Assembly: GCF_003946045.1 (NCBI RefSeq)
Contig: NZ_RHNW01000011.1
Coordinates: 50,265 to 114,264 of the forward strand
Reading direction: 5' to 3'
Source of the DNA: Levilactobacillus mulengensis
Lineage (GTDB): Bacteria; Bacillota; Bacilli; Lactobacillales; Lactobacillaceae
DNA length: 64,000 bases
Each line of letters begins with the position of its first letter. Position 1 is the first letter of the stretch. The notes below the pieces were generated by a model. The model did not search any database, was not told the DNA's origin, and was given only the letters and a program-made list of their open reading frames with translations. Below are positions 1-64,000 of this stretch, piece after piece. Made by a program: the position numbers and the translations under genes.

Positions 1-93
1 GTAACAGTGTATGAAAAAAATGGGCGAACTTATTTGTTATCAGCTAATCGAGAAGCCAATCAAGTTGCAGTGTACGCTATCGATTTGGAATAG
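1..93 (+). CDS. C-terminal tail of an upstream protein, possibly lactonase-family beta-propeller
   Basis: The frame open from base 1 gives 30 residues and stops at TAG 91-93. The end reads YLLSANREANQVAVYAIDLE, which resembles the last blade of lactonase-type (7-bladed propeller) proteins, where an AN..SN.V.V..ID pattern is common. This is weak similarity seen by eye. The gene lies directly upstream of, and in the same direction as, the sugar kinase, with only 14 bases between, so it is probably the preceding gene of the same pentose operon. Confidence 0.5.
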   Translation, partial: VTVYEKNGRTYLLSANREANQVAVYAIDLE

Positions 94-107
94 GAGCGTG
101 GGTGAAT

Positions 108-1640
108 ATGTCCAACAACTTTTTAACCATTGATAATGGGGGAACTAATACGAAAGTTGCCATCTTTAATGATCAAGGGCAGCAGCTTGCAGTTGCAGCG
201 TTTCCTACAAAAAATCGTGAACGGCAATCAGGTTTCCATGAGGTTAATCTGGCAGAACTACGTCAGGACTTAGGTAAAACTATTCATAAGGCGTTGAAAA
301 AGTCCCATTTATCGGGTAGCCAGATCAGCGGCATCTCAACTGTAGGCCATGGAAAAGGTCTCTACACGTTAGATCGTGAACGGCACATTTTTATGGATGG
401 GATTCTTTCAGCTGATAGTCGGGCGGAGGAATATGCTGAGAAATTTGAAAAGCGAGTCCACGAGATTTTTGATATTAGTCATCAGCATGTCATGACCAGT
501 CAGGCACCGGTAATTTTGCGATGGCTAAAAGACCACGAACCGCAGAATTATGCAGAAATAGGTTTCGTACTTTCGAATAAAGATTTTATTCGTTTCCTGT
601 TGACCGGAGAAGTTTTCCAAGAAATTGGAGATGCCTCAGGAAACAATTTAGTAAATCTGAATACGAAGACTTATGACGACAGATTATTAGATTTCTTTGG
701 TATTCCAGAAATGACCGACAAATTACCTAAACTTGTTCAAGCAACTGAGCAATGTGGAACGGTTTCAACTAATGTTGAAGACCTCACTGGTTTAAAGGCT
801 GGGACACCAGTATTTGGTGGTATGTTCGATATTGATGCCTGTGCGATTGCGACAGGAGTGCTGGACAATGATAAGTTCAGCTTAATTGCGGGAACTTGGA
901 ATATGAATATTTTTCCTAATGACCACATGGCCCCTGAAGAGAGTGGATTAATGAATTCAATCTTTCCAACCGGGAAGAAGCTTATTGAAGCATCCAGTCC
1001 GACTTCGGCAGGAAATCTAGCTATCATGATCAAAATGCTGATGACAGCAGAACAGAGAGATGCGGAAGCTAATGGTAAGTCAATCTACGACAATCTTGAG
1101 GTCTTTCTTGAAAATACAGATGCGACATTCTCAAAGATGATTTATTTTCCGTTCTTGTATGGTAGCAATGCTGACCCAGAAGCTTCTGGAGCATTTATCG
1201 GTTTGCGTAGTGCAAGCACTAAATCTGAAATGATTCGTGCCGTATATGAAGGAATTGCATTCGCCCATCGTTATCATGTTCAATCTTTACTGCGAGTATT
1301 AGGGCACCAACCACAAGTCATTCGTATGTCTGGTGGTGGTACAAACTCACCAAGTTGGGTTCAAATGTTTGCTGACGTTTTAAACTTGCCAATCGAATTG
1401 GTTGAAGCTAATGAGCTTGGTGGTTTAGGTGGAGCGATAGCCTCTGCTGTTGGGACTGGACAATATTCTAACTTAGAGGAAGCAGTTGCCAAAATGTCAC
1501 GGGTTAAGACACGTTATGAACCTCGACCAGAACAGGTAGCTATCTATAATCAAAAATATCAGGCTTATGAGTCACTATTGACTGCCTTAGATGGTCATTG
1601 GAATCCCTTGAAGAGCTTCCAGGAAGGAGTAGTGCAATGA
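108..1640 (+). CDS. lyxK: FGGY-family carbohydrate kinase, probable L-xylulokinase
   Basis: Phosphorylates a ketopentose with ATP; the most likely product is L-xylulose 5-phosphate. The N-terminal phosphate loop TIDNGGTNTK (about residues 7-16), the KGL..LD region near 80, GG.FD (about 240) and the C-terminal MSGGGTNSPSWVQM ATP-site motif (about 410) are those of FGGY kinases, and by memory the whole chain resembles E. coli LyxK/YiaP, including the LRWLKDHEP and FLYGSNA segments. About 510 residues is the family's usual size. AGGAG at 92-96 serves either ATG 108 (11-base spacing) or GTG 102 (5-base spacing); I prefer ATG but it is not decided. The stop overlaps the ulaE start by ATGA. L-ribulokinase is the main alternative, but the UlaE neighbour favours L-xylulose. 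Confidence 0.85.
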   Translation: MSNNFLTIDNGGTNTKVAIFNDQGQQLAVAAFPTKNRERQSGFHEVNLAELRQDLGKTIHKALKKSHLSGSQISGISTVGHGKGLYTLDRERHIFMDGILSADSRAEEYAEKFEKRVHEIFDISHQHVMTSQAPVILRWLKDHEPQNYAEIGFVLSNKDFIRFLLTGEVFQEIGDASGNNLVNLNTKTYDDRLLDFFGIPEMTDKLPKLVQATEQCGTVSTNVEDLTGLKAGTPVFGGMFDIDACAIATGVLDNDKFSLIAGTWNMNIFPNDHMAPEESGLMNSIFPTGKKLIEASSPTSAGNLAIMIKMLMTAEQRDAEANGKSIYDNLEVFLENTDATFSKMIYFPFLYGSNADPEASGAFIGLRSASTKSEMIRAVYEGIAFAHRYHVQSLLRVLGHQPQVIRMSGGGTNSPSWVQMFADVLNLPIELVEANELGGLGGAIASAVGTGQYSNLEEAVAKMSRVKTRYEPRPEQVAIYNQKYQAYESLLTALDGHWNPLKSFQEGVVQ

Positions 1641-2521
1641 CAGTAAATGCGTTAGGAATTTACGAAAAGGCTTTGCCACAGAATCTTAGTTGGGAAGAAA
1701 AATTTAACTTAGTACATGAATTGGGTTTTAACTTTTTGGAGTTCTCAATTGATGAAAGTGATGAGCGGTTAGCACGATTGGACTGGAGTAAAGAGCAACG
1801 CGCTGAGTTTAGAAAAGCAATGTGGAATACGAACAGTCGAATTAACACCATGATGTTGTCTGGGCATCGTCGCTTTCCGTTAGGCTCAGCTAATCCAGAA
1901 ATTCGGGCTAAAGCGTTGGATATGATGCAAAAGGCAATTAACTTGGCGGTTGATTTGGGTATACGTAATATTCAGATAGCTGGATATGATGTTTATTATG
2001 AAAAGAAAACAGTCCAATCACGAGAATACTTTGCTGAGAATTTAACGAAATGTGTCCGAATGGCTGCCGAAAAGCTTGTGACGCTATCTATTGAAACCAT
2101 GGATGATCCATTCATCAATTCGATGAGCAAAATTGTTCACTATAAGACGATGATTAAGAGTCCATTCTTGCAAGGCTATCCAGATTTGGGAAATATTTCT
2201 GCTTGGCCAGAAAATGATGTTTCTGAGGATTTGGAAAATAACATTGAACATGTTGCGGCTGTGCACTTAAAAGATACATTGCCGGTTACGCCGACGTTTA
2301 AGGGAAAGTTTAAGGAAGTTCCTTTTGGTGAGGGCTGTGTTGATTTTGAAGGGTGCTTACGACTGCTTGAACGCTTAAATTATTCTGGCAGTTATACGAT
2401 TGAAATGTGGACTGGGACTTCTGATGATGCTGTAGAAGAAGTTAAAAAAGCCAAGCAGTTTTTTGATGAACTTTTTCAAAAAGTAGGGATTACTCAGGAG
2501 CCGGTATCGGTTGTAAAATAA
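1637..2521 (+). CDS. ulaE: L-ribulose-5-phosphate 3-epimerase (L-xylulose-5-P 3-epimerase)
   Basis: Interconverts L-xylulose 5-phosphate and L-ribulose 5-phosphate (metal-dependent TIM barrel, xylose isomerase-like AP endonuclease fold). The chain from LGIYEKALP through SAHRRFPLG-like (here SGHRRFPLGS, about residue 75), IQ.AGYDVYYE (about 115), PDLGN.SAW (about 185), VHLKDT (about 213) and IEMW near the C terminus follows E. coli UlaE closely. It is 294 residues from ATG 1637; an in-frame ATG at 1598 lies inside the kinase gene and has no reason to be used. GGAAGGAG at 1622-1629 is the ribosome binding site. It is translationally coupled to the kinase. Confidence 0.93.
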   Translation: MTVNALGIYEKALPQNLSWEEKFNLVHELGFNFLEFSIDESDERLARLDWSKEQRAEFRKAMWNTNSRINTMMLSGHRRFPLGSANPEIRAKALDMMQKAINLAVDLGIRNIQIAGYDVYYEKKTVQSREYFAENLTKCVRMAAEKLVTLSIETMDDPFINSMSKIVHYKTMIKSPFLQGYPDLGNISAWPENDVSEDLENNIEHVAAVHLKDTLPVTPTFKGKFKEVPFGEGCVDFEGCLRLLERLNYSGSYTIEMWTGTSDDAVEEVKKAKQFFDELFQKVGITQEPVSVVK

Positions 2522-2533
2522 GGAGAATAAATT

Positions 2534-3265
2534 ATGCTCGAAAGTTTAAAACAAGAAGTTTATGAAGCAAATATGCGTTTGCCAAAGTTAGGGTTAGTGA
2601 CTTTTACTTGGGGAAATGTTTCAGGAATTGACCGTGAAAAAGGGCTTTTCGTCATTAAGCCCTCTGGAGTTGATTACAATGATTTAAAGCCTTCTGATAT
2701 GGTTGTCGTGAACTTAGATGGGAAAGTTGTGGAAGGTGAACTGAATCCATCCAGTGACACACCTACGCATACGTATCTCTACAACCATTTTCCAAAGATT
2801 GGTGGGATTGTGCACACTCATTCCCCTTGGGCAGTTTCATTTGCTGGAGCTAAGATGGACGTACCAGCCATGAACACGACGCATGCCGATACTTTTTATG
2901 GAGATGTTCCGGCTGCAGACGCCTTAACAGAAGAAGAAATCAAGGAAGACTACGAAGGCAACACAGGCAAGACCATCGTTAAAACTTTCAACGAACGTGA
3001 AATCGATTATGAGGCGGTTCCGGCCGCTTTGGTTAGCCAGCATGGTCCATTTGCTTGGGGACCAACTCCTGATAAAGCAGTGTATAATGCTAAGGTGTTA
3101 GAAGTTGTCGCAGAAGAAGATTATCACACGATGCAATTAACACGTGCCAATAGTGAATTGCCACAATACTTGCTAGATAAGCATTACTTGCGTAAGCACG
3201 GAAAGAATGCTTATTATGGTCAAAATAATGCGCATTCTAAGGATCATGCTGCACGAGAAAATTAA
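2534..3265 (+). CDS. araD: L-ribulose-5-phosphate 4-epimerase
   Basis: Converts L-ribulose 5-phosphate to D-xylulose 5-phosphate using zinc (class II aldolase-like fold). Visible family marks: TWGNVSGID (about residue 25), KPSGVDY (about 43), SSDTPTHTYLY (about 75), the zinc pair HTHSPWA (about 95-97) and the third zinc His in SQHGPFAWG (about 170). 243 residues is slightly longer than the usual 228-235, with a polar Asn/His-rich tail. AAGGAGAA precedes ATG 2534. As third gene after kinase and 3-epimerase it completes the route to D-xylulose 5-P. ulaF and araD products are the same reaction, so the symbol is a choice. No transporter or regulator of this pathway is inside the window. Confidence 0.95.
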   Translation: MLESLKQEVYEANMRLPKLGLVTFTWGNVSGIDREKGLFVIKPSGVDYNDLKPSDMVVVNLDGKVVEGELNPSSDTPTHTYLYNHFPKIGGIVHTHSPWAVSFAGAKMDVPAMNTTHADTFYGDVPAADALTEEEIKEDYEGNTGKTIVKTFNEREIDYEAVPAALVSQHGPFAWGPTPDKAVYNAKVLEVVAEEDYHTMQLTRANSELPQYLLDKHYLRKHGKNAYYGQNNAHSKDHAAREN

Positions 3266-3369
3266 TGCTTTCAGTTTATATCAGATCTAGTAAGTGACGA
3301 TATTCTCCCCAAAATTCCCTCTATTAACACTGGTTGACAGAGAGTCAAATCTTTTGACTAAAAGTACGC

Positions 3370-3413
3370 ACTAAAAAACGTCTGAGATTTTTATCTCAGG
3401 CGTTTTCTAGTGA
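3370..3413. terminator. Bidirectional rho-independent terminator between araD and pepC
   Basis: Arms 3376-3389 and 3394-3407 (AAAACGTCTGAGAT / ATCTCAGGCGTTTT) pair with one G-T, with TTTT loop and A/T runs on both sides; the pairing continues outward to CACTA 3370-3374 and TAGTG 3409-3413. It serves the convergent araD (+) and pepC (-). Confidence 0.9.
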
Positions 3414-3421
3414 CCAACAAC

Positions 3422-4756
3422 TTAGGCTAAGGCACCCATTGGATCCCAAGGAGCCAAAACAGTTGGTTCTTCAGTTTCTTGAATTTGCTTCAAGTCGTCA
3501 GGCAAGAATTGCTTGTTGACCACAACTTGGTAGCAGTATTCGTCCATCCAGGCGTCGCTCATCACGAAGTAACCCTTCGTGCCGACCTTTTCACCCCAGG
3601 AGTTTTCAACCTTCCACTTGGTTGGTTGGCCGTCGACTAAATCGACACCAGTCAAGACCATGGCGTGGGTCATCATGCTTTCCCCGTAGTCCAGGCGTTC
3701 TGCCTTGGTCGTGGAGAAGTCGATGCTGAAGAGGGCATCCTTGTCGTAGTACTTGGTGTCCATGATTCCCTTTTGACGTTCGGAAGATTGACCAACATCA
3801 CAACCGAACCAAACAGATTGGCCAGCCTGCAATTGCTTGATGGCTAATTGTTTGAAGTCCTTCATTGTAACGTTCAAATGCTTCACTTGACGGCCGTTGA
3901 CCACGTTACCCAGCATTTCAACGGTGTAAGTGTGGTTGTATGGCTTGTCAGCGGTTGGCGCGTTGATGATGGACACGTAATCGGTCAAGTCCCAGTTGAT
4001 GTACTTGTCGAAGAATGACTTTGGCGTTAAGTCCTTGTCGATGTGGTATTGCTTGTCATCGTCGCGGTATTCGAAGTCAAACTTGCTGACGGGTTCGCCG
4101 AGGGAGAAACTCAGTAAGCGGTAAACTTCGCCGAGCATCTTGTCTTTGGCAGCGGCGATGTCGTCGGTGCTAGCCTTGTCAGCAACCAGCTTACGTAAAA
4201 TCACGGCATCCTTACGCAGCTTCAGGTTCAAGGTGCTGTTGAGTTCGTTAGACTTGGAACTGTTGTAGGTTTCAGGCATCACAGACTTGGGCACAATCCC
4301 GTATTTTTGAATGATAGCACACAGCATGTCCCATTGCCCACCGTCTTGTTGGGGGGTCGCCATTAAGAAGGCAACCTTCCGACTAGACGTAGGTTGGTCA
4401 GCGGTGGCCAAGACGTTTTCGTAGAAGTAGTTAGCTTTTTCAAATTTGTCCCAGAAATTGGTGTAGTTTTGGGATAATTCAAAGTCACTTAAGTTAAACA
4501 GGTCGGCTAAGTGATGACGCATGGTGTTCAATGCGGCAAACATCCAGCAGCGGCCACTTTGCTTTTGGTTAGCAACTTTCCCGGTGTCCAAGTCAATGGA
4601 GAACACGGGAGTCATGTCGGTTTCGGAAGCGTAATCGGCAGACGTTGCTAAGATACCTTGATGACTGACGGCGCGTTCTAAAACCTTTGCGGTTGGGTCA
4701 GTAGCTAAAGCTTGTTGATAACGGGCGGTTTGATCCGCCGTAATTTCTTTACTCAA
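3422..4756 (-). CDS. pepC: Aminopeptidase C (bleomycin hydrolase family, C1B)
   Basis: Cytoplasmic cysteine aminopeptidase that takes part in peptide breakdown in lactic acid bacteria. The papain-like triad is visible: Cys in QSGRCWMFA (about residue 70), His in MMTHAMVLTG (about 365) and Asn in KVENSWG (about 388). About 444 residues is normal. Start choice matters here: the Shine-Dalgarno AGGAGA (4771-4766 on minus) runs straight into an in-frame GTG at 4765, too close to be used, while TTG 4756 is 10 bases away and gives MSKEITADQ, like known PepC N termini. I therefore set TTG 4756 as start. Monocistronic, between two bidirectional terminators. Confidence 0.95.
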   Translation of the reverse strand: MSKEITADQTARYQQALATDPTAKVLERAVSHQGILATSADYASETDMTPVFSIDLDTGKVANQKQSGRCWMFAALNTMRHHLADLFNLSDFELSQNYTNFWDKFEKANYFYENVLATADQPTSSRKVAFLMATPQQDGGQWDMLCAIIQKYGIVPKSVMPETYNSSKSNELNSTLNLKLRKDAVILRKLVADKASTDDIAAAKDKMLGEVYRLLSFSLGEPVSKFDFEYRDDDKQYHIDKDLTPKSFFDKYINWDLTDYVSIINAPTADKPYNHTYTVEMLGNVVNGRQVKHLNVTMKDFKQLAIKQLQAGQSVWFGCDVGQSSERQKGIMDTKYYDKDALFSIDFSTTKAERLDYGESMMTHAMVLTGVDLVDGQPTKWKVENSWGEKVGTKGYFVMSDAWMDEYCYQVVVNKQFLPDDLKQIQETEEPTVLAPWDPMGALA

Positions 4757-4808
4757 TGACGTCACTCTCCTATCTTATTCTCTCATTGTACTCCAATCTT
4801 CTCATTTT

Positions 4809-5003
4809 TTGTATAGAATTGGGCAAGTTGCTGAAAAATATGGTGACAGGCGAGGCGGGTTTGTGGATACTAGGACTAAACGAAGTGAAAAGGGGCGTGG
4901 TGATTTGGCTATTGCGGATAGTATTTTTTACATGGTGGTTTTAGGCGCTGTTGGGGCGACGGTTGTTGGGTTGGTGTGGTTGTTGCTGAGACGTCGAAAG
5001 TAA
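4809..5003 (+). CDS. Small putative membrane protein
   Basis: An open frame of up to 64 codons (TTG 4809) ends in one hydrophobic segment, FYMVVLGAVGATVVGLVWLL, followed by RRRK, as in a small single-pass protein with the positive end inside. GTG 4863, about 46 codons, has the better preceding purine run (GGCGAGGCGGG), so the true start is unclear. It lies divergently from pepC and is followed directly by a good terminator at 5013-5058, which supports transcription on this strand. No recognised family; may not be real. Confidence 0.35.
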   Translation: MYRIGQVAEKYGDRRGGFVDTRTKRSEKGRGDLAIADSIFYMVVLGAVGATVVGLVWLLLRRRK

Positions 5004-5012
5004 ATAATGAAA

Positions 5013-5058
5013 AAGGGATTGCCTTTCCTCGTAGAACTTGAGGAAGGGTATCCCTTTC
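5013..5058. terminator. Bidirectional terminator
   Basis: AAAGGGAT (5013-5020) pairs with ATCCCTTT (5051-5058), and CCTTTCCTC with GAGGAAGG inside, leaving a short loop. It sits between the small plus-strand frame and the 3' end of the minus-strand aldo/keto reductase. Confidence 0.85.
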
Positions 5059-5071
5059 AACTTTTAGGTAT

Positions 5072-5878
5072 TTAGTCGTAATTCAAATGCTTGTCTTGAT
5101 CCAACCCATTAATTTCGGCAATTTCTGCATCCGTTAAGTGAAAACCAGAAATTTCAAAGTTTTCGCGCACCCGGGCTGGCTTGGACGACTTCGGAAAGAC
5201 CACGAAGCCCGTGTCGATTTGCCACCGCAAAACGATTTGAGCAGGGGACTTGCCGTATTTGTCGGCCAACTTCGAAATGACGGGGTCTTCGAGAATCAAA
5301 TGACCGTGACCAATTGGGGAGTAGCCTTCATTGATGATGCCGTTGTCCGTATCGAACTTGCCCAGGTCGGCTTGCACCTTGTAGGGATGGCGTTCGATTT
5401 GGTTGACCATTGGCTTAACCTTAGCCATGGCAAAGACCTGTTCGAGTTGGTCCTTGGAGAAGTTGGACACCCCGATGGCCCGGACCTTCTTTTGTTGGTA
5501 CAGGGTTTCTAGGGCGCGCCACGTGTCCAAGGTCAGGTCGAAGTTTTTCTCATTAGGCCAGTGGATCAGATAGAGATCCAGGTAGTCTAGCTGTAAGTCG
5601 GCTAACGTCTTGTCAAAGGCGGCCAGGGTCTTGTCGTAACCTTGATCGGCGTTCCAGACCTTAGAGGTGATAAACAGGTCAGACCGGTCAACGCCGGAAG
5701 CCTTGATAGCCGCGCCAACGGCTGGTTCATTGCCGTAAATGTGGGCACAATCGAGGTGCCGGTAGCCAGCGTCTAAAGCTGTCTTGATTGATGCGGGGAC
5801 GTCCTTGCTATCAATTAAATAGGTCCCGAATCCTAACATTGGGATGGTCACGCCGTTGCTTAACTTTGTCGTTTCCAT
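5072..5878 (-). CDS. Aldo/keto reductase (2,5-diketo-D-gluconate reductase-like)
   Basis: NADPH-dependent reduction of aldehydes or ketones; true substrate unknown. The AKR catalytic tetrad is visible: Asp and Tyr in HLDCAHIYGNE (about residues 42-48), Lys in ITSKVWN (about 73) and His in YLIHWPN (about 106). The cofactor-binding end is FPKSSKPARVRENFEI (about 230-245). 268 residues, an AKR5-type length. Start ATG 5878 is preceded by GAGGTAAAG. It stands alone between terminators, with a 200-base gap before rpiA, so it is probably its own transcript. Confidence 0.92.
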   Translation of the reverse strand: METTKLSNGVTIPMLGFGTYLIDSKDVPASIKTALDAGYRHLDCAHIYGNEPAVGAAIKASGVDRSDLFITSKVWNADQGYDKTLAAFDKTLADLQLDYLDLYLIHWPNEKNFDLTLDTWRALETLYQQKKVRAIGVSNFSKDQLEQVFAMAKVKPMVNQIERHPYKVQADLGKFDTDNGIINEGYSPIGHGHLILEDPVISKLADKYGKSPAQIVLRWQIDTGFVVFPKSSKPARVRENFEISGFHLTDAEIAEINGLDQDKHLNYD

Positions 5879-5987
5879 GTCTTTACCTCGCTCTACAAAT
5901 ATTTAACGCATGCCTTAATGATACACTACCGAGCTATTAGTTTCATGGGTGAGGCCTTAACGACAGTCATATATTGATGGCTGTACG

Positions 5988-6021
5988 AAAAACGCGCCTG
6001 GGATTTCTCTCAGACGCGTTT
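5988..6021 (-). terminator. Terminator downstream of rpiA
   Basis: AACGCGCCTGGGA and TCTCAGACGCGTT form a stem (two mismatches or wobbles) around a short TTTC loop. On the minus strand it is followed by TTTTTCG. It closes the GNAT-rpiA transcript. Confidence 0.8.
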
Positions 6022-6048
6022 GTTATTGCAATTTTAGATGGTGGAACC

Positions 6049-6077
6049 AGCTAACCGCCCTATGTCCCACTCTTGAA
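6049..6077. repeat. Short dispersed repeat fragment
   Basis: AGCTAACCGCCCTATGTCCC followed by ACTCTTG closely matches the 3' arm of the long hairpin at 33344-33454 (GGCTAACCGCCTCTTGCCCC...). The opposite arm is absent here, so it looks like half of that element. Confidence 0.5.
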
Positions 6078-6080
6078 AAA

Positions 6081-6767
6081 TTAGTCGCGAGCGTTCAAGA
6101 CTTCTGGGCCGTCTTGACGACCAACGATGACCGTGTTGACCGTGTCCAGGAATAAACCATGTTCCACGATACCCACGATGCCGTTTAACGTGTTGGCTAA
6201 TTCGTGAGGATGGTCGATGCGACCCAGGTGCAGGTCGATGATGTAGTTTTTGGAGTCGGTTAAGACGTGGCTGCCGTCTTCTTGCATCCGGAAACTAGGG
6301 TTGAAGCCCATCTTGTCTAATTTTTCCAAGACGTGGCTGGAACCGAAGGGGATGACTTCCAGTGGCAATGGGAACTTGCCCAGGTGGTGAACCATTTTGC
6401 TCTCATCCACGATCCACATGTTCTTGGTGGAGTTGATGGCAACGATCTTTTCCCACAGGTGAGCGGCACCGCCACCCTTGATACCTTGGAAGTTGTCGTC
6501 AATTTCGTCGGCACCGTCAATGGTGAGGTCGAGGTGGTCGACTTCATCTAATTGCTTGATGGTGATGCCGAGGGATTCGGCTTGCTTGGCGGAACGGTCG
6601 GACGTGGCCACACCAACGATACTGAGGCCTTCGTTCTTCACTCGTTCGCCGAGGGCGTCAATCATGTAACGGACGGTCGAACCGGTCCCGATACCTAAAA
6701 TCATGCCGTCCTTAACGTACTTAACGGCTTCTTGGCCAACAAGGGCTTTTAATGCGTTTTGATCCAT
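6081..6767 (-). CDS. rpiA: Ribose-5-phosphate isomerase A
   Basis: Interconverts ribose 5-phosphate and ribulose 5-phosphate in the non-oxidative pentose phosphate pathway. The phosphate-binding GTGSTV (about residues 27-32), the catalytic-site segments TIDGADEID (about 82-90) and [12 protein letters not shown] (about 97-108) are all present; 228 residues is typical. ATG 6767 is preceded by AGGAGTAG. It follows the small acetyltransferase by five bases and is probably cotranscribed with it. With the araD route upstream the window holds two entry points to pentose phosphates. Confidence 0.97.
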
Positions 6768-6772
6768 CTTAA

Positions 6773-7117
6773 CTACTCCTCTTCTGTGTGTTCTAGATGT
6801 AAAGCAACTGGCTTGACCGCCGCGTCACCGGTCACGGGTAGCTGATTAGCTGCCAAAATGGCCTGTTCCTCGGGGTGCTGGCTGAAGTACCGTTTGGCGT
6901 ACGGATCAAGCAGTTTAACCGTCACGTTCGCGGTCGTTGCCAGTTGGGTAAAACGATTTATCAGTTGGTCAGCTAGCGTCGTGGCGGACTGTGAAGGGCG
7001 GACAAAGATTTGTTCAAGCACCCAGCTGGTGTCGCTCAAACACAGGTAGTGTAGGCTTGCCAGCAGCTGCTCGTCTTGGGTAATCTGCAATTGCCCGGGG
7101 TGTTCCGTAATCGTCAT
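6773..7117 (-). CDS. Small GNAT-like N-acetyltransferase (YjdJ type)
   Basis: A 114-residue protein of the short acetyltransferase family in which a V.P..R..GIA-like helix (here [15 protein letters not shown], about 39-53) is followed by a conserved pocket CPY...-type segment, here [15 protein letters not shown] (about 69-83). The usual Cys is replaced by Asp, seen in some family members. Substrate unknown. ATG 7117 with AAGGAG seven bases upstream. First gene of the transcript with rpiA. A stretch rich in Glu/His ends the protein. Confidence 0.75.
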
Positions 7118-7546
7118 GGGTAAACTCCTTTCATGACCAGTCTCGCCTCTAATTCTGGTCTATCGGCCGGTCATTGTCAACTCCTTTTCCCCGGCAAAAA
7201 AGTTTGACGCTGGGCAGACTTTTGCTGGTAATCACGGGGGAGGTTGCTTACACTAAAGTAGGCATTGCCGGGCCGACCGAATTGGGAGGCTCACACTGTT
7301 TAAACCAATAGCTACAAAAGAAGCTCGACCAATTCAACCGACCAGTTCGGATATAATCGTTGCGAATGCTGGTGTAAATGGTAAAATTACTAACTCACGG
7401 TAACTAGGCCAATCGAAAATTAGAGGGTTAACGTCTGTGTAAAAGCTGTTGAACCCAGCGACAAAAAGATAATGATGAGGTCCTCTGCTGATTGGCCTGC
7501 TATCACGTTGATTGACTGGATTAATATGCGAGAGACGGTGACGGAT
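7118..7546. promoter_or_regulatory. Long intergenic 5' segment before structured element A, with putative promoter
   Basis: No gene is visible. The minus-strand ribosome binding site of the acetyltransferase is at its left edge. TATAAT at 7352-7357 is a good -10 box without a clear -35. About 20 bases further on a GGTAAAATTA tract (7379-7388) matches one at the same place after the -10 box of copy B (33538), suggesting that the promoter-proximal part is also shared. A stem GGCCAATC 7407-7414 / GATTGGCC 7491-7498 encloses AGAGG/CCTCT pairing. Confidence 0.45.
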
Positions 7547-7828
7547 GGCTTAGTCGATTACGGGCTAAGCCAATGTAAGCCGCAGGGCTGGGAAACTGGA
7601 CCAGTCGTGGTAGTGACCAGAGGTGAGCCAAGGTGACCAGCTGTGTCGGTGGTCTTGGCTGGCGTTCTTTGCCAGCCTAGTCCACGGGGCAACCTTTGCG
7701 ACCGTTCCTCAGGCGCAAAGTTGAGGTGGAAGCCCGTTTCTCAGGCTGGAACCGACCCCACAGCAGGGCAGCTTGAGCTCACCGCCGGGAACGGACGCGA
7801 CTAGGTCCATTTTCACCAGCCCGGAGGC
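7547..7828 (+). ncRNA. Structured dispersed RNA element, copy A
   Basis: Begins with hairpin GGCTTAG/CTAAGCC (7547-7571). The core runs from GCCGCAGGG (7579) to CCCGGAGGC (7828). Helices: terminal GGGCTGG 7585-7591 / CCAGCCC 7816-7822; P2 GGTGAGC 7622-7628 / GCTCACC 7777-7783, extended by CAAGGTG / CAGCTTG; P3 GCTGTG 7640-7645 / CACAGC 7759-7764; hairpins GGCTGGC 7657-7663 / GCCAGCC 7671-7677 and CTTTGCG 7694-7700 / CGCAAAG 7714-7720. Nearly unchanged unpaired stretches include GTGACCAG, TTCTCAGGCTGGA and CCGCCGGGAACGG. It ends 49 bases before dut with no promoter in between, so it could be part of the dut-radA leader. Class not recognised. Confidence 0.85.
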
Positions 7829-7877
7829 GACACCAAGGACAAACAAAGACAAAAGACTATCAAGGGAGTGTTTTGAC

Positions 7878-8417
7878 ATGCAACGAGGATTTGAAATTGT
7901 CAGTAAGTACGCCAACCAAGGACTAAAGCTGCCGTACCGGACCACCCAACAGGCGGCCGGCTACGATTTTGAGTGTGCGGCAGACTTTACCCTGCCATCT
8001 ATTTGGCGGCATGACCTACTCCACGCCTTCAAGCGACTTCGGCACCAGAACGAGCTGACGACCGAGGAATTACTGGCCGGTCAAAGCGACCTGAAGCCAT
8101 GGCTGGTACCAACGGGGGTCAAGGCCTACATGCAACCGGGCGAGGTCTTGATTCTGGCCAACCGGTCCAGCAGTCCGTTGAAACACAACCTGATTTTACC
8201 CAATGGTATCGGGGTGATTGACGCGGATTACTACAATAATGAAAAGAACGAGGGCGAAATTTTCGTCCAGTTAATCAATGTTGGATTAGAGGACCAGGTC
8301 ATTAAGAAGGGGCAACGTATTGCGCAGGGCCTGTTCATGCCGTATTTATTGGCTGATGATGAGCAGGCGCCGCAACAACAGCGGACCGGTGGATTCGGGT
8401 CGTCTGACCGTAACTAA
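7878..8417 (+). CDS. dut: dUTP diphosphatase (dUTPase)
   Basis: Hydrolyses dUTP to dUMP and PPi, keeping uracil out of DNA and supplying dTMP synthesis. The trimeric dUTPase motifs are present: AGYDFECA (motif 1, about residue 25), RSSSPLKHNL (motif 2, about 97), GVIDADYYN (motif 3, about 114) and the glycine-rich RTGGFGSSDR C terminus (motif 5). The 179-residue chain is longer than the 145-150 of many, with an insertion after motif 1, as in lactobacilli. Start ATG 7878 follows AAGGGAGTG; the frame is open further upstream but there it runs through structured element A and is not expected to be translated. Gene order dut-radA is common in lactobacilli. Confidence 0.93.
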   Translation: MQRGFEIVSKYANQGLKLPYRTTQQAAGYDFECAADFTLPSIWRHDLLHAFKRLRHQNELTTEELLAGQSDLKPWLVPTGVKAYMQPGEVLILANRSSSPLKHNLILPNGIGVIDADYYNNEKNEGEIFVQLINVGLEDQVIKKGQRIAQGLFMPYLLADDEQAPQQQRTGGFGSSDRN

Positions 8418-8509
8418 AACTTTACAATTGACGTTGATAGACTAGTGGGGGATTGCCCGCTAGATATGCTAAAATAAGGGTATTCAGACTAAGAAAAAGG
8501 GGGATCTCC

Positions 8510-9892
8510 GTGGCTAAACCAAGAACGACTTACGTATGTCAAAATTGTGATTATAGTTCACCGCGTTATCTCGGGCGTTGCCCGAACTGTGGTGAGTGGA
8601 ATACCATGGTGGAGGAAGTGGTCACACCTACGGCCGCAAAGGCTAAGCCTCAGTCAACGCGGACTGCGGTAGGCAGCGAACAATCTCATCCCCAATTAAT
8701 GAAGGATATCAAGCATTCCAGTGAGACGCGAACCAAGACCAAGATGGAAGAACTCAACCGGGTCTTGGGTGGCGGTATCGTAGCCGGTTCTCTCATCTTA
8801 ATTGGTGGGGACCCCGGTATCGGGAAATCCACGCTGCTGCTCCAGGTCTCTGGTCAGTTGAGTGAGACCGGTGGCAAGGTGCTGTACGTTTCCGGTGAAG
8901 AAAGTGCCTCACAGATCAAGATGCGGGCCGACCGGTTAGTCGTCAACAGCGATAACCTCTACCTCTATCCCGAGACGGATATGGCCAGCATCCGAGCCAA
9001 CATCGAGCAGATGCAGCCGGATTACGTGGTGATTGACTCCGTTCAAACCATGCAGGCACCGGGCATTGAGTCCGCCATCGGGTCCGTTTCACAGATTCGG
9101 GCCGTCACGGGCGAACTGATGCAGATTGCGAAGACCAATAACATTACGATTTTTGTAGTAGGTCATGTGACCAAGGGTGGCGCGATTGCCGGCCCTAAGA
9201 TTTTGGAACACATGGTGGATACCGTCCTCTACTTTGAAGGGGACCTGCACCACACCTACCGGATTCTCCGGGCGGTCAAGAACCGGTTTGGCTCGACCAA
9301 CGAACTGGGAATCTTTGAAATGCGCGAGGGTGGCCTGTACGAGGTCGCCAATCCGTCGGAAATATTCCTGGAGGAACGACTCAAGGACGCGACGGGTTCC
9401 GCTATCGTGGTTTCAATGGAAGGGACGCGGCCAATTCTGGTCGAAGTTCAGGCCTTGATTTCACCGTCCGTCTTCGGAAATGCCCAGCGGACCTCCAGTG
9501 GTTTGGATCGTAACCGCGTGGCCCTGTTGATGGCGGTTTTGGAAAAGCGGGCCAACCTGATGCTCCAGAACCAGGATGCCTTCCTGAAGGCGGCTGGTGG
9601 CGTTAAGCTGGATGAGCCAGCGATTGACTTGGCCATTGCCTTGTCGATTGCCTCCAGCTATCGCGATACGGCCACGGCACCAACGGACTGTTTCGTGGGT
9701 GAAGTTGGCTTGACCGGTGAAATTCGCCGGGTCAACCGGATCGAATCCCGGGTGGCCGAAGCCAAGAAGCTCGGTTTCAAACGGATTTTTGTTCCTAAGA
9801 ATAACCTCCAAGGTTGGACGGCCCCCAAAGGCATTGATGTGGTGGGGGTCTCCACCTTGCGGCAAGCGTTAAAATTAGCCCTCGGCGTGTAA
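8510..9892 (+). CDS. radA: DNA repair protein RadA (Sms)
   Basis: RecA-related branch-migration ATPase for recombination repair and natural transformation. N-terminal zinc finger CQNC...CPNC (residues 10-27), Walker [11 protein letters not shown] (about 98-107), RadA motif KNRFG (about 255) and a C-terminal Lon-protease-like domain (about 280-450) are in order; 460 residues is typical. Start GTG 8510 follows GGGGGAT; in-frame ATG 8453 precedes the zinc finger by 19 foreign residues and lacks a site. A -10-like TAAAAT just upstream (8469-8474) may give it its own promoter. Confidence 0.96.
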
Positions 9893-9925
9893 GCCACAGG
9901 GACCTTTGAAGGGAGGTGAACAAAT

Positions 9926-11104
9926 ATGCGTAAAAAAACGGTTGTGTTAATTATTTTCGCCATCTTAGGTGGGGTCATGGGAGCCGCTTACTTCTCCCGG
10001 CTCTGGCTACTGATGGGGGTGACCAGTCGGTTACTGAACAACGTTATCGTGAATATTTTGCTTGGTGCCATTATTTTCCTTATTCTTGGAGTCCTCTTCG
10101 CGGGCGTGATTCTCCGACTGATCAACCGCATTGAAACGTACCTGAATAAGCAAAACCCGATGACCATTATCTTCGGTAGCCTGCTGACCATTGTGGGCCT
10201 GGCACTGGCTTTGCTGATTTCTCAGTTTCTGTTCCACGTGCCGTCATTCTTCATTGGCACGGTGATTCCGTGGATTCTGATGTTGCTGTTCGGTTACTTC
10301 GGGTTCCGTATCGGGGCGCGGCTCAGCAAGATTCGGCTGGAGGAGTGGCGGAAGCTGTTCCAATCCCGTGGGAAAAAGGCTGAGGAAGAGGCTGACAAGA
10401 AGGTCTTGGACAAGGAAACGGAGCCTAATTTCCATCACTACAAAATCTTGGATACCAACATCTTAATCGATGGGCGGATCTATGATTTGGCTAAGACGGG
10501 CTTCCTGGAAGGCACGTTATTGGTGCCGAACTTCGTGCTCTACGAACTCCAGTACATCGCGGATTCTAGCGATTCTATCAAACGAGTTCGTGGGCGGCGC
10601 GGACTAGACATCTTGAACAAGTTGCAAAATGAACATATCATGCCAATTGAAATGTACGAGGGTGACTTCGAAGACATTCCGGAGGTAGATAGCAAGTTGA
10701 TTGCGTTGGCCAAGCAAAACGGCGGGGTCATCGTCACTAATGATTACAACTTGAACAAGGTCATCCAGTTCCAAAACGTTCAGGTCTTGAACATTAACTC
10801 CTTAGCTAACGCCCTGAAACCACGAGTCATTCCTGGAGAAAACCTCCACGTGATGGTCGTGAAGAACGGGACGGAACGCCAACAGGGGGTCGCTTACCTT
10901 GACGACGGCACCATGGTCGTGGTCGAAGACGGGCGGTACTTTATCAACAAACAACTGGATGTTGTGGTCACCAGTGCCATTCAAACGGATGCTGGGCGGA
11001 TGATCTTTGCCAAGCCACTACATTCCAGCAAGAACATTGAAGAACAAGCCGATGCCGGTAAGAAAGGGTCTAGCGAGTCCAAAAACGGTAAACGTTCCCG
11101 GTAA
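9926..11104 (+). CDS. yacL: PIN/TRAM domain membrane protein (YacL family)
   Basis: Four hydrophobic segments in the first 120 residues are followed by a PIN nuclease-like domain starting at KILDTNILIDGRIYDL (about 172-187; Asp residues of the acidic site) and GVIVTNDYNLNKV (about 270), then a C-terminal TRAM-type nucleic-acid-binding domain (about 290-360) and a basic tail. 392 residues, close to B. subtilis YacL. It is expected to be membrane-anchored with the PIN domain in the cytoplasm; cellular role unclear. GGGAGGTG precedes ATG 9926. Position between radA and gltX is conserved in Firmicutes. Confidence 0.92.
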   Translation: MRKKTVVLIIFAILGGVMGAAYFSRLWLLMGVTSRLLNNVIVNILLGAIIFLILGVLFAGVILRLINRIETYLNKQNPMTIIFGSLLTIVGLALALLISQFLFHVPSFFIGTVIPWILMLLFGYFGFRIGARLSKIRLEEWRKLFQSRGKKAEEEADKKVLDKETEPNFHHYKILDTNILIDGRIYDLAKTGFLEGTLLVPNFVLYELQYIADSSDSIKRVRGRRGLDILNKLQNEHIMPIEMYEGDFEDIPEVDSKLIALAKQNGGVIVTNDYNLNKVIQFQNVQVLNINSLANALKPRVIPGENLHVMVVKNGTERQQGVAYLDDGTMVVVEDGRYFINKQLDVVVTSAIQTDAGRMIFAKPLHSSKNIEEQADAGKKGSSESKNGKRSR

Positions 11105-11256
11105 TGGACTAGACAATTTCACATTTCTGGAAAGGATTGAGGCGCACACCTTTATTTTTCCGCGGCGGCATTGTAGAATTAAAGCATTGCGTCATAAAAT
11201 TATGACGAGGCTTCACCAAATTAACGTAATAAAATTTAGAAAGAGGCGCAAACGTT
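11105..11256. promoter_or_regulatory. gltX upstream region with weak promoter and small hairpin
   Basis: TAGAAT (11175-11180) may be the -10 box of gltX; the -35 is poor. Downstream, CGTCATA/TATGACG (about 11191-11208) makes a small AAAT-looped hairpin. No T-box motif (AGGGTGG...) is present, although this precedes an aminoacyl-tRNA synthetase. Confidence 0.35.
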
Positions 11257-12747
11257 TTGGCGAAAAATTCAATTCGGGTTCGGTACGCTCCGAGCCCAAC
11301 CGGTCATTTGCATATTGGTAATGCCCGGACGGCCATTTTCAACTATTTATTTGCCCGTCACAACAAGGGTAAGTTCATCATTCGGATCGAGGATACGGAT
11401 ACGAAACGGAACATCGCTGACGGTGAACGGAGCCAATTAGAAAACTTGAAGTGGCTCGGTTTGGATTGGGACGAAGGTCCTGACGTCGGTGGCGACTACG
11501 GTCCTTACCGTCAGTCTGAACGCCGCGACATTTACACGCCACTTATCCAACAACTGTTGGACGAAGGCAAGGCTTACGAATCATACCGGACGGAAGATGA
11601 ATTAACTGCCGACCGTGAAGCCCAAAAGGCGCGTAAGGAAATGCCTCATTACGAATACGAATATGCTGGGATGAACGAAGAAGAAAAGCAAGCTGCCATT
11701 GACGCCGCTAAGGCTAAGGGCTTGAAGCCTGTTATTCGTTTCCGCGTCCCTAAGGATGAAGTCTTTGAATGGGACGACATGGTTAAGGGTCACGTGGCCT
11801 TTAACTCCGACACCATTGGTGGGGACTTTGTTATCGCCAAGCGCGATGGGATGCCAACCTACAACTTTGCCGTTGTCGTTGACGACCACAAGATGGCCAT
11901 CAGCCACGTCTTCCGGGGCGATGACCACGTTGCCAACACGCCAAAGCAATTGATGATCTACCAAGCATTCGGTTGGGAAGCCCCAAAGTTTGGGCACATG
12001 AGCCTGATCATCAGCAAGGACACCGGTAAGAAGCTGTCCAAGCGTGACGAATCCGTCTTACAATTCATCGAACAATACCGTGACCTGGGTTACTTACCAG
12101 AAGCTATGTTCAACTTCATTCTGTTGTTGGGCTGGTCCCCAGTCGGTGAAGATGAAATCTTTAACCGGAAGCAATTTATCAAGATGTATGATGAAACGCG
12201 TTTGAGCTCTTCACCAGCCACCTTTGATAGTGACAAGCTGGAATGGTTGAACAACCGTTACGTGAAGGATGCTGACGACAGCACCATCATGGACCTGGCT
12301 TTGAAGCAATTGATCAAGGCCGGCAACATTCCTGCTAACCCAGACAACATGAAGTTGGAATGGGCGCGTCAATTAATCAATTTGTACAAGCGGCAAATGA
12401 GTTACATGGCCCAAATCAATGACATGGCTTCGGTCTTCTTTGAAGAACCCGAACAAGTCAGTGGTGAAGCCTTTGACGAAATTAACAACGAAACGGCCCC
12501 GGTCGTTTTGAAGGAATTCGCTGCCCAAATTGAAAAGCTCGACCTCTTTGATTCCGTAGAAATTTTCCACGTGATCAAGGCCGTTCAAGCCAAGACCGGC
12601 ATCAAGGGCCGTCAACTTTGGATGCCAATCCGAATTGCCGTGACCCACGAAATGCACGGGCCAGAATTACCAGAATCCATCGAATTAGTTGGACGGGAGA
12701 CCGCCTTAAAACACATTCACCAGACCTTAGCACAATTAGAAGGCTAA
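11257..12747 (+). CDS. gltX: Glutamyl-tRNA synthetase
   Basis: Charges tRNA-Glu (and in this group usually also tRNA-Gln, for later amidation). Class I signature [16 protein letters not shown] (residues 9-24, the HIGH site) and KLSKRD (about 255, the KMSKS equivalent) are seen, with an all-helical anticodon-binding C-terminal half. 496 residues. TTG 11257 gives [14 protein letters not shown], with AAGAGGCG 12 bases ahead. A strong terminator follows, so cysS is a separate transcript. Confidence 0.97.
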
Positions 12748-12756
12748 TGATTTGGT

Positions 12757-12801
12757 AAAGAAGCCGAGTGAGGGCCAATTGGCGCTTCATTCGGCTTCTT
12801 T
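12757..12801 (+). terminator. gltX terminator
   Basis: AAAGAAGCCGAGTGA (12757-12771) pairs with TTCATTCGGCTTCTTT (12786-12801) around a short loop. Confidence 0.9.
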
Positions 12802-12812
12802 GTTATCGGGTG

Positions 12813-12990
12813 AATATGCTACAATGGAGCTAACTCATTTGGTCCTGCATGGTTTGCCTGAGTTAAAAGGTTTCGTCAGTGTGGCAAAGTAGTCGCTTGG
12901 ATGTCAGTCTAAGCGCGGGTACACAGAAACGGCCGCCAGCAGGGCTAATTCAAACTATAATTCAACTAATGACGTGAAAGGAGCTTCGGC
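12813..12990 (+). promoter_or_regulatory. cysS promoter and structured leader
   Basis: An extended -10 (TGCTACAAT, 12817-12825) precedes a leader of about 155 bases. It contains TTTGCCTGA ... TCAGTGTGGCAAA (about 12852-12886), then a perfect 8-bp hairpin CGCTTGGA/TCTAAGCG (about 12893-12915) and a GGCCGCC-rich segment. No T-box antiterminator sequence is visible. The leader is long enough for attenuation control, but I do not recognise the class. Confidence 0.5.
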
Positions 12991-14403
12991 ATGCTCAAAG
13001 TTTTTAATACCATGACTCGCCAGAAAGAAACATTCGAACCAATTACCCCGGGAGTGGTCAACATGTACGTGTGTGGCCCGACCGTTTACAATTACATTCA
13101 TATTGGGAATGCGCGGAGTGCCATTGCCTTTGATACGATTCGACGGTACTTTGAGTATCGGGGCTATCAAGTGACCTACGTGTCTAACTTCACGGATGTC
13201 GATGATAAAATGATTAATGAAGCCCACAAGGAAGGCATCACCGTGCCCGAATTGGGGGACAAGTTCATTGCGGCCTTTAAGGAAGACACGGCGGCCTTGA
13301 ACGTGGAACCCGCCACGGTTAATCCCCGGGCGACCGACCACATCACTGAAATCGTGGCGTTTGTTCAGGACTTGATCGATAAGGGTTACGCCTATCCGGT
13401 TGATGGGGACGTCTATTATCGCGCGCATAAGTTTGCCCACTACGGCGAACTGGCTCACCTGAACCTCGACGACCTTGAAGAGGGGGCTTCCCAGCATACC
13501 AATGATGAGGAGACCGCCCGTAAGGAAGATCCCGTCGACTTTGCTCTGTGGAAGGGCGCCAAGCCGGGTGAAATTTCCTGGCCATCTCCTTGGGGCGCTG
13601 GTCGGCCGGGCTGGCACATCGAGTGCTCGGTCATGTCGACCCATTACCTGGGCGATACCTTTGACATTCATGGTGGTGGCGAAGACCTGATCTTCCCCCA
13701 TCATCAAAATGAAATTGCCCAGAGTGAAGCCAAGACTGGTAAGCCATTTGTCCATTACTGGCTGCACAATGGTTTCGTCACGGTGGGCGATGATGACGAA
13801 AAGATGAGCAAGTCACTCGGAAATTTCGTCACGGTGCACGACATCTTGAAGACCGTGGATCCGCAGACGTTGCGCTTCTTCATGGCAACGACCCAGTATC
13901 GTCGGCCCATCCAGTATACGCAACAGAACCTGGACACGGCGGAACGCAACCTGGAACGGCTCCAGACGGCGTACAACAACATGGGCTACCGCCTGAAGGA
14001 TGCCGAAGACGGTAATGATCCTAAGGTTGAACAGGAAACCCGACAAATTATTGCGGACTACATTGATGCCATGGATGATGATTTTAACGTGCAAAATGGG
14101 GTCGCCGAAGTCTTTGAGCTGTCCCGTTTGGGGAATGTCTACGCGGAACGGCCCGTGGTTTTTGCCGGGACGCTGGAGTTTATGCGTAAGACGTTAGTCG
14201 ACCTGCTCAGTGTCTTTGGCGTGAAGTTGGCCGAGGCCACGAGCCTGGGTGACGACGGAATTCAAGCCTTGATTGACGAACGCTTGGCTGCCCGAAAGGC
14301 CCGGAACTTTGAACGTAGCGATGAAATCAGAGAACAATTGAAGAACCAAGGGATTATTTTGGAAGACACGCCCCAAGGGACGCGTTGGCGAAAGGAAAAT
14401 TAA
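12991..14403 (+). CDS. cysS: Cysteinyl-tRNA synthetase
   Basis: Charges tRNA-Cys. Zinc-binding Cys in [10 protein letters not shown] (about residue 29), HIGN (about 39-42), CSVMS and HQNEIAQ zinc ligands (about 211-240) and KMSKS (about 270-274) are all present in a 470-residue chain. GAAAGGAGC precedes ATG 12991. The stop overlaps the mrnC start (TAATG). Head of cysS-mrnC-rlmB-yacP, a conserved Gram-positive operon. Confidence 0.97.
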
Positions 14404-14810
14404 TGACAGCGACAGTGGATTATCAACAACTGAATGGGGTGGCCCTGGCCTACATGGGTGATGCTTCCTATGAAGTCATCATCCGGCGGCACCTGATTGC
14501 GGAAGGCTTAGCCAAACCCAATCATTTACAGAAGAAAGCCACCCATTACGTGTCGGCCAAGGCCCAAGCAGCCTTGATCAGCCTGATGGAACAAGACGGC
14601 ATTTTAAGTGAGGACGAGTGGACCATGTTCAAACGCGGGCGTAATGCCAAGAGCTATACCCACGCCAAGAACACGGACGTCGTGACCTACCGAATCTCAA
14701 CCGGGTTTGAGGCCTTAATGGGCTACTTGGCCCTGAGTGGGCGGCAAGATCGCGTGGATGAACTCGGCCAATGGTGCATTGAACAAGTAGAAGCGGGGCG
14801 GACTGAATAA
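14403..14810 (+). CDS. mrnC: Mini-ribonuclease III
   Basis: RNase III-like catalytic domain without a double-stranded RNA-binding domain, which trims 23S rRNA precursor ends. [14 protein letters not shown] (about residues 11-24) holds the RNase III signature Asp, and the second acidic site is near the end ([10 protein letters not shown]). 135 residues, family length. ATG 14403 overlaps the cysS stop and its own stop overlaps the rlmB start by one base, so translation is coupled on both sides. Confidence 0.94.
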
Positions 14811-15577
14811 TGACAGAACAAGCAAATACCGAAACCAGTAGCGATTTCGTGATTGGCCGGCACCCAGCCGTCGCCGCATTACGGAGTCAACAAACGATTA
14901 ACAAGGTCTTTCTCCAAAGTGGCTTAAAGGCTGAGGCCATTGACGAGATTCGCCAATTGGCTAAGAAGCGACATTTAGTGATTTCCGAAGTGCCTAAGCA
15001 AAAGTTAGATCTCTTGACCGATCACCAAAATCACCAGGGGGTCGTTCTGGGCGTGGCAGCATTTGAATACGCCACAATCGATGACCTCTTCGCTAACGCT
15101 GAAAAGGCCGGCGAAGAACCCTTCTTCTTGATTCTAGACGGTGTGGAAGATCCCCATAACTTGGGGTCCATCTTACGGACGGCCGATGCCAGTGGTGTCC
15201 ACGGGGTGATTATCCCTAAGCGCCGGGCCGTTGGACTGACGTCAGTCGTGGCCAAGACCTCGACCGGCGCCATCGAACGTGTGCCCGTTGCCCGGGTAAC
15301 CAACCTGGTCAACACCGTGCATGACCTGAAGGACCGTGGCGTCTGGGTCTTTGGGACTGACATGGCCGGAACCGACTATCGGGATTGGAACGCCAAGGGC
15401 GCCAGTGCCCTGATTATCGGTAACGAAGGCAAGGGCATTTCTCGTCTCTTAAAGGAAACCGTTGACCAGATGTTAACGATCCCCATGGTCGGCGAAGTGC
15501 AGAGCTTGAACGCGAGTGTCGCGGCGGGACTGTTGATGTATCAAGGCTTCAGTTCCCGGCACCCGGTTCAACACTAA
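14810..15577 (+). CDS. rlmB: 23S rRNA 2'-O-methyltransferase RlmB (TrmH/SpoU family)
   Basis: SPOUT methyltransferase expected to modify G2251 of 23S rRNA with SAM. An N-terminal substrate-binding domain (IGRHPAVAAL, about 17) is followed by the knotted domain: DGVEDPHNLGSILRTADASG (motif 1, about 108-127), IIGNEGKGISRLL (motif 2, about 200) and IPMVGEVQSLNASVAAG (motif 3, about 223). 255 residues. Start overlaps the mrnC stop. Confidence 0.95.
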   Translation: MTEQANTETSSDFVIGRHPAVAALRSQQTINKVFLQSGLKAEAIDEIRQLAKKRHLVISEVPKQKLDLLTDHQNHQGVVLGVAAFEYATIDDLFANAEKAGEEPFFLILDGVEDPHNLGSILRTADASGVHGVIIPKRRAVGLTSVVAKTSTGAIERVPVARVTNLVNTVHDLKDRGVWVFGTDMAGTDYRDWNAKGASALIIGNEGKGISRLLKETVDQMLTIPMVGEVQSLNASVAAGLLMYQGFSSRHPVQH

Positions 15578-15607
15578 GGAACGGTTACGAGCGAGGGGTA
15601 AGTTGTA

Positions 15608-16153
15608 ATGAAAGAAGACATTTTAATTGTCGATGCCTACAACATGATCGGCAACTGGCCCAAACTCAACCGGCTGAAGTTAACGGACCGGTTACCAGAA
15701 GCGCGGGACGAGCTGTTGAACATGCTGGCTAACTATAAAAAGTTGCGGGATGCCAAGATCACGGTGGTGTTTGACGCCATGTACGTGCCCGGCATTTCCA
15801 AGAGCTATAAGCAGTTTGACTTGGAGGTTGTCTGGACCAACCGTGACGAGACCGCCGACAGCTATATTGAAAAATTAGCGAAGGAGCGGCAGACGCGGTT
15901 CACCCAGGTGACCGTCGCTACCAGTGATCAGGCGGAGCAGTGGACCATCTTTTCGGAGGGGGCCCTGCGGATTCCAGCCGGAGAACTGCTGACGGACATC
16001 GAGCGGGCGCAAAACGAAGTGAAACAGACCGCCCGTGAATTTGCGGACAAGGGTATCGTGCGCAAGTCGCCGTGGAATGATCAACAGCTGTACAAGTTGG
16101 AAAAGCTGCGCGACCAGATGATGGCCAAGCCAAAACGAAAAAAGAAACCGTAA
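15608..16153 (+). CDS. yacP: NYN-domain endoribonuclease of the YacP/Rae1 family
   Basis: 181 residues with the PIN-like NYN fold: ILIVDAYNMIGNWP at the N terminus supplies the first acidic residue, VVFDAM (about 55) and TVATSDQAEQWTIF (about 100) the others. B. subtilis Rae1 is a ribosome-associated A-site mRNA endonuclease; function here is by family. A very basic tail ends the chain. ATG 15608 lies 30 bases after rlmB; a terminator follows. Confidence 0.92.
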   Translation: MKEDILIVDAYNMIGNWPKLNRLKLTDRLPEARDELLNMLANYKKLRDAKITVVFDAMYVPGISKSYKQFDLEVVWTNRDETADSYIEKLAKERQTRFTQVTVATSDQAEQWTIFSEGALRIPAGELLTDIERAQNEVKQTAREFADKGIVRKSPWNDQQLYKLEKLRDQMMAKPKRKKKP

Positions 16154-16167
16154 GCCCCTTTCGTGGG

Positions 16168-16204
16168 GAATGGTGTGGGTGCTTGATGGGCTCACACCAT
16201 TTTT
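16168..16204 (+). terminator. yacP terminator
   Basis: AATGGTGTG (16168-16176) pairs with CACACCATT (16192-16200), followed by TTTTAT. It ends the cysS-yacP transcript. Confidence 0.85.
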
Positions 16205-16239
16205 ATTTGGCGAGAAAATCGATTGCATAACAAAATAAA

Positions 16240-16313
16240 TTGCGCGGAAAACGTTCGTTCGCTATGGGGCGTGGGCGGGCTCCTTTAGACTTAAGTTACT
16301 ACTTAAGGGGAGG
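16240..16313 (+). promoter_or_regulatory. sigH upstream promoter and palindrome
   Basis: A possible promoter TTGCGC (16240) - 17 bases - TATGGG (16263) is followed by a perfect palindrome CTTAAGT TACT ACTTAAG (16290-16307). Its right arm runs into the ribosome binding site AAGGGGAGG (16305-16313). It could be an operator or a small RNA hairpin that partly hides the site. Confidence 0.5.
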
Positions 16314-16321
16314 CGTTACCC

Positions 16322-16891
16322 GTGTCTGACTTATCCGATCACGCGTTAATTGAACTGCTGCATCAAAGCCTGGATTCACCCGCGTTACCCATTTTATTTG
16401 AGTGTTATCGGCCCGTGTTACAACGTTTGCAAAATCAGTATTTCATCCCGGAATTCGAGCAGGGGGATTGGGAACAGGAGGCCTTGCTAGTGATGTGTGA
16501 AACGGTTCGGCGGTTTGAGACCCAACGACTACGCAGCTTTGGTGCCTACTACCGACTGCGCTTAGCCCACCGGATCTTTGATTTGATTCGACAGGCCCAG
16601 GCGCTCAAACGGCAAATGACCCGCAACGCCATGTCGATTGAGACGGAGGCCGAGTACATTGCGGATACGGTGCCGGACCACCACTGGTTGTTGCGGGAAC
16701 AACTGGAGACCAAGGAGGCCATTTACCAGGTTTTGCCCAGGCTCTCGGGAATCGAACACACGGTGTTTACCGGGCTGCTGCTAGGTCAGACGCTGGCGAG
16801 CATTAGCCAGCAGTATCAGCTGAGTGATCAGCAGGTCCGGGGCGCTTGTCACCGGGGACAGGCAAAGCTACGTCAAGTCCTCGCCGAATGA
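16322..16891 (+). CDS. sigH: Sigma-70 family factor, SigH/ComX-like
   Basis: A 189-residue protein with sigma region 2 (FEQGDWEQEALLVMCETVRRF to RLAHRIFDLIRQAQ, about 48-95) and a region 4-like helix-turn-helix at the end (GQTLASISQQYQLSDQQVRGACHRGQAKLRQ, about 155-185). Position between yacP and rpmG-secE-nusG is that of sigH in B. subtilis and of the competence sigma factor in lactobacilli. Expected role: transcription of late competence genes, such as the comFA-comFC pair at 61-63 kb. GTG 16322 start after AAGGGGAGG. Regulation by the palindrome upstream is possible. Confidence 0.85.
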   Translation: MSDLSDHALIELLHQSLDSPALPILFECYRPVLQRLQNQYFIPEFEQGDWEQEALLVMCETVRRFETQRLRSFGAYYRLRLAHRIFDLIRQAQALKRQMTRNAMSIETEAEYIADTVPDHHWLLREQLETKEAIYQVLPRLSGIEHTVFTGLLLGQTLASISQQYQLSDQQVRGACHRGQAKLRQVLAE

Positions 16892-16965
16892 TTGACGGCA
16901 GGGGCAAAGGATGGTAAGCTACTACAGTATGAGTTGGATTGGATAAAAATAAAGGTGGTGGAAAG

Positions 16966-17115
16966 ATGGCTCAACGGAAAATTGCCCTGGCCTGTTCAGT
17001 TTGCGGGTCGCGGAATTACACCATCACTGCGAGTGCAACACGGACACAACGACTTGAGGTTATGAAGTATTGTAAGTACTGTGGCAAGCACACGTTACAC
17101 CGGGAAACCCGTTAA
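16966..17115 (+). CDS. rpmG: 50S ribosomal protein L33
   Basis: Short gene of 49 codons: ATG 16966 to TAA 17113-17115, giving [20 protein letters not shown]... with CSVC and CKYC pairs (zinc-binding form of L33). GGTGGTGGAAAG precedes the start. Sits between sigH and secE as in other Firmicutes. Confidence 0.96.
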
Positions 17116-17161
17116 TTTGACTGATAATCACGACAAACATTAATTTTAGGGAGGCAACACC

Positions 17162-17338
17162 ATGCGTTTATTCCGTTTCTTCAAATCGGTCGGTGCCGAA
17201 ATGAAACAAGTTTCTTGGCCCGGCGTTAAGCAGACTCGTCACGACACGGGCACTGTGGTCGGTATTTCTGTCCTGTTCGCAATCTTCTTTGCGGTCGTCG
17301 ACTGGGTCGTGCAATTCGGCTTAAAGTTCCTTTCCTAA
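17162..17338 (+). CDS. secE: Preprotein translocase subunit SecE
   Basis: 58 codons from ATG 17162 to TAA 17336-17338. The short amphipathic helix with KQVSWPGVKQTRHDT (about 15-29) and one transmembrane segment (GISVLFAIFFAVVDWVVQF, about 34-52) are the SecE core. Part of SecYEG. AGGGAGG at 17149-17155 is its ribosome binding site. Confidence 0.96.
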   Translation: MRLFRFFKSVGAEMKQVSWPGVKQTRHDTGTVVGISVLFAIFFAVVDWVVQFGLKFLS

Positions 17339-17357
17339 TCGGAATTGTCGGTGGTCA

Positions 17358-17419
17358 AATCACTTAAAATATGCTATATTAGTTGGTAACAGGGAACTTC
17401 GTGTATGCGGAGTTTTTTT
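17358..17419 (+). promoter_or_regulatory. nusG: nusG extended -10 promoter and leader hairpin
   Basis: An extended -10 (TGCTATATT, 17372-17380) precedes a small terminator-like hairpin AACTTCG 17395-17401 / CGGAGTT 17408-17414 with seven Ts. The hairpin either ends secE transcripts or attenuates nusG. Confidence 0.6.
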
Positions 17420-17463
17420 ATTTTGCTCGAAAAGTCAATGAAAATTAAAGGAGTGCACCAAAC

Positions 17464-18015
17464 ATGGTTGAGTCAGCTGAAAAGCAATGGTACGTTCTTC
17501 ACACCTACGCGGGTTACGAGAACAAAGTTATGGCGAACTTGGAATCACGGTCCGAATCAATGGGGATGCAAGACAACATTTTCCGCGTTGTCGTTCCCGA
17601 AGAAGAGGAACACGAAGTTAAGAATGGTAAGGACAAGGTCTCCATGGAAAAGACTTTCCCTGGCTACGTCTTAGTTGAAATGGTCATGAGTGACCAAGCT
17701 TGGTATATCGTCCGGAACACGCCTGGGGTTACCGGGTTCTTGGGTTCCCATGGGCAAGGAAGTAAGCCAACGCCACTGTTACCTGATGAAGTGGAACGGA
17801 TCTTACGTCGTGTCGGCATTTCTGCCCGTCACGCCGACCTGGACGTTGCGCCTGGCGATTCCGTAACCATCGTCGACGGTGCCTTCAGTGGCTTAGTCGG
17901 TAAGATTACCGAAGTCGATGACGAAAAGATGAAGTTGAAGGTTAACATCGACATGTTCGGTCGTGAAACCAGTACTGAACTGAACTTCGACCAAGTCGAC
18001 CCAATCTTAGGCTAA
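17464..18015 (+). CDS. nusG: Transcription elongation/antitermination factor NusG
   Basis: NGN domain (KQWYVLHTYAGYENKV, about residues 7-22, through LVEMVMSDQAWYIVRNTPGVTGFLG) and a C-terminal KOW motif (APGDSVTIVDGAFSGLVGKITEVD, about 128-151). 183 residues. It binds RNA polymerase and, via KOW, S10 or Rho. AAAGGAGTG at 17447-17455 precedes ATG 17464. Followed by a separate promoter for rplKA. Confidence 0.97.
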   Translation: MVESAEKQWYVLHTYAGYENKVMANLESRSESMGMQDNIFRVVVPEEEEHEVKNGKDKVSMEKTFPGYVLVEMVMSDQAWYIVRNTPGVTGFLGSHGQGSKPTPLLPDEVERILRRVGISARHADLDVAPGDSVTIVDGAFSGLVGKITEVDDEKMKLKVNIDMFGRETSTELNFDQVDPILG

Positions 18016-18027
18016 TTCAAAAAGAAC

Positions 18028-18056
18028 TTGTTGTGATTAGTAAAGTGTGGTATGAT
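18028..18056 (+). promoter_or_regulatory. rplKA promoter
   Basis: TTGTTG (18028-18033), 17-base spacer, TATGAT (18051-18056). It places the start near 18063, with an 84-base leader before rplK. Confidence 0.75.
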
Positions 18057-18084
18057 TCTCAGGTATGCGTGACGCATATGTACA

Positions 18085-18122
18085 AAGTGGGAGGGGCAAA
18101 CTAACAGCCCCACTTACCACAC
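18085..18122 (+). promoter_or_regulatory. Possible L1-binding leader hairpin before rplK
   Basis: AAGTGGGAGGGGC pairs with GCCCCACTT around AAACTAACA, followed by ACCAC. A similar GTGGGAGG...CCAC stem recurs just before rplA at about 18620-18647. L1 represses its own operon in bacteria by binding an mRNA mimic of its 23S site; that these hairpins do so is inference. Confidence 0.45.
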
Positions 18123-18146
18123 ACGGACTCAAGGAGGTATTGTCTC

Positions 18147-18572
18147 GTGGCTAAAAAAGTAGCTAATGTCGTTAAATTACAAATTCCTGCGGGTAAAGCA
18201 ACCCCAGCTCCCCCAGTTGGACCAGCTTTAGGTCAAGCAGGTATCAACATCATGGGCTTCACTAAGGAATTCAACGCTCGTACCGCTGACCAAGCTGGTA
18301 TGATCATTCCTGTTGTGATCAGTGTCTATGAAGATCGTTCCTTTGATTTCATCACTAAGACTCCTCCAGCAGCTGTTCTGTTGAAGAAGGCCGCTGGTGT
18401 TGAAAGTGGTTCTGGCGAACCTAACACGAAAAAGGTTGCTACGGTAACCAAGGATCAAGTTAAGCAAATCGCTGAAACTAAAATGCAAGATCTAAACGCA
18501 GCTGATGTTGAAGCAGCTATGCGCATGATTGAAGGTACTGCCCGGAGCATGGGCTTCACGGTCGAAGGTTAA
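18147..18572 (+). CDS. rplK: 50S ribosomal protein L11
   Basis: 141 residues: [29 protein letters not shown] (N-terminal domain) and the rRNA-binding C-terminal half ending [12 protein letters not shown]. Forms the GTPase-associated centre. GTG 18147 start after AAGGAGG at 18131-18137. First gene of rplKA. Confidence 0.98.
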
Positions 18573-18619
18573 GCTCAGTTTTCGGATAGTCGGACACTTC
18601 ACGAAAATGAAATGTGTCA

Positions 18620-18650
18620 AGTGGGAGGTTTATCCGTTACAACCACATTT
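18620..18650 (+). promoter_or_regulatory. Second L1-type hairpin before rplA
   Basis: AGTGGGAGGTTTATCCGTTA followed by CAACCACAT: GTGG/CCAC and GG/CC pairs give a stem like the one before rplK. Candidate autoregulatory site for L1; inference from resemblance only. Confidence 0.35.
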
Positions 18651-18670
18651 GCAAGGAGGAATACACAAAA

Positions 18671-19369
18671 ATGGCTCACAAACGAGGTAAGAATTATCAA
18701 GACGCTGCCAAAATGGTCGAGGCTGACAAGGTCTACGGCATGGGCGACGCGATTGATTTAGTTAAGAAGATGGATTTCGCTAAGTTCGATGCAACTGTTG
18801 AAGTTGCCTTCAAGCTTAACGTTGATACAAAGCAAGCGGACCAACAACTCCGTGGCGCATTAGTATTACCAAATGGTACCGGTAAGGAAACCACGGTAAT
18901 CGTATTCGCTAAGGGTGACCAAGCTAAGGCTGCAGAAGCTGCCGGTGCTGACGTTGTTGGCGAACAAGACTTAGTAGAACGCATCCAAGACGGCTGGTTG
19001 GACTTTGACGTTGCTATTGCAACGCCAGACATGATGGCCCAAGTTGGTCGTTTAGGTCGGGTCTTAGGACCTAAGGGCTTAATGCCTAACCCTAAGACGG
19101 GGACTGTTACGATGAACGTCGAAAAGGCTGTTTCCGATGCTAAGAACGGGCAAGTTACTTACCGGACTGACCGGGACGGTAACGTTGCTGTTCCATTTGG
19201 TAAGGTTTCCTTTGATGCTGACAAGCTTGCCGGCAACTTGAAGACCATTGCCGAAACGATTGTTCGTATCCGCCCAGCCGCTGTGCGTGGGACTTACGTG
19301 CAACACGTTTCAATCGCTTCAACGTTTGGCCCTAGTGTCAACGTTGACTTGGCTTCTTTATTAGCCTAA
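18671..19369 (+). CDS. rplA: 50S ribosomal protein L1
   Basis: 232 residues from ATG 18671, after AAGGAGG (18653-18659). [17 protein letters not shown] and the signature [28 protein letters not shown] (about 115-140) identify it. An in-frame upstream ATG at 18614 would read through the leader hairpin and is not used. Binds the L1 stalk and, by family knowledge, its own mRNA. Confidence 0.98.
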
Positions 19370-19405
19370 GTTAAATTTTAAATTAAAAAAATCCCCTGCA
19401 ATACG

Positions 19406-19434
19406 TTGACAGTGATGCTGAAGTATTGTATGCT
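19406..19434 (+). promoter_or_regulatory. rplJL promoter
   Basis: TTGACA (19406-19411), 17 bases, TATGCT (19429-19434): consensus -35 with a good -10. Confidence 0.85.
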
Positions 19435-19459
19435 ATTGAAGTTGTATTTAATAGATCTA

Positions 19460-19562
19460 CCTAAGACTCAGGTGGCCTAATGGTCTTAATTTCCTGCCGA
19501 GGAAGAAGTTTACTTAAACTTTTGACTCCTTATGTCTTGGTGACATGGGGATTTTTTTATCC
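19460..19562 (+). ncRNA. L10 ribosomal protein leader
   Basis: The conserved L10-leader core is visible: CTAAGACTCAGGTGGCCTAA and, after TGGTCTTAATTT, CCTGCCGAGGAAG (about 19493-19505). It ends in a terminator-like hairpin (ATGTC TTGGT GACAT and seven Ts, about 19532-19559). The L10-(L12)4 complex binds this RNA and represses rplJL; that is family knowledge. Confidence 0.88.
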
Positions 19563-19591
19563 CACCAAACTACTCCGGGAGGTGAATTAAT

Positions 19592-20098
19592 TTGAGTGAA
19601 CAAGCTATTGCAATTAAAGCTAAAAAGGTTGATGAGGTTGTTGAAAAATTCAACAACGCCACCAGTGCTATCGTCGTTGACTACCGTGGTTTAACTGTTG
19701 AAGAAGCAACTGACTTACGGAAGCAATTGCGTGACGCCGGCGTTCAAATGAACGTTATCAAGAACAAAATTTTGGTTCGGGCTGCTGAAAAGGCTGGTTA
19801 CGAAGGTCTGAATGATCTTTTCGCTGGTCCTACTGCCGTTGCATTTTCTAACGATGATGCAATTGCCCCAGCTAAGGTTTTGAAGAAGTTTGCTGACAGC
19901 GTTGACGACCTTGAAATCAAGGGTGGTTTCATCGAAGACAAGATTGTCTCCGTTGACGAAATCAACACTTACGCAAGCTTGCCTAGTCGTGAAGACCTGC
20001 TCTCTATGCTGGCTAATGTTTTACAAGCACCAGTACGGAACGTGGCTTACGCTGTTAAGGCTATTGCTGAAAAGGGTGACGAAGGCGACGCAGCCTAA
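19592..20098 (+). CDS. rplJ: 50S ribosomal protein L10
   Basis: 168 residues from TTG 19592 after GGGAGGTGA. Features: N-terminal [36 protein letters not shown]-binding core, and a C-terminal helix ending [18 protein letters not shown] that anchors L12 dimers. Under L10 leader control. Confidence 0.98.
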
Positions 20099-20155
20099 GT
20101 TCCTGATTCAATTTGAAACATAAAAAATAAAACCCAATTATTGGAGGAAAATAAC

Positions 20156-20521
20156 ATGGCTTTTGATAAAGATGCTATCATCGCTTCTCTTAAAGAAGCA
20201 TCCATTACTGACCTTAACGACTTAGTTAAGGGTATCGAAGACGAATTCGGCGTATCCGCTGCTGCCCCAGTTGCTGCAGCCGGTGCTGCTGGTGGCGACG
20301 CTGCTGCCAAGGATTCATTCGACGTTGAATTAACTGAATCTGGTGACGCCAAGGTTAAGGCCATCAAGGCTGTCCGTGAAATCACTGGTTTAGGCTTGAA
20401 GGACGCTAAGGGCCTCGTTGACAACGTACCATCTGTCATCAAGGAAGGCGCTACTGAAGACGAAGCCAACGACATCAAGGAAAAGCTTGAAGCTGTTGGT
20501 GGTGTGGTTACTCTTAAGTAA
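20156..20521 (+). CDS. rplL: 50S ribosomal protein L7/L12
   Basis: 121 residues from ATG 20156 after TTGGAGGAAAA. N-terminal dimerisation helix, Ala/Gly hinge ([18 protein letters not shown]) and the C-terminal [21 protein letters not shown] domain that binds translation factors. The frame is open to ATG 20141, but that ATG lies inside the ribosome binding site. Confidence 0.98.
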
Positions 20522-20542
20522 TCATCTTCACTTACGAAATGA

Positions 20543-20573
20543 GAAACCGTTGCCCTCGGGTGACGGTTTTTTT
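20543..20573 (+). terminator. rplJL terminator
   Basis: GAAACCGTTGCC / GGTGACGGTTT stem with CTC loop and a run of Ts. Confidence 0.88.
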
Positions 20574-20653
20574 GTATCCTAATTTTGGGGTGACGGAAAG
20601 ACTCACGGTCTGTTAGGTGATCTGTTGATGGTGAGTGAGCAGCCGATAGGCCA

Positions 20654-20735
20654 AAAGTTTTCACTTACATAAAGTTAGTCAAAAGCTAGTAACCGCACAG
20701 TTTTACTTACATTTTACTTACTTTTAGTTATCGAA
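20654..20735. repeat. ACTTAC direct repeats upstream of FMN reductase
   Basis: TTTCACTTACAT at about 20659, then GTTTTACTTACATTTTACTT ACTTTTAG at about 20699-20726: three or four copies of a TTTACTTAC unit with near-regular spacing. They could be binding sites for a winged-helix regulator. No gene is seen in 20574-20815. Confidence 0.35.
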
Positions 20736-20762
20736 TGATTGACCAGTTTTTATTATGAGTGA

Positions 20763-20793
20763 TTGATAGCTGTGATAAGGTTGTCCTTATACT
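20763..20793 (+). promoter_or_regulatory. MerR-type promoter with operator in a 19-bp spacer
   Basis: TTGATA (20763-20768) and TATACT (20788-20793) are separated by 19 bases, too long for normal firing, and the spacer holds a perfect palindrome ATAAGG TTGT CCTTAT (20775-20790). That layout is the hallmark of promoters untwisted by MerR-family activators. AGGAGG and the reductase start follow. Confidence 0.75.
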
Positions 20794-20815
20794 TAAAAAT
20801 CAGGAGGTCGCTAAC

Positions 20816-21408
20816 ATGACAGTAAAAATTGGGGTTATTTTAGGAACTACGCGGTCAAATTCTTTAGGGTCTAAGCTCCTTCGGTATTTGCAGCAGTCGC
20901 TGACAACGGCAGGGGTCACCTATACGTGGATTGACTTGCAGGATTACCCGTTACCATTCTATGACCACGCAGAGACACCACTCTCCGAGTCCATCCAAGG
21001 ATTAGCGACCAGTGAACAAAAGTGGTTAGACGTTTTGGCTGCTCAGGATGGCTACCTTTTTTGAGTCCGGAATACGATCATGCCATCACGGGGAGCTTGA
21101 AAAACGCATTGGACTTTGTCGGACCTGAAGTTGCGGCCAAACCTGCTCAAATCGTGACGTATTCCAAGTATAGCGATGGTGGTATGTTAGCAGCAGCCTC
21201 CTTCGTGGGCATTTTACAAATGCTAAAGATACTGGTGCTACCGACCCCCGTCTTGCTTTGGAATGCGGAACCTAACTTTACGACGGCTGGACAGCTGGTG
21301 GCTACGGCGCCAAACAGCGCCCACTTTGCAGAACGGCTAGCGGCGGCTGGTGATGAGCTGCGGCACTACGCACAAGTCATGAAGGACCATCCATATCACG
21401 CGGAATAA
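20816..21408 (+). pseudogene. NADPH-dependent FMN reductase, frameshifted
   Basis: ATG 20816 opens a flavodoxin-fold protein with the FMN loop LGTTRSNSLGSKLL. The frame stops at TGA right after DGYLF (21062-21064). The rest of the family sequence, LSPEYDHAITGSLKNALDF and onwards, continues in the next frame to TAA 21406-21408. The break lies in a run of six Ts (about 21057-21062); seven Ts would restore DGYLFLSPEYDH. So this is a one-base loss in a homopolymer: real pseudogene, phase-variable gene, slippage-read gene or sequencing error. Intact length would be about 197 residues. Expressed from the MerR-type promoter. Confidence 0.85.
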
Positions 21409-21430
21409 ATAGTTATTTGATAATTAAAGC

Positions 21431-21588
21431 CGTCAACCACGCCCGTTTAAAAACGGACGCTTGTGAGAACCACACCCCTTGGCATGGCGACCACAATTTG
21501 CTTAGATACAGCGCTAGCCTACGAATAGGACTTATCCGCTAATTACCAAAGCCTTTTAGGTCCGCAGGTTGCCAGACGGACTTGCTGC
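21431..21588 (-). ncRNA. Probable omega (guide) RNA and right end of the IS
   Basis: The 158 bases downstream of tnpB hold no gene. TnpB nucleases use an RNA made from the end of tnpB and the right end of the element, with the guide taken from the flank. Here the strand has structured segments (GGACTTATCC, CGCCATGCC...) and the terminal hairpin GCGTCCGT/AAACGGGCG, ending GGTTGACG. The flank GCTTTAATTATC would be the guide. Assigned by position, not by a known motif. Confidence 0.5.
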
Positions 21589-22842
21589 TTACAAGGTTGC
21601 TAACCCCTTCGCCAGAATATTTTTAGCAGCATTATGGTCTCGTGCATGAAACATGCCACAACTAGGACACGTCCACTTGCGGTCAGCTAACGTCAACTTA
21701 TTCTTGCCGACCATGACATGTCCGCAATGGCTACAAGTTTGCGTCGTATTTCGCGGATCAATCGTCAAAAACTTCCGACCATACAAATCGGCTTTATAAG
21801 TCAACATGCTCAGTAACGTTCGCCAACCGACGTCTGAGATGCTCATTGCCAAAGCGTGGTTTCGTAACATATTTTTACTCCGCAGTTCTTCAGCTACGAC
21901 TAAATCGTGGTTTTTGATCAAGGCCGTAGAGACGTGGTGCAGGAAATTTTTACGTTGATTGGCAACTTTAAGCTGTAGCTGGGCTACTTGTAGCCGTTGC
22001 TTTTGATAATTCTTAGATTCTGATAAGCGCCGTTGGGCCTTTTTAGCTCGTCTGGCTCGCCGTGACAGTTTTCGTTGAGCTTTAGCCAGCCTTCCCTTAA
22101 TCATTCGGTAGTAACGGGGGTTCTCAATTACTTGTCCATTGGAGTCTGTCAGAAAATTATCAAGATTTAAATCGATGCCGACTTTAGATTCAATTGCGGG
22201 CTGCTTGGCAACAAAGGGGCATTCTGACCCAATCTGCATGGACACAAAGTAATGACCTATAGCGTCCATTGAGACCGTTGTCGTCCCGATCCTAATATCA
22301 TCAGCTCGTTCTAAAATCTTCAGCGGCAGTCCCTTGAAACGGAGACAACCTAATTTGGGCAGCCATAGATGGTGGGAATCAGTTAGTCTAACACTACCAT
22401 TCTTCATAGTTGGAACTGTCACCTTGGCACTGTAAAGACAAGAAGTTTGATAAGTTTGCTTATAACCACGCTTATGAAATTTAGGCGTCCCCGACTGATG
22501 AACCTGGTGGAATAGCTTCCAGGCAGTCTTATAATTCTTGATAGCGTTGGCTTTCATCAAGCTATCGAAGTCTGGATGATTGAGCCAACCGTGGATATTG
22601 GAGATAGCAGTCGATGGCTTCTTTAGACGCTCGGTCAAATCAGCGATTCGCTTCAAAACAAGCGTGATTGGCGTGTTAACTTTCTTCAGCCAGAATAGGT
22701 CAGTGTTCATCCCATTCATTTCGTTATAAATAAAGCGGCTCGCATCACTGTTACGTTTGATCAGCCGTTTCTGTTCGGTTGAAGGAAAGACCCGGACCTT
22801 AATCCCATAATGATAGGGTAATTGTGCCATCGTCTTCGTCAT
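21589..22842 (-). CDS. tnpB: TnpB RNA-guided nuclease (OrfB, IS605 family)
   Basis: 417 residues from ATG 22842, preceded by AAAGGAGG; the frame is open 40 codons further, but this stretch overlaps the divergent promoter region. An N-terminal OrfB helix-turn-helix region is followed by a split RuvC domain: Asp in KVGIDLNLDNF (about 220), Glu in LVVAEELRSKNM (about 322) and Asp in HARDHNAAKNIL (about 400), with a zinc finger CSHC...CPSC between. All three catalytic residues are present, so it should be active. It shares with the second TnpB at 55 kb only the family core. Confidence 0.92.
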   Translation of the reverse strand: MTKTMAQLPYHYGIKVRVFPSTEQKRLIKRNSDASRFIYNEMNGMNTDLFWLKKVNTPITLVLKRIADLTERLKKPSTAISNIHGWLNHPDFDSLMKANAIKNYKTAWKLFHQVHQSGTPKFHKRGYKQTYQTSCLYSAKVTVPTMKNGSVRLTDSHHLWLPKLGCLRFKGLPLKILERADDIRIGTTTVSMDAIGHYFVSMQIGSECPFVAKQPAIESKVGIDLNLDNFLTDSNGQVIENPRYYRMIKGRLAKAQRKLSRRARRAKKAQRRLSESKNYQKQRLQVAQLQLKVANQRKNFLHHVSTALIKNHDLVVAEELRSKNMLRNHALAMSISDVGWRTLLSMLTYKADLYGRKFLTIDPRNTTQTCSHCGHVMVGKNKLTLADRKWTCPSCGMFHARDHNAAKNILAKGLATL

Positions 22843-22937
22843 AAACCGCCACCTCCTTTGCTTGATAACAAGCATATCATATGAGTATACTGTAACCATA
22901 GTAAGTTGTCTTATAATATTATTTATGGAGGATACAT

Positions 22938-23357
22938 ATGAGTAAAAGTAATGGCGGAGCAATCCACGAGCGAGGCTATGTTTACAACTTTCATTTTCAC
23001 TTGGTCTGGGTCACCAAATACCGGCATGAAGCATTCACAACGCCTAAGTTAGTCGCTGAAATGACCGACATTCTAACGAAGATAGCCCGGCTAAACGAAG
23101 TGACCATTGAGCAGATGGAGGTAATGGCGGACAATATTCATTTGTTATTAAGCTTTAAGCCTAAGTATGCGCCAACCAGCGTTGTTAAAGCCTTCAAGGG
23201 CGGTTCGGCTCGCTTATTTTTTGAATTACATCCAGAGATAAAGGTTCAGAAGTTCTGGGGTGGACATCTTTGGTCTCCTAGTTACTTCATGAGCACCCTG
23301 GGTGATATGAGCAAGACGACCGTGGAAAACTACATTGCTAATCAGCGAAAGATATAA
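22938..23357 (+). CDS. tnpA: IS200-type Y1 transposase TnpA
   Basis: 139 residues with the REP/HUH single-strand transposase fold: HFHLVWVTKYRHEAF (about 17-31), the HUH region, SARLFFELHPEIK, and GGHLWSPSYF...VENYIANQ with the catalytic Tyr (about 132). The metal-binding HUH motif reads N-I-H (ADNIHLLLS, about 65-73): the first His is Asn through AAT at 23133-23135, one base from CAT. This may cut activity. ATG 22938 is preceded by GGAGG. Confidence 0.9.
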   Translation: MSKSNGGAIHERGYVYNFHFHLVWVTKYRHEAFTTPKLVAEMTDILTKIARLNEVTIEQMEVMADNIHLLLSFKPKYAPTSVVKAFKGGSARLFFELHPEIKVQKFWGGHLWSPSYFMSTLGDMSKTTVENYIANQRKI

Positions 23358-23397
23358 TGGCATTCATCCCTTGTTTGAAAGCAAGGGAATTCTGCCT
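23358..23397 (-). repeat. Left end of the IS (subterminal hairpin)
   Basis: Read on minus: GGCAGAATTCCCTTGCTTTC, then AAACAAGGGATGAATGCCA. The 13-base stretch GGGATGAATGCCA is identical to 55124-55136 in the left end of the second IS, and GCAGAA precedes both hairpins. Confidence 0.7.
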
Positions 23398-23413
23398 AAT
23401 ATATATTAAATTT

Positions 23414-23457
23414 AGAGTAAGCCCACCGCAAGCACTGGTCGGGGCTTGCTCTTTTTT
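23414..23457 (+). terminator. Terminator upstream of mprF
   Basis: AGAGTAAGCCC / GGGCTTGCTCT stem (23414-23423, 23442-23452) followed by six Ts. Confidence 0.8.
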
Positions 23458-23580
23458 GCTATGCTGGGTATTAATGAGAAACTGTTAGGTTGTTAAATTA
23501 ACCAGCGCTTTGTACAGGTTAACAATTGTTCTTCATCGAATTGGTTGCGATAATGAAGAACTACGGGGAGGTAAGCGACT

Positions 23581-26190
23581 ATGGGGAAACGATTGTGGGG
23601 GCGAATTCAGAAACATTTGACCCTGATCAAGGGACTCTTTATATTTTCAATTTTGATTTTTGTGATTCAAATGGTCGGCCGGGTGGCGCGCGAAGTTAAC
23701 GGGGAACAACTGCGTGCGGAGCTAGCGACCCTAGATACGGGGACCTTTCTCTTGTTACTGGTCGGAGGCTTTGTGGCCGTCTTACCGATGTTGGTCTATG
23801 ATTTTACGATTGTGGAATTTCTCCCGGGAAAATTTTCGCGGGGCTACGTGATCCGCAGTGGGTGGACCACCAATACGTTCACGAATCTAGCCGGCATGGG
23901 GGGCTTGCTGGGGGCCAGCCTCCGGGCCAACTTTTATGCCAAATCGGCGACGAAAAAGCAGGTGGTGTATGCCATCTCCAAGATTGCCCTGTTCCTATTG
24001 GCGGGGCTGTCGCTATCCTGTTGGGTCGCGTTAATTTTACTGTTCGGCTTTGATGTGGGTCAACCATTTCGGGGGTACTGGTTCTGGCTATTGGGCGGGG
24101 GTCTCTATTTCCCAGGAATCTTTATCTTTACCCGCGTCAGTGATGGCGAATTCTTTAAGGACCTCACGCTGCGTCGTGAATTCAAACTGATCTTGGGTTC
24201 CAGTCTGGAGTGGGGGAGCTGTGCGCTCTTCTTCCTGTTGATTGGCTGGGCCTTGCGCTTGCCGATTCCATTAGCCGCGGTCTTTCCGATGTTTGTGGTG
24301 GCGTCGGTCGCCGGGGTCGTTTCCATGATTCCTGGGGGACTGGGTTCCTTTGATGTCTTCATGATTATTGGCCTGGGCTTTCTGGGCGTCAGTCGAGCGG
24401 ATGCCACCGGGTGGTTGTTGCTCTACCGGCTCTTTTATTACCTCTTGCCATTTGGCGTCGGCGTGGGCTTCTTTATCCACGACGTCGGTCACCGATTGAA
24501 TCAATTCTTAAATGGCTTACCGGTAGCCACGTTCCGGCGGGCGGCTCATCTGTTTGTGACGACCTTTATGTACTTTTCCGGGGTCATGATGCTTTTATTT
24601 GCGACCATTCCCGATGTGGTGTTGGCGAATCATTTTTACCTACGCTTAGTGCCCTACATGTTTTATTTCTTGAGTCAAGTTACGAACATCGTGATGGCCT
24701 TCCTACTGATTGGCCTGGCCCGTGGTGTGGGCGCACGGGTCAAGCGGGCCTACTGGCCAACGTTAGTGGTCTTGGTCGTGGCCATTGGCAACACGTTGTG
24801 GCGCGAGAACTTCCCAGTTGGTCTGGCGATTCTGCTAGGACTGGTCTTAGCCTGCCTGCTCTTTGCACGACCGGAGCTGTACCGTACCAGCTTCCACTAC
24901 TCCTGGGGCGGACTCCTGGTGGACGGGGCCATCTACATGGGGACCTTTGTGGTGTACACGATCATTGGGATTTCCAGTTTCCCTAGTCACCATCACCGGC
25001 CATTTTTACCGGAATCGTGGCTCTTACCGTCCACACAGGTCTGGCTGACCGGTTTAGGGAGCCTGTTGGTGGCGCTGCTGATCCTGTTAGGCATCTTCCG
25101 GTACCTAGCGGCTGGTAAGCCCCAGTGGCTCCAGGCGCCTTACGATGCCCCGAGAATGCGGGCCGTGATTCGTCAGTTTGGTGGCAATGAGGTCAGTCAT
25201 CTGGCCTTTCTGCGGGACAAACGCGCGTACTTCTACCAGGAGGCGGGCGTCGATCAACTCTTTCTACTCTACCGGCAAAAGGCAGATAAGTTGCTGGTGA
25301 TGGGCGAGCCCATTGGCAATCAAGATAAATTGGCGCCGGCCTTGCAGGCCTTTATGCACGATGCCAATCAAGCAGGCTTACGGCCGGTCTTCTATGAAAT
25401 CAGTGAAACGCTGACGTTACGTTTGCATGAAATGGGCTTTGATTTCATCAAGGTTGGTGAAGAGGGGCACGTTCGCCTACAAGACTTTACCTTGGCGGGG
25501 AAGGCCCACCGGGGGGAACGCGCACTGATCAACAAGTTCAAGCGGGAGGGGTATCGCTTTGACCTCCTACAACCGCCGCTGAGTGAGGACCAATACCAGG
25601 CATTAAAAACAATTTCCGATTCCTGGTTGGGTGACGAAACGGAAAAGGGCTTCTCGATGGGTTACTTTGACCGAGAATACCTGAACGAAGCACCGGTCGC
25701 CGTGGTGGTCGACGCTGAAGGAACGCTGGTGGCCTTTGCCAATCTGATGCCGACCGGTGACCAACAGATGACGTCAATCGACCTGATGCGTGCCCGGCGA
25801 GATGCGCCATCAGGCATCATGGACGGCCTCTTCGTCTACTTATTTGAGACCTGTCGCGACCAGGGCTACGCCAGCTTTAATTTGGGGATGGCGCCCCTGG
25901 CAAACGTGGGGGTCTCGGAATTTAGTTTCATTGAGGAACGGGCGGCGCACTTGATCTACGAGTACGGTTCGAACTTCTACAGTTTCCAAGGCTTGCGGGC
26001 GTATAAAGAAAAGTACGTGACGGACTGGCAGCCGAAATATTTGGCTTACCGTCGCCGGCAATCGTTGATCTTTACCATGCTCCAATTGGTCCTGGTGATC
26101 AATCAACCGACGACACCGTTGCCGCGACTAGCTCCGCGCTGGTTGAGCAGCTGGGTCACGGATGAGGTCCACTGGCAAAATCACAATTAA
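23581..26190 (+). CDS. mprF: Phosphatidylglycerol lysyltransferase / flippase MprF
   Basis: 869 residues. About 14 hydrophobic segments in residues 15-520 (flippase part, with SMIPGGLGSFDVFMIIGL near 240-257) precede a soluble C-terminal aminoacyl transferase domain (about 535-850; VMGEPIGNQDK, EEGHVRLQDFTLAGK, FNLGMAPLANVG). It transfers lysine from Lys-tRNA to phosphatidylglycerol and flips the product, lowering surface negative charge and raising resistance to cationic peptides. GGGGAGG precedes ATG 23581. Monocistronic between terminators. Confidence 0.94.
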   Translation: MGKRLWGRIQKHLTLIKGLFIFSILIFVIQMVGRVAREVNGEQLRAELATLDTGTFLLLLVGGFVAVLPMLVYDFTIVEFLPGKFSRGYVIRSGWTTNTFTNLAGMGGLLGASLRANFYAKSATKKQVVYAISKIALFLLAGLSLSCWVALILLFGFDVGQPFRGYWFWLLGGGLYFPGIFIFTRVSDGEFFKDLTLRREFKLILGSSLEWGSCALFFLLIGWALRLPIPLAAVFPMFVVASVAGVVSMIPGGLGSFDVFMIIGLGFLGVSRADATGWLLLYRLFYYLLPFGVGVGFFIHDVGHRLNQFLNGLPVATFRRAAHLFVTTFMYFSGVMMLLFATIPDVVLANHFYLRLVPYMFYFLSQVTNIVMAFLLIGLARGVGARVKRAYWPTLVVLVVAIGNTLWRENFPVGLAILLGLVLACLLFARPELYRTSFHYSWGGLLVDGAIYMGTFVVYTIIGISSFPSHHHRPFLPESWLLPSTQVWLTGLGSLLVALLILLGIFRYLAAGKPQWLQAPYDAPRMRAVIRQFGGNEVSHLAFLRDKRAYFYQEAGVDQLFLLYRQKADKLLVMGEPIGNQDKLAPALQAFMHDANQAGLRPVFYEISETLTLRLHEMGFDFIKVGEEGHVRLQDFTLAGKAHRGERALINKFKREGYRFDLLQPPLSEDQYQALKTISDSWLGDETEKGFSMGYFDREYLNEAPVAVVVDAEGTLVAFANLMPTGDQQMTSIDLMRARRDAPSGIMDGLFVYLFETCRDQGYASFNLGMAPLANVGVSEFSFIEERAAHLIYEYGSNFYSFQGLRAYKEKYVTDWQPKYLAYRRRQSLIFTMLQLVLVINQPTTPLPRLAPRWLSSWVTDEVHWQNHN

Positions 26191-26236
26191 AGAAGGCGCC
26201 ACGGCTGGCAGTTTCTTTGCGGGTCGTGGCGTCTTT
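26188..26236. terminator. Bidirectional terminator mprF / LOG gene
   Basis: AAAGAAGGCGCCACG (from 26189) pairs with CGTGGCGTCTTT (to 26236), for two convergent genes. Confidence 0.85.
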
Positions 26237-26239
26237 CGT

Positions 26240-26818
26240 CTAGTTCGTGTATTTGAATGGTAATTGGTGCTTGAAATTAGCAAAGCCGGTAAACATGTCG
26301 TCAATCGTGGCGGCGTCAATGAAGAGGTTCATATTTTCCTGTGGTGCAAAGCCTTCGTCGCAGCTCTTTTGCATCATGGCCACCAGTTGATCGTAGTAGT
26401 GGTCGATGTTGAAAAGGGCGATGGGTTTCTGGTGGACGTTGATCTGACTCCACGAGAGCATGGTCGTGAATTCCTCAAAGGTGCCAAAGCCGCCAGGGAG
26501 CACGATGAAGGCATCGGATTGGCGCAGCATTTCATCCTTGCGTTCGTCCATGGTGCTGGTCTCAAGCAGCGTGGTGATGTCCGTCTTGGCCAGGCCCATT
26601 TCGCTTAGAAAGGTCGGGATGATTCCGATGACCTCACCGCCAGCGTCCATGGTGGCGGTGGCAATGGCGCCCATGAGGCCTTCCTTGCCACCACCGTAAA
26701 CCAGTGGGTGGTGATTGTCGGCCAGGTATTGGCCCAGCGCATTCGTTTCCTTTAGAAAATTCGGATTGTAACCGTGGTTGGAGCCACAGAAGACACAAAC
26801 ATTTTTAACAGTTGGCAT
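26240..26818 (-). CDS. LOG-family protein (TIGR00730 Rossmann-like)
   Basis: 192 residues with CVFCGSN (about 7-13), GGGKEGLMGAIA (about 42-53) and the family signature PGGFGTFEEF (about 108-117), preceded by RKDEMLRQSDAFI. LOG proteins hydrolyse purine/cytokinin riboside 5'-monophosphates to base and ribose 5-phosphate; in bacteria the physiological substrate is usually unknown. ATG 26818 with GGGGGTAATCCT upstream; a TATAAT on minus at about 26855 fits its promoter. Confidence 0.9.
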   Translation of the reverse strand: MPTVKNVCVFCGSNHGYNPNFLKETNALGQYLADNHHPLVYGGGKEGLMGAIATATMDAGGEVIGIIPTFLSEMGLAKTDITTLLETSTMDERKDEMLRQSDAFIVLPGGFGTFEEFTTMLSWSQINVHQKPIALFNIDHYYDQLVAMMQKSCDEGFAPQENMNLFIDAATIDDMFTGFANFKHQLPFKYTN

Positions 26819-26905
26819 AGGATTACCCCCAAAGTTTTTAGTCTAAATAATTATACCGCAAAATGGTTCCGACCTGGCGAATAAAGTCACTTAGTTAATG
26901 ACTGA

Positions 26906-26984
26906 CCTTAACACCCTAGTTTTGATTGCCGCCGGCTAGCTCGCTGAGTAAGCTAGGGGTAATCAAAATGAGTCGGTGTTAAGG
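26906..26984 (+). promoter_or_regulatory. Leader hairpin that covers the ribosome binding site of the next gene
   Basis: CCTTAACACC (26906-26915) pairs perfectly with GGTGTTAAGG (26975-26984); inside are TTTTGATT 26920-26927 / AATCAAAA 26961-26968 and CTAGC 26936-26940 / GCTAG 26952-26956. The last four bases of the outer arm are the AAGG of the ribosome binding site AAGGAGG (26981-26987). In RNA this would hide the site. Confidence 0.75.
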
Positions 26985-26996
26985 AGGATGAACAAT

Positions 26997-27908
26997 ATGG
27001 CGTTTAAAAGAATTGTCGTCGCTGGCGGTGGGACACTGGGCAGTCAGATTGCCTACCAAGCAGCCTATAGTGGGTTTCAGGTGACTATCTATGATCTGAA
27101 TGCAGCGGCTATCGCGGCGGCCAAGCGGCGGATTGCCACCTGGGACCAAGCCTACGCCCAGGAAATGAATGCCACGCCAGCCGTAATTCACGACACGAAT
27201 GAGCGCTTGGCCTTTGCGACCGACCTGGAGACGGCAGTGGAGGACGCGGACCTGGTGATTGAAGCGGTGCCCGAAGTTGTGGCCATTAAGAACGAATTTT
27301 ACGCAGCTCTGGCCAAGGTCGCGCCGGCTCGCACCATCTTCGCGACGAACTCCTCAACACTAGTACCTAGTCAATTCGCGGCCATTACCGGGCGGCCTGC
27401 CCAGTTCTTGGCACTCCATTTTGCCAATCACGTGTGGGAAAACAACATGGCGGAGGTCATGGGGCACCGAGGCACGTCGCCTGAGGTCTACCAACAGGTC
27501 GTGGCGTTTGCCCGGCAGATTGGGATGGTTGTTATCCAGCTACACAAGGAGCAGCCCGCCTACATTCTCAATACAATCTTGATTCCCTTCGTGGATGCGG
27601 CTCTGGTCTTGTGGGTCCATGGCGTCGCTGATCCGCAAACGATTGACCGGGCCTGGATGGTGGCCACGGGAGCGCCCATGGGACCCTTTGGCATTCTGGA
27701 TGAGATTGGGTTACGGACGGCCTACAACATTATGCTAGCGGCCAGCACGGAGCCAGGAAAGGGTACGCTGGTCGACGTCGCCCACAAGATCAAGTCAGAA
27801 ATGATCGATCAAAATAAACTGGGACAGGAAAGTAACCAGGGATTTTACAGCTATCCGGCACCGGCCTTTGCGTCGGCGAAATTTTTAAAGGATGACGGCA
27901 AAGATTAA
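26997..27908 (+). CDS. 3-hydroxyacyl-CoA dehydrogenase family protein
   Basis: NAD-dependent oxidation/reduction of 3-hydroxyacyl-CoA; 303 residues. Rossmann motif VVAGGGTLGSQIA (about 6-18), EAVPE.V..K (about 83-93), TNSSTLVPSQF (about 111-121) and the catalytic His in ALHFANHV (about 133-140), then the C-terminal helical domain (RAWMVATGAPMGPFGILDEIG). The first GxGxxG glycine pattern is GGGTLG, as is usual in lactobacilli. ATG 26997 is 9 bases from AAGGAGG, which is inside the leader hairpin. No fatty-acid oxidation partner genes are near, so the substrate may be a short hydroxy acid. Confidence 0.88.
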   Translation: MAFKRIVVAGGGTLGSQIAYQAAYSGFQVTIYDLNAAAIAAAKRRIATWDQAYAQEMNATPAVIHDTNERLAFATDLETAVEDADLVIEAVPEVVAIKNEFYAALAKVAPARTIFATNSSTLVPSQFAAITGRPAQFLALHFANHVWENNMAEVMGHRGTSPEVYQQVVAFARQIGMVVIQLHKEQPAYILNTILIPFVDAALVLWVHGVADPQTIDRAWMVATGAPMGPFGILDEIGLRTAYNIMLAASTEPGKGTLVDVAHKIKSEMIDQNKLGQESNQGFYSYPAPAFASAKFLKDDGKD

Positions 27909-27922
27909 GTGTCGCGAGTCGG

Positions 27923-27951
27923 AGTCTGGTGAGCGATTGCCAGACTTTTTT
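27923..27951 (+). terminator. Terminator of the hydroxyacyl-CoA dehydrogenase gene
   Basis: AGTCTGG (27923-27929) / CCAGACT (27940-27946) followed by six Ts. Confidence 0.9.
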
Positions 27952-28068
27952 GATGCACACTTTTTTCGGGTTAGGTTGAATCTTACGCCAATTTACCGAG
28001 ATTGCAACCCAAATCAGGGTATAAAATTAACTGGGGGTGTACCATAAGTGACCGATGAGATTTCCCAT

Positions 28069-28105
28069 GAAAATCGTTATTTCTGCCATTGAAATAGTTA
28101 TTTTC
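28069..28105. repeat. Imperfect palindrome in an otherwise empty gap
   Basis: GAAAATCGTTATTTC (28069-28083) and GAAATAGTTATTTTC (28091-28105) are inverted copies with three mismatches. The gap 27952-28146 otherwise shows no gene; its role is unknown. Confidence 0.4.
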
Positions 28106-28146
28106 ACAGTCGCCAACGGGTGGCCGACTAAAATTTAACCGCAAAA

Positions 28147-28190
28147 AAAACCGGCAACACCAGCCCCTGAGGACTGTGTGTTGCCGGTTT
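28147..28190 (-). terminator. nrdHEF terminator
   Basis: On minus, AAACCGGCAACAC (from 28190) pairs with GTGTTGCCGGTTTT and is followed by a run of eight Ts. Confidence 0.92.
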
Positions 28191-28200
28191 CGGCGTTAAT

Positions 28201-29196
28201 TTAATGTTGAGAATCGTCTGGGTCGGCAGGTTCGCCAATGTTATAGTCGTCGTTGCTCATGGCTTCAACGTTTCCTAACAAGTAGCCGTTGCCGACTTGG
28301 GAGAAGAAGTCGTGGTTGGCGGTCGACGTGGAAATCCCGTTCATGACCACGGGGTCGACGTCTTCGGCCGTATCGGGGAAGAGGGGATCTTGACCGAGGT
28401 TCATCAGTGCCTTATTGGCGTTGTAGCGGATGAAGGTCAAGACCTTGTCGGACCAGCCGATTTGGTCGTATAGCGTGTGGGTGTATTGTTCCTCGTTGGC
28501 ATACAGTTTGTACAAGAAGTCGTACATCCAGTCCTTCATCTGTTGCTGCTCGTTATCGGTCAATTCTTTCATGCCTAACTGGAATTTGTAGCCAATGTAG
28601 GTGCCGTGAACCGACTCGTCCCGCAAAATCAATTTGATGATTTCGGCGACGTTGTTCAGCTTGTTGTGCCCCAGGTAGTAGAGCGGGGTGAAGAAGCCAG
28701 AGTAGAACAGGAAGGTTTCCAAGAACACACTGGAGATTTTTTTCTTCAGGGGATGTTCATCGTCGTGGTACAGATCGTAGATGCGCTTGGTCTTGTTTTG
28801 TAAAAATTCTTCCGAATCGCTCCATTGGAAAATTTCATCAATTTCGTCCGGCGTGTTCAGCGTGGAAAAGATCGTTGAATAACTCTTAGCGTGAACGGAC
28901 TCCATGAATTGGATGTTGTTCAGGACCGCCGTTTCGTGGGGCGTCCGGACATCGCGACGAAGGGCCGCCATTCCATCCTGAGACTGCAGGGTGTCTAGCA
29001 GGGTCAAGCCCCCAAAGACGTGGCCCACGACCCATTTATGGTCGGTGTCTAACGTCCGCCAGTCGTCCAGGTCATTGGAGACGGGGATCCGGGTGTCTAA
29101 CCAGAATTGTTCCGTTAATTTTTCCCAGGTGGCCTTGTCGATCTCATCGGAGACCTGGTTCCAGTTGATTGCGTTGTAATTTTCAGTTCTTGCCAT
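28201..29196 (-). CDS. nrdF: Class Ib ribonucleotide reductase, beta subunit
   Basis: 331-residue ferritin-like radical subunit carrying the dimetal-tyrosyl cofactor. Metal ligands and radical Tyr are visible: Asp in LTLLDTLQSQ (about 67), Glu/His and Tyr in FMESVHAKSYSTIF (about 97-110), Glu in LETFLFYSGF (about 159) and Glu/His in LRDESVHGTYIGYKF (about 192-206). No nrdI for manganese loading is seen in this operon. ATG 29196 is preceded by AAAAGGAG. Third gene of nrdHEF. Confidence 0.95.
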   Translation of the reverse strand: MARTENYNAINWNQVSDEIDKATWEKLTEQFWLDTRIPVSNDLDDWRTLDTDHKWVVGHVFGGLTLLDTLQSQDGMAALRRDVRTPHETAVLNNIQFMESVHAKSYSTIFSTLNTPDEIDEIFQWSDSEEFLQNKTKRIYDLYHDDEHPLKKKISSVFLETFLFYSGFFTPLYYLGHNKLNNVAEIIKLILRDESVHGTYIGYKFQLGMKELTDNEQQQMKDWMYDFLYKLYANEEQYTHTLYDQIGWSDKVLTFIRYNANKALMNLGQDPLFPDTAEDVDPVVMNGISTSTANHDFFSQVGNGYLLGNVEAMSNDDYNIGEPADPDDSQH

Positions 29197-29255
29197 GTGC
29201 GGGCACTCCTTTTAGTGTGCGTCTGTTTGTTCCCAAAACAAGTCGGTGGGCCGGT

Positions 29256-31430
29256 CTAAATGACACAGCTTTCACACTGGTTGGCGCCGACTTCGTTGTT
29301 GTCGTCGGTGAAGGTCCGAACGTAGTAGAGGGACTTGATGCCCTTGTGGTAGGCGTAGTTCCGCAGAATGCTTAGATCCCGCGTCGTCATCTTATCCGTC
29401 CGGCCATTCTTCCATTCGTACAGGCCAGTTGGCATCGTGGAACGCATGAACAGCGTCAGGCTCATCCCTTGATCCACGTGCTTCTGAGCGGCAGCGTAAA
29501 CGTCAATGACCCGGCGCATGTCGGTGTCGTAGGCGGACTTGTAGTAAGGCATGGTGTCGTTGCTGAGGTAGGGCGCTGGGTAATAGATCTTCCCAATCGT
29601 CTTTTCCTGGCGTTCTTCGATTCGGTTGATGATGGGGTGCAGGCTCGCAGTCGTATCGTTGATGTAGGAAATGGACCCGTTAGGCGCAACGGCCATCCGG
29701 TTTTGATGGTACAGGCCATCCTGCATGACTGCGGTCTTTAAAGCTGCCCAGTCTTCGGGTGAAGGGAGCCACACGTCAGCGAATAACTCCTGAACCTTCG
29801 CGTTGGCTGGCCGCCAGTCGGTCGTGGTGTAGCGGTCAAAGTAACTGCCATCGGCGTAGGCACTCTTGTCAAAGTTGTGGAACGTTTCGTGGCGTTCCTT
29901 AGCAATTTGGTTGGAAGCCTTTAACGTCCAGTAGTTCAGCAGCATGAAGTAAACGCTGGTAAAGTCGATGCTGTCCTTGGAACCGTACATCATGTGGTTC
30001 TTGGCAAAGTAGCTGTGTAAGCCCATGGCGCCCAAACCAATCGTGTGGGCCAATTGATTGCCCTTTTGAATAGAAGGCACCACGTCAATGTCAGAGTGGT
30101 CGGTGACAAAGGTCAGAGCCCGGACCATCGTTTCGACGGAATGGCCAAAGTCGGGAGCCGCCATGAGGTTGACGATGTTGGTCGACCCCAGGTTGCAGGA
30201 GATGTCGGTGCCTAATTGGCTGTATTCCTGACGATTGTTGACGGTGGAAGGCGTTTGGACCTGCATGATTTCGGAGCATAAATTACTCATCACGATGCGC
30301 CCGTCGATGGGGTTTTCACGGTTAGCCGTATCAATGTTGACGATGTAGGGGTAACCGGATTCCTGCTGGAGCTTGCCAATATCCGTTTCCAAGTCGCGCG
30401 ACTTTAGTTTCTTCTTATGAATGTCGGGGTTGGCGACCATGTTGTCGTATTCCTTGGTGATATCCACGTAGGAGAAGGGCTTGCCGTAGATCCGTTCAAC
30501 GTCGTAAGGACTGAACAGGTACATATCCTCGTCGGCCGCGCAGAGTTCGTAGAATTTATCGGGCACGGTAATGCCCAAGGACAATGTCTTCAGCCGAATC
30601 TTTTCGTCGGCGTTTTCCTTCTTTGCGCTCAAGAAGGCCACGATATCTGGATGGAAGACGCTCAGGTAAACGACCCCGGCGCCTTGACGTTGGCCCAGTT
30701 GGTTGGAGTAGGAGAAGCTGTCTTCGAGTAACTTCATGACGGGCACGACCCCGGACGCAGCGCCCTCGATGTGCTTGATGGGGTCACCGGCACCCCGCAG
30801 GTTGGAGAGGCTAATGCCGACCCCACCACCGATACGAGAGAGTTGCAGGGCGGAGTTGATGGTCCGGCCAATCGTATTCATGTCATCTGTCGACTGAATC
30901 AGGAAGCAGGAGACCAGTTCGCCCCGGCGAGAACGACCGGCGTTTAGGAAGCTAGGCGTGGCTGGTTGGTAGCGTTGGTGAATGATTTCATCCGCTAGGT
31001 CATGCGCCAGTTGTTGGTCTCCGTCGGCGAAGTCCAAGGCGTTCATGGCCACCCGGTCGATGAAGTTTTCTAAGTAGTAGTCGTTGTCATCCGTCTTCAA
31101 GGCGTATTGGGCGTAGAACTTATAAGCGGCCATGAAGGATTTGAAATGGAAATTCTGGGCGCGCAGGTAGGCGTACAGGTCTTCAATAAAGCTCATGGGA
31201 TAGGCGGCGATGACTTTCTCTTCCACGTAATTGTTGGCAATCAAAAAATCAAAGCGTTCCTGTAAGGAGGTAAATTTTTTGGTATTGGGAATCACGTTTT
31301 CCTTCAGAAAGGCTTGGAGGGCCTCTTGATCCTTGTTCAACGGAATTTGACCGTCAACGGGGATGTTGATTTCGTTATTTAAGTCGTAATACGTCACGTC
31401 GGTTAAGTCTTTTAAAGGCATACTGATCAA
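29256..31430 (-). CDS. nrdE: Class Ib ribonucleotide reductase, alpha subunit
   Basis: 724 residues; reduces ribonucleoside diphosphates. RNR-N domain at the start, RIGGGVGISLSNLRG (about 195-209), active-site segments SNLCSEIMQ (about 385) and NLGSTNIVNLMA, MAVAPNGSISYINDT (about 575), and the C-terminal redox pair CESC at residues 719-722 that receives electrons from NrdH. Lacks the ATP-cone of class Ia, consistent with NrdE. AGGAAGAG precedes ATG 31430. Confidence 0.96.
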   Translation of the reverse strand: MISMPLKDLTDVTYYDLNNEINIPVDGQIPLNKDQEALQAFLKENVIPNTKKFTSLQERFDFLIANNYVEEKVIAAYPMSFIEDLYAYLRAQNFHFKSFMAAYKFYAQYALKTDDNDYYLENFIDRVAMNALDFADGDQQLAHDLADEIIHQRYQPATPSFLNAGRSRRGELVSCFLIQSTDDMNTIGRTINSALQLSRIGGGVGISLSNLRGAGDPIKHIEGAASGVVPVMKLLEDSFSYSNQLGQRQGAGVVYLSVFHPDIVAFLSAKKENADEKIRLKTLSLGITVPDKFYELCAADEDMYLFSPYDVERIYGKPFSYVDITKEYDNMVANPDIHKKKLKSRDLETDIGKLQQESGYPYIVNIDTANRENPIDGRIVMSNLCSEIMQVQTPSTVNNRQEYSQLGTDISCNLGSTNIVNLMAAPDFGHSVETMVRALTFVTDHSDIDVVPSIQKGNQLAHTIGLGAMGLHSYFAKNHMMYGSKDSIDFTSVYFMLLNYWTLKASNQIAKERHETFHNFDKSAYADGSYFDRYTTTDWRPANAKVQELFADVWLPSPEDWAALKTAVMQDGLYHQNRMAVAPNGSISYINDTTASLHPIINRIEERQEKTIGKIYYPAPYLSNDTMPYYKSAYDTDMRRVIDVYAAAQKHVDQGMSLTLFMRSTMPTGLYEWKNGRTDKMTTRDLSILRNYAYHKGIKSLYYVRTFTDDNNEVGANQCESCVI

Positions 31431-31530
31431 CTCTTCCTTTTCTTAATTTGCGTAAAATTCAAACAAAAATGGCGGCACCGTGAACAAACACGACGTCGCC
31501 AAGACGGGTTTGTGCCGAACTAAAAAAGGC

Positions 31531-31758
31531 TTAGCCCGCGATTTGCGTTAATTGGTCCGGACGGAAGCCATAGAAGGCTGGGATGCCCGGTGCTTCAACA
31601 ACGGGAACGGCTTGGAAACCCTTCTCCTTGAGGTACGTCACATATTCGGGATTTTGGTTAATATTCCGTTCTTCAAAATCCACGTTATGTTCGCTCAGAA
31701 AACGCTTTGTCATCTTGCACTGCATACAATTGTTCTTTGAATAGACTGTTACTTTCAT
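31531..31758 (-). CDS. nrdH: Glutaredoxin-like protein NrdH
   Basis: 75 residues from ATG 31758 after GAGGAAGTG; the frame extends upstream but without a site. Redox motif CMQC (residues 11-14) and the NrdH signature QAVPVVEAPG...FGFRPD-like end (here YGFRPDQLTQI). Supplies electrons to NrdE. A 100-base gap separates it from nrdE on the same strand. Confidence 0.95.
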   Translation of the reverse strand: MKVTVYSKNNCMQCKMTKRFLSEHNVDFEERNINQNPEYVTYLKEKGFQAVPVVEAPGIPAFYGFRPDQLTQIAG

Positions 31759-31832
31759 GGTTGACACTTCCTCGTAAAATTCATTATCAATGTGTTCAGT
31801 GTACACCAGATATGGAAAATTACAATCAAAAA

Positions 31833-31883
31833 AGACACTATATTTGGTAGTTGAAACATACAATAACTACCAAATATAGTGTC
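31833..31883. promoter_or_regulatory. 20-bp perfect inverted repeat upstream of nrdHEF (probable NrdR site)
   Basis: AGACACTATATTTGGTAGTT (31833-31852) and its exact reverse complement (31864-31883) flank 11 bases. Each arm carries ACACTATAT, the half-pattern of NrdR boxes. On minus, a promoter TTGTAA - 16 bases - TACACT follows at once. NrdR control is known for nrd operons; here it is inferred. The repeat could also form a terminator hairpin, with Ts on its minus-strand side. Confidence 0.65.
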
Positions 31884-31957
31884 TGAACGGATAAACTTTT
31901 TTTATTAGCCACCAACGACCAACTACGGTAAAATAGTCAGTAAAGGTGGCGGAGAAA

Positions 31958-32566
31958 TTGACTAATCACTATTATACACAAAATCCAGACGTTTTACACG
32001 AGGAACATCATTGGCCGTTTACCCTCTTAGGCAACGAATTGTTGTTTACCACCGACAACGGTGTTTTTTCTAAAAACCGGGTGGACTACGGCTCGCGGGC
32101 ACTGCTGAACGCGTTTAACGCCGACAAGACACCGGCTGGTCCTTGGTTGGATCTCGGCACGGGCTATGGCCCAATCGGCCTAGCACTGGCGAAGAAGTGG
32201 CCTGATCGTCAGGTCACTATGGTCGATGTGAATGAATTAGCCTTGGATTTGGCCCGGCAAAACGCGGTTGCCAACCAAATTGAAAACGTGGAAATCAAGA
32301 CCTCAGACGTCTACACCCACGTCACGGAGCGTTACGCAGCTATCATTACGAATCCGCCCGTTCGTGCCGGTAAGCAGGTCGTGACGGCCATGCTGACCGG
32401 GGCCAAGGATCATTTGCTCCCGGGGGGAACGTTGACCGTGGTCTTACAGAAGAAGCAAGGCGCACCGTCGGCTGAGAAAACTATGATGGCAACGTTTGGT
32501 AACTGTACGAACATTAAGAAGGATAAAGGCTACTATATCTTGGAGAGCACACTGACAACCGATTAG
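31958..32566 (+). CDS. Class I SAM methyltransferase, RsmC-like (16S rRNA G1207)
   Basis: 202 residues from TTG 31958 (MTNHYYTQNPD). SAM motif LDLGTGYGPIGLALA (about 64-78), acidic MVDVNELAL (about 89-97) and the catalytic NPPVRAGK (about 132-139) as in RsmC-type base N2-methyltransferases. A GTG at 31946 is in frame, but GGCGGAG between the two acts better as ribosome binding site for TTG. Cotranscribed with tadA (18-base gap). Confidence 0.88.
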   Translation: MTNHYYTQNPDVLHEEHHWPFTLLGNELLFTTDNGVFSKNRVDYGSRALLNAFNADKTPAGPWLDLGTGYGPIGLALAKKWPDRQVTMVDVNELALDLARQNAVANQIENVEIKTSDVYTHVTERYAAIITNPPVRAGKQVVTAMLTGAKDHLLPGGTLTVVLQKKQGAPSAEKTMMATFGNCTNIKKDKGYYILESTLTTD

Positions 32567-32584
32567 CTGAAAGGAGGGGTCCCC

Positions 32585-33136
32585 GTGCGCGACCAGAGTT
32601 ATACCGGATTACAGCGTCACTATATGGAAGAGGCCCTCTTTGAAGCGGATCAAGCCGCCATCATTGGCGAGGTGCCGATTGGTGCCGTCATTGTGCACGA
32701 TGATCACATCGTGGGGCGGGGACACAACCTCCGCGAGCACGGCAACGATGCCACGATGCACGCCGAGGTGCGCGCTATTGAAGAGGCCTGTGGGACCTTG
32801 AAGAGTTGGCGGCTGGAAGACTGTCAGCTCTACGTGACGATTGAACCGTGCCTGATGTGTAGCGGCGCGATTATTAATTCACGAATTCCCGAAGTCTTTT
32901 ATGGCGCGCGTGATCCCAAGGCGGGCGCGGTCGATAGTCTCTATGAAACGCTGACGGATACGCGGTTGAATCACACCGTGACGGTCCATGAAGGGCTATT
33001 AGCCAAGGATGCTGGCGAGCGGATGGTCAGCTTTTTCCAGGCGGCCCGCAAACGGCAGAAGGCGGCGAAGAAGGCGCGGCAAGCAGCCAAACGCGCAGAA
33101 GCTAACAAGACGCTAGACAGCAAGAATAAATCATGA
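32585..33136 (+). CDS. tadA: tRNA-adenosine(34) deaminase TadA
   Basis: Makes inosine at the wobble base of tRNA-Arg(ACG). Zinc ligands and proton shuttle: HAE (residues 59-61) and PCLMC (88-92). 183 residues, with an unusually long Lys/Ala/Arg-rich coiled C-terminal tail (about 150-183). GTG 32585 after AAAGGAGGGG. Followed by ffs, as usual. Confidence 0.95.
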   Translation: MRDQSYTGLQRHYMEEALFEADQAAIIGEVPIGAVIVHDDHIVGRGHNLREHGNDATMHAEVRAIEEACGTLKSWRLEDCQLYVTIEPCLMCSGAIINSRIPEVFYGARDPKAGAVDSLYETLTDTRLNHTVTVHEGLLAKDAGERMVSFFQAARKRQKAAKKARQAAKRAEANKTLDSKNKS

Positions 33137-33139
33137 TAC
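33117..33139 (+). promoter_or_regulatory. ffs promoter
   Basis: TAGACA and TACACT with 17 bases between, lying over the end of tadA (-10 at about 33139). It places the RNA start near 33147. Confidence 0.65.
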
Positions 33140-33145
33140 ACTAGT

Positions 33146-33287
33146 ATTTGCCGTAAAGGCCTTGGAGCAAGGGTGGGCTTACGAATCGTGTCAGGTCCGG
33201 AAGGAAGCAGCACTAAGTTCGTTTCGCTTTGTGCTTCAAGTTTATGTGATAATTCCAACTCCTAGTCCGTGGACTGGGAGTTTTTTT
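33146..33287 (+). ncRNA. ffs: Signal recognition particle RNA (small bacterial type) and terminator
   Basis: The conserved SRP domain IV is present: GTGTCAGGTCCGGAAGGAAG then CAGCACTAAG (about 33189-33218). The arms CTTGGAGCA (33161) and TGTGCTTCAAG (about 33231-33241) close the rod. A terminator AACTCCTAGTCC GT GGACTGGGAGTTTTTTT ends at 33287. Lies between tadA and dnaX as in other Firmicutes. Confidence 0.92.
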
Positions 33288-33343
33288 GTGTCTAAGATAA
33301 GATGTTCAAGTGTTTTTGTTAGGCTATTTTATATGGTCGAAAC

Positions 33344-33464
33344 GTGGGACAAAAGGCAGCCGGTTCCGCTTAAAACTGATAACCAAACAATCCAAGATCG
33401 GGATTATTCGGTTATCAGCCTTAATGCTCGCCGGCTAACCGCCTCTTGCCCCACTCTGTTTTTT
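33344..33464. repeat. Long imperfect hairpin element (about 110 nt)
   Basis: Nested arms: GTGGGACAAAAGGCAGCCGG (33344-33363) with CCGGCTAACCGCCTCTTGCC CCAC (to 33454); CTGATAACC with GGTTATCAG; AATCC with GGGATT at the tip. Six Ts follow. The 3' arm recurs alone at 6049-6077. Probably a dispersed palindromic repeat that can end transcription. Confidence 0.65.
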
Positions 33465-33513
33465 CGTGTCCAAATTTAGCCCATTAAGTTCCGGTAAATC
33501 TCCGACTTGAGTC

Positions 33514-33715
33514 GTGACAGGACCCGGTCAAAAAGGCTATAATGTTAATCAGTGAATTTAAGCAAAATGGGTAAAATTATGAAGAACGTTTGTGTTACAC
33601 GTAAAGAAATATTTCGGCTAACCATTGGTGAAATAGGCAGGTCGATGAGGCCTGAGTAGTTGTAGAGCTGATGAAAATACCGCCGAAAAATAATCAGCGG
33701 GTTAAGTCAGCGTCC
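33514..33715 (+). promoter_or_regulatory. Promoter and 5' segment of structured element B
   Basis: GTGACA (about 33514-33519), 18 bases, TATAAT (33538-33543). GGGTAAAATTAT follows at about 33569, as after the -10 box of copy A. A hairpin GCTGAT/ATCAGC (about 33667-33696) precedes the core. No gene is seen in 33465-33715. Confidence 0.65.
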
Positions 33716-33986
33716 GCCGCAGGGCTGGTGAAAATGAGCTGACTAGGTCGGTGTGAGTGACCAGAGGCAGATCAAGGTGACCAGCTGTGTCGGTGGTCTT
33801 GGCCGGGGGTCTATCCCGGCCTAGAGCACGGGGCGGCCTTGGAAACTCGCGATTCTCAGCGCGGTTTCAAGCCGAGCTGGAAGACCGTTTCTCAGGCTGG
33901 AAGCGTTCCCCACAGCAGGGCACCTTGAATCTGCCGCCGGGAACGGCGCCCACAGCGTCACGGCCCATTTTCACCAGCCCGGAGGC
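33716..33986 (+). ncRNA. Structured dispersed RNA element, copy B
   Basis: Core from GCCGCAGGG (33716) to CCCGGAGGC (33986). Terminal helix is a perfect 15 bp: GGGCTGGTGAAAATG 33722-33736 / CATTTTCACCAGCCC 33966-33980. P2 GGCAGAT 33766-33772 / ATCTGCC 33929-33935; P3 GCTGTG / CACAGC; hairpin GGCCGGG 33801-33807 / CCCGGCC 33815-33821; second hairpin GGAAACTCGC / GCGCGGTTTC. It ends 54 bases before dnaX with no clear promoter between, so dnaX may be read from the element's promoter. Confidence 0.87.
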
Positions 33987-34039
33987 AAAATCAACGACCA
34001 TTTAACCAGATGAATATTTTCAAGAAAGGAACAGATTGC

Positions 34040-35776
34040 ATGGCTTATCAAGCACTTTACCGGGTCTGGCGGCCCCAGCGATTCGAGGATATGATTGGGC
34101 AAGAAGTCATTACCCGCACCTTGAAAAACGCCATTACGACCAACCAAATCAGTCACGCGTACCTCTTTGCTGGTCCGCGGGGAACCGGGAAGACCTCGGC
34201 GGCTAAAATCTTTGCGAAGGCCATCAACTGTCACCATCAAACGGACGGCGAACCCTGCAATGAATGTGAGACCTGCAAGGCCATCACTGAGGGGACGCTC
34301 AACGATGTGATTGAAATCGATGCGGCTTCGAACAACGGGGTCGAAGAAATTCGGGATATCCGGGATAAGGTGAAGTACGCGCCGACCGTGGCCGATTACA
34401 AAGTCTACATTATTGATGAAGTTCATATGTTATCGACGGGGGCCTTCAACGCGCTGTTAAAGACGTTGGAAGAGCCACCGGCTAACGTGATCTTTATTTT
34501 GGCAACCACGGAACCCCACAAGATTCCAGCCACAATTATTTCGCGGACCCAACGGTTTGATTTCAAACGAATTGCGGCCAATGATAGTTACAACCGAATG
34601 ACCTATATTTTGGACCAAAAGGGTGTCACCTACGACGAACAGGCCGTTAAGGTGATTGCCAAGGCGGCCGAAGGTGGTATGCGGGATGCCCTGAGCATTC
34701 TCGACCAGGCGTTGTCCTTTGGGGATAATGAAATCACCTTAGATAACGCGCTGTTGGTGACGGGGAGTGTGACCCATGAACTGTTGGCAACCTACGTGCA
34801 ACAGGTTCTGGCCGGAGATACCAAGGCGGCCTTAGCCACGCTCCAATCCGTTTTGGAAGCGGGCAAGGATGCCGAGCGGTTCACCGAGGACGTCATCAGC
34901 TATGCGCGTGACCTGCTACTCTATCAACAGGCCCCGCAGCTGGTTGAAGAGGCCGAGATGGGCAGTGTGAGCGAGGACTTCCAGGCTTTGGCTAAGAAGA
35001 CACCAGCGCAGACCATGTACGCCATGATCAATGAGTTAAACGCCATTCAACAACAGATGCGGTTCACCACCCATCCCGACGTTTACCTAGAAATCTTGAC
35101 CATTAAATTGGCCGAAATTGGCCGGCAGGTGGGTGCAGCCCAGCCGACAGTACCCACGGCTGAAGCATCCGCCGCGCCACAGGCAGCAGCCAGTTCAACC
35201 GAACTGACATCCCTGCAACACGAGGTCGACCAACTACGCAACACGGTCAAGCAACTGGAACAAGCTCCGGTTGCGGCGAAACCCGCAGCGGCCAAGCCAC
35301 GAACGACGAAGTCAGCGCCGGCTAAAGAAGTCAATCTCGCGAAGATCTATCCCGTTCTGGGGTCGGCTACGCGGGAGAAACTCAACCAACTCCAAGAAGT
35401 TTGGCCGGACCTGCTGGACACGTTGTCCATTACCCAGCGGGCCGTGATGAAGGTCTCACAACCGGTCGCGGCGGCGGATTCCGGAGTCATTGTGGCCTTT
35501 GATTACTCCTTCCTGTACCAGCGTGCGACGACCGATCATGAGTTGACCGACGCCCTGGAAAATGGGTTGGATCGCATGATTGGGACGGCGTTACCCGTCG
35601 TCTTCGTGCCTAAGGATGACTGGCCAACGATTCGGAAGAATTATTTGACAGCCCACCGTGAGGAGTTGCAAAATAACGCTGAGTCACCGGAACCGGCCAA
35701 GCCAGCACCTAATCCCGTCGTCACCAAGGCGGAAGAGCTGTTTGGTAAAGATGTTGTTGATGTTAAAAATGATTAA
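34040..35776 (+). CDS. dnaX: DNA polymerase III subunits gamma/tau
   Basis: Clamp-loader ATPase. LYRVWRPQRFEDMIGQ start, Walker A GPRGTGKTS (about 45-53), zinc module C..CETC (about 64-80), DEVHML (about 119), SRTQRFDF sensor 1. 578 residues, with an Ala/Pro-rich linker (about 370-430) before the tau-type C-terminal domain. ATG 34040 after AAAGGAAC; ATG 34010 is in frame without a site. Head of dnaX-ybaB-recR-yaaL. Confidence 0.96.
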   Translation: MAYQALYRVWRPQRFEDMIGQEVITRTLKNAITTNQISHAYLFAGPRGTGKTSAAKIFAKAINCHHQTDGEPCNECETCKAITEGTLNDVIEIDAASNNGVEEIRDIRDKVKYAPTVADYKVYIIDEVHMLSTGAFNALLKTLEEPPANVIFILATTEPHKIPATIISRTQRFDFKRIAANDSYNRMTYILDQKGVTYDEQAVKVIAKAAEGGMRDALSILDQALSFGDNEITLDNALLVTGSVTHELLATYVQQVLAGDTKAALATLQSVLEAGKDAERFTEDVISYARDLLLYQQAPQLVEEAEMGSVSEDFQALAKKTPAQTMYAMINELNAIQQQMRFTTHPDVYLEILTIKLAEIGRQVGAAQPTVPTAEASAAPQAAASSTELTSLQHEVDQLRNTVKQLEQAPVAAKPAAAKPRTTKSAPAKEVNLAKIYPVLGSATREKLNQLQEVWPDLLDTLSITQRAVMKVSQPVAAADSGVIVAFDYSFLYQRATTDHELTDALENGLDRMIGTALPVVFVPKDDWPTIRKNYLTAHREELQNNAESPEPAKPAPNPVVTKAEELFGKDVVDVKND

Positions 35777-35795
35777 AACCTTGAAAGGATGATTA

Positions 35796-36116
35796 ATGAT
35801 GCGGAACATGGGAAATATGGGGAACATGATGAAACAAATGCGTCAAATGCAAAAGAAGATGGAAGAGGACCAAAACAACTTGAACGCCCAAAGCTTCACC
35901 GGCGTTTCACCAGATAGCATGGTCCAAGCCACCTTTACCGGCGAACGGAAGATGACCGACCTGACTATCAAGCCAGAAGCCATCGATCCCGATGATCCGG
36001 ATATGTTGGCTGACTTAGTCTTGGCCGCCGTTAACGATGCCTTGGGCCAAGTTGATGCAGCAACGAAACAATCCCTGGGCAAATACACGCAAGGCATGAA
36101 CATTCCCGGGATGTAA
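35796..36116 (+). CDS. ybaB: Nucleoid-associated protein, YbaB/EbfC family
   Basis: About 106 residues; Met/Gln-rich N-terminal helix ([19 protein letters not shown]), then the YbaB dimer fold ([30 protein letters not shown]). Binds DNA as a dimer; always between dnaX and recR. ATG 35796 or 35799 after AAAGGATG. Confidence 0.95.
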
Positions 36117-36137
36117 TTTAGAAAGGACGTTGTGACC

Positions 36138-36737
36138 ATGCAGTATCCAGAACCGATTGCCCAACTGATCGACAGCTACATGAAGCTGCCCGGCATTGGG
36201 CAAAAGTCAGCGACGCGGCTGGCCTTCTTCACGATTGATATGCAAGAAGACGACGTCACGGCGTTTTCCAAGGCTTTAATTTCAGCTAAGAAAAACCTGC
36301 ACTTCTGTTCCATCTGTGGCAACATTACCGAGAGTGATCCGTGTGTCATCTGTACCGACAAGACGCGGGATCAATCGCACGTCTTAGTGGTCGAACAGGC
36401 CAAGGACATCATGGTGATGGAAAAAATGAAGGAATATCATGGCCTGTATCACGTTTTGCAAGGGGTCATGTCACCAATCGAAGGCAAGGGGCCGGAAGAC
36501 CTGAACATCGCCAGCCTCATCAATCGGTTACAGCAGAATCCGTCAATTAAAGAAGTCATCATCGCGACCAACGCCACGCCAGAGGGTGAAGCCACGGCCA
36601 TGTACCTGTCACGCTTGATCAAGCCAGCCGGTATCAAGGTTACGCGCTTAGCCCACGGTCTGTCCGTCGGGAGTGATATCGAATACGCGGATGAAATGAC
36701 GCTGTTCAAGGCGGTTGAAGGCCGAACGGAAATGTAG
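36138..36737 (+). CDS. recR: Recombination protein RecR
   Basis: Part of RecFOR loading of RecA. Helix-hairpin-helix LPGIGQKSA (about 17-25), C4 zinc finger [16 protein letters not shown] (about 56-71), and Toprim domain ([31 protein letters not shown]). 199 residues from ATG 36138; an in-frame GTG at 36132 is closer to AAAGGA but ATG fits family starts better. Confidence 0.96.
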
Positions 36738-36751
36738 AGGAGGGTTGCCAC

Positions 36752-37003
36752 ATGTTTGGACGAAAGAAACGGCAACTCCCGCGGTTGAAGGCTGCGTACG
36801 ATGAACAACTTCTGTTGAGCATCGACGACGCCAAGGACCGCTGGGACCACGCCAAGCAAACGGAAGAGGCCATTGCGGACGCCGACAATCAAATGACGGC
36901 CAACACCGCACTGGCCCGGCAGACGTACCTCTTCTTGTACCGCGAAGCCCGTCGCCGCCACGTCAGAGGAAAGCACATCTCTGCCGCAGTGTTCCGCGAT
37001 TAA
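36752..37003 (+). CDS. yaaL: YaaL family protein (DUF2508)
   Basis: 83 residues, highly charged and helical: MFGRKKRQLPRLKAAYDEQLLLSIDDAKDRWDHAKQ... Family of unknown function that follows recR in Firmicutes. ATG 36752 after GAGGAGGG. Terminator downstream. Confidence 0.9.
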   Translation: MFGRKKRQLPRLKAAYDEQLLLSIDDAKDRWDHAKQTEEAIADADNQMTANTALARQTYLFLYREARRRHVRGKHISAAVFRD

Positions 37004-37023
37004 TTTAATCAGTAATTGAGAAA

Positions 37024-37055
37024 GGACGAAGGCTGTTGTGGCTTTCGTCTTTTTT
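37024..37055 (+). terminator. Terminator of the dnaX operon
   Basis: GGACGAAGGC (37024-37033) / GCTTTCGTCT (37041-37050), then six Ts. Confidence 0.88.
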
Positions 37056-37136
37056 ACGTGCTCGTGTTGACGGGGCGTGTAGAATTGAGGGGAGCGAAGT
37101 TGAAAAAGTTTAAGCAACACGGTGATTGAAATATTT

Positions 37137-37164
37137 TTGAGCTCTTAGTTACCGCGTTTACAAT
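37137..37164 (+). promoter_or_regulatory. Promoter upstream of structured element C
   Basis: TTGAGC (37137-37142), 16 bases, TACAAT (37159-37164). RNA from here would reach element C after about 50 bases. Confidence 0.65.
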
Positions 37165-37220
37165 AGAAAAAGAAAGTCAGCATGTCAGTTGGACAAGCAT
37201 CGTGCGTGAACGTGAACGAC

Positions 37221-37468
37221 GGGCTTGATGAAAAGGTCCACGCAATGTCAGTGACCAGAGGTGGGCCAAGGTGACCAGCTGTGTCGGTGGTCTTGACTGA
37301 GTGAACTTCTCAGTCTAGAGCACGGGACGACCTTGGAAACTCGCGAATCACAGCGAGGTTTCAAGGCGAGGCGGAAGACCGCTTCTCAGGCTGGAGCCGT
37401 TCCCCACAGCAGGGCGCCTTGAGCCCACCGCCGGGAACGGAGTTGCACGCAGACATTTTCACCAAGCC
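37221..37468 (+). ncRNA. Structured dispersed RNA element, copy C
   Basis: Terminal helix GGCTTGATGAAAA 37222-37234 / TTTTCACCAAGCC 37456-37468 (one A-C mismatch): where A and B have GGGCTGG/CCAGCCC, both sides changed here. P2 GGTGGGC 37260-37266 / GCCCACC 37423-37429; hairpin GACTGAG 37295-37301 / CTCAGTC 37309-37315; second hairpin CTTGGAAACTCGC 37332-37344 / GCGAGGTTTCAAG 37353-37365; P3 GCTGTG / CACAGC. Has its own promoter, and tmk has a separate one downstream. Confidence 0.87.
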
Positions 37469-37515
37469 AAGTCGTGAACTTTTGGTAAGAAACAGGCGAA
37501 AGCTAGCGATGCAAA

Positions 37516-37544
37516 TAGACATCAATTCTGAATTCAAGTACAAT
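37516..37544 (+). promoter_or_regulatory. tmk promoter
   Basis: TAGACA (37516-37521), 17 bases, TACAAT (37539-37544). It lies between element C and tmk and gives a leader of about 20 bases. Confidence 0.75.
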
Positions 37545-37573
37545 ATAACTATCAAACAAAAATGGGGTCGAGT

Positions 37574-38218
37574 ATGTTGTCAGGAACGTTTATTAGTTTT
37601 GAAGGACCCGACGGCGCCGGGAAAACTAGCGCGCTGCAGGCCATTACCGCACAAATTGCGCCTGTGTTGGGTGACCGACTCACGATTACGCGAGAACCCG
37701 GGGGCAACCCGATTTCTGAGAGTATTCGGGCCATCATTTTAGACCGCGCCAACACGGCAATGGATTACCGCACGGAAGCCTTACTGTACGCAGCGGCTCG
37801 GCGGCAACACTTAGCGGAGACCATTTTACCCGCATTAGCCGCCGACAAGTTGGTGCTGTGTGACCGTTACGTGGACAGCTCCGTTGCCTATCAAGGGGCC
37901 GGCCGCGAAATCGGGGAAGCCGCCGTTGCCCAAATGAATGAATTTGCCACGGACGGGTTGTTGCCCGCATTGACCGTGTACTTTGATGTGCCCGCTGAAG
38001 TTGGGTTACACCGAATTCAAGCGCACCGGGACCCCCAGAAGGTCGACCGGTTAGACGTTGAGCAGGCGGCCTTTCATGACCGGGTCCGGGCGGCCTATTT
38101 GCGCTTACAAGCGGCGCACCCGGACCGCATCAAGCTGATTGATGCCACGCAGGCCCCCGAAGTTGTGGTGGAACAGGCGTTGGCACTCATCAAGCACACG
38201 GCCCAAGCTTACTTTTAA
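37574..38218 (+). CDS. tmk: Thymidylate kinase
   Basis: dTMP to dTDP. P-loop EGPDGAGKTS (about 9-18), DR in REPGGNP (about 43) and CDRYVDSSVAYQGAGR (about 95-110) with the LID. 214 residues from ATG 37574; another ATG at 37562 is in frame, with the start not settled because neither has a strong site. Leads tmk-pstA-holB-yabA-rsmI. Confidence 0.95.
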   Translation: MLSGTFISFEGPDGAGKTSALQAITAQIAPVLGDRLTITREPGGNPISESIRAIILDRANTAMDYRTEALLYAAARRQHLAETILPALAADKLVLCDRYVDSSVAYQGAGREIGEAAVAQMNEFATDGLLPALTVYFDVPAEVGLHRIQAHRDPQKVDRLDVEQAAFHDRVRAAYLRLQAAHPDRIKLIDATQAPEVVVEQALALIKHTAQAYF

Positions 38219-38245
38219 CACCGGCATTGAGGGAGGAAACCAGTT

Positions 38246-38575
38246 ATGAAATTATTAATCGCCATTGTCCAAGATAAGGATGCAAACCGACTCAGTAATG
38301 AATTTATCGATCACGATATTCGCGCGACCCGGTTATCCACGACCGGCGGCTTCTTAAAGTCTGGGAACACGACGTTTATGATTGGGTTAGAAGACGAGCG
38401 CGTCGATGAGGTGCTGGACATGATCAAGGAAGCCAGCCACACGCGCCAGCAGTTCATGACGCCACCGGTTAACCTGGATGCCCAACTCGACAGTACTTCC
38501 GCCTACCCGGTCGAAGTTCAGGTCGGCGGGGCCACGGTATTCGTGATGCCTGTTGAGCAGTTCCACCGTTTTTAG
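38246..38575 (+). CDS. pstA: Cyclic di-AMP receptor PstA/DarA (YaaQ, PII-like)
   Basis: 109-residue trimeric PII-like protein: MKLLIAIVQDKDANRLSNEFI, RLSTTGGFLKSGNTTFMIG (about 31-49), then the c-di-AMP-binding loops. Function beyond binding is unclear. GGGAGGAAA before ATG 38246. Standard place between tmk and holB. The window also has the c-di-AMP-controlled K+ importer family member kimA. Confidence 0.94.
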   Translation: MKLLIAIVQDKDANRLSNEFIDHDIRATRLSTTGGFLKSGNTTFMIGLEDERVDEVLDMIKEASHTRQQFMTPPVNLDAQLDSTSAYPVEVQVGGATVFVMPVEQFHRF

Positions 38576-38584
38576 GAGGAAAAT

Positions 38585-39598
38585 ATGACCGAAGAATCCG
38601 TGGTCGCCACGGCCCAACGGCTTCAGCCGCAACTCGTGACCCACTTTATGCAACTGATTCAAACCAATCATTTGGCGCACGCCTACCTCTTTAATGGGGC
38701 GGATGGGACCGGCCGGCAAGCGGTTGCCCGGACCGTGGCTATGCGGTTGTTTTGCCAAAATGTCACGGCTGAGGGCTTGCCCTGTGGCACGTGTGCCGAG
38801 TGCCGGCGCATCATGGTGGGCGACCATCCCGACGTGGTCAGCGTGGTCCCGGACGGTCAACGTATCAAGGTCGACCAAGTCCGCTACTTAAAGGCGGAAT
38901 TCACCAAGAGTGCGGTGGAGGGCAATCAAAAGATCTTCATCGTCGACCAGGTCGACCGCATGACGACCGGCGCCGCCAATAGCCTGTTAAAGTTCATCGA
39001 AGAACCCGTGGGTAACACGGTGGCATTATTACTGACGGCCAATAAAAACCTGATTTTACCCACAATTTTGTCGCGGACGCAGGTCGTTGATTTTCTCCGG
39101 GTGTCACCGAGCGCCCTGACGGATGCCTTAGCCACGGCCGGCGTCGTTCCAAGTCAACGCTACTTGTTGACCACCTTAACGGAAAGCGTCAGTGCCGCCT
39201 TGGACTTGACGACGGATGACTGGTTAAAGGACGCGCAGACGGCGGTAGGCCAATGGTTAGCCGCCTGCTGTGCTAAGGACGAGCGGGCCTTTGTCCGCGT
39301 GCAAACGGACCTGGTGCCCCTCGGGAGCAATCGGGATCGCCAAGGCATCCTTTTGGACATGGTCGTTCAGGCCTGGCACGATGCCTTACGCCAACAGTCG
39401 GGGACGGTCGGCCCAGATGACCTGGCCTATCCGCAGGTGGCACAGGCGAGTCGTGAGGTAGGTCAACGCCTATCCATCGATCAGCTGGTGGCCATCATGA
39501 CGCTGACGCTTGCCACGCGCGGGCAGTTGGCCGGGAACATGAATTTTCAAGCAATCTTAGAAGCCTTAACGTTACAGATTCTGGCGCAAATGCGCTAA
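38585..39598 (+). CDS. holB: DNA polymerase III subunit delta'
   Basis: 337 residues. AAA+ clamp-loader subunit with a degenerate P-loop (NGADGTGRQAVA, about 36-47: Arg for Lys), zinc module CGTCAECRR (about 61-69), VDQVDRMTTGAANSLLKFIEEP (about 120-141) and SRTQVVDF. AGGAGG precedes ATG 38585. The RicT/YaaT gene that usually follows holB is missing; yabA starts 29 bases later. Confidence 0.94.
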   Translation: MTEESVVATAQRLQPQLVTHFMQLIQTNHLAHAYLFNGADGTGRQAVARTVAMRLFCQNVTAEGLPCGTCAECRRIMVGDHPDVVSVVPDGQRIKVDQVRYLKAEFTKSAVEGNQKIFIVDQVDRMTTGAANSLLKFIEEPVGNTVALLLTANKNLILPTILSRTQVVDFLRVSPSALTDALATAGVVPSQRYLLTTLTESVSAALDLTTDDWLKDAQTAVGQWLAACCAKDERAFVRVQTDLVPLGSNRDRQGILLDMVVQAWHDALRQQSGTVGPDDLAYPQVAQASREVGQRLSIDQLVAIMTLTLATRGQLAGNMNFQAILEALTLQILAQMR

Positions 39599-39627
39599 GA
39601 CTAGTCAGCATTGGAGGGGTGGCAGCT

Positions 39628-39966
39628 TTGGATAAAGAAGAAGTTTATGATCAGTTCAAGAGTCTTGAGGGTCAGTTGCAGCAGATGCTCGCCCAATTCT
39701 CTGACTTACAAACGCAGATGACGCAGGTGTTTGAGCAGAATGCCGAATTAGAAATTGAGAATCAGCACTTGCGGGACTTGGTGCGGGAGCTACAGAAGAC
39801 ATTGCCTGAGGATCCCGAAACACCCCAAGGGCTCTCCAAGTCGCGACAGATTCTGGAGAAACTTTACGAGGAAGGCTTTCACGTTTGCCGGGAATTCTAC
39901 GGAACCCGGCGCAAGCAGGATGAGGAATGTGCCTTTTGCCTGGAAGTTATTTACCGCGATCAGTAG
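39628..39966 (+). CDS. yabA: Replication initiation control protein YabA
   Basis: Negative regulator of DnaA that binds DnaA and DnaN. N-terminal leucine-zipper coiled coil (residues 1-55) and C-terminal zinc site FHVCREF...CAFCLEVI (about 85-107). 112 residues. TTG 39628 is chosen: GGAGGGG (39613-39619) runs into the in-frame GTG 39619, leaving TTG at proper spacing. Confidence 0.93.
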   Translation: MDKEEVYDQFKSLEGQLQQMLAQFSDLQTQMTQVFEQNAELEIENQHLRDLVRELQKTLPEDPETPQGLSKSRQILEKLYEEGFHVCREFYGTRRKQDEECAFCLEVIYRDQ

Positions 39967-39974
39967 GAGGCCAC

Positions 39975-40859
39975 ATGATGGAACGAACACGGAGTTTTAA
40001 GGACGATGCTCAGGGACATTTATACCTGGTGCCAACGCCCATTGGGAACCTGGACGACATGACCTTTCGGGCGGTTAAGACCCTAAAGGCCGCTGATTTA
40101 ATTGCCGCTGAGGATACCCGCAACACGCAGAAATTATTAAATCATTTTGAAATTACCACGAAACAAATCAGCTTTCACGAACACAATACGCAGGAACGCA
40201 TTCCCCAGTTGGTAGCCAAACTCCAACAGGGACAAGACATTGCGCAGGTCAGTGACGCGGGGATGCCGTCCATTTCGGATCCCGGTCATGAGCTAGTCAA
40301 TGCCTGTATCGCGGCACAGATTCCCGTGGTGCCACTCCCTGGGGCCAATGCGGGGTTAACTGCGTTGATTGCCTCTGGCTTACTGCCACAACCGTTTTAT
40401 TTTTACGGGTTCTTAGACCGGAAACCCAAGGATCAACGGTCTGAAATCGAGGGCTTGGCGCAACGCCCAGAAACCTTGATTTTCTACGAAGCTCCCCACC
40501 GGCTGAAAAAGACCCTGCAAAACCTGGCAACGGGTTTTGGGGATGATCGGCCCGCCGTGCTGTGTCGAGAACTCACCAAGCGCTACGAGGAATTTCTCCG
40601 CGGCTCTTTAGCCGAACTGGCTGAATGGGCCGCCACGGATACGGTCCGGGGCGAATTCGTGGTGTTGGTTGGCGGGAATCCCGCACCCACCACGACGGCA
40701 ACGACGGCGGTCGATTTGAGTGAACCCGTCGAAGTTCAGGTCGACCGGTTGATTGCGGCGGGGGAGAAGCCCAACGCTGCCATCAAAGAGGTCGCTAACC
40801 TGCGTGGCGTGAAGAAACAAGCAATCTATAACACGTATCATCATTTAGACAAGGAGTGA
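39975..40859 (+). CDS. rsmI: 16S rRNA (cytidine(1402)-2'-O)-methyltransferase
   Basis: YLVPTPIGNLDDMTFRAVKTLKAADLIAAEDTRNT (about 14-48) is the RsmI signature of this tetrapyrrole-methylase-like enzyme; SDAGMPSISDPG (about 93-104) and CRELTKRYEE follow. 295 residues. ATG 39975 and ATG 39978 are adjacent, after AGGAGG. Confidence 0.96.
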   Translation: MMERTRSFKDDAQGHLYLVPTPIGNLDDMTFRAVKTLKAADLIAAEDTRNTQKLLNHFEITTKQISFHEHNTQERIPQLVAKLQQGQDIAQVSDAGMPSISDPGHELVNACIAAQIPVVPLPGANAGLTALIASGLLPQPFYFYGFLDRKPKDQRSEIEGLAQRPETLIFYEAPHRLKKTLQNLATGFGDDRPAVLCRELTKRYEEFLRGSLAELAEWAATDTVRGEFVVLVGGNPAPTTTATTAVDLSEPVEVQVDRLIAAGEKPNAAIKEVANLRGVKKQAIYNTYHHLDKE

Positions 40860-40864
40860 CCTAG

Positions 40865-41608
40865 GTGGCCGCAAATGAATTTACCGAACCTCATCGTGTC
40901 GTTTACTACGAAGCAGACGATACCGGCCATTTAACCCTGGCCATGTTGATCGACCTCTTCGTGCTGGTCTCTGAGGATCAGAACGCTGCACTGGGGTTGA
41001 CCACAGAATTTGTGCAATCCCATGGGGTGGGCTGGGTCGTGACCCAGTACCACATTCAGGTGACCCAGTTGCCAGCAATTGGCGCCCAAGTAACGCTGAA
41101 GACCCGGGCAACGTCGTTTAACAAGTACTTTGCCTACCGCGAATACTGGTTGCTCGACGCCGACGGCAATCAGTTGGCCTACGCCGAAGGAATCTGGGTG
41201 ACTATGAGTTACGCGACCCGCAAGATTGCGGCGATTCCGGCTGAAATCATGGCGCCTTATGAGAGTGAGCCGAGCGTGCGGTTACCCCGGTTACCTCGAC
41301 CAGACCGATTGTCTGAGAAAACCACGTTGACGGATAAGCCCTACACGGTCCGTTACTTTGATATCGATGAAAATGGACACGTCAACAACGCCCACTACTT
41401 CGAGTGGATGCTGGATGCCCTACCGGCGGACTTTTTACGCCAGCATCAGCCGAAAGATATCCGGATCCGCTATGAAAATGAGGTCACGTACGGCCGGCAA
41501 GTCACTAGCGATTATGCGCAGCCGGATGACGCGTTGGTGAGTCAACATGCCATCTACAGTGGCGACGTGTTAGCTGCCAAAGCAACGATTCAGTGGCAAG
41601 CACGGTAG
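40865..41608 (+). CDS. fat: Acyl-ACP thioesterase
   Basis: 247 residues, double hot-dog: HRVVYYEADDTGHLTLAMLIDLF at the start and YTVRYFDIDENGHVNNAHYFEWMLDALP (about 158-185) with the catalytic Asn-His pair. Releases fatty acids from ACP. GTG 40865, five bases after rsmI; probably the end of that operon. Confidence 0.9.
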   Translation: MAANEFTEPHRVVYYEADDTGHLTLAMLIDLFVLVSEDQNAALGLTTEFVQSHGVGWVVTQYHIQVTQLPAIGAQVTLKTRATSFNKYFAYREYWLLDADGNQLAYAEGIWVTMSYATRKIAAIPAEIMAPYESEPSVRLPRLPRPDRLSEKTTLTDKPYTVRYFDIDENGHVNNAHYFEWMLDALPADFLRQHQPKDIRIRYENEVTYGRQVTSDYAQPDDALVSQHAIYSGDVLAAKATIQWQAR

Positions 41609-41639
41609 TCTTTTTAAGAAAATTCAAGCAGAGAAGATG

Positions 41640-41801
41640 TCGCGCCCGTCCGTTTGTGGTAGTATAATAAACTGATAAAGACAGTAAACGGGCGCAACAA
41701 CCGAGACAGATGGTTAGCGGTGGGCGAGTTCGGCCACCGCTTTTCACTTCCCGGCAACTCACCGGCTTGGTGAAGTCCAGTAAAGGGGAACGCAAGTAAT
41801 T
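41640..41801 (+). promoter_or_regulatory. tsaB promoter and leader with terminator-like hairpin
   Basis: TATAAT (about 41664-41669) lies in the loop of a stem GCGCCCGT.CGTTT / AAACGGGCGC (41642-41697). Further down, GCGGTGG (41717) / CCACCGC then TTTTC makes a terminator-like hairpin to about 41746. It could be an attenuator before tsaB-rimI. Confidence 0.55.
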
Positions 41802-42530
41802 ATGAAGATTTTAGCAATTGATACATCGAATCGACCTTTGAGCGTCGCCGTGTTAGATGACAGCACGGTGTTAGCTGCCATCACGGTCACCGTTCATCAA
41901 AAACACGCGGAGTACCTTTTACCAGAAATTGAACGACTTCTGGGGATGGCGAATCTCAAGCCGACGGACCTTGACCGGGTCGTTGTCGCCGCGGGACCGG
42001 GTTCCTACACGGGGATTCGGATTGCCGTGACGACCGCCAAGACGCTCGCGTCGACGCTAGACATTGAGCTGGTGGCCGTTTCCAGTCTGGCAACGCTCGC
42101 AGCCAACGTGCCGGTGGAAGGTGCCCTGGTAGCGCCTTTGTTTGACGCCCGGAATCAAAACGTCTTTGCTGGGTTGTACCGGATTAAAGATGGCGTGCCA
42201 ACGGCCGTGATTGCGGACGCCCACACGAACATCACGAGTTTCTTAGAGGCTGTGACGGAGTACGCTGAACCCGTTTGGTTCCTGGGGGATGCCAGCCACT
42301 TTGCTGACCTAATTAACACGACCGTGTCAGCTGCGACCCCTAAGATCAGCCCTTGGTTGAACCTTCCCCAAGTTGCCACCATTGGTTTACTGGGGCAAGA
42401 GATGGCGCCCGTCAAGGATGTCGACCGATTTGTGCCGAACTATTTACGTTTGACGCAGGCTGAAGCGGAATGGCAAGCGAAGAACCCGAATAATAAAAAG
42501 GATAACGACTCATATGTTGAAAAAATTTAA
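41802..42530 (+). CDS. tsaB: tRNA threonylcarbamoyladenosine biosynthesis protein TsaB
   Basis: 242-residue ASKHA-fold partner of TsaD: ILAIDTSNRPLSVAVLDD at the start, VAAGPGSYTGIRIAVTTAKTLAS (about 62-84), FDARNQNVFAGLY (about 108). Needed for t6A37 of tRNA. ATG 41802 after AAAGGGGAA. tsaE is not adjacent here. Confidence 0.94.
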   Translation: MKILAIDTSNRPLSVAVLDDSTVLAAITVTVHQKHAEYLLPEIERLLGMANLKPTDLDRVVVAAGPGSYTGIRIAVTTAKTLASTLDIELVAVSSLATLAANVPVEGALVAPLFDARNQNVFAGLYRIKDGVPTAVIADAHTNITSFLEAVTEYAEPVWFLGDASHFADLINTTVSAATPKISPWLNLPQVATIGLLGQEMAPVKDVDRFVPNYLRLTQAEAEWQAKNPNNKKDNDSYVEKI

Positions 42531-43107
42531 AGTCTGGTATAAAAATATTTTTGGCAGCCGGCGCGAACAGGTGCGTGAGGAGGCTATGGACGTCAAGAAC
42601 CACCGGGTAGACATCCGGGAGGTCACTTATTTTGTGGCGAAAGCGCTCTTCACGGATATCCCCGAAATGATCGAGATTGAACGGGCGGTTTACGCTGGCA
42701 AGGCCCCGTGGGACTCCACGGCCTTCGCCAACGAACTGCGCCGGGAGAAGGATCGGCTTTACCTGGTTATTCGTAAGGAAGATAAGTTGCTGGCTTTCAT
42801 TGGCTGTACCTTTGACGAACGGAACCAAGACGCCCATATCACCAATATTGCCGTACTGCCGGACTACCAGAACCGGGGACTTGGGCGGTTTTTATTGGCC
42901 ATCATGATCAAAAAGGCACGTAAGCTGAACTATAAGTCTGTCAGCTTAGAGGTCCGCGTCTCCAATACCAATGCCCAACGCCTCTACCGGGACTTGGACT
43001 TTGAGCAGACCGGCATCAAGCGGGGCTACTATTTAGGCGACCACGAAGACGCAGCGGATATGAAACTGTACTTAAACGATGACACCGTTGCGGACGCAGA
43101 CGAGTAG
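42514..43107 (+). CDS. rimI: Ribosomal protein S18-alanine N-acetyltransferase RimI
   Basis: GNAT fold: [21 protein letters not shown] (about 48-68), acetyl-CoA loop [19 protein letters not shown] (about 114-132), [30 protein letters not shown]. 197 residues from ATG 42514, overlapping tsaB by 17 bases; an ATG at 42586 preceded by GAGGAGG is an alternative and gives the usual 173. Between tsaB and tsaD as often. Confidence 0.92.
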
Positions 43108-43130
43108 GCGTTTGGCCACTCGTCTTTTTA
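43099..43130 (+). terminator. Terminator overlapping the rimI stop
   Basis: GACGAGT (43099-43105) / ACTCGTC (43118-43124) followed by five Ts; the stop codon TAG is at the end of the left arm. Confidence 0.75.
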
Positions 43131-43148
43131 ATTGAATGCGTAAATAAA

Positions 43149-44210
43149 ATGATAACGGAAAAGGGAGTGGGTCCAACGGATAAGCGAAATTTAATTTTAG
43201 CGTTCGAATCAAGTTGTGACGAAACGAGTGTGGCGGTCATTGAAGATGGCCACAAGATTCTGTCAAACATTGTGGCAACGCAGATCAAGAGTCACCAGCG
43301 CTTTGGTGGCGTGGTGCCCGAGGTGGCGAGTCGGCACCACATTGAAGAGGTCACGCTGTGCATCAAGGACGCGCTGACTGAGGCCGAAGTCGGGTATGAC
43401 GACTTGGATGCCGTGGCTGTGACGTATGGTCCCGGTCTGGTCGGTGCCCTGTTGATTGGGGTCACGGCGGCCAAGACGGTGGCCTTTGCCCACAACTTAC
43501 CGCTGATTCCCGTCAACCACATGGCCGGTCACATTTATGCGGCCCGTTACGTGGAACCGATTGAATTCCCTGCGATGGCTTTACTGGTTTCCGGTGGTCA
43601 TACGGAACTGGTCTACATGCCAGCTGAAAATGAATTTGAAATCATCGGTGAAACGCGCGATGACGCGGCCGGTGAAGCCTACGACAAGGTCGGCCGGGTG
43701 ATGGGCGTCAACTATCCTGCCGGGAAGACCGTGGACGAGTGGGCGCACCAGGGCCACGACACGTTTAACTTCCCCCGTGCCATGGAGAAGGACGACAACT
43801 TTGACTTTAGCTTTAGTGGGTTGAAGAGTGCCTTCATCAACACGACCCACCACGCCGACCAGATTGGCGAAACGCTTAGCAAGCAAGACTTAGCGGCTAG
43901 TTTCCAGCAGGCCGTTGTCGATGTCTTGGCTGAAAAGACGCAGCGCGCCTTGGCCGATTACCCCGTTCACCAGCTGATCTTGGCCGGTGGGGTGGCGGCT
44001 AATCATGGTCTGCGAGACCGTTTAGCCAGTGACTTGGCCAGCAACCCAACGACGCACTTGGTCAAAGCCCCGCTGAAATTGTGTGGGGACAATGCGGCCA
44101 TGATCGGCGCCTTTGCGAACGTGGCTTACCGTCACGGTGTCTTCGCTGATGCCACGTTGAATGCCGACCCCAGTTTGGAATTCGACTGGGCGGCTGATTC
44201 AGCCAAGTAG
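43149..44210 (+). CDS. tsaD: tRNA threonylcarbamoyladenosine synthase TsaD
   Basis: [18 protein letters not shown], iron ligands HMAGHIYAA (HxxxH, about 121-125) and a C-terminal Asp in [12 protein letters not shown] (about 315). Transfers threonylcarbamoyl to A37. 353 residues from ATG 43149, which lacks a ribosome binding site. AAGGGAG (43160-43166) would suit a start near 43176, where the codon is ACG; the true start is therefore open. Confidence 0.95.
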
Positions 44211-44234
44211 GTCAGCCGCGAAGGGAGCATGCCC

Positions 44235-45299
44235 ATGACGCCAGCAGAACTTTTGGCTTACCGGTTATTTCAGCAGGGGGTGTTAACGGCTGATGCACCA
44301 ATATTGCAGCCGGTTACGCAGGTGATGGGGATTCAAGCCCAGAATCAGCGGGTCGCCGAACTGACCATCGCGCTACAAACGCAGGCCAGCATGGCCGAGT
44401 TGACGGCGCTGTATCAGACGCGGCAACTGGTTCGCTCCTGGGGACAACGGTGGACGCTACACCTCTATACCACGGCGGACTGGCAGTTGATGATCAACGC
44501 CCGGCAAACGGAGCGGCTCCCCAAAGCTTATTTTGAGGGACAGTCCGAGCAGGTCCATGCCGTAGCCGATGAGATTGCGGCGGTCCTGCAGCATCAGGAG
44601 CTGTCCAAGGCGGATTACCTGACCTGTGTGGCCGAGCGGGTTCCTGACCTGAAGCGCTCACGGAACTTTGACTATGCGGTACTCCAGGTGCTGGAAGCGC
44701 AAGGTCGAGCCGTGATGCCGGGTCAGCCGGGGCAGAGTCAGTTTCACCTGTTTCGACCGGACTTTACCCGGGTTGACCAGCAAGTGGCGACACAGGAACT
44801 GATTCGTCGCTACCTGATGGGATTCGGTCCCGCCACGTTGACGGACTTTGTCAAATGGTCGGGCGTTAAGATTGGCAAGGCCCGGCCGGCGTGGCGCGTG
44901 GTTGAACCCGAGTTGACGCCCGTGACGGTTGCGGGTAAAACGCTGTGGCTGATGCAGGCAGTGTCGGCCCAGCGGTTACGAGAAATAACGGCAGAGGTGG
45001 CCGACCGCACGCTGATTGCGCCGCGGTTCAGTTCACTCATGACCGGCTACCAGCAAAAGGCCTGGTTGGTCGACTCCAAACTACAGTCAAAAATGTGGAC
45101 CGTGAATGGGATCCTGATGGCCCCAATTATTGCCAACGGCCAGTTGGTCGGCCACTGGAATTATCAGATTTCGGGGAAACGGATGCGGTTTACGGTAACG
45201 CGTTGGGGTGACTTTGATCAGCCAGTTGTGGAGAGATTCTTCCGGCGTATCGCCGAGTTCTGCCAGTTAACGTATGACGGCATTTCGGTTACTGATTAG
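44235..45299 (+). CDS. Winged-helix DNA-binding protein, AlkZ-like (HTH_42 family)
   Basis: About 354 residues. QVMGIQAQNQ (about 28-37) carries the Q-x-Q motif of AlkZ/YcaQ DNA glycosylases; RSWGQRWTLHLY (about 72-83) and the C-terminal PRFSSLMTGYQQKAWLVDSK...ILMAPIIANGQLVGHW also follow the family. AlkZ unhooks interstrand crosslinks; whether this member does is not shown. ATG 44235 gives 8-base spacing to AAGGGAG; ATG 44229 is too near. Confidence 0.8.
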   Translation: MTPAELLAYRLFQQGVLTADAPILQPVTQVMGIQAQNQRVAELTIALQTQASMAELTALYQTRQLVRSWGQRWTLHLYTTADWQLMINARQTERLPKAYFEGQSEQVHAVADEIAAVLQHQELSKADYLTCVAERVPDLKRSRNFDYAVLQVLEAQGRAVMPGQPGQSQFHLFRPDFTRVDQQVATQELIRRYLMGFGPATLTDFVKWSGVKIGKARPAWRVVEPELTPVTVAGKTLWLMQAVSAQRLREITAEVADRTLIAPRFSSLMTGYQQKAWLVDSKLQSKMWTVNGILMAPIIANGQLVGHWNYQISGKRMRFTVTRWGDFDQPVVERFFRRIAEFCQLTYDGISVTD

Positions 45300-45324
45300 G
45301 CGCAATGGTTTTGGTGGTGTCTTT

Positions 45325-45572
45325 GGACTGGTGAAGATGGGCCAGAGCATGATCCTGGCCGTTCCCGGCGGCGGACTCAAGGTGCCCTGCTATGGGGTCG
45401 GTTCCAGCCTGAGGGGCGGTCTGGGACCTCGACTTTGAGCCGAGAGGCGGTCTCAAAGGTCGTCCCGCGGACTAGGCTGGACAAGAACTCCAGCCAAGAC
45501 CGCCGACACAGCTAGGCACCTTGGTCCGCCTCTGGTCACTGACATTATCATGTCGGCTAATTTTCACTATCC
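45325..45572 (-). ncRNA. Structured dispersed RNA element, copy D
   Basis: Minus-strand copy. Terminal helix GGATAGTGAAAAT (45572-45560) with ATCTTCACCAGTCC (to 45325), including wobbles. P2 GGCGGAC / GTCCGCC (45530-45524 and 45376-45370); hairpin GGCTGGA / TCCAGCC; second hairpin CTTTGAG.CCG / CGGCTCAAAG; P3 GCTGTG / CATAGC (one G-U where others have CACAGC). GTGACCAG, CAGGCTGGA and GCCGGGAACGG are kept. It faces away from element E and does not precede a gene on its strand; downstream is the antisense end of the AlkZ-like gene. Confidence 0.85.
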
Positions 45573-45661
45573 GGTGTCTGACATGGTTTAATCCTAATCG
45601 TTTTGGCGGCTTGAGGTTACATTAGCGTGGGGTGCACATATTTAAATAGAATAAATGACGC

Positions 45662-45694
45662 GGTCGTTTCCATTTTTATTGGGAACGACTTTTT
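45662..45694 (+). terminator. Terminator between elements D and E
   Basis: GGTCGTTTCC (45662-45671) / GGGAACGAC (45681-45689) then five Ts. Plus-strand orientation; a weak promoter-like stretch precedes it. Confidence 0.7.
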
Positions 45695-45770
45695 AATAAG
45701 GATGTTTTACGGCGAATCGTCCTCGTTTGAAGTGGCGGAAATTCCGTATTGATGGGCTAAGCCGAAGTGA

Positions 45771-45947
45771 GCCGCAGGGTGGGGGAAAATAAGCCTAGCC
45801 GTGGGAGTTTCCTTAGCGGCTTGGCCGCTTAGGAAACTGATATCTTTGAGACGCGTTTCTCAGCGGCTCAAAGTAAGTCTGGAGAACGGTTTTTGGCTCC
45901 AGGCGTTCGCCCACCGCGGACCGGTCTTATTTTCCCCACCCGGAGGC
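45771..45947 (+). ncRNA. Structured dispersed RNA element, copy E (compact variant)
   Basis: GGGCTAAGCC (45754) then GCCGCAGGG (45771) to CCCGGAGGC (45947). Terminal helix GGGTGGGGGAAAATAAG 45777-45793 / CTTATTTTCCCCACCC 45926-45941, 16 bp with one bulged G. Hairpin CTTTGAGACGC 45844-45854 / GCGGCTCAAAG 45863-45873 corresponds to the second hairpin of the others. The GTGACCAG-P2-P3 module is absent; in its place is GTTTCCTTAGCGGC / GCCGCTTAGGAAAC. The SDR gene downstream has its own promoter. Confidence 0.8.
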
Positions 45948-45958
45948 ACGATAAAAGC

Positions 45959-45990
45959 GTTTACATATAAACGGCAATCTGCAGTATACT
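45959..45990 (+). promoter_or_regulatory. Promoter of the SDR gene
   Basis: TTTACA, 17 bases, TATACT (about 45960-45988), 26 bases before ATG 46014. It separates element E from the gene. Confidence 0.75.
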
Positions 45991-46013
45991 AAAAAGCAAA
46001 GGAGTGATGTGTC

Positions 46014-46730
46014 ATGGGTAAGCTAGAGAACAAGGTAGCCGTTGTTACGGGTGGCTCGTCCGGAATCGGACTGGCAACGATTCAAAAGTTTACGGCGGAG
46101 GGTGCGACGGCGGTGTCCGCTGACGTGACGGCTCCTGCCGACGCCGAAATTGCGTTTATCAAGACGGACGTCACGGATGAGCAGTCTCTGCAAGCCATGG
46201 TCAATCAGGTGGTCAGCCAGTACGGTCATTTGGACATTCTGGTGGCCAATGCTGGGGTTGCCGAGCAGAAGGCCGGTGTGGCCGACATTGACATGGCCAA
46301 CTGGAATAAGGTCATCGCAATTGATTTGACCGGTGTCGTGTTGACCAATAAGGTCGCCGTTGCCCAGATGGTGAAGCAGGGGAGCGGGAGCGTCGTTAAC
46401 ATGAGCTCGATTCTCGGGGTCGTGGGCGCTGCCAAATCTCAAGCCTACTCCGCGGCCAAGGCTGGTGTGGCCAACTATACCAAGTCCCAGGCGGTCACCT
46501 ATGCGCAACAGGGCATTCGGTTCAACTCGGTGGCACCAGGCTACGTGGCAACACCCCTTCTGAAGACGTTGCCGCCAGAGGTGACTGGCCCGATGGTGGG
46601 CAAGATGCCAATCGGCCGGCTAGCCGAACCGGCGGAAATTGCCAATGTCATTGCCTTTATCGCCAGTGATGAGGCTTCATTTGTGACCGGCGCCACGATT
46701 AACGTTGACGGCGGATACACCGCCTTATAA
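46014..46730 (+). CDS. Short-chain dehydrogenase/reductase (FabG-like)
   Basis: 238 residues. Cofactor motif VTGGSSGIG (about 10-18), LVANAG (about 75-80), Ser in VNMSSILG (about 128) and YSAAK (about 143-147), ending with VTGATINVDGGYTAL. NAD(P)-dependent oxidoreductase of unknown substrate; not in a fatty-acid cluster, so a catabolic alcohol or diacetyl-type substrate is as likely as 3-oxoacyl-ACP. AAGGAGTG precedes ATG 46014. Confidence 0.9.
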   Translation: MGKLENKVAVVTGGSSGIGLATIQKFTAEGATAVSADVTAPADAEIAFIKTDVTDEQSLQAMVNQVVSQYGHLDILVANAGVAEQKAGVADIDMANWNKVIAIDLTGVVLTNKVAVAQMVKQGSGSVVNMSSILGVVGAAKSQAYSAAKAGVANYTKSQAVTYAQQGIRFNSVAPGYVATPLLKTLPPEVTGPMVGKMPIGRLAEPAEIANVIAFIASDEASFVTGATINVDGGYTAL

Positions 46731-46741
46731 AAGGGTAAATT

Positions 46742-46792
46742 AAAACCGCTTCACCTGTGTCCCTTAGGGGATAACAGGTGAAACGGCTTTTT
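46742..46792. terminator. Bidirectional terminator SDR / ydiF
   Basis: AAAACCGCTTCACCTGT pairs with ACAGGTGAAACGGCTTTTT around a CCC..GGG inner stem. Confidence 0.9.
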
Positions 46793-46794
46793 AA

Positions 46795-48747
46795 TTAATC
46801 ATCAAAATCTTCTAAGGCTAAACTTTTTTCCGTCCATTCCTCTTCGGTGGCGTCGAGGTCAGTGGTGACCGCAGTCAATTGGGCCTGCAGGTCAGCCAGT
46901 TTCTCGGCGTCATTGAAGTTGTCCGGCGAACTCATGTCGGTTTCGATAACCGTTTTCTGTTGTTCAAGGTCACCGAGTTTGGCTTCTAGCGCGTCGACCT
47001 GGCGGCTCAATTTCCGCTTGGCCTTCTGTTGTTCCTTTTGCTGCTGGTAGTCGACCTGCGTTTGCTTCGGTGCGGTCACGGTTGGGTGGGCTTCCTCAGC
47101 TTCGGCAGCTTCCTTGGCGGCGTAGGCATCCTGTTCCGCCTTTTTCTCCATGTAGTAATCATAGTTACCCAGGTAGCGGGTCGTGCCGGTTGGGGCCAAT
47201 TCGACGACCTGTGTGGCCACTTGGTTGATGAAATACCGGTCATGGGAAACGAAGAGGATGGTGCCGTCGAATTCATTCAGGGCATTTTCCAAGACCTCGC
47301 GGCTGTCGATGTCCAAATGGTTCGTCGGTTCGTCTAGCATCAGGAAGTTATCGTGCCGTAACGCCAGCTTGGTCAGCAGGAGCCGCGCCCGCTCACCCCC
47401 GCTGAGACTGTGAACGCTCTTGTCGACGTTGCTGCCGGTAAATAGAAAACTTCCGAGGATGGAGCGAATATCGCCTTCGGGGGTTGTGGGATGGTCGTCC
47501 CACAGTTCATGCAAGACGGTTTTCTTCTCGTGCAACGTGGCTTGGTCTTGGTCGTAGTACCCGGTATCCACGCCGGTGCCAAAGATGATTTGACCCTGAA
47601 TGGCGGGAATGCGACCCAGAATCGTTTTCAACAAGGTGGATTTTCCGATACCATTGGGGCCGACGATGGCGACGGCTTGGTGTTTCTTGATATCGAGGGT
47701 GACCGGGGCGCAGAGAATCTGTTGGTCGTAGCCAACGGCGCCATTGACCACGTCTAACACGACGTTCCCACTTTGGCGGTGTGGGGTGAAGGAGAAGCGC
47801 GCGACCTTTTCATCGCCCTCGGGCTTCTCCATGCGGTCCATCTTGTCCAGCTGTTTTCGCCGAGCCTGTGCCCGTTTCGTCGTCGAGGCCCGGACGATGT
47901 TCTTGTTCACAAAGTCCTCGAGCTTGCCGATCTCAGACTGCTGCTTGTCGTATTCCTTCCATTCACGCCGCAACCGTTCGGCTTTAGCGGAAATGTAGTG
48001 GGAATAGTTGCCCGGATAGTGGACCAGGCCGCCGTGTGCCATGTCATAGACGTCGTTGACCACGTGATCCAGGAAGTACCGGTCATGGGAAACGACGAGA
48101 ATGGCGCCCGAATAGCCCTGGAGGTAGCCTTCGAGCCAAGTTAACGTTTCAACGTCCAAATGGTTCGTGGGTTCGTCCAAAATCAGTAAGTCCGGCCGTT
48201 CCAGCAGCAGTTTAGCCAGGGCCAATTGGGTTCGTTGGCCACCCGAGAGTTCATTGATGGGTTTATCGTAGTATTCCTCGCCAAATTCAAACCCGTGCAG
48301 CACGCCGCGAATCTCGGCCTGATAGCCGTAGCCGTTGTGGTCGCTAAAATCTTGTTGGAGCTGATCGTAGGTCGCACTGATTTGGGCAAACTGTTCCTCG
48401 TCGGCAATGATGGCGGGGTCACTCATTTGCGTTTCAAGTTCGTGAATCCGCTTTTCTGTCGCTCGAACCTCGGCGAAGACGTCCAGCATTTCGTTCCAGA
48501 CCGTTTTAGATGAGGCTAAGCCAGCGTTTTGCGCCTGGTAGCCCAGGGTAAGTCCCCGTTTAGTGGTAATTTGACCGACATCCGGGGTGGTTTCGCCGGC
48601 AATCATTTTGAGCAGGGTGGATTTCCCAGCACCGTTGCGGCCAACTAGGGCGACGCGACCGTGTTCGGGGACATCCAGACTGACATTTTCAAACAGGACG
48701 GTGGCGCCGAATCGGCGGGTAACCTGTTGCACTTGTAAAAGTATCAC
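46795..48747 (-). CDS. ydiF: ABC-F family ATPase (YdiF type)
   Basis: 650 residues, no membrane domain. Two ABC cassettes: GRNGAGKST (about 36-44) with LSGGQRTQLALA (about 155) and DEPTNHLD; linker rich in charged residues (about 240-320); GPNGIGKST (about 358) with LSGGERARLLL and DEPTNHLD. C-terminal coiled coil (about 555-645). ABC-F proteins act at the ribosomal E site, in translation of difficult sequences or in antibiotic resistance. Position between tsaD and rex is that of B. subtilis ydiF, so a housekeeping role is more likely. AAGGAGGT before the start. Confidence 0.93.
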   Translation of the reverse strand: MILLQVQQVTRRFGATVLFENVSLDVPEHGRVALVGRNGAGKSTLLKMIAGETTPDVGQITTKRGLTLGYQAQNAGLASSKTVWNEMLDVFAEVRATEKRIHELETQMSDPAIIADEEQFAQISATYDQLQQDFSDHNGYGYQAEIRGVLHGFEFGEEYYDKPINELSGGQRTQLALAKLLLERPDLLILDEPTNHLDVETLTWLEGYLQGYSGAILVVSHDRYFLDHVVNDVYDMAHGGLVHYPGNYSHYISAKAERLRREWKEYDKQQSEIGKLEDFVNKNIVRASTTKRAQARRKQLDKMDRMEKPEGDEKVARFSFTPHRQSGNVVLDVVNGAVGYDQQILCAPVTLDIKKHQAVAIVGPNGIGKSTLLKTILGRIPAIQGQIIFGTGVDTGYYDQDQATLHEKKTVLHELWDDHPTTPEGDIRSILGSFLFTGSNVDKSVHSLSGGERARLLLTKLALRHDNFLMLDEPTNHLDIDSREVLENALNEFDGTILFVSHDRYFINQVATQVVELAPTGTTRYLGNYDYYMEKKAEQDAYAAKEAAEAEEAHPTVTAPKQTQVDYQQQKEQQKAKRKLSRQVDALEAKLGDLEQQKTVIETDMSSPDNFNDAEKLADLQAQLTAVTTDLDATEEEWTEKSLALEDFDD

Positions 48748-48808
48748 GGTGAACCGACCTCCTTATATTTTTTAGTTTAATTCATGTTGGTAGTTAATTA
48801 ATTGTTCA

Positions 48809-48907
48809 TTGGTCAACTGAAGCGAAAGCCACGGAAAGCAAGTGTGACTGTGGCTCCCAGCTATTTTCGCCAGGACGGAACTGACCAACGCAGATACGTC
48901 TATTTTA
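48809..48907 (-). promoter_or_regulatory. ydiF promoter and structured leader
   Basis: On minus, an extended -10 TGCTAAAAT (-10 at 48907-48902) precedes nested pairing TTGGTCA (48888-48882) / TGACCAA (48815-48809), CGAAA / TTTCG and GCCAC / GTGGC. The leader is about 150 bases. ABC-F genes are often controlled by ribosome-mediated attenuation; no leader peptide was worked out here. Confidence 0.55.
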
Positions 48908-48942
48908 GCATATTCTGGGATTAGACCGAAATTAGTAAAGAA

Positions 48943-49017
48943 TTGTGAAAAATATTTGCAAATTCTTTCACAAGGCCGGTGGTTATGCTATAATTTGTAA
49001 GAAAGTCAATTTCACAA
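48943..49017 (+). promoter_or_regulatory. rex promoter with Rex-type operators
   Basis: TTGTGAAA (48943-48950) and TTTCACAA (48966-48973) flank a 15-base spacer centred on TTTGCAAA, so two overlapping TTGTGAAAnnnnTTTGCAA-like sites may exist. TTTCACAA overlaps the -35; TATAAT is at 48989-48994. A further half-site TTTCACAA is at 49010-49017. Fits autoregulation by the NADH-sensing repressor. Confidence 0.75.
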
Positions 49018-49092
49018 TCAGGATGTCATTTAGAGAAAGATGTTATCACCGACTGGTGGTAACTCGTAATATTGATTAGGAGGTCTCGTTTT

Positions 49093-49728
49093 TTGACTGA
49101 ACAAAAGATTCCCCGCGCTACAGCAAAGCGGTTACCCATTTACTATCGTTACTTAAACATTTTGTTGGATGCAGACAAAACGCGTGTTTCTTCGACAGAA
49201 TTGTCAGAAGCCGTTAAGGTTGACTCTGCCACCATTCGTCGTGATTTCTCGTACTTCGGTGCTCTCGGTAAACGGGGATACGGTTACGATGTTGAGAGCT
49301 TAATTAAGTTCTTTAAGAAAATTTTGAACCAGGACCGGTTGACGAACGTTGCCTTGATTGGGGTCGGGAACTTGGGCCATGCGCTCTTGAACTTCAACTT
49401 CCATCAGGACGGCAACGTGCGGATTAGTGCTGCCTTTGACGTGAACGCAGATATTGCCAACACGATTCAAAGCGGTGTGCCGATCTACCCCATGTCAGAG
49501 TTGCGGACGCAGCTGGAAGAACAACAGATTCAAGTGGCTATTTTAACGGTCCCAGCCGATGTGGCCCAATCCGTGACGGACGATGCCGTTGCCGGCGGGG
49601 TGAAGGGGATTTTGAACTTCACACCACTGCGGGTCACGGTGCCTAAGGATGTCCGCGTGCAAAACGTTGATTTGACCAACGAATTGCAAACGCTGATCTA
49701 CTTCTTGGAACACTACAACAAAGAATAA
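49093..49728 (+). CDS. rex: Redox-sensing transcriptional repressor Rex
   Basis: 211 residues. Winged-helix N terminus ([51 protein letters not shown]) and a Rossmann domain with [12 protein letters not shown] (about 92-103). Senses NADH/NAD+ and represses fermentative and ribonucleotide genes in relatives. TTG 49093 is 8 bases from AGGAGG; an upstream in-frame TTG (49072) lies before that site. Confidence 0.95.
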
Positions 49729-49734
49729 TTAAGG

Positions 49735-49768
49735 AGTCGTAATCTAGTCTTAGGTTACGACTTTTTTG
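49735..49768 (+). terminator. rex terminator
   Basis: AGTCGTAA (49735-49742) / TTACGACT (49755-49762) then Ts. Confidence 0.88.
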
Positions 49769-49985
49769 TTGCCGTTTGTGAAAGTCGCCGGCTAATTTTG
49801 CCGATTTTTTTGAAAAAGGCCTTCACATTTGAGACTTTGTGATTGTGTACTTAAAAACAACCACGTTAATTGTGTTGACGGTCAGTTGATTGGGGGCATA
49901 GTCACTCAGGGGGTAACTGGACCATCCCCGTCGGCTAGTGTTGAAATTGGTCTATTTAGGTAGTCGTAATGCCCAGCCAGCAGCC

Positions 49986-50014
49986 TTGCCAGCAAAGATG
50001 GCGGTAGACATTAT
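49986..50014 (+). promoter_or_regulatory. Promoter of the rod-shaped RNA candidate
   Basis: TTGCCA (49986-49991), 17 bases, CATTAT (50009-50014). Start would be near 50021, exactly where the closing helix begins. The stretch 49769-49985 shows no gene. Confidence 0.55.
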
Positions 50015-50020
50015 CAAATT

Positions 50021-50298
50021 AGTAGCAATTTGCCAGGGGGTTAGTATGATAGGGACCAATGGGGATGACCAGTAAGGATGAGACTGGTTTAACATCAAGG
50101 CAGGTTATGGGCACAAAATAAGTGTGTTTGGCCTCCAGCTGGGCCCTAACGCCTACGACCATCGTGCTACTCACCTGGAGGCGCTGCCAATGAGATGCCA
50201 CCAGTCTTTGAGTATGAATAAATTCATACAATGTGCGGTCATCCTTAGGCCCACAAGGCATCGGTGGACTGACCAATTAGCACTCGAGAAATTGTTTG
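50021..50298 (+). ncRNA. Rod-shaped structured RNA candidate between rex and groES
   Basis: Nested helices on one axis: AGCAATTT 50024-50031 / AAATTGTT 50289-50296; GGTTAGT 50039-50045 / ACTGACC 50268-50274; GGATGACC 50063-50070 / GGTCATCC 50237-50244; AGACTGG 50081-50087 / CCAGTCT 50201-50207; CATC / GATG; GGCAG 50099-50103 / CTGCC 50184-50188; CCTCCAG 50132-50138 / CTGGAGG 50175-50181. A side hairpin GTATGAA/TTCATAC (50212-50229) lies on the 3' strand. A rod with side hairpin recalls 6S RNA, but it is longer than the usual 190 nt and no sequence motif was recognised. Confidence 0.65.
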
Positions 50299-50308
50299 CC
50301 AAATTCCT

Positions 50309-50374
50309 TGATTTTTACGAGGAAAAACCATATATTAGATATTGTGATTAGCACTTATGTTAGTCAAGTGCTAA
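50309..50374 (+). promoter_or_regulatory. groESL promoter and CIRCE operator
   Basis: TTGATT - 17 bases - TATATT (about 50308-50336). CIRCE: TTAGCACTT (50348-50356), nine bases, AAGTGCTAA (50366-50374), the HrcA operator. Extra half-site-like sequences TTAGCACTC (50277-50285) and GTGCTAA (about 50378-50384) lie around it. Confidence 0.9.
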
Positions 50375-50409
50375 CAGTGCTAAAAAGTAAGTTTATTGGA
50401 GGGATTCAA

Positions 50410-50694
50410 GTGTTAAAACCATTAGGAGACCGCGTCATTTTGGATCAACCACAAGAAGAAGAAACTACGGTTGGTGGCATTGTTTTAGCAAGTAATGCTC
50501 AGGAAAAGCCTTCAACGGCCAACGTCGTTGCTGTCAGCGATGGCCGTGTGTTAGACAATGGCGATAAGGTAGCCCCAGCTGTTAAGGTTGGCGACAAGGT
50601 ATTGTTCGATAAGTATGCCGGTACGGAAGTTAAGTACGAAGACAAGACTTACCTTGTTTTACACGAAAAGGATTTAGTCGCTGTCGTCGACTAA
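50410..50694 (+). CDS. groES: Co-chaperonin GroES
   Basis: 94 residues from GTG 50410: [28 protein letters not shown] holds the mobile loop (about 17-33). The frame is open to ATG 50296, but that stretch contains the promoter and CIRCE. TTGGAGGG is the ribosome binding site. HrcA/CIRCE-controlled with groEL. Confidence 0.97.
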
Positions 50695-50751
50695 TTGCTT
50701 TCCCACTAATACGTGCAACTATTTAAAAAATTTAGTATGAGGTGAATGTAA

Positions 50752-52380
<1,629 letters not shown>

Positions 52381-52408
52381 GCGACTGCTTCATTAAAATG
52401 ATTATCAC

Positions 52409-52442
52409 AAAAACGAGAAGATTGCGATCTTCTCGTTTTTTT
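52409..52442 (+). terminator. groESL terminator
   Basis: AAAACGAGAAGAT / ATCTTCTCGTTTT with GCG loop and seven Ts. Confidence 0.93.
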
Positions 52443-52599
52443 CTGCGCAAATGCCGGTTTGTTAGGGTGATTCGACCCAAATTTCAGGGGAAAAAGAGTC
52501 GGTATATCAGGGATTAGGGGGTAGCAATAAAACAAAGCAAAAAGAAAGTCTTTATTTCTCTCGGCCTTTGCCGGATAATGGATAAGTTCGTTGAGAAAT

Positions 52600-52715
52600 T
52601 CTGGTGTTGCTAACTGCTAGAATTGTGGTAATGTGGAGCTAGTTGTAGTAGACTTACCACACATTCGGATTCAAGCTGAAAAGCACTTATTAACGGGCAT
52701 AGACCCGTTTTCATT
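52600..52715 (+). promoter_or_regulatory. kimA leader: hairpin and terminator-like stem
   Basis: TGTGGTAA 52624-52631 / TTACCACA 52654-52661 encloses 22 bases; AACGGG 52692-52697 / CCCGTT 52704-52709 is followed by TTTCATTATTT. A possible promoter TTGCTA...TAATGT lies at about 52608-52635. Could be attenuation control. I do not recognise the ydaO-type c-di-AMP riboswitch. The stretch 52443-52600 shows no gene. Confidence 0.4.
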
Positions 52716-52742
52716 ATTTATGGAGATAAGGAGTAAATAGTC

Positions 52743-54581
52743 ATGTGGCGTTATTTAAAGCGGGTTTTAATTGGTAAACCCCTCAAGACCATGGACGAAG
52801 GCGGTCAGGCGTTAACCAAGTTCAAAGCGTTAGCCTTACTCTCGTCTGATGCGTTATCTTCCGTGGCTTATGGTACTGAGCAAATTACGACAGTTCTGAT
52901 TACCTTATCAGCAGCCGCTTTGATGTATCAGTTGTGGGTTGCCGCACTGGTCTTAGTTCTGTTATTTGCGATCACGCTTTCTTACCAGCAGATCATTCAC
53001 GCGTATCCTTCCGGGGGTGGCGCGTACGTGGTTGCCAGCACCAACTGGGGCCAATCGGCCGGGTTAGTGGCTGGGGGTTCCTTGCTGGTTGATTATATGC
53101 TGACCGTGGCGGTTTCAACGACTTCTGGGACCGAGGCGATTACCTCGGCGATTCCAGCGCTGTATCCGTATTCCGTATTGGTATCAGTCTTAATCGTTAT
53201 TGGGATTATGCTTTTGAACTTACGGGGCATGAAGGAGTCGGCGGCCTTTCTGACGATTCCGGTCTACCTGTTCATTGGGATGATTCTCGTGATGATTGGT
53301 GTCGGCTTCTATAACATCATGAGTGGAAATATCACGTATCACGCCGCAGCAACCCCATTGGGCGATCCCGTAAAGGGCATGACGCTGTTGCTGTTCCTGC
53401 GGGCGTTCTCATCCGGGTCATCTTCATTGACCGGGGTCGAGGCCATTAGTAACGCGGTACCAAACTTTAAGGAACCGAAACGGCATAATGCAGCGGCAAC
53501 GCTGGCTATTATGGCGGGTATCCTGGCCCTCTTCTTCGCTGGAATCACGTTCCTGAGTTACTACATGGGCATTCGGCCACAGAGCAGCCAGACCGTGTTG
53601 TCTCAAATTGGGACGGCGGTCTTCGGCCATGGGGTGCTGTATTACATTTTCCAACTGTCAACGGCCATGATTTTAGCCGTGGCAGCGAACACTGGGTTCT
53701 CGGCCTTTCCAATCTTGGCGTACAACTTGGCCAAGGATAAATTCCTGCCACACGCGTACCTCGACCGGGGGGACCGGTTAGGGTATTCCAACGGGATCAT
53801 CTCGTTAGCCGTTGGGGCCATTGTCCTGATTCTGATTTTCCATGGTCAAACGACGCTGCTGATTCCCCTCTATGCAATTGGGGTTTTCGTGCCATTTGTC
53901 CTGTCACAGTCTGGGATGATCATTCACTGGTTCAGAACACGCGAAGGCTGGTGGGTTGGTAAGGCGCTGATTAACTTGTTAGGAGCCTTAATCTCACTGG
54001 GATTGGTCACCGTCTTACTGTTGCTGCGTTTTGGCAATGTTTGGCCATACCTGATTATTATGCCATTGATTCTGTTACTGTTTTATCGGATTAATGGTCA
54101 TTACCATAACGTCGCGAAACAGTTGCGAGTGGCGGAAAAGGAACGGGCTGATATCCACGAGTATGACGGGGCAACCGTTATCGTGCTGGTCAGCAACATT
54201 ACCCGGGTGACGTCCGGTGCCATCAATTACGCACGGTCCATTGGGGACTACGTGATTGCGATGCACGTGTCCTTCGATGAAAATCCGGAGAAGGAACACA
54301 AGACGGCTCAGGAGTTCAAAGAGGAGTTCCCAGATATCCGGTTCGTGGATATTCACTCGTCTTACCGCTCCATTGCCACGCCAACGTTGCGGTTCTGTGA
54401 TGTGATTGCCAAACGGGCGGCTGAACGGAACTTTACGACCACGGTCCTGGTACCGCAGTTCGTTCCGCGGCACCCTTGGCAAAATGTCCTGCATAACCAA
54501 ACGGCGTTACGCTTACGGACCATCCTGAATTCACGGGAAAACATCATCGTTTCAACTTATAACTATCACTTAAAAGAGTAG
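52743..54581 (+). CDS. kimA: APC-family potassium/proton importer KimA (YdaO)
   Basis: 612 residues, close by memory to B. subtilis KimA along its full length: KRVLIGKPLKTMDEGGQALTK start, LALLSSDALSSVAYGTEQI (about 31-49), YPSGGGAYVVASTNWG, ANTGFSAFPILAYNLA, then about 12 membrane segments to residue 450 and a cytoplasmic C-terminal domain with VHVSFDENPEKE and LHSSYRS-like (here IHSSYRSI). KimA imports K+ and is inhibited by c-di-AMP in relatives. AAGGAG before ATG 52743. Confidence 0.9.
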   Translation: MWRYLKRVLIGKPLKTMDEGGQALTKFKALALLSSDALSSVAYGTEQITTVLITLSAAALMYQLWVAALVLVLLFAITLSYQQIIHAYPSGGGAYVVASTNWGQSAGLVAGGSLLVDYMLTVAVSTTSGTEAITSAIPALYPYSVLVSVLIVIGIMLLNLRGMKESAAFLTIPVYLFIGMILVMIGVGFYNIMSGNITYHAAATPLGDPVKGMTLLLFLRAFSSGSSSLTGVEAISNAVPNFKEPKRHNAAATLAIMAGILALFFAGITFLSYYMGIRPQSSQTVLSQIGTAVFGHGVLYYIFQLSTAMILAVAANTGFSAFPILAYNLAKDKFLPHAYLDRGDRLGYSNGIISLAVGAIVLILIFHGQTTLLIPLYAIGVFVPFVLSQSGMIIHWFRTREGWWVGKALINLLGALISLGLVTVLLLLRFGNVWPYLIIMPLILLLFYRINGHYHNVAKQLRVAEKERADIHEYDGATVIVLVSNITRVTSGAINYARSIGDYVIAMHVSFDENPEKEHKTAQEFKEEFPDIRFVDIHSSYRSIATPTLRFCDVIAKRAAERNFTTTVLVPQFVPRHPWQNVLHNQTALRLRTILNSRENIIVSTYNYHLKE

Positions 54582-54590
54582 TTTCACCAG

Positions 54591-54642
54591 AAAAGGCGTT
54601 CCTCAAACAACCGTTTACGCGGGTGTCGGGGGAGCGCCTTTT
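54591..54642 (+). terminator. kimA terminator
   Basis: AAAAGGCGTTCC (54591-54602) / GGAGCGCCTTTT (54631-54642). Confidence 0.85.
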
Positions 54643-54812
54643 GTGTATCCAGAACTTGCCGTCTAGCAAACAGCACAAATCAGCTCTAAAGTTCTGTCCA
54701 ATTTTTAAAGGTTCACTTCAAAATTGAAAGACGGTGTATTTACATGACTAAACGGGTAGCATGCTGTTAGAGGCGCTCATATGCGTGATTATAGAATTTA
54801 TCGTGGATTGAT

Positions 54813-54851
54813 AACATTCAAGGTGTACCCAACAGCTTGAATGTTTGTTCT
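54813..54851 (+). terminator. Terminator-like hairpin in the gap before the small membrane protein
   Basis: AACATTCAAG (54813-54822) / CTTGAATGTT (54836-54845), then TGTTCTT. No gene was found in 54643-54812 that it would end. Confidence 0.6.
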
Positions 54852-54908
54852 TAAAGGCTGTTTGTGTCAGATAAGCAAAAGTGATGACTTTTTGATGGGA
54901 ATGATTCC

Positions 54909-55091
54909 GTGTTTCGCAAAGTGATATTTTGGGTTTTAGCATGGAGTGGGGTGCCCTTGGTCCTGTATGATCTGACAGGCATGGCAATTACCATGCTGTT
55001 ACTGATGCTCAATGGGAGTGCGTGGCTCGTCCTATACTTTTGGCTACTGGGCCTAACCTCCATTGGTTTCGTGTCCTATATCTTCTATTAG
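54909..55091 (+). CDS. Small hydrophobic protein next to the TnpB element
   Basis: 60 codons from GTG 54909 with two likely membrane segments (VIFWVLAWSGVPLVLYDLTG and MLLLMLNGSAWLVLYFWLLG...). The stop lies at the junction with the IS left end (about 55092), so the original gene may have been longer and cut by the insertion. Ribosome binding site is weak (GATGGGAATG). Family unknown. Confidence 0.45.
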   Translation: MFRKVIFWVLAWSGVPLVLYDLTGMAITMLLLMLNGSAWLVLYFWLLGLTSIGFVSYIFY

Positions 55092-55221
55092 AAACCAAGC
55101 AGAAAACCTGCGATTTTAATCGCGGGATGAATGCCAGAACTTAATAATTCTTCTCGAAACGTATGTTCCCCCAGAGAGTTAAACATGGTATACTTAATCC
55201 AATCTACAAGGGAGGTATCCG

Positions 55222-56442
55222 TTGGTTAAATTAGGGCGAACAATTAAGCTGAGACTCTATCCAGACACGAATCAAGCAGAACAATTTCTAGCAATTAGTC
55301 AAGAGTATCAACGATTAGCTAATATTGTCAGTCAATGGATCTTTGACCATGAGTTTCAGTTAAGCTGGCTAAAAATCAATCACCACCTGTACAAAATATT
55401 CAGACAAGAATCACCGCTCAACAGTCAGATGGTCCAATCTGTTTTTCGGACAGTAGTGGCTCGCTATAAAACTGTTCAGGAACAAATGAAACAACACCCT
55501 TACCGCTACAAGAACGAAGAAAAGAAGTGGGTTCAAGTTCCTAGAGACCTGAACTGGTTAGTGCAACCCATCCAGTTTCGTCGACCACAAGCGGACTTGG
55601 TTCGCCAGAGTAATTACTCTTTCGTAGATGGCATGCGACAAATTTCAATAACTACTCTAGGTAAACGAACTAAGTTGAGGTTCACTGATAAAGGATTCGA
55701 GAAGTACTTCACCGACGACTGGAAACTGGGTACCGCTAAGCTGGTCCACAACCGAGGCAAGTGGTTTCTGCACATCGGTATCACAACAGAAGTTAGTGAT
55801 TTCGATGCCAAAGATAATCCTAAGGTTGTAGGAATTGATCGCGGTTTACGCTTCCTAGCAACTACCTTTGATAATGAAGGAAAGACGCTATTCTTTGATG
55901 GTCAAAAAATCTTACTTAAGCGAAAGAAGTTCCTGGAGATTCGTCGAAAACTACAAAGTAAAGGTACTAAATCTGCCAAGAAAAAGTTAAAACGACTAGC
56001 GCAACGAGAGAACCGCTGGATGACTGATGTGAATCATCGGTTAGCTAAGACACTCGTTTCACGGTATGGTTCGCATACACTCTTTGTTTTGGAAGACTTA
56101 ACCAACGTGACATTCAACACCGATGATCTGCCTAAGCCCTTACGAAAAAGCCATCGTTCCTGGTCTTTCTTCCAGCTAGAATCTTTCTTAACGTACAAGG
56201 CTCAGGCTATTCAAGGCGCCGACGTGAAGGTGAATCCAGCATTCACTTCGCAGAGATGTCCGAAGTGTGGCCTAGTTGAGAAGACTAATCGTCATCACGA
56301 AACTCACGAGTATTGGTGCTCTCAATGTCAGTATCGTTGTAATGATGACCGATTAGGAGCCATGAATATTGAGATGCTTGGTCGAGATTGGTTAAACGGT
56401 GTCAAACGACCAAAGATTAAGAAGCTAACAGCTATTGGGTAA
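55222..56442 (+). CDS. tnpB: TnpB RNA-guided nuclease (stand-alone)
   Basis: 406 residues from TTG 55222 after GGGAGGTA. RuvC Asp in VVGIDRGLRFLATTF (about 203), Glu in LFVLEDLTNVTF (about 290), zinc finger CPKC...CSQC (about 352-375) and final Asp in CNDDRLGAMNIEML (about 378). All catalytic residues are present. Distinct from the TnpB at 21.6-22.8 kb and from a different subgroup (R-G-L-R after the first Asp). No tnpA beside it; it would rely on a TnpA in trans. Confidence 0.92.
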   Translation: MVKLGRTIKLRLYPDTNQAEQFLAISQEYQRLANIVSQWIFDHEFQLSWLKINHHLYKIFRQESPLNSQMVQSVFRTVVARYKTVQEQMKQHPYRYKNEEKKWVQVPRDLNWLVQPIQFRRPQADLVRQSNYSFVDGMRQISITTLGKRTKLRFTDKGFEKYFTDDWKLGTAKLVHNRGKWFLHIGITTEVSDFDAKDNPKVVGIDRGLRFLATTFDNEGKTLFFDGQKILLKRKKFLEIRRKLQSKGTKSAKKKLKRLAQRENRWMTDVNHRLAKTLVSRYGSHTLFVLEDLTNVTFNTDDLPKPLRKSHRSWSFFQLESFLTYKAQAIQGADVKVNPAFTSQRCPKCGLVEKTNRHHETHEYWCSQCQYRCNDDRLGAMNIEMLGRDWLNGVKRPKIKKLTAIG

Positions 56443-56583
56443 ACCTAGTAGTTAAACGGGTAGCCGTCAATTACCCGATGATGTTGCCACTACGAGTAGG
56501 AGTGCTTTAACGGGCATGTTGGACTACTGTGTCGCCAGACACGTGAGCGACAAGCCTCTGAATTCATTCAGGGGCAATTGACG
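56443..56583 (+). ncRNA. Probable omega (guide) RNA and right end of the second IS
   Basis: 141 non-coding bases after tnpB with stems CGGGTAGCCGTCAATTACCCG and GTGTCGCCAGACAC, then the terminal hairpin. By analogy to TnpB systems the transcript would end in the flank, CAGCACTGAAAAGATG. Position-based assignment. Confidence 0.5.
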
Positions 56584-56596
56584 CAGCACTGAAAAG

Positions 56597-56788
56597 ATGG
56601 TCTATAAACCTATCTTGATTTGTAGGGTACTGATGGTGTTAGAGTACTGCCACTATTTCTTTTTAAGCGGCAAGATAGCTTCGACATTTTTGGTGGTGTA
56701 TGTTTTCGTTTACATTGGGCTGGGCTTAGTTGTCCCATTTGTACTAAGGACATTTGAAAAGAATCATCCGAATTGTGATGAGGGTTAG
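56597..56788 (+). CDS. Small putative membrane protein
   Basis: 63 codons from ATG 56597 (or ATG 56633) with one hydrophobic segment, STFLVVYVFVYIGLGLVVPFVL, then a charged tail FEKNHPNCDEG. It starts 14 bases after the IS and is followed by a terminator at 56818-56853, which supports a gene. It may be the remainder of a gene interrupted by the insertion. Family unknown. Confidence 0.4.
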   Translation: MVYKPILICRVLMVLEYCHYFFLSGKIASTFLVVYVFVYIGLGLVVPFVLRTFEKNHPNCDEG

Positions 56789-56817
56789 TTATCGCGCTGA
56801 GAAGGTATTATTAAATG

Positions 56818-56853
56818 AGAACACTTGCCGTTATTGGTAGGTGTTCCTTTTTT
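56818..56853 (+). terminator. Terminator downstream of the small membrane protein
   Basis: GAACACTTGCC / GGTAGGTGTTC with GTTATT loop and six Ts. Confidence 0.85.
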
Positions 56854-57163
56854 GCGTGCTGTTGCCGGGGGAGAATGAAAGTCCAATTGAACGGTGGAAA
56901 GAGCGACAAGTTAAAATGACAGTCATCAAAATAAGTGGACTGCTGGATTTCAACGATATTCGGCACTGTCAGAGACTTTAGCCGTTCATGGGTAAGTTTA
57001 CCAACTCACCAGCAAATCCACGGAGAATGATAGCTAGACGAGCAAATTACGGGTTGTGTGAAGCGGCTCATGTTAGCGGACGCTTTTTAACAAAACTTGC
57101 TAACAAAGTGGGGGAGTAAGAGCAGCTAAAGGAGTTATACTTGGCTGTTTAACAGACGACGTG
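56854..57163. other. Gene-free stretch upstream of element F
   Basis: No credible gene. A stem TGTTAGC / GCTAACA (about 57071-57105) and a TATACT (57136-57141) without clear -35 are the only signals; the latter might start element F. Confidence 0.4.
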
Positions 57164-57442
57164 GCGATTGATCTTGCGCTTGAGTCCTGGGCTCAAGGTC
57201 TTGGGCCAAACGGGCTAAGCGAACGCAGCAACCAACGCACAATCGAGAGCCGGAGGAAGCCAGGACGGAGACGGCTGTGTCGATTCTGTTAGTCGGCGTT
57301 CTTGGGCCGGCTTACAGAATGGGACAATCTTTGAGCCCTGCATGAACTTAGCAGGGCTCAAAGTTGAGGTGGGAGCCCGCACTCCAGGCGGAAACCGGCC
57401 CCACAGCAGGCGTAGTCCTGGAAGCCGCAGGCGGCCAATCGC
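57164..57442 (+). ncRNA. Structured dispersed RNA element, copy F (divergent)
   Basis: Outer helix GCGATTG 57164-57170 / CAATCGC 57436-57442; side hairpin CTTGAG/CTCAAG (57179-57198); GGGCTAAGC at 57209. P2 CCAGGAC 57260-57266 / GTCCTGG 57415-57421; P3 GCTGTG / CACAGC; first hairpin ATTCTGT-AGTCGGC / GCCGGCT-ACAGAAT (57283-57320); second hairpin a perfect 13 bp CTTTGAGCCCTGC / GCAGGGCTCAAAG (57329-57363). The GGA and GCA internal-loop triplets are exchanged between strands compared with A, B and E (GCCGGAGG 57249, GCCGCAGGC 57424). No gene follows on this strand. Confidence 0.82.
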
Positions 57443-57506
57443 AAGTGACTTGACGGGTTTGACTTAAGCCCTTGACGTAAACCTAAAACCGAGATCCCAA
57501 GAGAGC

Positions 57507-57541
57507 AAAAAAACACCGAACCCAAATGGATTCGGTGTTTA
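57507..57541 (-). terminator. lrgAB terminator
   Basis: On minus, AAACACCGAATCC...GGTTCGGTGTTT followed by a run of Ts (A-run 57507-57513 on plus). Confidence 0.9.
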
Positions 57542-57561
57542 GCAAGCTAGTTTAAGTTAGC

Positions 57562-58368
57562 TTAGATTAAGCCCATCATAGAAGCAAATGGTGGAACAAC
57601 GATATCAACAACGATAGAGATAACAACAACGGCGATGGATGCCATAGACCCTTGGATAGAACCAAGTTGTAAGGCCTTAGCAGAGCCAACCGTGTGTCCG
57701 GCAGTACCTAAACCAAGTCCGGCACCAATTGGGTCGCTGTTAACATGGAAGAACTTAACGAGCCAGTCACCCAAGGCGTAAATGATAACGGCGTTGAGGA
57801 TGCAGGCCATGGCAGTAACGGCAGTGTTACCACCGATAGCACCGGCAATAGGCATCGCGATGGCGGTCGTGGCAGCTTGTGGCATCATTGAAGCAATACC
57901 AACGTTGTCCAAACCGACAAGCTTTGATACGTAGTAGATAACGAACAAGGAAATAACTAACCCAACGATCAGGGAAAGCACGATTTCCAACCAGAACTTC
58001 TTAACAACGTCATTCCGACGGTACAGAGGAATAGCGAAGGCGATAGTAGCTGGGTTCAAGAACCAGAAGATAATGTTACCACCTGGTAAGTAGGCTGACT
58101 TGTAGAAAGTAGCCGTATCCGTTCCGAATGCCTTAGCAAACAGGAACAGGATGAAGATCCCTAAGACCATCCCAACGAACAGAGGTTGGAATAAGAAGAA
58201 ACCTTTACCGATCTTGAATAACCATTGACCGAATAAGTAAACAACTAATGATAGAAAAATACCAAATAATGCGTTACCGGCAGAAGCACCAGCGGCGTTA
58301 GTTCCTAACGCGTCACCGAGCCATTTGCCCCAAGCTGCCATATGGGCAGTTGCAGTTAAAGTCATCAT
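57562..58368 (-). CDS. lrgB: LrgB family protein (antiholin-like / pyruvate transporter partner)
   Basis: 268 residues with about seven membrane segments; TAIAMPIAGAIGGNTAVTAMACILNAVIIYALGDWLV and LGLGTAGHTVGSAKALQLGSIQGSMASIAVV are the LrgB/CidB signature. With LrgA it forms a membrane system linked to cell-death control and, in some Firmicutes, pyruvate transport. AAAGGATG before the start. Second gene of lrgAB, 44 bases after lrgA. Confidence 0.92.
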   Translation of the reverse strand: MMTLTATAHMAAWGKWLGDALGTNAAGASAGNALFGIFLSLVVYLFGQWLFKIGKGFFLFQPLFVGMVLGIFILFLFAKAFGTDTATFYKSAYLPGGNIIFWFLNPATIAFAIPLYRRNDVVKKFWLEIVLSLIVGLVISLFVIYYVSKLVGLDNVGIASMMPQAATTAIAMPIAGAIGGNTAVTAMACILNAVIIYALGDWLVKFFHVNSDPIGAGLGLGTAGHTVGSAKALQLGSIQGSMASIAVVVISIVVDIVVPPFASMMGLI

Positions 58369-58412
58369 AAATTTTCATCCTTTTCTAGTGAAAGTAGTAG
58401 CAGTCGACGAAT

Positions 58413-58853
58413 TTATTCTTCGACGTTAACGTCACGATGGAAGACGTTCTTCCGAAGCCAGATGAATCCGGCGGTCGTGTAAGCCACAACAACCAGCAGG
58501 ACAATCGTTGCAATTAAGATAACGACAACCAGTTGAACCCCTTGTGCCTTTAAGATGTCCAGGCTAGCAGCCAATTGGATACCTGAAGGAACGAACAAGA
58601 AGGCAATCAAACTGATCATGAAGTCCCCAAATTTTTCAACGTTACGTAACTTAACGATGTGGGAAGCCAATAAGATGTAAAGGATTACCAAACCGATAAC
58701 AGGCGTTGGAACTGGGAACGTTGCTGGGAACAGTGGGGAAATTAGGCTGGAAACAAACAGGATAGCGGCGAAGATCCCCATTTGAATTAAGATGGGTGAA
58801 GCTTGTTCTTCTTTAGCCGTTTCTGTCTTTGTTGCTTTATCATTAGCAGCCAA
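58413..58853 (-). CDS. lrgA: LrgA family holin-like protein
   Basis: 146 residues: polar N-terminal tail of about 20, then four membrane segments (ILIQMGIFAAILFVSSLISPLF, FPVPTPVIGLVILYILLASHIV with the family's P.PGxVIGL-like region, FGDFMISLIAFLFVPSGIQL, VVVILIATIVLLVVVAYTTAG). Works with LrgB. AAAGGAGAT precedes ATG 58853. lytSR is not in the window. Confidence 0.9.
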   Translation of the reverse strand: MAANDKATKTETAKEEQASPILIQMGIFAAILFVSSLISPLFPATFPVPTPVIGLVILYILLASHIVKLRNVEKFGDFMISLIAFLFVPSGIQLAASLDILKAQGVQLVVVILIATIVLLVVVAYTTAGFIWLRKNVFHRDVNVEE

Positions 58854-58899
58854 TAGAAAAATCTCCTTTCAAAATACAAACCAAAGTAACGGACGACTG

Positions 58900-58960
58900 G
58901 AAAGGTTTCACAAGGAAATAGGATAAATAGCTTGGACACAAATGAAATGTGAAACCTTTC
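58900..58960. promoter_or_regulatory. 13-bp inverted repeat upstream of lrgA
   Basis: GAAAGGTTTCACA (58900-58912) and its exact complement TGTGAAACCTTTC (58948-58960) flank 35 bases. The right arm plus next bases, TGAAACCTTTCTCA, is one base from the catabolite-control cre pattern. The lrgA promoter should lie in or next to this region. Confidence 0.6.
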
Positions 58961-59107
58961 TCAATGACACAATCCTATTATATGGCTTTTGGCTGATTTG
59001 CACAAGAAAAATCTGTGAATTTTAGGCTTTCGTCTGTACACTTGTGCACGAAATCGCCCAACTGGATAGAAAGGAAACGCTTACACAAACTTTATGAATT
59101 AATTTTT

Positions 59108-59224
59108 AATTCACAAACCCGACACGGGGTACTTTGTGAATTGTGTTAGTTGGCTGAACAAAGCTTATTTTTCTCTGACGAGTCCGAAAAGGCGGTTGTG
59201 TTTAATTTCATAGATTTGTATAAT
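59108..59224 (+). promoter_or_regulatory. tagO promoter and inverted repeat
   Basis: TTGTGT - 17 bases - TATAAT (59196-59224) is a good promoter. Upstream AATTCACAA (59108-59116) / TTGTGAATT (59134-59142) is a perfect 9-bp inverted repeat of unknown use. The rest of 58961-59107 shows no gene. Confidence 0.65.
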
Positions 59225-59261
59225 TAGCAAAAGAGTTGAATGAAAGAAAGAGGACACTTTA

Positions 59262-60359
59262 ATGAAATTTGAGATTATTGTTAGCTTATTTGCTACCATG
59301 ATTATCTCCGCGGTCCTAACCCCGTTTGTACGCCGCTTTGCGTTTCAAATTGGTGCGGTGGATAAACCGAATCAACGCCGGGTCAACAAAGTTCCCATGC
59401 CGACCCTGGGTGGCCTAGCCATCTTCATTGCGTTTACATTTTCAACCATGTTTTTGTTACGTGACCAAATGCCAACGCAACAGCTGTGGGGGTTGTTCGG
59501 TGGTGAATGCATTATTGTTGCTGAGGGCATGATCGATGATGTCTTCGAGCTTTCCCCCAAGCAAAAGATTTTAGGACAACTACTGGCGGCCCTGGAAGTT
59601 TATTTCGTGGCCGGCGTGCGGATGCGTTACCTGACCTTACCCTTCGTGGGTGTCTGGCACTTCGGCTGGTTAGCCCTGCCCATCACGTTGCTGTGGATTG
59701 TGGCCATCGTGAATGCCATCAACCTGATCGATGGGCTGGATGGATTGGCGACCGGAGTCTCAATCATTGCGTTGACGACTACCGGGATTACCGGTTTGTT
59801 CTTCTTAAACGTGGCCAACACCTGGGTTGCCATCATGATTTTCGCGTTGGTGGCGGCCATGGTTGGGTTCTTACCTTATAACTTTTTCCCAGCCCGGATT
59901 TATTTAGGGGATACCGGGGCGCAGTTTATCGGGTTCATGATCGCCTGTTTCTCCCTATATGGGTTAAAGAACGTCACGTTTATTTCCGTGATCATCCCCG
60001 TGATCATTCTCGGGGTGCCCATCACGGATACCGTGTACGCCATGATTCGCCGGATCTTAAATCGGCAGCCCATTTCGCATGCGGATAAACACCATTTACA
60101 TCACCGCTTGATGCAGTTGGGCTTGACTCACCGGCAAACGGTGCTGGTTATCTACGGAATCGCGTTGATTTTTTCCTTTATTTCCTTACTCTACCCGTTG
60201 TCTACCATCTGGGGGTCCGTCCTGCTGACGGTGGCCATCCTGATTGGACTGGAACTCTTCGTGGAGGCCATTGGCCTGGTCGGTTCGAATCGACAGCCCT
60301 TGCTGCACTGGATCAACCGCGTGGTTCAAAAACTTACGTCGAAAAATTCTGACGAGTAG
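59262..60359 (+). CDS. tagO: Undecaprenyl-phosphate N-acetylglucosaminyl-1-phosphate transferase (TagO/WecA)
   Basis: First step of wall teichoic acid or polysaccharide lipid-linker synthesis. About 11 membrane segments in 365 residues; DKPNQRRVNKVPMPTLGG (about 26-43), DDVFELSPKQKILGQ (about 92-106), NLIDGLDGLATG (about 151-162), YLGDTGAQFIGF (about 218) and HADKHHLHHRL (about 277, the HIHH-type loop) are family motifs with catalytic Asp residues. Monocistronic. Confidence 0.94.
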   Translation: MKFEIIVSLFATMIISAVLTPFVRRFAFQIGAVDKPNQRRVNKVPMPTLGGLAIFIAFTFSTMFLLRDQMPTQQLWGLFGGECIIVAEGMIDDVFELSPKQKILGQLLAALEVYFVAGVRMRYLTLPFVGVWHFGWLALPITLLWIVAIVNAINLIDGLDGLATGVSIIALTTTGITGLFFLNVANTWVAIMIFALVAAMVGFLPYNFFPARIYLGDTGAQFIGFMIACFSLYGLKNVTFISVIIPVIILGVPITDTVYAMIRRILNRQPISHADKHHLHHRLMQLGLTHRQTVLVIYGIALIFSFISLLYPLSTIWGSVLLTVAILIGLELFVEAIGLVGSNRQPLLHWINRVVQKLTSKNSDE

Positions 60360-60380
60360 GAATCAATCAGATGTTTAACC

Positions 60381-60422
60381 AAAAAAGGTGTGTCGCCAGA
60401 AAATTCTGACGGCACACCTTTT
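60381..60422. terminator. Bidirectional terminator tagO / yigZ
   Basis: AAAAGGTGTGTCGCCAGAA pairs with TTCTGACGGCACACCTTTT. Confidence 0.9.
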
Positions 60423-60448
60423 CGTTTACCAATGTATTAGTAGAAGAA

Positions 60449-61114
60449 TTAATCCGTGGTGTCGCGACTGCTGGCGTTGATTTCCACTGGGACTTCGTTG
60501 TAGGCGATGTCACCCACGACAACCGTCAGTCGGTCGCTCAGCAGGTTGGTGATGGCGGTCTGGGTGTCAGCGACGGCAGCCAAATCGACCGCAATCGTGA
60601 CGGCGACCTGGTCCGTGTAGTTCGTGGCCAGGATGCTGATGGCGTTTTCAGTCAGGTAATGGTTGAGCCGGTCGTAGTTGGGGTAGTCGACGGTGAGCGT
60701 CAGTTCCTGTTGGCGAACCAATTTGACCACACCAACCGCTTCGATGCCGGTCGAGGTGGCGTTGCTGTAAGCCCGGATCAAGCCACCGGCGCCCAACTTG
60801 ATGCCGCCAAAGTACCGGGTGACCACGGCAATCACGTTGTGCAAATGATTGCGTTGTAGGACGGTCAGAATGGGGACGCCTGCGGTTCCGGAGGGCTCAC
60901 CGTTATCACTTTCCCGCTGGATTTCGTCGTGTTCGCCAATTAAGTAGGCCCAACAATGGTGGGTGGCCTTCGCTTCACGGGCCGTCACGTCCGCCAAAAA
61001 GGCCTTGGCGTCATCTTCCGTGGTGACCCGGCCGAGATCGGTGATGAACCGCGATTTTTTAATTTCGAGCTCGTGGTTGCCGCTCGCTTGGATGGTTAAA
61101 TAATCTGTTTCCAT
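60449..61114 (-). CDS. yigZ: YigZ family protein (IMPACT/UPF0029)
   Basis: 221 residues: IKKSRFITDLGRV (about 18-30), HHCWAYLIGE (about 52-61), SDNGEPSGTAGVPILTVLQ (about 69-87) and VTRYFGGIKLGAGGLIRAYS (about 97-116), then a C-terminal DUF1949 domain. Function in bacteria uncertain; often next to comF genes, as here, in opposite direction. Confidence 0.94.
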   Translation of the reverse strand: METDYLTIQASGNHELEIKKSRFITDLGRVTTEDDAKAFLADVTAREAKATHHCWAYLIGEHDEIQRESDNGEPSGTAGVPILTVLQRNHLHNVIAVVTRYFGGIKLGAGGLIRAYSNATSTGIEAVGVVKLVRQQELTLTVDYPNYDRLNHYLTENAISILATNYTDQVAVTIAVDLAAVADTQTAITNLLSDRLTVVVGDIAYNEVPVEINASSRDTTD

Positions 61115-61194
61115 TTAAAAAAGCACCTTTCAAAAAAATAATCGGCCTTCTTTTACGGAGTTAACTAGTAGAGTCACCGTAAGGAGGAGTAGCC

Positions 61195-62511
61195 GTGCAA
61201 AATGATGAAGACTTTTTTGGCCGCCAGTTACCGTTGCGAGGCGCGCCCACGAATGGGGCAGTCGGGCAACGGGCGTTAAGGACCGTGGGTGACCGGCGGC
61301 AGTGTCAGCGCTGCGGGCAGTGGTTAGCGGTCACGGACCGGTTGGCTAACGGCGACTGGTATTGTCGCCAGTGCCTGCAGCTAGGCCGATTGACCTCACA
61401 ACATGAATTATACACTATTCCGGAGCCCAACCGGTTTGCGCGCGTCAAATCCGGGGGATTGACTTGGACAGGGCAGTTGAGTGCGCAACAAAACGTGGCG
61501 GCACAGGCTGTGTTACGGCACGTAAAAACACGAACGGACCACCTACTGTGGGCGGTCACCGGGGCGGGAAAGACGGAAATTGTCTATCCAGCGCTGGCGT
61601 GGGCGTTGGCCCAAGGCTGGCGGGTCGCCTGGACCTCGCCACGAGTGGACGTGTGCCTGGAACTTGCTCCCCGGTTGCGTCAGGCGTTCGGCGGGGTCGC
61701 GCAGGCCCTGTTATACGGCGGTCAGGCCGACCCGTACGCCTATTGTCCGCTGACCATTTGTACCACGCACCAACTATTACGATTCAAGGCGGCCTTTGAC
61801 CTGATCGTTGTGGACGAGGTGGATGCCTTTCCGCTGGCGACCAGTCCGATGCTCCAACGGGCCATCGCCAATGCTCAGAAGCCAAAGGGATGTCACCTGT
61901 TGTTGACCGCGACACCCGGCAACGACCTGCAACAGCAGGTTCGTCGGCGACAGTTGGCGGTGACCTACGTCCCACTCCGCTATCACGGCCATTTATTGCC
62001 ACAGATCGATCTGCGGTTGGCGTGGCGGTGGCGGGAGGGACTCTTACGAAACCGCCTACCGAGCACGCTGATTCACCAGCTGCGAGGGTATTTGACCAAG
62101 CACCAGCGGTTTCTGCTATTCGTGCCGCACGTGGTGGATCTGCCGGTAATCAGTCAGGCCCTGCAACTCGCTGGCATTCAGGGCGGCGTGACCGTCCATG
62201 CGGCGGACCCGGAACGGCCGGCCAAGGTCCAGGCGATGCGCGACGAGACGATTCCCTTTCTGATTACGACCACAATTTTGGAACGCGGGGTCACCTTTCC
62301 CAACATTGCCGTGGTGATTTTGGGCGGAGATGATCCGGTCTTTTCGACGGCCGCCCTGGTCCAGATTGCCGGGCGGGTTGGCCGGAGTGCGGACTTTCCC
62401 AGTGGGCAGGTCACCTGTTATTGCCATAGTCATACCAAACGGGTGCGGTTGGCGCGGGGGATGATCGCCCACCTCAATCTCCAGGGCAGACGCCAGGGTG
62501 GTCGGCCATGA
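61195..62511 (+). CDS. comFA: ComFA: DNA uptake helicase of competence
   Basis: 438 residues. N-terminal zinc finger CQRCGQW...CRQC (about 38-61), Walker A AVTGAGKTEI (about 119-128), DEVD box VVDEVDAF (about 206), LLTATPG, and helicase C motifs LERGVTFPN and QIAGRVGRS. Drives entry of single-stranded DNA. GTG 61195 after AAGGAGGAG. Overlaps comFC by four bases. No sigH-type site was identified with confidence upstream. Confidence 0.94.
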   Translation: MQNDEDFFGRQLPLRGAPTNGAVGQRALRTVGDRRQCQRCGQWLAVTDRLANGDWYCRQCLQLGRLTSQHELYTIPEPNRFARVKSGGLTWTGQLSAQQNVAAQAVLRHVKTRTDHLLWAVTGAGKTEIVYPALAWALAQGWRVAWTSPRVDVCLELAPRLRQAFGGVAQALLYGGQADPYAYCPLTICTTHQLLRFKAAFDLIVVDEVDAFPLATSPMLQRAIANAQKPKGCHLLLTATPGNDLQQQVRRRQLAVTYVPLRYHGHLLPQIDLRLAWRWREGLLRNRLPSTLIHQLRGYLTKHQRFLLFVPHVVDLPVISQALQLAGIQGGVTVHAADPERPAKVQAMRDETIPFLITTTILERGVTFPNIAVVILGGDDPVFSTAALVQIAGRVGRSADFPSGQVTCYCHSHTKRVRLARGMIAHLNLQGRRQGGRP

Positions 62512-63185
62512 GCGCCTGTATCTGGTGCGGCCGTCAGCTGCAAACGACGCTGACGTTAGCCCAAATTTGGCGGTTCACGCCGATTGCGCAGGCCACCGTC
62601 TGTGACGCGTGTCAGCACCGATTTGCGGCGATTACGAGTCAGCATTGTCCGGCGTGCGGTCGGCAACAAATGGATGAGACCGTCTGCCTGGATTGCCAGC
62701 GCTGGTCGGGGATTAGACTGACCAATCATGCCGTTTACGTGTATGATGCGGCGATGAAGACCTACATGCAACAATATAAATTTCAGGGGGATTACGCGTT
62801 ACGGGTGCTGATGCAGGCCCCACTGGCAGCGGCTCTACAGCGGGAGGCCTATGATGTGTTGGTGCCGATCCCAGTGGATCAGACGACCTGGCGGACACGG
62901 GGCTTCAATCAAGTGACCGGATGGCTACGGAACCAGCCTTTCCAGCAAGCCCTGCTGGTGCGAGCAACGCACAAGGAACGACCACAATCGGCTAAGGCCA
63001 GGGCCGACCGGTTGCGGACTCCCCAGCCATTTATCCTGGCACCCAACGCCAATCAACTTCTTCGAGGACAGCGTGTTTTACTACTGGATGATGTGTACAC
63101 GACGGGACGCACCCTGCGTCACGCCGCTGACCAAATTTATTTAGGAGGGGCGAAAGCGGTTACCAGCCTGACGTTAGCCCGTTAA
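62508..63185 (+). CDS. comFC: ComFC: competence phosphoribosyltransferase-like protein
   Basis: 225 residues. N-terminal CxxC zinc ribbon (CIWC...CDAC...CPAC...CLDC) and a C-terminal PRTase-like motif RVLLLDDVYTTGRTLRHAA (about 188-206). Needed for transformation; ssDNA-binding partner of ComFA in relatives. ATG 62508 overlaps the comFA stop. Confidence 0.94.
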   Translation: MSACIWCGRQLQTTLTLAQIWRFTPIAQATVCDACQHRFAAITSQHCPACGRQQMDETVCLDCQRWSGIRLTNHAVYVYDAAMKTYMQQYKFQGDYALRVLMQAPLAAALQREAYDVLVPIPVDQTTWRTRGFNQVTGWLRNQPFQQALLVRATHKERPQSAKARADRLRTPQPFILAPNANQLLRGQRVLLLDDVYTTGRTLRHAADQIYLGGAKAVTSLTLAR

Positions 63186-63211
63186 CGGGTGGTTAAAAAT
63201 GAGTAGATTAA

Positions 63212-63240
63212 TTGTTTCTGGTAAGGCTTTCTATTATAAT
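63212..63240 (+). promoter_or_regulatory. hpf promoter
   Basis: TTGTTT - 17 bases - TATAAT. An 80-base leader follows, containing two copies of GGAATTCTTGG-like sequence around 63295-63306. Confidence 0.75.
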
Positions 63241-63324
63241 AAGTGTAAGCAAAGCATATTAGAAGAGTGGTCCTTCTAATGCTGAGCAAGCCAAGGAATT
63301 CTTGGCTGAAGGGAGAGAAGTTTT

Positions 63325-63882
63325 ATGCTCACATTTAATATTCGTGGTGAAAACATCGAAGTTACTGACGCAATACGGGATTACGTTGAAAAGCGTATCA
63401 GCAAGTTGGAGAAATATTTCGACAACAACGTTGAGGCAATTGCGCATGTCAACCTGAAGGTCTACCAAAACAAGACAGCGAAGGTTGAAGTAACAATCCC
63501 ACTCCCATACTTGACATTACGGGCAGAGGAAACCTCTCCGGACTTATATGCAAGTGTTGACCTGGTAACGGACAAGCTGGAACGTCAAATTCGTAAGTAC
63601 AAGACCAAGGTCAACCGTAAGTCCCGGGAAAAGGGTTACAAGAATCTCGACTTCTCACCGGACACTGACAGTGAAAAACCGGCTGACAGTAACGAATTAG
63701 AAGTTGTCCGCACCAAGCGAGTTTCATTGAAGCCAATGGATAATGAAGAGGCCGTTCTGCAAATGGACATGTTAGGCCATGACTTCTTTATCTACGAAGA
63801 CGCTGAAACCAATGGTATCAGCATCGTCTACCGTCGGAATGACGGCCGGTATGGCTTGATTGAGGCCGATGACCAAGATTAA
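63325..63882 (+). CDS. hpf: Ribosome hibernation promoting factor, long form
   Basis: 185 residues. N-terminal S30AE domain (MLTFNIRGENIEVTDAIRDYVEKRISKLEKYF), linker (about 100-130), and C-terminal dimerisation domain (VRTKRVSLKPMDNEEAVLQMDMLGHDFFIYEDAET), so a long HPF that makes 100S ribosomes alone. GGGAGAGAAG precedes ATG 63325. secA usually follows and is probably just beyond the window. Confidence 0.96.
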   Translation: MLTFNIRGENIEVTDAIRDYVEKRISKLEKYFDNNVEAIAHVNLKVYQNKTAKVEVTIPLPYLTLRAEETSPDLYASVDLVTDKLERQIRKYKTKVNRKSREKGYKNLDFSPDTDSEKPADSNELEVVRTKRVSLKPMDNEEAVLQMDMLGHDFFIYEDAETNGISIVYRRNDGRYGLIEADDQD

Positions 63883-63898
63883 GTAAATTTTGTTTCCG

Positions 63899-63927
63899 AA
63901 GCGCTGCGAGTTTTCGCGGCGCTTTTT
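63899..63927 (+). terminator. hpf terminator
   Basis: AAGCGCTGCGA / GCGGCGCTT with TTTTC loop and five Ts. Confidence 0.88.
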
Positions 63928-64000
63928 ATATGAAATAAAAGAATATTTGAGCGCACTAAACCATAACGCTCGAATCAGCGAAAAAATTCTAGTATACTAG

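What the first reader, a model, noticed from the sequence alone, without database searches (positions are those of the whole stretch)
7547..7828. A six-copy family of covarying structured RNAs dispersed in intergenic gaps
Seen: six elements (A 7547-7828, B 33716-33986, C 37221-37468, D 45325-45572 minus, E 45771-45947, F 57164-57442) share one secondary structure. Helix P2 reads GGTGAGC/GCTCACC (A), GGCAGAT/ATCTGCC (B), GGTGGGC/GCCCACC (C), GGCGGAC/GTCCGCC (D) and CCAGGAC/GTCCTGG (F). The first hairpin reads GGCTGGC/GCCAGCC, GGCCGGG/CCCGGCC, GACTGAG/CTCAGTC, GGCTGGA/TCCAGCC and AGTCGGC/GCCGGCT. The terminal helix and second hairpin also covary. Unpaired GTGACCAG, TTCTCAGGCTGGA, CCGCCGGGAACGG and the GCCGCAGGG/CCCGGAGGC end loop are nearly fixed. 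Paired changes on both arms mean selection on RNA. Six copies in 64 kb suggest many in the genome. I do not recognise the class among known leaders, SRP, 6S, tmRNA, RNase P, T-box or omega RNAs.
Basis: partly seen in the sequence, partly recalled or inferred. Interest (0 to 1): 0.95.

Follow-up and report, generated by a model that had tools for sequence, protein, structure and literature searches.

The report
Hundreds of gene-edge RNA-like hairpin elements
This Levilactobacillus genome carries an estimated several hundred copies of one complex hairpin element between its genes, mostly pointing at the nearest gene end; its paired bases change together as in structured RNAs, and it most likely spread as a non-autonomous repeat that is predicted to act inside mRNA leaders and tails.

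Summary
Covariance models find all six elements; paired positions covary far above shuffle controls (20 of 41 and 19 of 34 pairs with changes on both sides); Rfam searches found no match to them. The six are not one uniform structure: A-D are a long type, E a short type, F a variant.

I counted 181 copies in 864 kb of this genome, about 650 if extrapolated. Matches occur in 33 of 35 Levilactobacillus genomes and in 8 of 40 sampled genera of its family, its own included. No copy has its midpoint in a called gene. The core's 3' end lies nearer a gene boundary than its 5' end in 103 of 111 and 56 of 65 copies, whatever that gene's strand. Neighbours of opposite strand in one gap are divergent (49 to 0). 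So copies sit sense before genes and antisense after them. Sites persist between close species while some cores are exchanged.

Best reading: a new family of structured dispersed repeats, BOX/ERIC-like in kind, predicted to act on mRNAs that contain it. Transcription, function and mobilising enzyme are not shown.

The parts
7562..7840 (+). Element A, long type, just upstream of a dUTPase-like gene (7878-8417 +)
   Evidence: R1 core match 7637-7767, 154.7 bits; fold z -6.4; Pfam dUTPase
33697..34003 (+). Element B, long type with extended second hairpin, upstream of dnaX (my call starts at 34040 +)
   Evidence: R1 core match 33781-33919, 125.3 bits; outer ends approximate, read
37221..37468 (+). 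Element C, long type with extended second hairpin and unrecognisable outer ends, upstream of tmk (37562 +)
   Evidence: R1 core match 37275-37413, 120.1 bits
45325..45572 (-). Element D, long type, antisense just after the AlkZ-like gene that ends at 45299 (+); left half of a divergent pair
   Evidence: R1 core match 45386-45515, 132.7 bits; Pfam
45662..45690 (+). Terminator-like hairpin in the spacer between D and E, so D lies between the stop codon and this site
   Evidence: consensus scan; not evidence of function
45753..45965 (+). Element E, short type, upstream of a short-chain dehydrogenase gene (46014 +); right half of the divergent pair
   Evidence: R2 core match 45798-45917, 122.9 bits; fold z -5.5
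57240..57442 (+). Element F, variant type with the GGA/GCA loop on swapped strands; its 3' end faces the 3' end of an LrgB-like gene (57562-58368 -)
   Evidence: R1 core match 57271-57410, 110.9 bits; outer ends approximate

Best explanation
The six elements belong to a family of an estimated several hundred dispersed copies in this Levilactobacillus genome, each a long hairpin rod with a three-hairpin head whose pairs covary, which most likely spread as a non-autonomous repeat and is predicted to act as a folded segment of mRNA leaders (sense) and 3' regions (antisense). Shown: copy number in 28% of the genome, structure and covariation, presence across the genus and in other genera, confinement between genes, the orientation grammar, persistence at orthologous sites in two close relatives, and exchange of cores. 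Inferred: that the + strand is the one selected to fold; that copies lie inside transcripts; that the grammar reflects direction-dependent tolerance or benefit, for example polar processing or protection of the transcript that contains the element, as reported for some ERIC and Correia elements. Untested: transcription, effect on genes, and the enzyme that spread the copies.
For: Copies: 111 in 464 kb and 70 in a second 400 kb of this genome; 150 of 150 scored candidates match genome-wide, a cap. Distribution: 33 of 35 congeners, 97 candidates scored each; 26 of 151 family genomes, 8 of 40 genera including its own. Midpoints in called genes: 0 of 113, 0 of 51, 0 of 70. 3' end nearer a gene boundary: 103 of 111, 38 of 43, 56 of 65. 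Same-gap neighbours: divergent 21, 15, 13; convergent 0, 0, 0; same direction 12, 3, 9. In loci picked around listed matches in four further genera, 12 of 12 neighbour pairs within 600 bases are divergent (read from the table). Near copies whose 3' side gene converges on them, 31 terminator calls lie beyond the element, 9 inside, 8 between stop codon and element. Upstream of copies with a same-strand gene on the 3' side, promoter-like sites in 13 of 47 against a shuffled mean of 6.5 (60 shuffles, maximum 12); between element and gene 2 of 47 against 2.3. Imperfect pairs, G-U against A-C: 38 to 11 in 87 of 144 long copies parsed, 24 to 1 in 55 of 70 short copies; 14 to 5 and 16 to 5 in copies with same-strand and convergent 3' genes. 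Conserved mismatches and 3x3 purine loops persist in hundreds of copies. Orthologous same-type cores 90.4% identical against 75.9% in the 5' flank.
Against: No RNA data. The reverse strand of A folds as well. Polarity is weaker or unclear elsewhere: first hairpin of short copies 16 to 11, outer arms 6 to 3 and 2 to 3 in 26 copies; on whole alignments it depends on which strand's structure is chosen (long copies 146 to 68 for the sense structure, but 125 to 144 in sense terms for the antisense structure). 3' flanks next to genes are more conserved (94.3%) than cores. No enrichment of promoters upstream of copies facing convergent genes (6 of 63 against 7.2). No clean target-site duplication or fresh insertion in the six gaps viewed. 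No autonomous partner found. The grammar itself has no demonstrated cause.
Confidence: 0.5

Rival explanations
1. The selected object is DNA, not RNA: a palindrome that extrudes or folds as single-stranded DNA (protein-binding, topological or recombination site, BIME-like). Covariation comes partly from correction of one arm by the other and from gene conversion between copies.
For: In gap 97 the outer arms of orthologous copies in close species differ by paired changes on both arms. Cores are exchanged at fixed sites: 8 of 67 orthologous comparisons have a different type with core identity 0.61 or less. Polarity is the same in copies that the neighbouring gene would transcribe as sense and as antisense (14:5 and 16:5), which fits a strand property of the element rather than of the mRNA. 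The reverse strand folds as well.
Against: Fixed bulges and 3x3 purine loops survive in both types, which arm correction should erase; head polarity 38:11 and 24:1. The same polarity is also expected of a folded single DNA strand, so it does not separate RNA from single-stranded DNA.
Confidence: 0.25
2. A true cis-regulatory RNA class (leader or riboswitch-like) that controls the downstream gene.
For: Sense copies lie upstream of start codons with promoter-like sites enriched on their far side; complex covarying head.
Against: 63 of 110 copies examined face a convergent gene instead; neighbours in the window are unrelated: dUTPase, DnaX, thymidylate kinase, short-chain dehydrogenase, AlkZ-like, LrgB; hundreds of copies and tandem arrays.
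Confidence: 0.1
3. Small RNA genes with their own promoters in the 5' spacer, transcribed towards the neighbouring genes.
For: Divergent pairs share a 5' spacer; + strand polarity in both contexts.
Against: Promoter-like sites are not enriched upstream of copies facing convergent genes (6 of 63 against 7.2 in shuffles); a simple consensus scan, so not decisive.
Confidence: 0.07
4. REPIN-like repeats spread by an IS200-type (Y1) transposase, or a retroelement copied by a reverse transcriptase.
For: The window and a relative's locus carry IS200/IS605 insertions; inverted pairs of copies recall BIMEs.
Against: Y1 is found in 23 of 35 congeners; it is absent from copy-rich genomes such as G012 and G002 and present in both genomes without R1 matches, G022 and G043. 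Reverse transcriptase (PF00078) is found in 10 of 35 and not in the own genome. Elements are about 210-310 bp, not 20-40.
Confidence: 0.05

Closest known systems
BOX elements of Streptococcus pneumoniae (PMC3049150, abstract part and 12 passages seen)
   Same: Dispersed, intergenic, modular, fold strongly as RNA, found next to unrelated genes, clustered, no longer moving fast
   Different: Here GC-rich, several hundred copies estimated, branched head with heavy covariation, two interchangeable core types, strict divergent grammar
ERIC sequences of enterobacteria (passages of PMC3049150 and PMC10969869)
   Same: Long imperfect palindrome between genes, up to 711 copies reported in Photorhabdus, orientation-dependent effect on transcripts reported
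   Different: ERIC is 127 bp and simple; here 210-310 bp with a three-hairpin head and another host family; no ERIC sequence was compared
Correia elements / NEMIS of Neisseria (passages only)
   Same: Terminal inverted repeats, co-transcribed, reported RNase III substrates
   Different: Different length, host and structure; RNase processing here is only a proposal
REP/BIME and REPINs (listings only; details recalled)
   Same: Inverted pairs of palindromes between genes, hundreds of copies
   Different: Length, branched structure, no link to Y1 transposases across the genus

Membership tests
Any Rfam 15 family | Score at or above the gathering cut-off | tested here: not met
   Whole window at gathering threshold: only L10 leader and small SRP RNA, neither overlapping an element. 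Permissive search of A, D/E and F regions: nothing but three chance matches at A, E 0.72 or worse. B and C had the gathering search only.
MITE-type repeats | Short (<500 bp), high copy, between genes, base-paired | tested here: met
MITE-type repeats | Terminal inverted repeats | tested here: met
   GGGYTAAAC...GTTTAACCC in well-kept copies; decayed in others
MITE-type repeats | Target-site duplication | tested here: inconclusive
   Six orthologous gaps viewed; no clean duplication or precise empty site
MITE-type repeats | AT-rich | tested here: not met
   Core GC 0.44-0.66 in own copies; window GC 0.50. Not a strict criterion.
MITE-type repeats | Related insertion sequence with the same ends | tested here: inconclusive
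   In 464 kb one clear end without a detected core, a truncated copy, and no gene inside; rest of genome not searched for this
REP/BIME-RAYT systems | 20-40 bp palindromes linked to a Y1 transposase | tested here: not met
   Length, and Y1 distribution 23 of 35 not tracking copies
Riboswitch or leader RNA class | Sense position upstream of functionally related genes | tested here: not met
   63 of 110 copies face a convergent gene; six neighbour genes unrelated; no genome-wide functional enrichment was run
BOX elements | boxA-boxB-boxC sequence modules | not tested
   No BOX sequence was fetched or modelled
Independent RNA gene | Own transcript | not testable with these tools
   No RNA data held

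The most novel reading that the evidence does not exclude
A structured, SINE-like bacterial element that marks transcript ends: its sense fold guards the way into a gene from the promoter side and from the terminator side, so that copies point into transcription units, and a trans-acting factor that reads the three-hairpin head uses several hundred such marks for RNA processing or insulation across a genus.
Probability: 0.18. Interest if true: 0.9.

Novelty: new variant of a known kind. Interest (0 to 1): 0.7.

Why it matters
If the estimate holds, this is among the densest small-repeat families in bacteria (711 ERIC copies are reported for Photorhabdus, PMC10969869 passage), in food-relevant lactobacilli, without an Rfam match and not met in my seven paper searches. 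Its orientation grammar, 49 divergent to 0 convergent neighbour pairs, is sharp and testable and is not what random insertion or an ordinary leader RNA predicts. It offers hundreds of natural replicates to ask how folded repeats shape mRNA ends, and a clean case to separate RNA selection from palindrome correction.

Tried and rejected
Plasmid and phage searches with element A: no match. Own-promoter idea: not supported for copies facing convergent genes (an earlier count was flat). A-rich 5' flank: weak, in both classes, not pursued. Polarity on whole alignments: depends on the structure chosen; my first pattern parsed only 22 of 144 long copies, the corrected one 87. Y1 transposase and reverse transcriptase as drivers: distribution does not fit. 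An autonomous copy with a gene inside: none seen; large insertions in relatives were an IS200/IS605 and ordinary genes. 5'-half fragments (13 of 15 fragments outside detected elements, 10 of them on the 5' side in the same direction) first looked like aborted copying; gap 77 shows that deletion of the head leaves a similar remnant. A pseudoknot between the invariant GGG and CCC of the head cannot be judged, as both do not vary. Rows dropped before counts: half of a copy split between two stretches (L181:1-74) and a weak match overlapping another copy on the other strand (L179:15376-15499), and later. An apparent + - pair in G012 (gap 75) is a 37-base match on the opposite strand of the same element. 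One counted copy (L186:217-367) overlaps a called gene by 44 bases. Gene calls are my own codon-usage ORF calls, not curated. No genome-wide test of neighbour function and no R-scape run were made.

Full report
What was checked. The window is part of a 3.11 Mb genome. A search with the window's Tmk gives L. wangkuiensis and L. lanxiensis as nearest named records, 99% and 98% identical, so the genus is Levilactobacillus (the own record may be left out there). Element A by plain blastn has 65 matches in the own genome on both strands, matches in 19 of 40 relatives (calls it all in one genus, the own), and none in the plasmid and phage collections.

Structure. Aligned copies show an outer rod with terminal inverted repeats, an internal loop GCA/GGA (GCCGCAGGG/CCCGGAGGC), and a head of three hairpins closed by GCTGTG/CAYAGC in the long type or a GCCGTGG-type helix in the short type. 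Long copies (A-D) carry an extra rod section. F-like copies, seen also in other species (L034-L037), carry the loop on swapped strands. Short copies (E) lack the section. Pair counts against shuffles and slid structures are; these controls do not remove relatedness. Polarity of imperfect pairs favours the + strand in the head, with the limits told above, and the reverse strand of A folds about as well.

Numbers. Model R1 matched all 150 scored candidates in the own genome, of 1592 first-look candidates (a cap). In 864 kb read in full (the window, C12:1-360000, C33:1-40000, and parts of C1, C23, C31, C34 and C2) I count 111 + 70 = 181 copies. R2 added no further place in the first sample as far as I compared the tables, and in the second sample the union of both models gave 70. 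Density differs: 6 in the 64 kb window, 3 in 40 kb of C2, 16 in 60 kb of C34, 93 in 360 kb of C12. Scaled, about 650 per genome. Genus: 33 of 35 genomes, G022 and G043 none, at most 97 candidates scored per genome. Family: 26 of 151 genomes and 8 of 40 genera, own included, with 22 candidates per genome scored and stricter filters, so a lower bound. Of the 80 tmk loci I searched 63 with R1: outside Levilactobacillus and unnamed kin only Lactiplantibacillus daoliensis (L127) has matches there.

Position grammar. First sample: 111 copies, core 3' end nearer a gene boundary in 103; median distances 96 (3') and 515 (5'). Second sample, a replicate with the same gene-calling code: 56 of 65, medians 123 and 498. 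Thirty tmk loci of other species (L098-L127): 38 of 43 copies with genes called on both sides, of 51 copies. Same-gap neighbours: divergent 21, 13 and 15 (one of the 15 pairs is in Lactiplantibacillus daoliensis); convergent 0, 0 and 0; same direction 12, 9 and 3. In loci picked around listed matches in four further genera, 12 of 12 neighbour pairs within 600 bases are divergent (read from the table, no gene calls). The rule holds whether the near gene points away (element sense before it) or towards the element (element antisense after its stop codon). Terminator and promoter scans place copies mostly inside transcripts. These scans use simple consensus rules, and a terminator next to tandem copies is counted for each copy.

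Evolution. Between this genome and G012/G021, gaps keep the same strand pattern in 67 element comparisons. Same-type cores are 90.4% identical, arms 87.7%, 5' flanks 75.9%, 3' flanks next to genes 94.3%. Fourteen of 67 differ in the long/short length label; in 8 the core identity is 0.61 or less, which I take as exchange, and the other six are partial matches or length effects. Gap 97 keeps its site-specific outer arms while the core is short in this genome and long in the other two. Gap 109 differs in orientation between this genome and G012. Extra copies are gained or lost in several gaps, and remnants are mostly 5' halves on the 5' side. I could not date or pin an insertion.

Reading. High number, both orientations, clusters, exchange of cores and unrelated neighbours make this a dispersed repeat family. 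Covarying heads with fixed loops make it unusual among such families. I propose that copies act as folded parts of leaders and 3' regions with a polar effect on the transcript. ERIC and Correia elements are precedents for processing of co-transcribed repeats (passages of PMC3049150 and PMC10969869). The main rival is that DNA structure and arm correction explain the pairs; the polarity seen does not separate RNA from single-stranded DNA.

Literature. The listings of searches show no paper on such a family in lactobacilli. Of PMC2864571 I saw three passages (its Lactobacillales motifs are named there); of PMC2267715 one passage and the start of the abstract (one Lactobacillus species in its table); of PMC3049150 and PMC10969869 twelve passages each. 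Most subscription journals are not in that library, so the family may be in print elsewhere.

Noticed in passing
window 21589-23357: IS200/IS605-type insertion: TnpB-like gene (-) and Y1 transposase gene (+), Pfam matches.
   Followed up: partly
window 19442-19566 and 33159-33245: Rfam L10 leader and bacterial small SRP RNA, ordinary features.
   Followed up: no
L180:2780-3430 (G000:C12:62780-63430): Array of truncated 5' halves of the element with shared flanks; a relative (G012) has full and half copies there.
   Followed up: partly
L208 from about 7833 (G021): IS200/IS605 pair and further ORFs, together about 3.2 kb, in a gap that is 210 bp in this genome and G012, with one long element copy beside it.
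   Followed up: partly
G022 and G043 (whole genomes): Two Levilactobacillus genomes without R1 matches although other congeners have from 4 up to the scored cap; both carry Y1 transposases.
   Followed up: no
own gap 97, C12:137405-138029 and G012/G021 counterparts: Orthologous outer arms differ by matching changes on both arms between close species: selection on pairing or template-switch correction.
   Followed up: no
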